From a virus, in IMG/VR virus record IMGVR_UViG_3300025101_000228, positions 1 to 22,021 of that record: DNA of 22,021 nucleotides; one strand, written 5' to 3'. A program made the translations under genes and the position numbers. The notes beneath the pieces are model-generated. The model had not been told where the DNA came from. It worked only from the letters and a program-made list of their open reading frames with translations, and made no database searches. How positions within the stretch are numbered: the first letter of the stretch is position 1; the number at the start of each line of letters is the position of its first letter. Of the stretch, positions 1 through 22,021 are shown piece after piece.

Positions 1-1194
1 ACGTCCAACAAACTTACTGAATTTTACTTCATCACGAAGTATCTCAGAAGATCTTCCAAGATTAAATCCACCATCTCCTTCTATTCTAGAGATAGGAACA
101 TTTAATGACTTGAATAGTTTCTTCTTGAAGTATTCGATGTCCGTGATTTCGCCAAGATTCTGTCCTCCAGGAAGAGTAGAAATTTCAGTTCCACGTCCTC
201 CCTCTCGTCGAGGAAGCCAGAAATCTTCAAGCATTGCCATGTACTTCTTGTCATCTCGAACCTCTCCAGTAGATGCGTCGTATACAAGTTTGTTACGATA
301 TCTCATCATCACGTCACGTAGATATTGCTCTGCCTTTACTTTCGGTAGATTGCCAACATCAATATAAAAAATTCTACGTTCTGGTGCTCTGGATAGTCTG
401 TATATTACTAGAGAATCCTCAATCATTCTAAGTTGATTGAGTGACTTGATTGCCTTATGTAAATATGATAATGTTGATCCCTTGTTCCTATCTACTAATC
501 CTGATGTACAATATGTAATTGAATCTTTCGTAAATTTAACTCCTGTATCACCTCCCATTGAAGAGAGAGTAGCAGTCGGATATGTAGTCTTTGGGCTGTA
601 TAAGTAGTATTCTTCTAACTCAGGAAACTCATAATCCATTGGATTACTAGTGTTAACGTTTCCTAACCTATCTTTTTCGTTCTTCTTTTGCTTCCTTACA
701 TAACGCATTTTTATTGCGTCGATATATCTTAATTCCTGAATTCCCTCATGAGGGTTCTTGATGTCTATTACTTTATTGTAATATAATCTTCCATCAATAT
801 ACCAATTCCTATAGATTTCATGAGCCTTTGATTGAAAGTCTAACAGTTCTAAAATAAACTTGAACTCATCCCTTACCTTTTGCTTGATTCCATCACTTGC
901 ATTTAAATGATCAAGATTAATCTCAACAGGACTATCGTTTGAATCTGATACCAATGTTTCATTTACAATATCTTCAATGGCACTATCACACTCTGGGTGC
1001 AATGCCATTTCACGGTATCTTCTAATTAATTCAAATTCTGTCTTATAGACACCTTCAATATCAACGTATTGACCAAAAAAACCACTCGTTAAATAATGAT
1101 CATTCCCATCCTCGTTTGAAGGAGGAATGGGAGATACTATATTTTGCGATTGTGGTTCGTTGTCCTCTATCGAGAACCCAAATAACTTAGCCAT
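1..1194 (-). CDS. 20: Portal vertex protein gp20 (partial, N-terminal 398 codons)
   Basis: T4-type portal protein: twelve copies form the head vertex through which DNA is packaged and to which the neck attaches. The frame is open from an ATG at 1194 to the left edge with no stop, so the C-terminal part (T4 gp20 has about 520 residues) lies outside. The N-terminus reads MAKLFGFSIED. Recognisable T4-family portal segments are RYREMALHPECDSAIEDIVN (about residues 59-78), RLSRAPERRIFYIDVGNLPK (about 266-285), MMRYRNKLVYDASTGEVRDD, MLEDFWLPRREGGRGTEI, and near the edge GGFNLGRSSEILRDEVKFSK. These regions are the ones conserved among cyanophage gp20 proteins. A GATAAATA late-promoter motif lies 30 bases upstream and overlaps the gp19 stop. 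No strong Shine-Dalgarno is visible before the ATG. The family call is very secure; only the missing end is unknown. Confidence 0.97.
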   Translation of the reverse strand, partial: MAKLFGFSIEDNEPQSQNIVSPIPPSNEDGNDHYLTSGFFGQYVDIEGVYKTEFELIRRYREMALHPECDSAIEDIVNETLVSDSNDSPVEINLDHLNASDGIKQKVRDEFKFILELLDFQSKAHEIYRNWYIDGRLYYNKVIDIKNPHEGIQELRYIDAIKMRYVRKQKKNEKDRLGNVNTSNPMDYEFPELEEYYLYSPKTTYPTATLSSMGGDTGVKFTKDSITYCTSGLVDRNKGSTLSYLHKAIKSLNQLRMIEDSLVIYRLSRAPERRIFYIDVGNLPKVKAEQYLRDVMMRYRNKLVYDASTGEVRDDKKYMAMLEDFWLPRREGGRGTEISTLPGGQNLGEITDIEYFKKKLFKSLNVPISRIEGDGGFNLGRSSEILRDEVKFSKFVGR

Positions 1195-1223
1195 GATTTA
1201 TGTTAAGATGCCCTTTATTTCAC

Positions 1224-1231
1224 TATTTATC
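1224..1231 (-). promoter_or_regulatory. Putative T4-type late promoter for gp20
   Basis: On the minus strand this reads GATAAATA, matching the T4-like late -10 box (consensus TATAAATA, with variable first base in cyanophages). It overlaps the TGA stop of gp19 (1230-1232) and would place a start of transcription in the 35-base gap before the gp20 ATG. The assignment rests on motif and position only. Confidence 0.6.
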
Positions 1232-1868
1232 ACACTATTACAGTGCCAGTTTGATCAGATGGATTTCCTGCACTTGTATTAGATCCTACGACCCAGTACT
1301 GAACTTGGAATGTAACAGTATATTCTTCAATAGCATCACCACTTTCGTAGGAAAGATCTATTGAGGAAACCTCTGTTGGGAAAATACCATCAAAGTAGTA
1401 TGTTCTAAGGGGTTCAAGTGATGCACCACCACCACTTGCATCACCTGTACCACTATTGGCAGTGCCAAAACGGCCTTCAGGTGATCTTCCTAACTGATTA
1501 ACAGTGGCATTACCCATATATGAATTAGGGGATGTAGCTCCACTAGCATCACTTAACTTATTGATTCCGTTCATCCATTGCTCAAATGAAGTTCTAAGTT
1601 TGAAATCTTCATCATTTATAACAGTAACTGTCCATGTATCAAAGGTTCTGTCTCCAGCGACCTTCAATACTCTTCCTCGGAAAGGAATTTCTACAGGGGC
1701 AATGTTCGATGATGGAAGTGCAGCAGACTTGCAAAGAAACTGAAAAGTTTCGTTATCCCAAACATCTGCAAATTTGAAGTCATTAATATTGACTTCAAAC
1801 AGATTAGGACGAGCACCGCCACCAGCAAGTCTCGACTTAAATTGGGTAATGGTTTTTAAACTGGCCAT
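1230..1868 (-). CDS. 19: Tail tube protein gp19
   Basis: Major subunit of the inner tail tube, which stacks as hexameric rings inside the contractile sheath and conducts DNA. The 212-residue product starts MASLKTITQFKSRLAGGGAR and has the family hallmarks: RPNLFEVNI, the FLCKSAALPSSNIAPVEIPF segment (about residues 44-63), RGRVLKVAGDRTFDTWTVTV, and FEQWMNGIN. The C-terminal half (DGIFPTEVSSIDLSYESGDA, then EEYTVTFQVQYW) is the usual end of tube proteins. It is longer than T4 gp19 (163 residues), with a Gly/Ser/Asn-rich stretch at about 110-150 and a short C-terminal tail. AGGAG stands 10 bases before the ATG. It lies 33 bases downstream of gp18, the normal sheath-tube order, with no late-promoter motif between them, so it is probably co-transcribed with the sheath. 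Confidence 0.97.
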   Translation of the reverse strand: MASLKTITQFKSRLAGGGARPNLFEVNINDFKFADVWDNETFQFLCKSAALPSSNIAPVEIPFRGRVLKVAGDRTFDTWTVTVINDEDFKLRTSFEQWMNGINKLSDASGATSPNSYMGNATVNQLGRSPEGRFGTANSGTGDASGGGASLEPLRTYYFDGIFPTEVSSIDLSYESGDAIEEYTVTFQVQYWVVGSNTSAGNPSDQTGTVIV

Positions 1869-1901
1869 TGGTTAATTTCTCCTATGTAATTAATTATAAA
1901 G

Positions 1902-4169
1902 TTAAACTCTTCCAGTTACTTCTTCAAAACTGACTCCAGTTCTGGTAGCAACGAAGGTTAAGGTAACAAAGTTAATAGACTTAGTGGGTTTCAAGAAGAT
2001 GTCTGCACGGAATTCATTATTATCAACCACACTAGGAGTATTGTTTGACTCATCACAGATGACTCGGAAATCAACAAGTCCTCTCTTTGCTTGAACATCT
2101 CTTAGGAATGGTTCTACTACATTAGTAAAGTTTGCACGAGTTATCTCATCATTAAATTCAAAGAGTTGAGCATTTGCCACTGCCTCTAATGATTTTTCAA
2201 CAGTTAAGAATAATCTCCTAACATTGATTCTGTCAAACGCAGATGCAAAATTCAATCCCGTCTTATCACCAAAGAGAAGAATACCAGTTCCAGACTGATT
2301 AATAATAGAGTTAATCCTTGCCTCATAGAGAACATCTCTTTGAGACTTCTTCGGACTATATGCAAGTTTGATTGCATTATTCAAGACTCCTCGCTGTTGA
2401 CCAGCAGGAGAGAACCAAGGGAAAGCCTCAATTTCAGTTCTAACCATCAAACCTGCTACATCAGCATTACATGGAAGGTATACAAAACTGTTATTAAATC
2501 TATCGAAAGTATACTTATATCCGCTATCGAATACAGCATAAGATGATGAATTTAATGGAGAGAAGAACTCAATAACATTATTTGTTTGGTTGGAGTTTTG
2601 AGTAACATTTACAACATCCGATCTATGTGGTGAAATTACAGCCACACAATCTTTTCTAGACTCTGCTATCGATATAAGTTTATTTGCTTTTGCTTGAGAT
2701 TCGTCTTTAGCACTGCAACCAGGCCCCATGATTAAGTAATCTATGTCTACTTCATCCCTATTAGAGAATAAGTCATATGCATTAGATATACTTCCAAGTG
2801 TTGCCTTGAATTCAGTGCCACCAGAGGCAGCATAGTCAACACCACCACCAAGAGGATATGTTACATTACCGATAGCATTAAAGATAACTCCTTGAGCATC
2901 TTGTCCCCATAAACCTCCAGCGACTCCAATAGGAGTAAATGATTGAGACTTAACACCTGAGAAAGTGGTAAATCCTGTTGCTGTTGGTTCAGTTTGGAAG
3001 TAACTATCAGTTGCACTTGATACATTAAATCCAGAATATAAGAATTCTGATTGCTGTGCAATAAAGTCTTTGTAGAAAGTTCTTTCAGGTGCAGAGACAT
3101 CAGATACTGTATCAGCTCCTTTAGAAAGGAAGAGACTCTTCTCAAGAATAGTTCCCTGAATTCCTGATACTGATCCATCATCATCTACCACGACAACGTG
3201 TAGGGTATCATTTTTACCACTTCTCTCACTACTGTATCTACTTGTAGTTGGTTTTGATGCAACTTGTTTCCAGAAAATTGTAGAATTTGTTAGATTCATT
3301 GTCTGGTTATTATACCAGTCAGAAACGGTAGTAACACCAGTTATTAAACTCGCACCTAATAAACCTGAACCACCGTCAGTATTAATACCAGAGCTATTAA
3401 CACCAAATAGTGTAACTCCTTTTGTTATTGATGATTGTGGATCAAACTGAGCATAATCTATTGATGTCTCAGTAGCACCTGCACCTGTTGTTTGAACTCT
3501 GGATACAATCTTCACATCGATTGTACTTTGTTCAGTTGTGCTTGTATTAGTAGCAACACCAGTAACAATACCTTTTACATATCCATTAGTAGTTGATGTT
3601 GTACCAACTCCTGCTGTTGTTCCACTGTATGCCCATGTAACACCTGCTCCTACTGTGAAACCAAAGTTTTTAAGATCAACCGTAGAGAATCCAACAGTTT
3701 GATCTGCAAAATCATCAATGAAACATACTTTAAGATTGTTTGCCCATGTGCCAGGATTCTTAGCAGCCCATGTCCATCCGCTAGTTATATCTGTATAAGC
3801 TCCTTGATAATCATCAAAGTTTTTAATCTTAATATTACTTGTAGAAGCAATACCAACTCCACCAATTGGAGCACCTGCGTTTGCGTTATTAAGAGTTGCA
3901 CCGTCTGCCCTTGCAACTTTTAGGACACCACCATAAGAGAGGAATGATGATGCACTCATCCAATACTCATACTGTCTATCAGTAGATAATGGTTTTCCAA
4001 ATGTGTTGATTAAGTCTTGTTCATTAGTAATATCAATCGCTTCTTCAACAGGACCAATTCTAAATGGTCCTGCGATTGCACCGATATTTGATAGTACGTT
4101 ATCTGCCCTCCCAACAGTTAGGTCAACCTCCCTAACTACTACTCCAGGTGATAATTGAGGAGTCGCCAT
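1902..4169 (-). CDS. 18: Tail sheath protein gp18
   Basis: Contractile tail sheath subunit; copies surround the gp19 tube and contract to drive it into the host. The product is 755 residues from the chosen start (T4 gp18 has 659). The N-terminus MATPQLSPGVVVREVDLTVG followed by NIGAIAGPFRIGPVEEAIDI is typical of the family. A Ser/Thr/Gly-rich protruding middle region spans roughly residues 140-460. The conserved C-terminal domain includes FVYLPCNADVAGLMVRTEI, SPAGQQRGVLNNAIKLAYSP and FRADIFLKPTKSINFVTLTF. An in-frame ATG seven codons upstream (4190) is possible, but 4169 is preferred: GGAGAA sits six bases before it, the protein then begins as other cyanophage sheaths do, and the late-promoter motif at 4204-4211 would leave almost no leader for 4190. 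The gene is followed by gp19. Confidence 0.97.
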   Translation of the reverse strand: MATPQLSPGVVVREVDLTVGRADNVLSNIGAIAGPFRIGPVEEAIDITNEQDLINTFGKPLSTDRQYEYWMSASSFLSYGGVLKVARADGATLNNANAGAPIGGVGIASTSNIKIKNFDDYQGAYTDITSGWTWAAKNPGTWANNLKVCFIDDFADQTVGFSTVDLKNFGFTVGAGVTWAYSGTTAGVGTTSTTNGYVKGIVTGVATNTSTTEQSTIDVKIVSRVQTTGAGATETSIDYAQFDPQSSITKGVTLFGVNSSGINTDGGSGLLGASLITGVTTVSDWYNNQTMNLTNSTIFWKQVASKPTTSRYSSERSGKNDTLHVVVVDDDGSVSGIQGTILEKSLFLSKGADTVSDVSAPERTFYKDFIAQQSEFLYSGFNVSSATDSYFQTEPTATGFTTFSGVKSQSFTPIGVAGGLWGQDAQGVIFNAIGNVTYPLGGGVDYAASGGTEFKATLGSISNAYDLFSNRDEVDIDYLIMGPGCSAKDESQAKANKLISIAESRKDCVAVISPHRSDVVNVTQNSNQTNNVIEFFSPLNSSSYAVFDSGYKYTFDRFNNSFVYLPCNADVAGLMVRTEIEAFPWFSPAGQQRGVLNNAIKLAYSPKKSQRDVLYEARINSIINQSGTGILLFGDKTGLNFASAFDRINVRRLFLTVEKSLEAVANAQLFEFNDEITRANFTNVVEPFLRDVQAKRGLVDFRVICDESNNTPSVVDNNEFRADIFLKPTKSINFVTLTFVATRTGVSFEEVTGRV

Positions 4170-4173
4170 ATTC

Positions 4174-4179
4174 TTCTCC
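4174..4179 (-). promoter_or_regulatory. Ribosome binding site deciding the gp18 start
   Basis: The minus strand reads GGAGAA, its GGAG core ending six bases before the ATG at 4169. The alternative in-frame ATG at 4190 has only AGGT four bases upstream. This supports the shorter sheath protein. Confidence 0.55.
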
Positions 4180-4203
4180 GAAATACTCATTTTTACCTGA
4201 AAT

Positions 4204-4211
4204 TATTTATT
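4204..4211 (-). promoter_or_regulatory. Putative T4-type late promoter for gp18-gp19
   Basis: The minus strand reads AATAAATA in the gap between the small CxxC gene and gp18, 34 bases before the preferred gp18 ATG. Unlike most such motifs in this window it is in free intergenic DNA and does not overlap a stop codon. Assigned from motif and position. Confidence 0.6.
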
Positions 4212-4250
4212 GTTTATGACATTTTCGATGGGGAAACATGCCGTGAACAA

Positions 4251-4481
4251 TTACCAATCAGGATAATTCCATTCAGTAAATGGATTTTCTCTTTGTCTAT
4301 TTCTTACTATTCGTTGAATTGTACATATCTTACACTCATAAGAATAAGAAGATGCAACAGGGCCTCTATCTTTACGAGTTCTATAAAAACTTTCTATTAG
4401 ATTCTTTTCTTCTCCACAAGTTCTACATATTCTATTAGACAGCAATAAATGTCCTAACTTTATTTGCTTGTCTATTTCCAT
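4251..4481 (-). CDS. Small CxxC/CxxC putative zinc-binding protein between gp17 and gp18
   Basis: The 76-residue product has two CxxC pairs, Cys19/Cys22 and Cys50/Cys53, spaced like a treble-clef or zinc-ribbon finger. The segment RICRTCGEEKNLIESFYR resembles the finger that precedes endonuclease VII/HNH-type domains, but no catalytic histidine-metal motif follows; the protein ends in a basic helix (IQRIVRNRQRE) and an aromatic tail (EWNYPDW). The start is taken at 4481, where TGATG makes the ATG share its A with the gp17 stop, implying translational coupling to the large terminase; an in-frame ATG six codons upstream (4499) lies inside gp17. A small DNA- or RNA-binding role, perhaps in packaging, is inference from finger, charge and neighbour. 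I do not know its function. Confidence 0.75.
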   Translation of the reverse strand: MEIDKQIKLGHLLLSNRICRTCGEEKNLIESFYRTRKDRGPVASSYSYECKICTIQRIVRNRQRENPFTEWNYPDW

Positions 4482-6127
4482 CAGGATAAGTATTCCCACA
4501 TATATGATTTATCACCATACTCATCTGCCTGAAACCATCTATCCCCATCTTCAACAAAACTCTCATCACCCATACCATCATCCATGAAACCAAAGGGAGC
4601 CATATCTTGCTCAATCTGATTCTTCTGTTCTTCATATAATCTTTTTCTTACATCTTGGTCAGTAAGTTCCTTAAAATAATCTTGTGCAACTAACCATGCA
4701 TAGATTACAAGACACATGGCAAGATCATCATTACATCCCTCCTCTGCCTCAAATGAATTAGCCTTTTGAATAAAAGTTGTAAGTTCATTTAATATATCAT
4801 AATCAGTGAAAAGAAGTTTATTTTCCTCTATCAATGTTTTTAAGTTAAGAGAACCAACCTTCTTAACTGTCTTAGACATTTTAAGTCCAAGTTGAGTTTT
4901 CTTTCCAGAGAATCCTTGACCAACAATTTGACCTGCTCTACCTCTCATAGAACACATCAGAAGATTTTTATATTCCAAATCAAAGTTTAATATAGATGCC
5001 ACCTGATCTCCCACATCATTTACTTCACATAAAACAAATGCATCATTATACTTTGTTCCAATATCTTGAATAATACTTGGAAACAACATAGGTTTAATTT
5101 CATTATTCCTATACTTTGCGACCACTGCATGAGGAAACTCAGTTATATCTACAACTATAAAGGCTGAGTAGTCTTTTGATACACCTCTTGCTACATCAAC
5201 TGTAATTACATAATCATGACCTTGGATAGGATCAACAAAAACATCCAATCCACCACTAGATTTACCTGGTTGTTCATAGATGAGTGTTCTTAATTTACTT
5301 GGAGCAATTAAAGTATCAACAGATCCTAAGAACTCACATTCAAACTCAATCTTAAACTGTTGTTCAGATGTGTTTGCAATCGTTTGTCTCTTCCATTCAG
5401 AGTCTCTACCTGGCACTTCTGACCAGTGAACATCCGTTGGTACATATTCATTCTTCCCTTTCTCTGCATCGTGCCAATACCTATAAAAATGGTTCATCCC
5501 GTGAGGGGTAGAAACCATTATTACTTTAGTGCTTTTACCAGAAGTAATAGTAGGATAAACACTAGCAAAGAAAGATTCAGCGATGTGATTGGGAACAAAA
5601 GCAAATTCATCCAAGAATAGGATGTTAAAAGACATACCCCGAACAGCACTAGCAGAAGTCGAAGCTGCCAAGATTTTACTACCATTTTCTAACTCCAGTG
5701 ATCCTTTGTTCCATGATATGATTCCTTGCTGCATCCACTTAGGTAGATTCTCATAGGCAGTTTGTAAACGACCCAGTAAGTCTCTGGCAGTTGCTGCCTT
5801 GTTAGCAAGAATACCAATATTTACATTGTCATTAAAGACAGCATAATGTAATAGGTAAGATACTGATGTAGTAGACTTACCAGTCTGCCGAGGCATCTTA
5901 CAAATATTGAATCTATTTTCATGGAAGTTTCTAATTAACTTCTCTTGAAAGTCATAAGGTTTAAACCCTACTAAACCTTCATCCAAACTCACAATCTTGA
6001 CATGTTGCCTTGCAAAATATACAGGATCATTTTTACAAGCCATGAACTCAAGGATTTGTTCTTGAGTAAATTCCTGTGCAACATTTGCTTTTTTTAAAAG
6101 CGGATTGCCTAAGTAAACATCATCCAT
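4481..6127 (-). CDS. 17: Terminase large subunit gp17
   Basis: The packaging motor: an ATPase that translocates DNA into the prohead through gp20 and a nuclease that cuts the concatemer. It has 548 residues (T4 gp17: 610). The N-terminal ATPase domain has the Walker A motif RQTGKST at residues 80-86, Walker B ILFLDEFA with Asp173/Glu174, and the coupling motif STPHG at 206-210. The C-terminal RNase H-like nuclease domain shows its acidic residues in VDVARG (Asp311), LCEVND (Glu369) and CNDDLAM (Asp467/Asp468). The ATG at 6127 has a very strong AGGAGG six bases upstream. The last codon overlaps the start of the small CxxC gene (TGATG). Unlike T4, where genes 16 and 17 overlap, here about 4.9 kb of structural genes separate gp17 from gp16. 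Confidence 0.98.
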   Translation of the reverse strand: MDDVYLGNPLLKKANVAQEFTQEQILEFMACKNDPVYFARQHVKIVSLDEGLVGFKPYDFQEKLIRNFHENRFNICKMPRQTGKSTTSVSYLLHYAVFNDNVNIGILANKAATARDLLGRLQTAYENLPKWMQQGIISWNKGSLELENGSKILAASTSASAVRGMSFNILFLDEFAFVPNHIAESFFASVYPTITSGKSTKVIMVSTPHGMNHFYRYWHDAEKGKNEYVPTDVHWSEVPGRDSEWKRQTIANTSEQQFKIEFECEFLGSVDTLIAPSKLRTLIYEQPGKSSGGLDVFVDPIQGHDYVITVDVARGVSKDYSAFIVVDITEFPHAVVAKYRNNEIKPMLFPSIIQDIGTKYNDAFVLCEVNDVGDQVASILNFDLEYKNLLMCSMRGRAGQIVGQGFSGKKTQLGLKMSKTVKKVGSLNLKTLIEENKLLFTDYDILNELTTFIQKANSFEAEEGCNDDLAMCLVIYAWLVAQDYFKELTDQDVRKRLYEEQKNQIEQDMAPFGFMDDGMGDESFVEDGDRWFQADEYGDKSYMWEYLS

Positions 6128-6131
6128 AGTA

Positions 6132-6139
6132 CACCTCCT
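6132..6139 (-). promoter_or_regulatory. Strong ribosome binding site of gp17
   Basis: The minus strand reads AGGAGGTG, with AGGAGG ending six bases before the gp17 ATG. It is the strongest Shine-Dalgarno in the window. Its first bases overlap the TAG stop of the 47-codon gene just upstream, so ribosomes ending there would terminate on top of the gp17 initiation site. Confidence 0.75.
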
Positions 6140-6281
6140 ACATCATTTCGTATTTGCCAAATTTTTTATCGTGATCTCTAGTTTTTTGTTGTAGTTGTAA
6201 TATTTTTTCTAAATTTTCTACTTTCTTTTTTAACTGTTTAGTTTCTTCCTCCTGTCTGGAGGAGTGGTTCTCCTGGTTCAT
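6138..6281 (-). CDS. 47-residue coiled-coil protein overlapping the upstream gene
   Basis: A short open frame from ATG 6281 to TAG 6138. The product is very hydrophilic: MNQENHSSRQEEE, then a helix with heptad-spaced hydrophobics (QLKKKVENLEKILQLQQK), then DHDKKFGKYEMM. It fills what would otherwise be the largest gap in the window. The first 44 bases overlap the 3' end of the Gly/Asn-linker gene in another frame, and the stop overlaps the gp17 ribosome binding site, so the three genes are packed as expected for translational coupling. No Shine-Dalgarno is obvious before the ATG, so expression may depend on readthrough by ribosomes from upstream. Coding is inferred from packing and helical amphipathicity; no function is recognised. 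A terminase accessory or assembly peptide is only a guess. Confidence 0.55.
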   Translation of the reverse strand: MNQENHSSRQEEETKQLKKKVENLEKILQLQQKTRDHDKKFGKYEMM

Positions 6282-6684
6282 AATTGGAAACTTGGTAAGA
6301 CCAGAGTTGAGCACCAGGATACACTTTTCTCACTTGATCCAGTACTTCTCTGCGTGAAGGGCGTTTGATCTGAGGGAAAAACATTTTTATCATGTAACCT
6401 TTTCCTCTCCAACCAACATATACATCTATTATATTTCCTGTTCTTCTTGGTAGCATTGTGGATTCACTCATTCCTCCACCATTACCACCACCATTAGAGC
6501 CGTTGCCATTACCTCCATTACCATTACCATTACCATTGGTTCCGTTGCCGTTACCATTTTTCTTTCCATTCTCATCACTATCTTTTTCAAGATATCCTCT
6601 ACCTCCTACATGATAACCACGAGGAATTGGTTTGCACCTTTTAGATTGATAACAATAGTATTCACCTGGAGGACACTTTTTCAT
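6238..6684 (-). CDS. Small virion-associated protein: Cys-rich start, Gly/Asn linker, basic C-terminal domain
   Basis: The 148-residue product has three parts. Residues 1-31 are a compact cysteine-containing segment, MKKCPPGEYYCYQSKRCKPI with Cys4, Cys11 and Cys17, followed by PRGYHVGGRGYL; I recall similar CPPGYYYC...CKPIP motifs in other marine phage proteins. Residues 39-71 are an almost pure Gly/Asn linker encoded by GGTAAT-like hexamers. Residues 82-148 form a folded-looking domain (NIIDVYVGWRGKGYMIKMFF, then RPSRREVLDQVRKVYPGAQL). There is no signal peptide or membrane segment. A CATAAATA late-promoter motif lies 23 bases before the ATG; the best Shine-Dalgarno candidate, AAGG, is rather far away. 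It sits in the structural block between gp16 and gp17 and overlaps the 47-codon gene. Virion location is inferred from context; no function is recognised. Confidence 0.8.
   Translation of the reverse strand: MKKCPPGEYYCYQSKRCKPIPRGYHVGGRGYLEKDSDENGKKNGNGNGTNGNGNGNGGNGNGSNGGGNGGGMSESTMLPRRTGNIIDVYVGWRGKGYMIKMFFPQIKRPSRREVLDQVRKVYPGAQLWSYQVSNYEPGEPLLQTGGRN
6247..6263. other. Short GC-rich hairpin hiding a Shine-Dalgarno-like GGAGGA
   Basis: On the minus strand TCCTCC and GGAGGA form a perfect six-pair stem with the five-base loop AGACA. It lies in the overlap between the Gly/Asn-linker gene and the 47-codon gene. No T-run follows it, so it is not a terminator. It could mask the GGAGGA from ribosomes or slow them. 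Role unproven. Confidence 0.4.
6472..6570 (-). repeat. Imperfect hexanucleotide repeat coding a Gly/Asn linker
   Basis: A degenerate array of GGTAAT/GGAAAT/GGTGGT-like units codes residues 39-71 of the Cys-rich small protein (runs such as NGNGNGNGG). The units are imperfect, so this is a low-complexity coding repeat, not CRISPR. Such tracts are prone to slippage and length change. Confidence 0.8.
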
Positions 6685-6706
6685 TAAAAAACAGACTCTA
6701 CCTTTA

Positions 6707-6714
6707 TATTTATG
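6707..6714 (-). promoter_or_regulatory. Putative T4-type late promoter before the Cys-rich/Gly-Asn gene
   Basis: The minus strand reads CATAAATA, and the TAA inside it is the stop codon of the preceding 122-residue gene (6710-6712). It is 23 bases before the ATG at 6684. It may also drive the 47-codon gene and gp17 downstream. Assigned from motif and position. Confidence 0.55.
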
Positions 6715-7078
6715 ATTTTATTGCACTGAAGATAACTTTGAATGTTGTTGAGTCGGATGAATCAGGGAAACCAAGGAGTCTTAGATCTCCACTATTGATA
6801 TCGGCTGAGAAAGTAGCAATGCCAACATCAGGTTGATTTACGTTACCATACTCTGTCATATATGCAGTTGTTCCATCATGAATTACTTTTATCATTGCTG
6901 AATTATAACTAGTTCCTTTCACCACTTGAACTTGATAATCAACTGATTGAAAATCTGCTGCTGTCAACGTTACCAAAGCAGCTGCACCAGTCGAAGTAGT
7001 TGTTCTAATACCAGAGCTAACTTTGGCATTAGGCATACTTAATTGACTAATGTTTGTTGGTCCGACTATGTATGGCAT
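6710..7078 (-). CDS. Small beta-rich virion structural protein, 122 residues
   Basis: The product starts MPYIVGPTNISQLSMPNAKV and is rich in Thr, Ser and beta-branched residues. Its C-terminal two thirds, FQSVDYQVQVVKGTSYNSAM followed by IKVIHDGTTAYMTEYGNV and GDLRLLGFPDSSDSTTFKV, resemble a module I recall from marine T4-like phage structural and tail-fibre proteins, often with the pattern DYQVQ-KGxxY-HDGTxxYxTEYG. The fold is probably a small beta sandwich; there are no catalytic motifs, signal peptide or membrane segment. It begins four bases after the stop of the 110-residue gene and no separate promoter is seen, so it belongs to the fibre-gene transcript. A role as an accessory fibre or decoration protein of the virion is inferred from family resemblance and context. 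Confidence 0.85.
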   Translation of the reverse strand: MPYIVGPTNISQLSMPNAKVSSGIRTTTSTGAAALVTLTAADFQSVDYQVQVVKGTSYNSAMIKVIHDGTTAYMTEYGNVNQPDVGIATFSADINSGDLRLLGFPDSSDSTTFKVIFSAIKS

Positions 7079-7082
7079 TGGT

Positions 7083-7415
7083 TTACGTTGCAGTTTCTAA
7101 AATACTTAATATACATTTCAAAGTTGAGTTTGCACCAGCAGAAATTTTTATAGAGTCATTTGTTTCCAAAACTAACTTCCCACTCATAGGAACAAAAGCA
7201 TCTGCAGTTGGAACATTTGCTCCTTTTATTATTTCAGTTTCAGTGCTAGATCTTACGTGCTTCATTGTCACAGTGGTATCAGAGGATCCATAGTTAGAAA
7301 CATGTGCATAAAGAACAATGGCAGTATATCCTGTAGGAGCAGTGTACATGGTCTGCTCAGAAGTTGTTAATTCTAGAGTTTCTGTTTGAAATCTATTAAG
7401 TGCTAATTGGGCCAT
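7083..7415 (-). CDS. Small beta-rich virion structural protein, 110 residues
   Basis: The product starts MAQLALNRFQTETLELTTSE and continues MYTAPTGYTAIVLYAHVSNY, a pattern (YTAPxGxTAIVLxAHVSN) that I associate with small structural proteins next to fibre genes in marine phages. The middle (TTVTMKHVRSSTETEIIKGA) and the end (GKLVLETNDSIKISAGANST, then LKCILSILE) suggest alternating beta strands, consistent with a jelly-roll or beta-sandwich decoration domain. The ATG is one base after the TAA of the 1204-residue fibre-like gene, so translation is probably coupled to it. It is followed four bases later by the 122-residue gene. No enzyme motif is visible. Binding to the large fibre-like protein, or acting as its tip or chaperone, is plausible but inferred only from gene order. 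Confidence 0.85.
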   Translation of the reverse strand: MAQLALNRFQTETLELTTSEQTMYTAPTGYTAIVLYAHVSNYGSSDTTVTMKHVRSSTETEIIKGANVPTADAFVPMSGKLVLETNDSIKISAGANSTLKCILSILETAT

Positions 7416-7416
7416 C

Positions 7417-10400
7417 TTAACTTAGTGCTAGGATAAATGGTGTCATTTCTGAGAATAGACTCTTACTAAATGATCTTCCACTAATTGTACCAGTAGTTTG
7501 ATCAATTTGGAAGTCATCACCTATTCTAAAATTACCTGATTGGTCGGTGCTAGTGTAAACTACATTTCCACCATTTGAAGTAATTACTTCATTTGCCTGA
7601 ATAGTTACTCCACCACGTTTAGGTGTAGCAGATGCTATTTCATTTCCAGCACCAATATATTCAAAAGTATGAGAACTAGCAATAATTTTACTTTGCTGAT
7701 GGAAGAATACAGTACTTCCTACACCAACAGTATTGATCAAGTTTTCTGCAAGAGTTAACGTAGTAATTCCAGATGTTACTGGAGTTGAACTATTTATTGT
7801 GTAGTAAATTGGGGCCATACTAACACTTACACTTGCAGCGTTAGATCCCACATTAGGAGCAGAGATTGTTATATCAGGAGTTTCGGTATATTGACTACCA
7901 CTACTAATAATAGTGATAGATGCAATTGATTCTCCTTCAAGAGTAGCAAATGCTGTTGCAGTTTCTCCATTTGGCCCTGATGGTGCTTCAAAAGTAACTG
8001 TAGGAGTTGAAGTGTATCCAGTTCCTCCAGAACCTACAGTAACTGATTCTACTGATTGATATAGTTCATCAAAATAAACTATTTGTCCATCATAAGGTCT
8101 ATCTACATCAATCTTTGCTGTTCCTGCAGATGCACCTGCACCCACGTAAGTATGTGCCAGTGTAGAGATTCCTAAGTTTACAGTGAAACTAGTTGTAGAG
8201 GGAACTGATATTACTCTAAACACAAAAGGTTGTTTTTCTGGATAGTTTTTAAATCCAAAGTCACAAGAGAATCCAATATCAGCAAGACTAACTCCCATTC
8301 CCACAGAGAAAGGATGTGCTCCACTAGTCGTTACAGTTGCCTCTCCTGTGGTATGAGTATATGCAACTCCGCTTATAGTTGATGTTGTAACTCCAATATT
8401 AAGTATTACATTGTCCTGTCCTGCGGCTGCAGAGGAAGTAACAACTCCTGTATATTGAAGAGGACTCTTACCATCTGAAACTAATCCAAATGTACCAAAA
8501 CTACAGTTACTATTAGCAACATCTGCTTGTCCTCCTGCATGGCAACTAATTGCCTCATCACAACAAATCGTGAATACTGATACTAACTGTGCATAACCTT
8601 GGTTAGTTACTGCAACTCCTACTCCACCCTGATTGTATTGAGTGAAAGCATCCACGTTCATTGTCTTTAGTAATCTAGCCTGATTACCATCAATTCTTAT
8701 TCCTACACCAGTCGTTGTATTACTTGTGCAGTTTTGAATATATGGACCTTTCCATTTACCACCACCTACATTTTCTGCAATCTCACTCGTTGGGAATCCA
8801 ACTGCAGCTGCAGATCCCACATGACCAGTAAAGGTCATATTTGCTAACTTAACTCCTTTTCTTACAGAGAAGATATCTTTATGAGCAGCACTTCCACTTA
8901 CGTTAACCGATCTTTGATCATCACCTACAATTGATACGTTAGCAGGAACTTGAATAGGATTTGCCTCCTGATAATTTCCAGAAAGAACCTTAATGGTAGA
9001 ACCAGATGTAGCAACTCCAACTGCACCAGCAATTGTTAATTTAGCATTGTCGATAGATGTTCCATTATTAGAATCATTACCATCCTTGGCAACATAAAAA
9101 ACATTAGGTGCAGAGTTAATACCAGATGCACCCGCTTCAATGGTTACATTGTCACCAATGGTTACGCTTGAATTTGAAATAACAACATCTTCATCACCGA
9201 TAGTAACCTTATTGGTAGTACCATCAATTGTTACAGATGCTCGACCTATGGTTAGGATGCCAATTACACGAGCATCTCCATCTACCACAAGGGTAGTATC
9301 ACCAGCTCCAATCGTAACTGTTCCAATACCACTAGGAGGAACAACAGTAACAATACCTGTGTTTACACTTAAACCATTATTAAGTATTTGAACACCTTGC
9401 TGGAACGTACCAATACCAAGAACATCTTGATGCGTTACATCTTGATAGGTTATCGTTCCACCAACAGTTACATTACCACTGAATGTGGCAGCAATACCAG
9501 CAAGAAAATCAGTAGTTACCTTACTACTAAATGTAGCAGCAATACCAGATATAAAATCAGTACCACCAACACCAGTAGAACTTCCACCTAAAGCCGTGCT
9601 TGCAATACCAACCCATTGAGTGCCATCATAAATTAGAAGTTTATTAGTTCCTGTAGTTCTATCAAAATCAACATCATCAAGATCATGAATGAACGCAGCA
9701 CCACCGCCACCGATAGTATATAATTGCTGTTCAACTCTGTTTACAAAAAGTCTATAGTTTGAAGCTAAATCTTGAAGAGTTGCAAATTTTTGATTAATAG
9801 GAGTAAGAGGATCATCACCTTGTTTAAGATCAGGATCAGGAGTTAAAGGTCTATCGTTATAGATCTCTGTAAGATCTTGTTGCTGTCCTTTTAGTTCCTC
9901 AACAATTTTATAGAGTTCTGCAATATTGGTAGTTTGATCTGTATATTTTTTATCAAGACCATATAAACTTTTCTTTAACTCTGTAATATTATCATCATAA
10001 TCTTTAGGTTCAGGAAGATTGGATATTTCCTCTTTTAATCCATCTAAGTAAGACTTAAGAGTTTCATTTGACTCATTGCTTTTACTATAAGATTCATCAA
10101 TCTGTTTCTCAATGTTTTGCTTTGTCTCATTGAGTTTACTTAATATACTCTTCTTTAACTTTCTATCATCATCTTTAAACGATCTTTGATATTCCCATAT
10201 CTTAATCGCAGACTCTCTTAGTTCCTCATATATCTTATCTTTGGCTTTCTTTAATTCTTCAATCTCTACTCTTTGTTCAAAATCTTTAAGATCTATATTT
10301 TCAGTTAATTCTTCAAGATCAGAATCAAATTTGGTTTTAAGATCTTTTATATGATCTCCTACCTTAACAAAATCATCATCAATTACACTAAAGGTTTTTC

Positions 10401-11031
10401 CAATCCATGAAAAATCAGGGACTTCATTAACCTCATTTACCCATTTAGGGAAAGTAGGAATCTGATCCCTGACCTGATCAATGGCTTCACATATCGCTTC
10501 AATCTCTCCATCATAATACTTTGGTTCTGGAAGATTTTTAATCTTCTCTTCAATTGTATTTAATTGTTCATCATAGTATTTTACTTCAGGAAGGTTCTTA
10601 ACTTCCTCTCTTACTAAATCAATTTGCTCACATATTGTTTCTACTTCTGCGTCATAATATCTTACCTCAGGAACTTCTGGAATACTTTCTTTTAATTGTT
10701 CTAAGTGTTCTGAAAGTTCCTTAAGTTCATTATCGTAAGATTTTATTTCTGGAATGTCAGGAATACTTTCCCTAACATCATTAACCATACGAACCAATTC
10801 ACCCCATTGAGGTGCTGGAATTACATCAGTAACTTCTATCTTTGGATTTCCGTGGGCATCATCAATTATTGTTACTTCTTCTTCCTCTTTTATCTCTTCT
10901 TCTTTTTGAACAAATGCTTCTACTGATGGTAATTCTTGCTCAGTTATTAAATCTTCAACTGAAGGCAATTCATCAGAATTATCTTTATAGTCTTCTATAG
11001 ACGGCAAATTTTCAATATTGTCTTCCGACAT
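7417..11031 (-). CDS. Long fibre-like virion protein: coiled-coil rod plus beta-helix
   Basis: The 1204-residue product has a clear modular layout. Residues 9-45 hold three LPS(I/V)E(D/A) repeats in an acidic tail. Residues 75-440 are a charged coiled coil with recurring (L/V)PExxYYD breaks (about 94, 121, 148, 168 and 339). Residues 446-475 form a linker domain (FIHDLDDVDFDRTTGTNKLL). Residues 490-521 are two 16-residue repeats, and 550-640 are short VTIG/VTID beta-helix-like repeats. Residues 645-860 resemble the pectate-lyase-like beta-helix of phage tailspikes, opening FYVAKDGNDSNNGTS, then IKVLSGNYQEANPIQVPANV. Two GY..TP repeats lie at 1000-1060, and the end QSGNFRIGDDFQIDQTTGTI is one I recall from cyanophage structural proteins. 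No enzyme residues can be assigned. A trimeric fibre or spike attached by the acidic end is inferred. A GATAAATA motif overlaps the gp16 stop upstream. Confidence 0.9.
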   Translation of the reverse strand: MSEDNIENLPSIEDYKDNSDELPSVEDLITEQELPSVEAFVQKEEEIKEEEEVTIIDDAHGNPKIEVTDVIPAPQWGELVRMVNDVRESIPDIPEIKSYDNELKELSEHLEQLKESIPEVPEVRYYDAEVETICEQIDLVREEVKNLPEVKYYDEQLNTIEEKIKNLPEPKYYDGEIEAICEAIDQVRDQIPTFPKWVNEVNEVPDFSWIGKTFSVIDDDFVKVGDHIKDLKTKFDSDLEELTENIDLKDFEQRVEIEELKKAKDKIYEELRESAIKIWEYQRSFKDDDRKLKKSILSKLNETKQNIEKQIDESYSKSNESNETLKSYLDGLKEEISNLPEPKDYDDNITELKKSLYGLDKKYTDQTTNIAELYKIVEELKGQQQDLTEIYNDRPLTPDPDLKQGDDPLTPINQKFATLQDLASNYRLFVNRVEQQLYTIGGGGAAFIHDLDDVDFDRTTGTNKLLIYDGTQWVGIASTALGGSSTGVGGTDFISGIAATFSSKVTTDFLAGIAATFSGNVTVGGTITYQDVTHQDVLGIGTFQQGVQILNNGLSVNTGIVTVVPPSGIGTVTIGAGDTTLVVDGDARVIGILTIGRASVTIDGTTNKVTIGDEDVVISNSSVTIGDNVTIEAGASGINSAPNVFYVAKDGNDSNNGTSIDNAKLTIAGAVGVATSGSTIKVLSGNYQEANPIQVPANVSIVGDDQRSVNVSGSAAHKDIFSVRKGVKLANMTFTGHVGSAAAVGFPTSEIAENVGGGKWKGPYIQNCTSNTTTGVGIRIDGNQARLLKTMNVDAFTQYNQGGVGVAVTNQGYAQLVSVFTICCDEAISCHAGGQADVANSNCSFGTFGLVSDGKSPLQYTGVVTSSAAAGQDNVILNIGVTTSTISGVAYTHTTGEATVTTSGAHPFSVGMGVSLADIGFSCDFGFKNYPEKQPFVFRVISVPSTTSFTVNLGISTLAHTYVGAGASAGTAKIDVDRPYDGQIVYFDELYQSVESVTVGSGGTGYTSTPTVTFEAPSGPNGETATAFATLEGESIASITIISSGSQYTETPDITISAPNVGSNAASVSVSMAPIYYTINSSTPVTSGITTLTLAENLINTVGVGSTVFFHQQSKIIASSHTFEYIGAGNEIASATPKRGGVTIQANEVITSNGGNVVYTSTDQSGNFRIGDDFQIDQTTGTISGRSFSKSLFSEMTPFILALS
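7852..8049 (-). repeat. GY..TP beta-repeat module in the fibre-like protein
   Basis: Residues about 995-1060 carry two copies of a beta unit, VTVGSGGTGYTSTPTVTF and ITIISSGSQYTETPDITI, each followed by an alanine-rich strand. The same unit occurs in gp14 and in the giant structural protein of this window. Confidence 0.7.
9466..9561 (-). repeat. Two tandem 48-bp coding repeats
   Basis: Two adjacent 48-base units (9466-9513 and 9514-9561) differ at about seven positions and encode TDFISGIAATFSSKVT and TDFLAGIAATFSGNVT in the fibre-like protein. They look like a recent in-frame duplication of one shaft repeat. Confidence 0.8.
10432..10758 (-). repeat. PExxYYD coiled-coil repeats in the fibre-like protein
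   Basis: Residues about 92-200 contain four repeats of 20 to 28 residues, each opening with a proline-containing break (IPEIKSYD, VPEVRYYD, LPEVKYYD, LPEPKYYD) followed by a short acidic helix. A fifth copy (LPEPKDYD) lies at residues 339-346 (about 9994-10017). Conservation is at protein more than DNA level. Confidence 0.7.
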
Positions 11032-11073
11032 GTTATGAGTAGTTTTGGTACTTTGGGATTTCTCTCCCTCAAC

Positions 11074-11493
11074 TTATTTATCGACTTCAGGAAGTCCAGT
11101 TTTTATAAGTTTAGCTAACTCTGCTGTGGATCCAACAAAGAGTGCATTATTAACTGTATTAGGGCCTTTGGTTTGTTGTTCCTCATTTACATCTTTAAGT
11201 TTTTTCTGAAGATCCATCAACTTATCAGTGGCATCAGAAACACTCTTAATTAATTGACCTGCTACCTCATACGCTCTCGGCATGTCGCTCTCTTGAGCAA
11301 GTTCAAGAATTCCGTCAATTGCTTCTTGTCCTTTTTCAATGATAGAATATAGATTGCCTCTTGTATATTCATAATCTCTAGTAATGTCGTCTTTAGTAAT
11401 TCTATCAGGTTTTTGTTCAGGTGTAATCCCCACCTTTTCTGTTTCTACCACTTCAGTTTCGGAAATGTTGAAAGCATCATCTAGTTTTTTCAT
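11074..11493 (-). CDS. 16: Terminase small subunit gp16
   Basis: DNA-recognition partner of gp17 in packaging. The product has 139 residues (T4 gp16: 164) and is mostly helical. Family-like features are the region DITRDYEYTRGNLYSIIEKG, the helix EAIDGILELAQESDMPRAYE with the conserved PRAYEV, then VAGQLIKSVSDATDKLMDLQ followed by KKLKDV, matching the central coiled-coil helices of T4-type small terminases. The C-terminus ELAKLIKTGLPEVDK is typical of the cyanophage form. The ATG is five bases after the gp15 stop, with no good Shine-Dalgarno, so it is probably coupled to gp15. Its last codons double as a late-promoter motif for the next gene. The usual partner gene gp17 is not adjacent; it lies about 4.9 kb downstream beyond the fibre block. 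Confidence 0.9.
   Translation of the reverse strand: MKKLDDAFNISETEVVETEKVGITPEQKPDRITKDDITRDYEYTRGNLYSIIEKGQEAIDGILELAQESDMPRAYEVAGQLIKSVSDATDKLMDLQKKLKDVNEEQQTKGPNTVNNALFVGSTAELAKLIKTGLPEVDK
11075..11082 (-). promoter_or_regulatory. Putative T4-type late promoter for the fibre block
   Basis: The minus strand reads GATAAATA, where GAT AAA TAA are the last two codons and stop of gp16. It lies 44 bases before the ATG of the 1204-residue fibre-like gene and would leave a leader of roughly 35-40 bases. Because the motif is also coding, chance cannot be excluded. Confidence 0.5.
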
Positions 11494-11498
11494 TGTTT

Positions 11499-12518
11499 TT
11501 AATCAAAAGAACCGTCGAATCCAAAGTCGTCACCAACTTCGATTAAAGCATTCGTAGTAGCAGTAACGAGATTTACTCCAGCACCAGCAACGTGAGCAGT
11601 AGGAGTAGTGCCATCTGCTCCTCTGTTAACAAAGAGTTTGTTGGTATCTGTAGCGTCCTTCTTATCAACATACATAGACTCATTATCTATGATTACAAAT
11701 GTATTTTCAGTAATACCAGAGGAATCATTAACTTGAATCATATTTCCATCTAAACCAATATCAACACTAAGATTAGTTGTTACATTACTATCATAAGCCT
11801 TTGTAGCACGAGGTTCGACAGAGTAAGTAACATCTCTGCTTGGAGTCTTGGTATATCCACCAGCAATGTATCCAATAGTTGCCTTCTTGATAAGATCCTT
11901 GTCTGCACTTGCTTTGGAACCAACAGGACCAAATAGGTATGTTTTTGCAGTAAATCTAAATGTATAAATTAATGATCTACGAGTTGTAAAATCTCCCTCA
12001 TAATCATCTTCCATTGTAATATTTTCAATCACAACAGGAATATCTCTTTTCTCTCCAATAGTGCTTACTAGATCAACACTTAAATTATATGCAGGTTGAA
12101 AGTAAGGTAATATCTGTTCTACAATCTGAAGCATGTCATCATTTAACTTAGTAAAAACAGAAAGTTCAAAAGACATATTATAAGGAACAGGCATAAAAGT
12201 TTTTCTAATGGCTGTTGCTACTCCTACCGTTTCTGATTTAAATGTCTGAGTGGTTGTTACTTTTCTAGATCCATCATACTGCAAACCAACAAACTCAAAT
12301 GACATTCTAGGTAATGATATTTGAGTTGCTTTATTAAGATCAGGAGATTGTTGCAACCTTGCTAAAAACTTTTGAGTAGGCCCATATGCAAGAGGAACTT
12401 TAATAACACTTGAAACATCACCATCAGAATCATCATGCTTGATTTCTATTCCATTAAAAAGGGTTCCAAACGAAATAATCGTTCGTCTTAATATTTCGTG
12501 GTAATAATACTCAAACAT
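11499..12518 (-). CDS. 15: Tail completion / proximal sheath stabilisation protein gp15
   Basis: gp15 forms a hexameric ring at the head-proximal end of the tail and joins it to the gp13-gp14 neck. The product has 339 residues (T4 gp15: 272). The conserved core is MFEYYYHEILRRTIISFGTL, VPLAYGPTQKFLARLQQSPD, then LPRMSFEF, PVPYNMSFELSVFTKLNDDM and QIVEQILPYFQPAYNLSVDL, ending in the AKTYLFGP strand near residue 197. Residues about 250-319 look like an extra beta domain (DIGLDGNMIQVNDSSGI, IIDNESMYVDKKD, VNRGADGTTPTAH), followed by the acidic end DDFGFDGSFD. This accounts for the greater length. A CTAAATA motif overlapping the gp14 stop lies 22 bases upstream of the ATG, and AGG stands about nine bases before it. 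Confidence 0.95.
   Translation of the reverse strand: MFEYYYHEILRRTIISFGTLFNGIEIKHDDSDGDVSSVIKVPLAYGPTQKFLARLQQSPDLNKATQISLPRMSFEFVGLQYDGSRKVTTTQTFKSETVGVATAIRKTFMPVPYNMSFELSVFTKLNDDMLQIVEQILPYFQPAYNLSVDLVSTIGEKRDIPVVIENITMEDDYEGDFTTRRSLIYTFRFTAKTYLFGPVGSKASADKDLIKKATIGYIAGGYTKTPSRDVTYSVEPRATKAYDSNVTTNLSVDIGLDGNMIQVNDSSGITENTFVIIDNESMYVDKKDATDTNKLFVNRGADGTTPTAHVAGAGVNLVTATTNALIEVGDDFGFDGSFD
11562..11771 (-). other. Extra beta module in gp15
   Basis: Coding for residues about 250-319 of gp15. The pattern IQVNDSSGI - IDNE(S)MYV - VNRGADGTTPTAH is a small module also visible in degenerate form in the giant structural protein (about 16410-16632, TVDSATNFD - IGEEILSYE - SIDSTT). T4 gp15 is shorter by about this length. 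Confidence 0.55.
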
Positions 12519-12539
12519 CTTTTTAGACCTAGTATATTA

Positions 12540-12546
12540 TATTTAG
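12540..12546 (-). promoter_or_regulatory. Putative late promoter (CTAAATA form) for gp15
   Basis: The minus strand reads CTAAATA and continues TAATATAC; the TAA inside it is the stop codon of gp14 (12543-12545). It lies 22 bases before the gp15 ATG. CTAAATA differs from the T4 consensus TATAAATA in its first bases, so the call is weaker than for the NATAAATA sites. Confidence 0.45.
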
Positions 12547-13937
12547 GGTGTTCCGAAAGGATTCTTTTCACTGAAATCTAGAATGTCATCTGCTGCATTT
12601 TCAATCTCTAGATTAGATGGATATTCATCAACTGTATTGTCTGTTTGTTCAATTTTTAATTGATAAACCGCACCACTCTCATTACCTGTAATATTTTCAC
12701 CCATTACAAACTCTCCTGTTGAATTAGAAATTACTAATTCTCCAGATACAGCATTCCATGTCTTCACAAGGGCAGTTATACCACTGGAGGAACCAGTTAC
12801 TGTTTCATTATCAATGTAAGTCCCTTCTCCTAACATATAAGGAGTTCCGATAGTAATGGTAGGTGCAACAGTATATCCAGCACCAGCATGTGTGACAAAT
12901 ACATTAGATATGGTTCCCGCAGAACTTACGACTGCAATAGCAGTAGCAGTTGTTCCAATACCTGGAGAACTGAATGAAACAGAAGGTGCAGTGGTATATC
13001 CAGAACCACCACTTGATAGAGTCACAACTCCAACTACATTGTCAGATATTCTAGTGGTTGCAGCAGCACCCACACCAAGATCATCTCCAGTTGGTAAAAT
13101 GACAATACCAGGATTATCAGTGTAATCTCTACCTGGATTCGTGACGTAAATACCTTGAACCTTTTCTCCAATATCTGTACCATCACAATTAATTAATCCA
13201 GACATAAGGGTGGCAATACCGACAGCCGTTCCACCAGCAGTAGGGGAAGATGATATTGCTACCGTAGGTGCAGAAAGATATCTTTCACCTCTATTAGTTA
13301 CAATAATTTGATTAACACCACCACTGGTTATAATACCAGCAAAGGCAGTAGCAGTGGTTCCTGCAGCCACCAAGGTAAGCGTTCTAAGATTAAAGTCAGT
13401 ATCGAATGTATCATCAATCTCTTCAATACCAGTATCCAATATCTCGTCTTCTGCTCTGAAGAGTTGACAGGTAAGTGTATAAACGTAATTTTTTCTTAAC
13501 TGGTAGAATGGTTTTTCATGTTCTACAAATTTAATTTCAAATAACCTATCACCTAATGGAAAATAGATGAGATCTCCTTCCTTAGGTCTGGTAGATAATT
13601 CTACGTTTGGTAAATTTTCAATTAATGGACTAATGTAATTTTCAAATCTTTCTTTTGATATAGTTACAGTTAGTTCATTTTCTGCCTGTATTCCAAACTT
13701 GGAAAGCATCACACTGTTATCATTATATCCATCAAAATTTTCTACATATGCCTCAATGGGATATGAATAATTAAAATCGGATGATATTACCTCTTTGATA
13801 ACAGTATCAGTCTTTGCATATTGACGAGGAAGATAAAACACTTCCACCCCATACATTCTTAACTGTTCATTAATAAGATCCTGAACTAAACTCTGTTCAC
13901 CAGAAGTTCCTTGGATAAAAAAAGGATTTAATGCCAT
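12543..13937 (-). CDS. 14: Neck protein gp14 with a large beta-repeat insertion
   Basis: gp14 joins gp13 and gp15 in the neck after DNA packaging. The product has 464 residues (T4 gp14: 256). Residues 1-180 are the canonical protein: MALNPFFIQGTSGEQSLVQD, then MYGVEVFYLPRQYAKTDTVI, DNSVMLSKFGIQAENELTVT, GDLIYFPLGDRLFEIKFVEH and KPFYQLRKNYVYTLTCQLFR. Residues 439-464 (YPSNLEIENAADDILDFSEK, then NPFGTP) are the canonical end. Between them about 250 residues of repeated GxxYxxxP beta units are inserted: RGERYLSAPTVAI (216), PGRDYTDNPGIVI (268), GGSGYTTAPSVSF (310), AGAGYTVAPTITI (351), then two GETITG-like units. The ATG shares its A with the gp13 stop (TAATG), implying coupled translation. The family is secure; the function of the insertion is unknown. 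Confidence 0.95.
   Translation of the reverse strand: MALNPFFIQGTSGEQSLVQDLINEQLRMYGVEVFYLPRQYAKTDTVIKEVISSDFNYSYPIEAYVENFDGYNDNSVMLSKFGIQAENELTVTISKERFENYISPLIENLPNVELSTRPKEGDLIYFPLGDRLFEIKFVEHEKPFYQLRKNYVYTLTCQLFRAEDEILDTGIEEIDDTFDTDFNLRTLTLVAAGTTATAFAGIITSGGVNQIIVTNRGERYLSAPTVAISSSPTAGGTAVGIATLMSGLINCDGTDIGEKVQGIYVTNPGRDYTDNPGIVILPTGDDLGVGAAATTRISDNVVGVVTLSSGGSGYTTAPSVSFSSPGIGTTATAIAVVSSAGTISNVFVTHAGAGYTVAPTITIGTPYMLGEGTYIDNETVTGSSSGITALVKTWNAVSGELVISNSTGEFVMGENITGNESGAVYQLKIEQTDNTVDEYPSNLEIENAADDILDFSEKNPFGTP
12639..13385 (-). repeat. Beta-repeat insertion inside gp14
   Basis: Codes residues about 185-433. Four GxxYxxxPxVxI units of varying length (about 42-52 residues apart) are followed by two TVTGSSSGITALV / ENITGNESGAVYQL units. 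Recognisable gp14 sequence resumes after it, so it is in frame and internal rather than a C-terminal fusion. Confidence 0.75.
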
Positions 13938-14782
13938 TAGCCTATCATATCCAGAGGTGGTAATTCATAAGTATTGGACATCATGTCTCTAATAATTTCC
14001 AGATCTTTCATTCCATCCTCATAAATGGCTCTACCATCTAGTTCTACTCCACCAGGTAATTTTACTCCTTGGAATTTCAATAAATTTTGTCCCCATTGTC
14101 TTTTGAGGAGAGCAGTTGTATATCTCTTTAAGAATGAATCATTCCAAACTCTTACATAATCATTAGCATCTATTGTTCTAAAGCAATCTATTACTAGATA
14201 ATCACCTGCAGTTACTTCACTCCAAGAAATATCTAGATACAATCTATCTTGCCGTTGATTAAATCTGAATTGTTTTTGTGTAGTTAATGCAAACTCCAAG
14301 TCAGACAAGTATGTTCTTGTCATATTATAGGTGAGCATTTCCATTGCTCCAAAGAAGTAAATATCATTTAAAAATAACTGATATTTAATACTAAACATAC
14401 CACTTGACATTGACTGTGATCCGTCAAAGTGAAATACTTTTTCTATTCCAATAACTGAGGGTGGCACTTGTAGGTAGTTACTATTTTCTTCCCAATCAAA
14501 CTGCATTGTAGCACCATCAATGGTTGCTTCTGCTGTGGTTGTTGTTATTCCTAATACTCCGTCTTGACCAGGCCCTTTTCCTCTATCAATATCATCCTGT
14601 GTTATTTGGTATTTTAAATAGGTTCTCATCACACCATCAAAATGCCTTTCATAAAAATATTGAAGAGCATCATCAATTATATCATCTACTTGTTCATCGG
14701 CAACATTAATTTCAAGCACAGGTGCTCCTAGTTGCCTTAAACAATAATCTTTTAATTGAGATCTACTTGCTGGTTGTGCCAT
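13937..14782 (-). CDS. 13: Neck protein gp13
   Basis: gp13 binds the portal after packaging and, with gp14, closes the head and provides the tail attachment site. The product has 281 residues (T4 gp13: 309). Family hallmarks: MAQPASRSQLKDYCLRQLGA followed by PVLEINVADEQVDDIIDDAL, QYFYERHFDGVMRTYLKYQI, IGIEKVFHFDGS, QLFLNDIYFFGAMEMLTYNM, LALTTQKQFRFNQRQDRLYL-like segment at about 190-205, and the C-terminal RQWGQNLLKFQGVKLPGGVE. The chosen ATG at 14782 has AGGA about ten bases upstream and gives the usual cyanophage N-terminus. A CTAAATA motif overlapping the previous stop lies just upstream. The stop is fused to the gp14 start (TAATG). The call is secure from sequence and position. Confidence 0.95.
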   Translation of the reverse strand: MAQPASRSQLKDYCLRQLGAPVLEINVADEQVDDIIDDALQYFYERHFDGVMRTYLKYQITQDDIDRGKGPGQDGVLGITTTTAEATIDGATMQFDWEENSNYLQVPPSVIGIEKVFHFDGSQSMSSGMFSIKYQLFLNDIYFFGAMEMLTYNMTRTYLSDLEFALTTQKQFRFNQRQDRLYLDISWSEVTAGDYLVIDCFRTIDANDYVRVWNDSFLKRYTTALLKRQWGQNLLKFQGVKLPGGVELDGRAIYEDGMKDLEIIRDMMSNTYELPPLDMIG

Positions 14783-14804
14783 CTATTTACTATTCCTGTG
14801 AAAT

Positions 14805-14811
14805 TATTTAG
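14805..14811 (-). promoter_or_regulatory. Putative late promoter (CTAAATA form) for gp13-gp14
   Basis: The minus strand reads CTAAATA; the TAA within it is the stop codon of the 129-residue gene (14808-14810). It lies 23 bases before the gp13 ATG, the same geometry as before gp15. Motif and position only. Confidence 0.45.
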
Positions 14812-15197
14812 GAAGGTGCAGAAGACACACCCGCTTTAACTATGACTGATCCCTTAACAACTTTGTAAACTGTTAATCCTGATCCAACATTAACATCATA
14901 AACATACCTTCCCTCCTCTAAATTTCTAGTGCTCGTTGATCCTAAAGATATATTTAATTTACCGCCAGCTGCACTAGTAAATCCAACTGCAAATGTGGCA
15001 GCAGCTGCATCTGTAGCACCTACTGCTACACTTTTGATCATTTGAGATGATCCAGTATAATCCGTAAAATTAAATGCTGTCCCGTTTGGATTTTTTACTG
15101 TGAATGTATTACTAAAATTTGCTCCACCATTAATGGCAATATTAGATTCAAAAGGAGTTCCTGATTCTAGGTCAAAGGTTATATTTTGATTAGCCAT
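14808..15197 (-). CDS. Small beta-sandwich virion protein, 129 residues
   Basis: The product begins MANQNITFDLESGTPFESNI and continues with AINGGANFSNTFTVKNPNGT, FNFTDYTGSSQMIKS, GGKLNISLGSTSTRNLEEGR and YVYDVNVGSGLTVYKVVKGS, ending in VIVKAGV. This strand pattern (GxxFxxTFTVxxxxGxAxNxTxYxGxxQM...LxEGRYVYDV) resembles the Ig-like or BppU-type domain common in phage baseplate and fibre proteins. No catalytic motif, signal peptide or membrane segment is seen. The ATG overlaps the previous gene by eight bases (ATGGCTAA) and has AAGGAG seven bases upstream. Its place between the giant structural gene and gp13 suggests a virion or assembly role; the exact site is unknown. Confidence 0.85.
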   Translation of the reverse strand: MANQNITFDLESGTPFESNIAINGGANFSNTFTVKNPNGTAFNFTDYTGSSQMIKSVAVGATDAAAATFAVGFTSAAGGKLNISLGSTSTRNLEEGRYVYDVNVGSGLTVYKVVKGSVIVKAGVSSAPS

Positions 15198-15411
15198 TTA
15201 CTAACTCCTTGAGTAAAGATTTGATTTCATTAATTTCATTTTTTAAATGTGCAAGATCTTGCTCCATTGTATCCACTTTTTCTGCCTCTTCATTTTTAGT
15301 TTTTTTCTGAGACATATAACGATTATAATCAGATGTATTTCGATTTACAATAGAATTTGTTGTAGAATCTCTATACAATTCACCATGTCCTTCCACTTTC
15401 AAATAAGACAT
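15190..15411 (-). CDS. Small coiled-coil protein, 73 residues
   Basis: The product begins MSYLKVEGHGELYRDSTTNS followed by IVNRNTSDYNRYMSQKK; I recall the YLKVEGHxxLxRDxxTxxIVN pattern as a conserved short protein at this spot in T4-like cyanophages. Residues about 41-71 (EEAEKVDTMEQDLAHLKNEI, then NEIKSLLKELVN) have heptad-spaced hydrophobics and should form a coiled coil. The ATG is one base after the stop of the giant structural gene (TAATATG), and its own stop overlaps the next gene by eight bases, so translation is probably coupled on both sides. No function is known to me; a structural or assembly-chaperone role is inferred from place and coiled coil. Confidence 0.85.
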   Translation of the reverse strand: MSYLKVEGHGELYRDSTTNSIVNRNTSDYNRYMSQKKTKNEEAEKVDTMEQDLAHLKNEINEIKSLLKELVNG

Positions 15412-15412
15412 A

Positions 15413-18400
15413 TTATGCTAGTGCAAGGACTCTTAGATTCCTCATTCTAGGAGGATAACTTTGACTTGTTGAAGTCATTACTATTTTAATTCTATAGAAC
15501 TTGAATGAAGGAAGATCATTTATACTAAATGCATACTCCTTAAATTCATTGCTTGGTGTCAATATTTCTTCATTTGTAGATGGGAAAACGAATGTATCTG
15601 ATCTTCCATCATTATCAGCCACATCAATTATTTGACCATTCCCATCAATATTACTAAATCCTGGAAAAGGCATGTAGACTGGATCAGTTCCAGCAGAATT
15701 GCTTATTGCATAGAATGCCCTGATATCAGCATCAGTGTTTATGTATGCATCAGAAATAATCTTCAAGGTGGTAGCAGAATTTTCTAATTGGAATTCTTTA
15801 GAAAGATATTGGAAAGCATTTGGATCATCAAATGCACTGTTCACTCTATTATCAGTTACATAGTTTGAAATAGGTGCATTAACTCTGTTAGAGGAGAAAA
15901 TAACACTCATTCTTTGAGTATCAATTATTGGAGATAATTTTGAATCCGTGGTAGAGAAAGTAACTCTCATATTTAATGATTTATTACCAGGCAAAGTAGT
16001 TAAGTTATTAGTTTGATTAATATCAGAAGCTACGATACGAGGAGTTGACATATAATTATTTTGTCCAATAGTTACTCCTTCAAATCCTTTATCTACGTAA
16101 GGAATTTCATTTCCATCTAGACTTGCACCAGTTACAGTTCTTACTTCAGATGTAAGATTTGTTCCTTGTAATGTAAGATTTTGAATCTGTGGATTAATAA
16201 TTTCAAAAGGAATATTTTGAGTAGCAGTTACATTGTCACCACCAGCTGATTTAGTTTGACCCATATAAAGAATAGGGAAACTTGCACCCGTAGATCTTCC
16301 AAGACCACTTGATCCCATATCAAGTTTAATATTATAAGAATCAAAGGTGATGGAGTTAGCAATTGATACGTTTCCTAAGTAATGAGTTTTATTGATTCTC
16401 CTTAAGGAAACACCACCCAATTCATATTTGTAAACTGGAGTGCCAGAAAGATAATTCTTGGTGGTTGTAGAATCAATAGATCTTGAGGTAATACCTATGG
16501 TAGTTCCATCAGCACTTTCATAAGAAAGAATTTCTTCTCCTATCATCAAGTAACCATAGTTAGTGGTTCCTACACCTACATTTTCAAACTGATCAAAGTT
16601 AGTAGCACTATCAACTGTTATGTCACCTGTGGTGGATGTATCAAGATCATTAACAAGTTTTGTAGGAATGAGATCACTTTGTGCCTTAGAAACAGTTACA
16701 TAGTTATCAGTGAAATACATTCCATGATTCTTATGATTAACAACGATATTCAATCCACTGTTCACTACATCGATATCAGAAATTGTTACATTTCCACCAA
16801 CGTTATTAGCTCCATTCAGATCAGTTGTAAGACCTGTGTTATTAATATACCTAACAGTATTTCCTGTTCCTGTAATAAAGTCTCCTTGAACATTATCAAG
16901 AATTAATTGAGATGTATTTGCAATCGAAACTACAGAGAGTCTAGCGTTTAATCCTAATGAGTTATTACCAATTGTTCCTATTCCCAGAACATCACCTGGA
17001 ACATATCCTGTACCACCTGAACCAACAATAAAGGAGGAGATGGTTGCTGCAACCGCTACACCATTAGATATAGTTATGTCTGCCACAGCATCATTTCCAG
17101 CAGCCGTAACATTTGTTAGAGGAACTTGATTAAATTGGAAAGTGCCTGAAATAGGTGTATAACCAATACCTGCATTGATAATATTTAAAGTTCCTGTTGC
17201 AATACCTGCATTACCAACATAAGTACCTGTTGCATTACTTCCATGTTGAAGGACTGTGTTTCCAACAGTAAGATCAGTATCATTTAAAGTAGAACCAATT
17301 CCCACCTTGATTTTTCTTCCTGTTAATTGGAGTGGATCTGAAAGTAAATGAGCAATTTGCTTATTACCAATTGATAACTCAGGATTATAAAGTTCTATAG
17401 ATCCTGTGCTTGCAAAATCTGCTCTATAAAGATTGTATTTAAGATCTTCCCACTGACTTGGTTCCCATGTAGATCCATTTTGTGATTTAAATAGAGATCC
17501 TAAAGTTGGTTGTTGAGATACAAATGTTCCTGATATTAAATCAACCTCACCCACTCTGGAGATAAAGACTGAATACTGAGAAGAATCAGAAAGAAGAACC
17601 ATACAGTACTCAATACCACCCTCCAAATATACAGGAGCCTTAAAGGTAAATGTTGTACCAATAGATCCATCATTAGAAATAGTAATCTGGGATGGAGAAA
17701 GATTAACTTCAGAGAATGGAATTACCTTTGTAGTTGGTAATCCATTTTGCATTGTTCTTAATTGGAACGTAACAGGTAACTCATTCTCATCTACAGTCGC
17801 AAAAAATGCTTCACAACTAGTTAAGAAAACACCTGTAGATTCCTCAACAAAGAATGATTGAGATAAAGGATCTCTATTAACAGTTTGTATGAGAGTTCTA
17901 TTGGTTTGTGTTGTTTGAGTTCTCTGATCAGTAATAGCTTCGACTGAAACACTAGCATTTCTTACAGAAACAATATCTTCTTGAACTGTTTCTAAAATAC
18001 CTGTAGATGAGAAGGTTTGGTCAGAAATACTTGTTGCAGCATTTCTATCATTAGATGCATTATTAATTAATGAAAGTGTTTTATTTCCAGTTTCAAATCT
18101 TGGATTACTAGAAATATTTGGATTAGGAATGAAAAGACTTCCTACTATATTTGATCCAAGATCAGATATTAATCGAACATTGGAAATAGTTGCTTGAGCA
18201 CCACTGGTTCCACCTATCAATATCATATCTTGCTCTACCCATCCCCAATATGTTCCTTGAGGTTCATTTGCTAATGAGAAGGTATCAATATTTAAAGTAG
18301 AAGAAGTTGTTGAATAACTGCTTGGAACTATATTAGATCCATAAGGACTTGTACCATAAGTTTTGGTTGGTGCATTATATGGTCCTTCTAGGTGATTGGA

Positions 18401-21400
18401 TTGAGCAGCTCTAAATCTAATAGAAGAATGAGCATCATCATTGGTAATAGGTAATACACCTGTTGGTCGAGTTGTTCCTGTAATAGTTTCTCCAACTTGG
18501 AAAGTTCCCGATATCATATTGATCTCTAACAACTTAGGAACAGCATAAGCAGTTACATCTCTTCCATCTAAGAATGCATAATGTCTTGTAGAAGGTTTAA
18601 CTCTTGATCCTACAAATTGAACATTCCTTGATCTCATGAAGGAGATTAAATCTCTACTTACGAGTCTATCTCCTTGTGATTCTTGATCAAATTGTTCTGT
18701 AACTATTCTTCTAGTTCCTGTGCGAATCTGATCAGTGACACTAAAGGTAGTTCTCCAAAGTTGATTTCCTTGCCACTCATCTCTGGTTTGTATATTAGCA
18801 GGTCTAGGATCTTGATTTACTCCAGCCCAAATTTCTTCCCAAGAATTCCACACAACAGAACCAAATCCACTTTGAGGATCTCCTCCAAACATATCAGTTA
18901 AATCTTGAACCGATTGAGTAAAGTTACCTTCAACATTTATGATATTAGCTTCAAGTCTTTCGGTATCAACCCAGTTATCAGAAGCAGGAGTTAAATCTAT
19001 TCTCCCTCCCCAAAAACTTATTATGAAAGGTGTTACACTTTCAGTTCTAGTTGCTTGAACTTGTTGTAAATATTCAACTTCATTATAACTTAGACTTACA
19101 ATATCTCCTGTTTTTCTAATATTAGTTCCTTGAGGAGAAGCGAAAGCCAAATCAGCGTTTGCTGGTGCATTCTCAACAGGCCCCATCATTAAATCTAATG
19201 ACGTGGTAAAATGTTTTGGTCTTAGTTCACTGAGTTTAATATCAATACTATTCTTATATTCAACAAGATTTGCCTGTGCAAGGAATGAAGTAAAGTTATC
19301 GACAAAGAATCCTGATTTAAATCTATTGATTCCATTTTGATCAGGTAAGAATAAACTAGCAGTATCTGCTTCCAGTAATGAAAGGGTAGTATAATACTCA
19401 AGATTTTTAATCCTATTCTCAAGTCGGCCAATATCCGACATCGTATATCTCTTATATTGGAAGAAATTCAAAGAAACATCAGACGTATTATAGAGATAGG
19501 CAGGTAAAGAGGCAACAGCAATCTTTAATGCATCATCAGTTGTTCCTGGTTCTTCAGGTTGTTCGGAAGGAACTCCTGTTTTTACTTGGAAACTACCATC
19601 TTTGGTAAGATAAATTGCATCCACTCTTCCAAGATACCATGAAAAATCAGTAATGATGGTTTCATCTGATGCTAAAATGTTGGCTGCTGAATTACCTGAA
19701 GCATTAAATGTTCTTCCCAAAAATTCTAGAGGAGATCTTACACTTTCAGCTACAGTATAATCAGAAACTCTAGGTCTAATATCAATTAAATCAGTATTTC
19801 GGATACCATTTACTGCTTGAATCTCAGTAGAATAGTTAAAAGTAGAGTAAGAATCTACAGTTGTAATATCTCCATCATCAGTTGATTGATAATAACCATT
19901 TGAGAAGTAAATTTTTATCTTTTTATTAGGTGCTTTCGCATCAGATTTTCTTCTAATGATAGAATAATTATAAAAATCTTCTTTTTGACCATTTTCACCG
20001 TCAAAACTAGACGTAATATCAAAACTAGATGCGTTTACGGTAGTTATTACACCTTCAATTTGAGATTCTTCAAATACAACTGTCTCTCCTTCCTTAAAAT
20101 TAATCTCATTTTGAGGAATAAATGTAATTTGAGAGTTAGTTACTGATTCTGCTAATAATCCACATGCATTACTTGTTCTTCCTTTAACTTTTTCTCCTAT
20201 TGTAAGATCAGCAGTCTTTCCAGTAGGCCCTGTAAGGGAATCTAATGTCAAAGTTGGAGCAGATGGATCAGAAGTAGTTGCAGATTCGTAAACTTTATGT
20301 ATTGTTATGGCATCAGGAACATTCAAAGATATTTCTTCATCTTGAACTCTTGTTCCAAAAGGATAATTACCAAATGTTAATCCATCATTCGCAGTTAAAG
20401 TTGTAATACCAGATGCTTCATTAGTAGATTTATCAACTAATAAGGTATTAACTCGATTTCTTATTTTGACTTTGGACTTAGGCTTAAGTTTTTTGAGGGT
20501 AGTAACAAGAACTGCATCATCATTTCCACCTAAACCATAAATTTGAAGTTGATTAGACGCTGCATTTATTTGAACTTTATCACTTGTCAGAACTTCGGTG
20601 GTTCCATCACTTCTTTGTAAGAAATATCTCTCTACTGTAAATGGCAAAAATGTTTCATTAGTTCCTGCATCAAGAGCAGTTGCAAGTTGACCATCTGTGA
20701 TGTTTACATTTTGAGTCTTTCTAATGACTAATGAAGCATCTGTAAGATCTACATTAGCAACATTATTTTTGGGAAGTTGAGTATAGAAAGAAACATCTCT
20801 TGCTTTTTGAAGATCTGCTCCTACAACTGCAAGGTCGGAAACTTGAAGTAATGCAGAAGGTAATTGTCCTGCTGCAACTCCAGTAACGGTGGTAACACCA
20901 CTGATGTTTATATGACTTGCTCCAACACTTACAACAGAACCAAGAACGGGATCAACACTGTTATTACCACTATATCTAACTAAATTTCCTGTCTTTATTT
21001 GGCCTGGAAAATTAGGACTGGTGCTTCTGATTGTACTAATACTTACAGCAGCAGTGGTATTAAAAGCAGTAATGGTAGCAACACCAATTGAGATGATTGG
21101 AGTTTGAATAGTATCTGCAGAGAATGTCTGTGCAGCACCCACTGTATTCATGTCTGGCCCGTTTGTATTACCAAAAACGGATCTTATGTCGGAAATACCG
21201 TAATTAGTCACTGCAACAGCAACTCTGGTATTTTCTACACCATCTATAATAAAGTTTTCATTCTTAATAAAGTCTCCTTTTACATCATATACTGTAACAG
21301 CAACACCAGATGAAACAGGAGATTTTATAAATGCACTTGCACCACTAAATTTTCCTTTTATACGACTAGGAACAGTTAATGTAATGGGTTCATTTAAAGT

Positions 21401-22021
21401 TATCTCTGTTACTGTTTGGATGTCATAAAGGGTAAGATCCCATTCATTTATATTTTGATTACTTCTATCATATGATCCTGATTCTAAATCAAAATCATAT
21501 ACTCTTGCCAATCCTATTTCCTTACCTGCAGGAAGAGTGGCTGCCGTTCCTACTCTTGTATCTCTAAGACTTAAAACATAAGTATTACCAATACCTATTT
21601 GAGGACTTCCATATGCATTATTTAATTTTAAAGTTGCACCAGTATTATAGTTTATTCCCTGATCTTCGAGAGTCGCAGTTGTTCTTGGTTTTTCAAAATC
21701 AAGATATGTTGAACTGATAGTCTCTACATCATATCCTTTTACAAACGCTCTACCTGGAGAAATTTGATAAAGTCCAAGATTATCGGAAGGAATTAATCCA
21801 CCATATGTTAATTGATTGGGATTAAATACACCATTATTCCCTTGGTAATTATCTAAAGATTCTTTTACGCCAACACCAAAAGGTTTGACATAATAATCAC
21901 CAGATTCTGCATATGTCCTTCTGGCTAACTCATCTTGTAGGATATTATAATCAGTTGTAGTAGTTTGATTTTTTAAAATACCATTTTCTACAGTCGCTAA
22001 TTGAACAAAATTATTATCATC
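15413..22021 (-). CDS. Giant virion structural protein, DUF4815-like (partial, 5' end outside window)
   Basis: The frame is open from the right edge to TAA 15413, at least 2202 codons. A TTG at 21511 is not the start: conserved sequence continues upstream in frame, with QLATVENGILKN, DYNILQDELARRTYAESGDY, QISPGRAFVKGYDVETISST. The N-terminal part resembles the DUF4815 family of T4-like cyanophage structural proteins. Landmarks toward the C-terminus: GRVDAIYLTKDGSF (about 19595-19640), FWGGRIDLTPASDNWVDTER (about 18960-19020), TRHYAFLDGRDVTAYAVPKL (about 18530-18590), FFVEESTGVFLTSCEAFFAT (about 17800-17860), LGSLFKSQNGSTWEPSQWED (about 17440-17505), and the end RMRNLRVLALA. GY..P and ITG beta units lie at about 16970-17190. 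There are no enzyme motifs. It is probably a baseplate or distal tail component; the position is inferred from order and family recollection. Confidence 0.9.
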   Translation of the reverse strand, partial: DDNNFVQLATVENGILKNQTTTTDYNILQDELARRTYAESGDYYVKPFGVGVKESLDNYQGNNGVFNPNQLTYGGLIPSDNLGLYQISPGRAFVKGYDVETISSTYLDFEKPRTTATLEDQGINYNTGATLKLNNAYGSPQIGIGNTYVLSLRDTRVGTAATLPAGKEIGLARVYDFDLESGSYDRSNQNINEWDLTLYDIQTVTEITLNEPITLTVPSRIKGKFSGASAFIKSPVSSGVAVTVYDVKGDFIKNENFIIDGVENTRVAVAVTNYGISDIRSVFGNTNGPDMNTVGAAQTFSADTIQTPIISIGVATITAFNTTAAVSISTIRSTSPNFPGQIKTGNLVRYSGNNSVDPVLGSVVSVGASHINISGVTTVTGVAAGQLPSALLQVSDLAVVGADLQKARDVSFYTQLPKNNVANVDLTDASLVIRKTQNVNITDGQLATALDAGTNETFLPFTVERYFLQRSDGTTEVLTSDKVQINAASNQLQIYGLGGNDDAVLVTTLKKLKPKSKVKIRNRVNTLLVDKSTNEASGITTLTANDGLTFGNYPFGTRVQDEEISLNVPDAITIHKVYESATTSDPSAPTLTLDSLTGPTGKTADLTIGEKVKGRTSNACGLLAESVTNSQITFIPQNEINFKEGETVVFEESQIEGVITTVNASSFDITSSFDGENGQKEDFYNYSIIRRKSDAKAPNKKIKIYFSNGYYQSTDDGDITTVDSYSTFNYSTEIQAVNGIRNTDLIDIRPRVSDYTVAESVRSPLEFLGRTFNASGNSAANILASDETIITDFSWYLGRVDAIYLTKDGSFQVKTGVPSEQPEEPGTTDDALKIAVASLPAYLYNTSDVSLNFFQYKRYTMSDIGRLENRIKNLEYYTTLSLLEADTASLFLPDQNGINRFKSGFFVDNFTSFLAQANLVEYKNSIDIKLSELRPKHFTTSLDLMMGPVENAPANADLAFASPQGTNIRKTGDIVSLSYNEVEYLQQVQATRTESVTPFIISFWGGRIDLTPASDNWVDTERLEANIINVEGNFTQSVQDLTDMFGGDPQSGFGSVVWNSWEEIWAGVNQDPRPANIQTRDEWQGNQLWRTTFSVTDQIRTGTRRIVTEQFDQESQGDRLVSRDLISFMRSRNVQFVGSRVKPSTRHYAFLDGRDVTAYAVPKLLEINMISGTFQVGETITGTTRPTGVLPITNDDAHSSIRFRAAQSNHLEGPYNAPTKTYGTSPYGSNIVPSSYSTTSSTLNIDTFSLANEPQGTYWGWVEQDMILIGGTSGAQATISNVRLISDLGSNIVGSLFIPNPNISSNPRFETGNKTLSLINNASNDRNAATSISDQTFSSTGILETVQEDIVSVRNASVSVEAITDQRTQTTQTNRTLIQTVNRDPLSQSFFVEESTGVFLTSCEAFFATVDENELPVTFQLRTMQNGLPTTKVIPFSEVNLSPSQITISNDGSIGTTFTFKAPVYLEGGIEYCMVLLSDSSQYSVFISRVGEVDLISGTFVSQQPTLGSLFKSQNGSTWEPSQWEDLKYNLYRADFASTGSIELYNPELSIGNKQIAHLLSDPLQLTGRKIKVGIGSTLNDTDLTVGNTVLQHGSNATGTYVGNAGIATGTLNIINAGIGYTPISGTFQFNQVPLTNVTAAGNDAVADITISNGVAVAATISSFIVGSGGTGYVPGDVLGIGTIGNNSLGLNARLSVVSIANTSQLILDNVQGDFITGTGNTVRYINNTGLTTDLNGANNVGGNVTISDIDVVNSGLNIVVNHKNHGMYFTDNYVTVSKAQSDLIPTKLVNDLDTSTTGDITVDSATNFDQFENVGVGTTNYGYLMIGEEILSYESADGTTIGITSRSIDSTTTKNYLSGTPVYKYELGGVSLRRINKTHYLGNVSIANSITFDSYNIKLDMGSSGLGRSTGASFPILYMGQTKSAGGDNVTATQNIPFEIINPQIQNLTLQGTNLTSEVRTVTGASLDGNEIPYVDKGFEGVTIGQNNYMSTPRIVASDINQTNNLTTLPGNKSLNMRVTFSTTDSKLSPIIDTQRMSVIFSSNRVNAPISNYVTDNRVNSAFDDPNAFQYLSKEFQLENSATTLKIISDAYINTDADIRAFYAISNSAGTDPVYMPFPGFSNIDGNGQIIDVADNDGRSDTFVFPSTNEEILTPSNEFKEYAFSINDLPSFKFYRIKIVMTSTSQSYPPRMRNLRVLALA
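16970..17190 (-). repeat. GY-type beta-repeat units in the giant structural protein
   Basis: Two units, LNIINAGIGYTPISGTFQF and FIVGSGGTGYVPGDVLGIG, are diverged copies of the GxGYxxxP module found in gp14 and in the fibre-like protein of this window. Confidence 0.55.

Follow-up and report, generated by a model that had tools for sequence, protein, structure and literature searches.

The window, the whole 22,021-nucleotide stretch of viral DNA that we analysed, contains on its minus strand a single open reading frame of 464 residues (Table 1) whose product is the T4 gp14, or head-closure Hc2, protein of a marine T4-like phage. Residues 3 to 171 match the Pfam family T4_neck-protein (PF11649, E 5e-30), and among PHROG families the top match is 460, "head closure Hc2" (E 7e-131). 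In the PDB, T4 gp14 (9mkb, 9lu4) provided the only clear matches by sequence. The gene is flanked by those for gp13 (ORF 13937-14782, minus strand; phrog_211, Ad2) and gp15 (ORF 11499-12518, minus strand; T4-gp15_tss), and the small terminase gene, gp16, lies on the same strand at 11074-11493. Two further minus-strand frames of the window were noticed. ORF 6238-6684 encodes 148 residues with a Cys-bearing N terminus and a long Gly/Asn-rich stretch. ORF 15413-21511 encodes 2032 residues that match DUF4815 and PHROG 358 (function there: unknown), with some ITG- or GxGY-like stretches visible by eye.

Table 1. Features of the gp14 gene and a related repeat copy in the window
Feature	Position	Strand	Remarks
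gp14 (neck protein, head closure Hc2)	12543..13937	-	464 aa, stop included; T4 gp14 structures are the best Foldseek matches
gp14 core, residues 1-171 (stopper ring part)	13425..13937	-	Pfam T4_neck-protein; T4 gp14 (PDB) by sequence and fold
Linker, residues 172-181	13395..13424	-	pLDDT <50
First strand of C-terminal beta module, residues 182-191	13365..13394	-	Alignable to short gp14s; model strand 185-190
Insertion proper, residues ~192-371, GxGY-type repeats	12825..13364	-	Missing in gp14s of 291-308 aa; all-beta in the model, block-mean pLDDT 76-92; borders approximate
Repeat motif 1, residues 217-228	13254..13289	-	Strict pattern
Repeat motif 2, residues 269-280	13098..13133	-	Strict pattern
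Repeat motif 3, residues 311-322	12972..13007	-	Strict pattern
Repeat motif 4, residues 352-363	12849..12884	-	Strict pattern
ITG-type beta module, residues 372-433	12639..12824	-	Common to short cyanophage gp14s, not part of the insertion
C-terminal arm, residues 434-464	12546..12638	-	Conserved in marine gp14s; role by analogy with the T4 arm touching gp15
Same kind of repeat in the 1204-aa fibre-like ORF 7417-11031	7846..8052	-	42% identity to gp14 residues 302-369, E 6e-7

Repeats and borders of the insert

The original prediction placed in this protein, between two canonical gp14 ends, an insertion of about 250 residues (~185-433) made of GxxYxxxPxVxI units and two ITG-type units. The repeat units are real, since the strict pattern G..Y...P.[VI].[IFV] occurs four times, and 100,000 shuffles of residues 185-433 yielded 99,858 sequences without the motif, 142 with one and none with more. 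The two ITG motifs are also present (residues 377-386 and 413-422). A profile built from 64 aligned window-type gp14 proteins matched five short gp14s (Syn1, S-SZBM1, P-TIM40, S-CAM1 and S-SSM5; 291-308 aa) in two pieces, extending from 1-9 to 175-190 and from 353-362 to 458, the middle being absent. Because the ITG module and the arm were both matched in these short, repeat-free cyanophage proteins, they belong to the ordinary marine gp14. Because the short proteins match at both ends only, the insertion proper is confined to residues ~192-371, with borders set by alignment. The predicted insertion is thus retained for its repeats, lost for its ITG part (~372-433) and shortened to ~180 residues. 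Among the matches listed, the gp14s of Pelagibacter phage Mosig (272 aa) and of a Klebsiella T4-like phage (258 aa) were matched in the core only. The C terminus is canonical with respect to marine relatives but not to T4, since the match with T4 gp14 stops near residue 168 and leaves the ITG module and the repeats unmatched. The statement that the protein is nearly doubled relative to T4 gp14 is fair (464 versus 256 residues in 9mkb).

Variation and history of gp14 among relatives

Among 668 records, 666 had a match to the core and 635 a complete gp14 frame, three of these frames being fragments. The 635 frames correspond to 506 distinct proteins, some isolates having been entered twice. Since the loci were collected by eight similarity scans started from selected queries, class counts should not be read as prevalences. 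Complete frames ranged from 258 to 1109 residues and clustered at 258-275, 291-308, 372-393, 442-492, 544-564, 644-663, 748-767, 857, 1021-1022 and 1109 aa. The frames of L048, L492 and L625 stop early or oddly (167, 367 and 567 aa, respectively); they were excluded as fragments and are likely to reflect frameshifts or assembly errors. Strict repeats were found in none of the 240 non-fragment proteins shorter than 320 residues and in 390 of the 392 longer ones, the strict motif being missing in the other two. Named phages covered much of this range: Syn1 and S-PM2 (292 aa each), S-SSM5 (308), Syn9 and S-MbCM100 (390 each), P-HM1 (442), P-SSM2 (470), S-SM2 (481), S-MbCM6 (486), S-SKS1 (491), S-CAM9 (657), S-SSM7 (762) and Sf-FS3 (763). 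The annotation of Syn9 lists its gp14 as a structural component of the virion. By a loose motif, GxGY units numbered 2 in S-MbCM100, 9 in S-CAM9 and up to 13 in L554. No repeats were found in the gp14 of six viable marine phages (Syn1, S-SZBM1, P-TIM40, S-CAM1, S-SSM5 and S-PM2).

At the position of the insert, relatives have nothing, more or fewer units, or a laminin-G-like domain. In the S-MbCM group, the repeats are located one hairpin further on, within the ITG module. FG-GAP_2 repeats, a beta-propeller signature, occupy the S-MbCM-type position in two gp14s (L415, 7 stretches, E 5e-77; L417, 6 stretches, E 2e-69). Laminin_G_3 was detected between GxGY units of Sf-FS3 (E 3e-7, above the cut-off) and, just below the cut-off, of S-SSM7 (E 8e-6), and the laminin-G stretch has invariant columns common to 28 aligned S-SSM7 relatives chosen by length. 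Inspection by eye showed that another loop of the ITG module is extended in L541 (544 aa) and L536 (564 aa), and that L582 (1022 aa) and L554 (1109 aa) have many GxGY units together with a segment resembling a laminin-G domain; Pfam did not recognise that segment. A recognisable lectin-type domain was found only in other gp14s, such as those of Sf-FS3 and S-SSM7, and a Pfam search of the window protein (E up to 1) gave neither a Laminin_G nor an FG-GAP match. The block of extra domains in gp14 is swappable: some relatives have none, and in others it is several times as large as the basic protein.

The original prediction had proposed that presence of the insertion in every gp14 of the clade would mark a long-standing family feature. 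A tree built from the gp14 core only (77 rows; a quick method whose support values are not bootstrap-based), on which class labels are based on length and simple motifs, required nine changes for eight gp14 states. All window-type, laminin-G and long forms on the tree fell within one 40-row group (support 85, not starred) with no short gp14 inside. Repeats were present in 73 of the 74 complete gp14s retrieved with the window protein, a full-length query that favours repeat-bearing proteins, and the 74th was a broken 167-aa frame. Since no insert-free relative was found there, the insert looks old in the clade of the window; it is absent in other marine gp14s, so that the long-standing character applies to that clade only. 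The alignment of window-type proteins (A1) was chosen by length (440-500 aa) and is uninformative on the universality of the insert.

An insert of the S-MbCM type was also found beside Syn1 on the core tree (L181 with Syn1, support 98), far from the main group. In this lineage, L181 to L183, the core is Syn1-like and the insert S-MbCM-like. Informative sites of L181 were distributed between Syn1 and S-MbCM as 59:0 in the core (3 neither) and 4:7 in the module (5 neither); the C-terminal end was mixed (13:7), its aligned last stretch following Syn1. Comparison of core and module by Fisher's test gave p values of 2.8e-7, 6.5e-6 and 1.5e-6 for L181 to L183, respectively. L181 was 41% identical to S-MbCM100 over the core, 60% over the middle part and 67% over the end. 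Since Syn1 itself is identical to S-MbCM100 at 13-14 of 20 residues in two ITG windows, the case for exchange rests on the insert, absent in Syn1, and on few informative module sites. At the level of sequence, the L181-L183 lineage shows an exchange of the module that spared the core and the C-terminal end.

Sequence change is faster in the insert than in the core. In the ten window-clade pairs, dN/dS was 0.083-0.216 for residues 185-370 versus 0.030-0.130 for the core and was higher for the insert in every pair, by a factor of ~1.4 to 3.8 (~1.4-5 across all sets). Mean pairwise identity in this clade was 0.74 for the core, 0.58 for the repeats, 0.50 for the ITG module and 0.62 for the arm. 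In the class B set (338 non-independent pairs with core dS of 0.1-0.8, analysed with our own Nei-Gojobori script), mean dN/mean dS was 0.033 for the core, 0.019 for the first part of the module, 0.162 for the insert, 0.136 for the second part and 0.069 for the arm. The insert exceeded the core in 315 of these pairs, and dN exceeded dS in the insert in six, five of which are listed, with very few changes. Judged by these ratios, the insert is under purifying selection that appears relaxed or diversified relative to the core. In one cyanophage lineage, gp14 is among the genes with a McDonald-Kreitman signal, the number of such signals being, according to the authors, indistinguishable from the false-positive rate (PMC5112629, excerpt).

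Modules of the repeat type also occur in other virion-type frames, with 4 to 20 profile matches, gp14 included, in each of 18 marine records and one match in the Klebsiella record. With the same modules elsewhere in these phages, nothing points to a job specific to the neck. The insert could have arisen by drift: GxGY units, which are common in virion genes of these phages, would be duplicated or recombined into a gp14 loop that accommodates them, and would have little specific function. The abundance of matches in marine records, the copy in the fibre-like gene of the window itself, the exchange in L181-L183 and the viability of repeat-free phages all fit this reading. It is nonetheless unlikely, since the insert has been kept in the window clade (73 of 74 complete relatives) and is under purifying selection there (dN/dS of 0.08-0.22 in ten pairs).

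Predicted structure and position at the neck

AlphaFold2 (64 sequences) predicted residues 181-430 as all-beta with block-mean pLDDT values of 75-92, in agreement with the beta nature originally ascribed to the insertion. The core of the model was poor (pTM 0.47), so that the model does not indicate how the insert is seated on the ring. Prediction of the laminin-G class (alignment A2, 28 sequences) reached a mean pLDDT of 30 and was left out. The low-confidence model core resembled T4 gp14, with a Foldseek E value of 9e-8 and VIA Z scores of 9.2-9.6 to 9lu4-9lu7 (9.6 to 9lu5_M over 133 residues, rmsd 4.8). The first five Foldseek matches were T4 neck entries, the gp14 naming being derived from chains of 9mkb and 9lu4. 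The repeat block had no convincing Foldseek match in the PDB, all five matches at E up to 0.001 being T4 gp14 chains, and the best 50 of 1084 BFVD matches were neck and other phage proteins with low TM scores. Model residues 178-437 weakly resembled domain 3 barrels of EF-Tu and aIF2gamma, with Z scores of 5.3-5.9 over 61-72 non-contiguous residues, the telling Z score of the tool being ~8. This resemblance is only suggestive of a single barrel, formed in the model by the strand preceding the insert and the ITG strands, from which the repeats would be looped out.

In T4, gp14 is the first genome gate, and the gp13 tunnel is 56-44 angstroms wide (PMC12270204, excerpt). An insert located in the lumen could act as an additional gate, for example by replacing the host Hfq plug of T4 assembly intermediates. 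By arithmetic with assumed densities, six inserts of 180 residues would occupy ~144,000 cubic angstroms, equivalent to ~58 angstroms of a 56-angstrom-wide tunnel, and the residues that the 1109-aa form has beyond Syn1 would take up ~265 angstroms of it. The six inserts would fill the channel, and the 1109-aa forms cannot fit. The insert also follows the core and does not lie in the stopper loop, which comprises residues 89-112 in T4 (PMC12270204, excerpt). A luminal gate is therefore highly improbable. Given a volume that the DNA channel cannot take, the insert most probably juts out from the neck close to where gp14 meets gp15. The projecting decoration originally envisaged is supported by indirect evidence: the insert is absent in some relatives, was exchanged in one lineage, is too large for the channel and is predicted to be all-beta behind a low-confidence linker. 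Neither a structure nor microscopy of the neck was found for any gp14 that bears the repeats.

Several observations concern the neighbours of gp14. Residues ~248-330 of the window gp15 form an optional stretch, present in some relatives only, before the conserved C-terminal DDFGF end. In a first sample, gp15 lengths were 328-342 aa in 70 of 71 class A phages, 354-362 aa in all 64 of the laminin-G class and 261-269 aa in all 72 with a short ITG-type gp14. Coupled growth of gp14 and gp15, strong in that sample, broke down on wider sampling, in which gp14 classes were again assigned by length and simple motifs: the extra gp15 stretch was present in 53 of 148 repeat-free ITG-type phages, and gp15 was short in 26 of 177 class A phages. 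The gp13 proteins of S-CAM9 (L093, 373 aa) and S-8S53 (L102, 372 aa), compared with 264-297 aa in most others, may carry an extra domain too. In S-MbCM100 (L089, KF156340.1), the annotated gp15 has 117 residues and is followed by a gap before gp16, perhaps because of a frameshift or sequencing error. In S-SKS1 (L425), the 800 bases that separate gp14 from the small terminase, where gp15 would be expected, contain no annotated gene.

The extra beta domains could instead serve as a mechanical brace that fastens gp14 to gp15 and to the upper end of the sheath and so stabilises the connection of head and tail, with no binding outside the virion. The module adjoins the arm, and in T4, gp14 residues 178-256 contact gp15, the arm touching gp15 residues 203-245 (PMC12270204, excerpt). 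An optional stretch before the conserved end is also a property of gp15, and the collar of phage Milano crosslinks the sheath to the neck (PMC10491603, excerpt). These points leave the brace a tentative possibility that we doubt, since the gp15 stretch is independent of the gp14 class in the wider sample, propeller and lectin-like inserts would be odd for a clamp, and the insert evolves faster than the core.

We infer that the window gp14 forms a hexamer whose inserts occupy an outward position and have a contact function. The protein would be a normal head-closure (stopper) protein with a C-terminal beta module acting as a platform for extra domains; in the clade of the window, ~180 residues of GxGY beta repeats would be held in one loop of this module. 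If gp14 is hexameric, as its homology with the T4 protein implies, the six copies would surround the neck with a knobbed outer collar at the head-tail join, adjoining the C-terminal arm, the presumed counterpart of the T4 arm that binds gp15. The likeliest job of this collar would be surface decoration, providing weak and adaptable contact with the outside (cell-surface glycan, other fibres or particles) through exchangeable modules. The lectin- and propeller-type domains located in the same C-terminal half of other gp14s count in favour of decoration, whereas the viability of marine phages with a repeat-free gp14 and the similar modules in other virion-type frames count against it. We consider it moderately probable that the C-terminal module is a domain platform and that the insert is an outward neck decoration making adaptable contact.

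The usual view of gp14 is that of a core gene encoding a conserved plug. Our analysis suggests that in these viruses the neck also serves as an outer surface that can change, in addition to its role as a plug. Should the C-terminal half of gp14 in marine T4-like phages act as an acceptor of domains, the neck would be an overlooked variable surface; this would also offer a structural lead for the reported selection signal of cyanophage gp14, itself possibly a false positive (PMC5112629, excerpt). Among the open-licence papers listed, none described a long or domain-bearing cyanophage gp14.

Comparison with known neck systems

The core of the window protein is similar to T4 gp14 (9mkb, 9lu4-9lu7) both by sequence (E 1e-24) and by fold, and the gp13 and gp15 neighbours are present in the window. 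The short gp14s of marine phages (Syn1, S-SZBM1 and P-TIM40; 291-292 aa) share the core, the ITG module and the C-terminal arm but lack the GxGY repeats. T4 fibritin (wac), which forms the whiskers and collar, is likewise a neck appendage, but it is a separate trimeric protein bound to gp13, unlike the insert (PMC12270204, excerpt). The window gp14 has no match to the Fibritin C-terminal family (PF07921). Membership among fibritin-like whiskers was rejected, and the proposed whisker-like character does not hold in the T4 sense, which refers to a different protein and family.

Fibritin_C was absent in all 19 marine T4-like records (18 cyanophages and one Pelagibacter phage; some records lack a family name) and present in the single Klebsiella record. 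wac is reported as missing in cyanomyoviruses, the same source mentioning a whiskered cyanomyovirus from St Kilda (PMC2984593, excerpt). Identification of S-SKS1, which has a 491-aa gp14, as the St Kilda phage is unconfirmed, its record giving only North Atlantic. The absence of fibritin is compatible with, but does not demonstrate, a takeover of its role by gp14. The gp14 module might, for example, be a docking site that anchors another neck or tail fibre, such as one of the giant fibre-like proteins, in place of fibritin. Besides the distribution of Fibritin_C, this is consistent with the existence of very long open frames bearing the same modules and with S-PM2, which displays no collar in cryo-EM (PMC2984593, excerpt) and has a short gp14. 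Docking is nevertheless quite unlikely: very long module-bearing frames also occur in phages with a short gp14 (S-SZBM1, S-SSM5 and P-TIM40), and T4 fibritin binds gp13, not gp14 (PMC12270204, excerpt). A broader extension of the decoration reading, speculative and unlikely as it stands, is that the head-closure ring is an exchangeable display platform replacing the lost fibritin whiskers, with six outward GxGY, lectin-like or propeller appendages swapped by recombination to tune adsorption.

Appendages of the neck in other phages bear on the decoration that we favour, and those of Lactococcus phages and of Milano are precedents for it. The neck fibre of the cyanophage A-1(L) has a distal carbohydrate-binding module that showed no binding to host cells (PMC10966104, excerpt), which counts against the decoration with adaptable binding proposed for gp14. 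The repeats of the window are part of gp14 itself. The neck passage structure of Lactococcus phages is a separate protein and not the head-closure ring. It is a hot spot of neck diversity with swapped domains, some of which are carbohydrate-binding (PMC10684548, excerpt). The collar protein gp13 of Milano, a separate protein as well, forms pentadecameric rings around the neck, and its D domain is a neck-decorating beta domain similar to glycan-interacting proteins (PMC10491603, excerpt).
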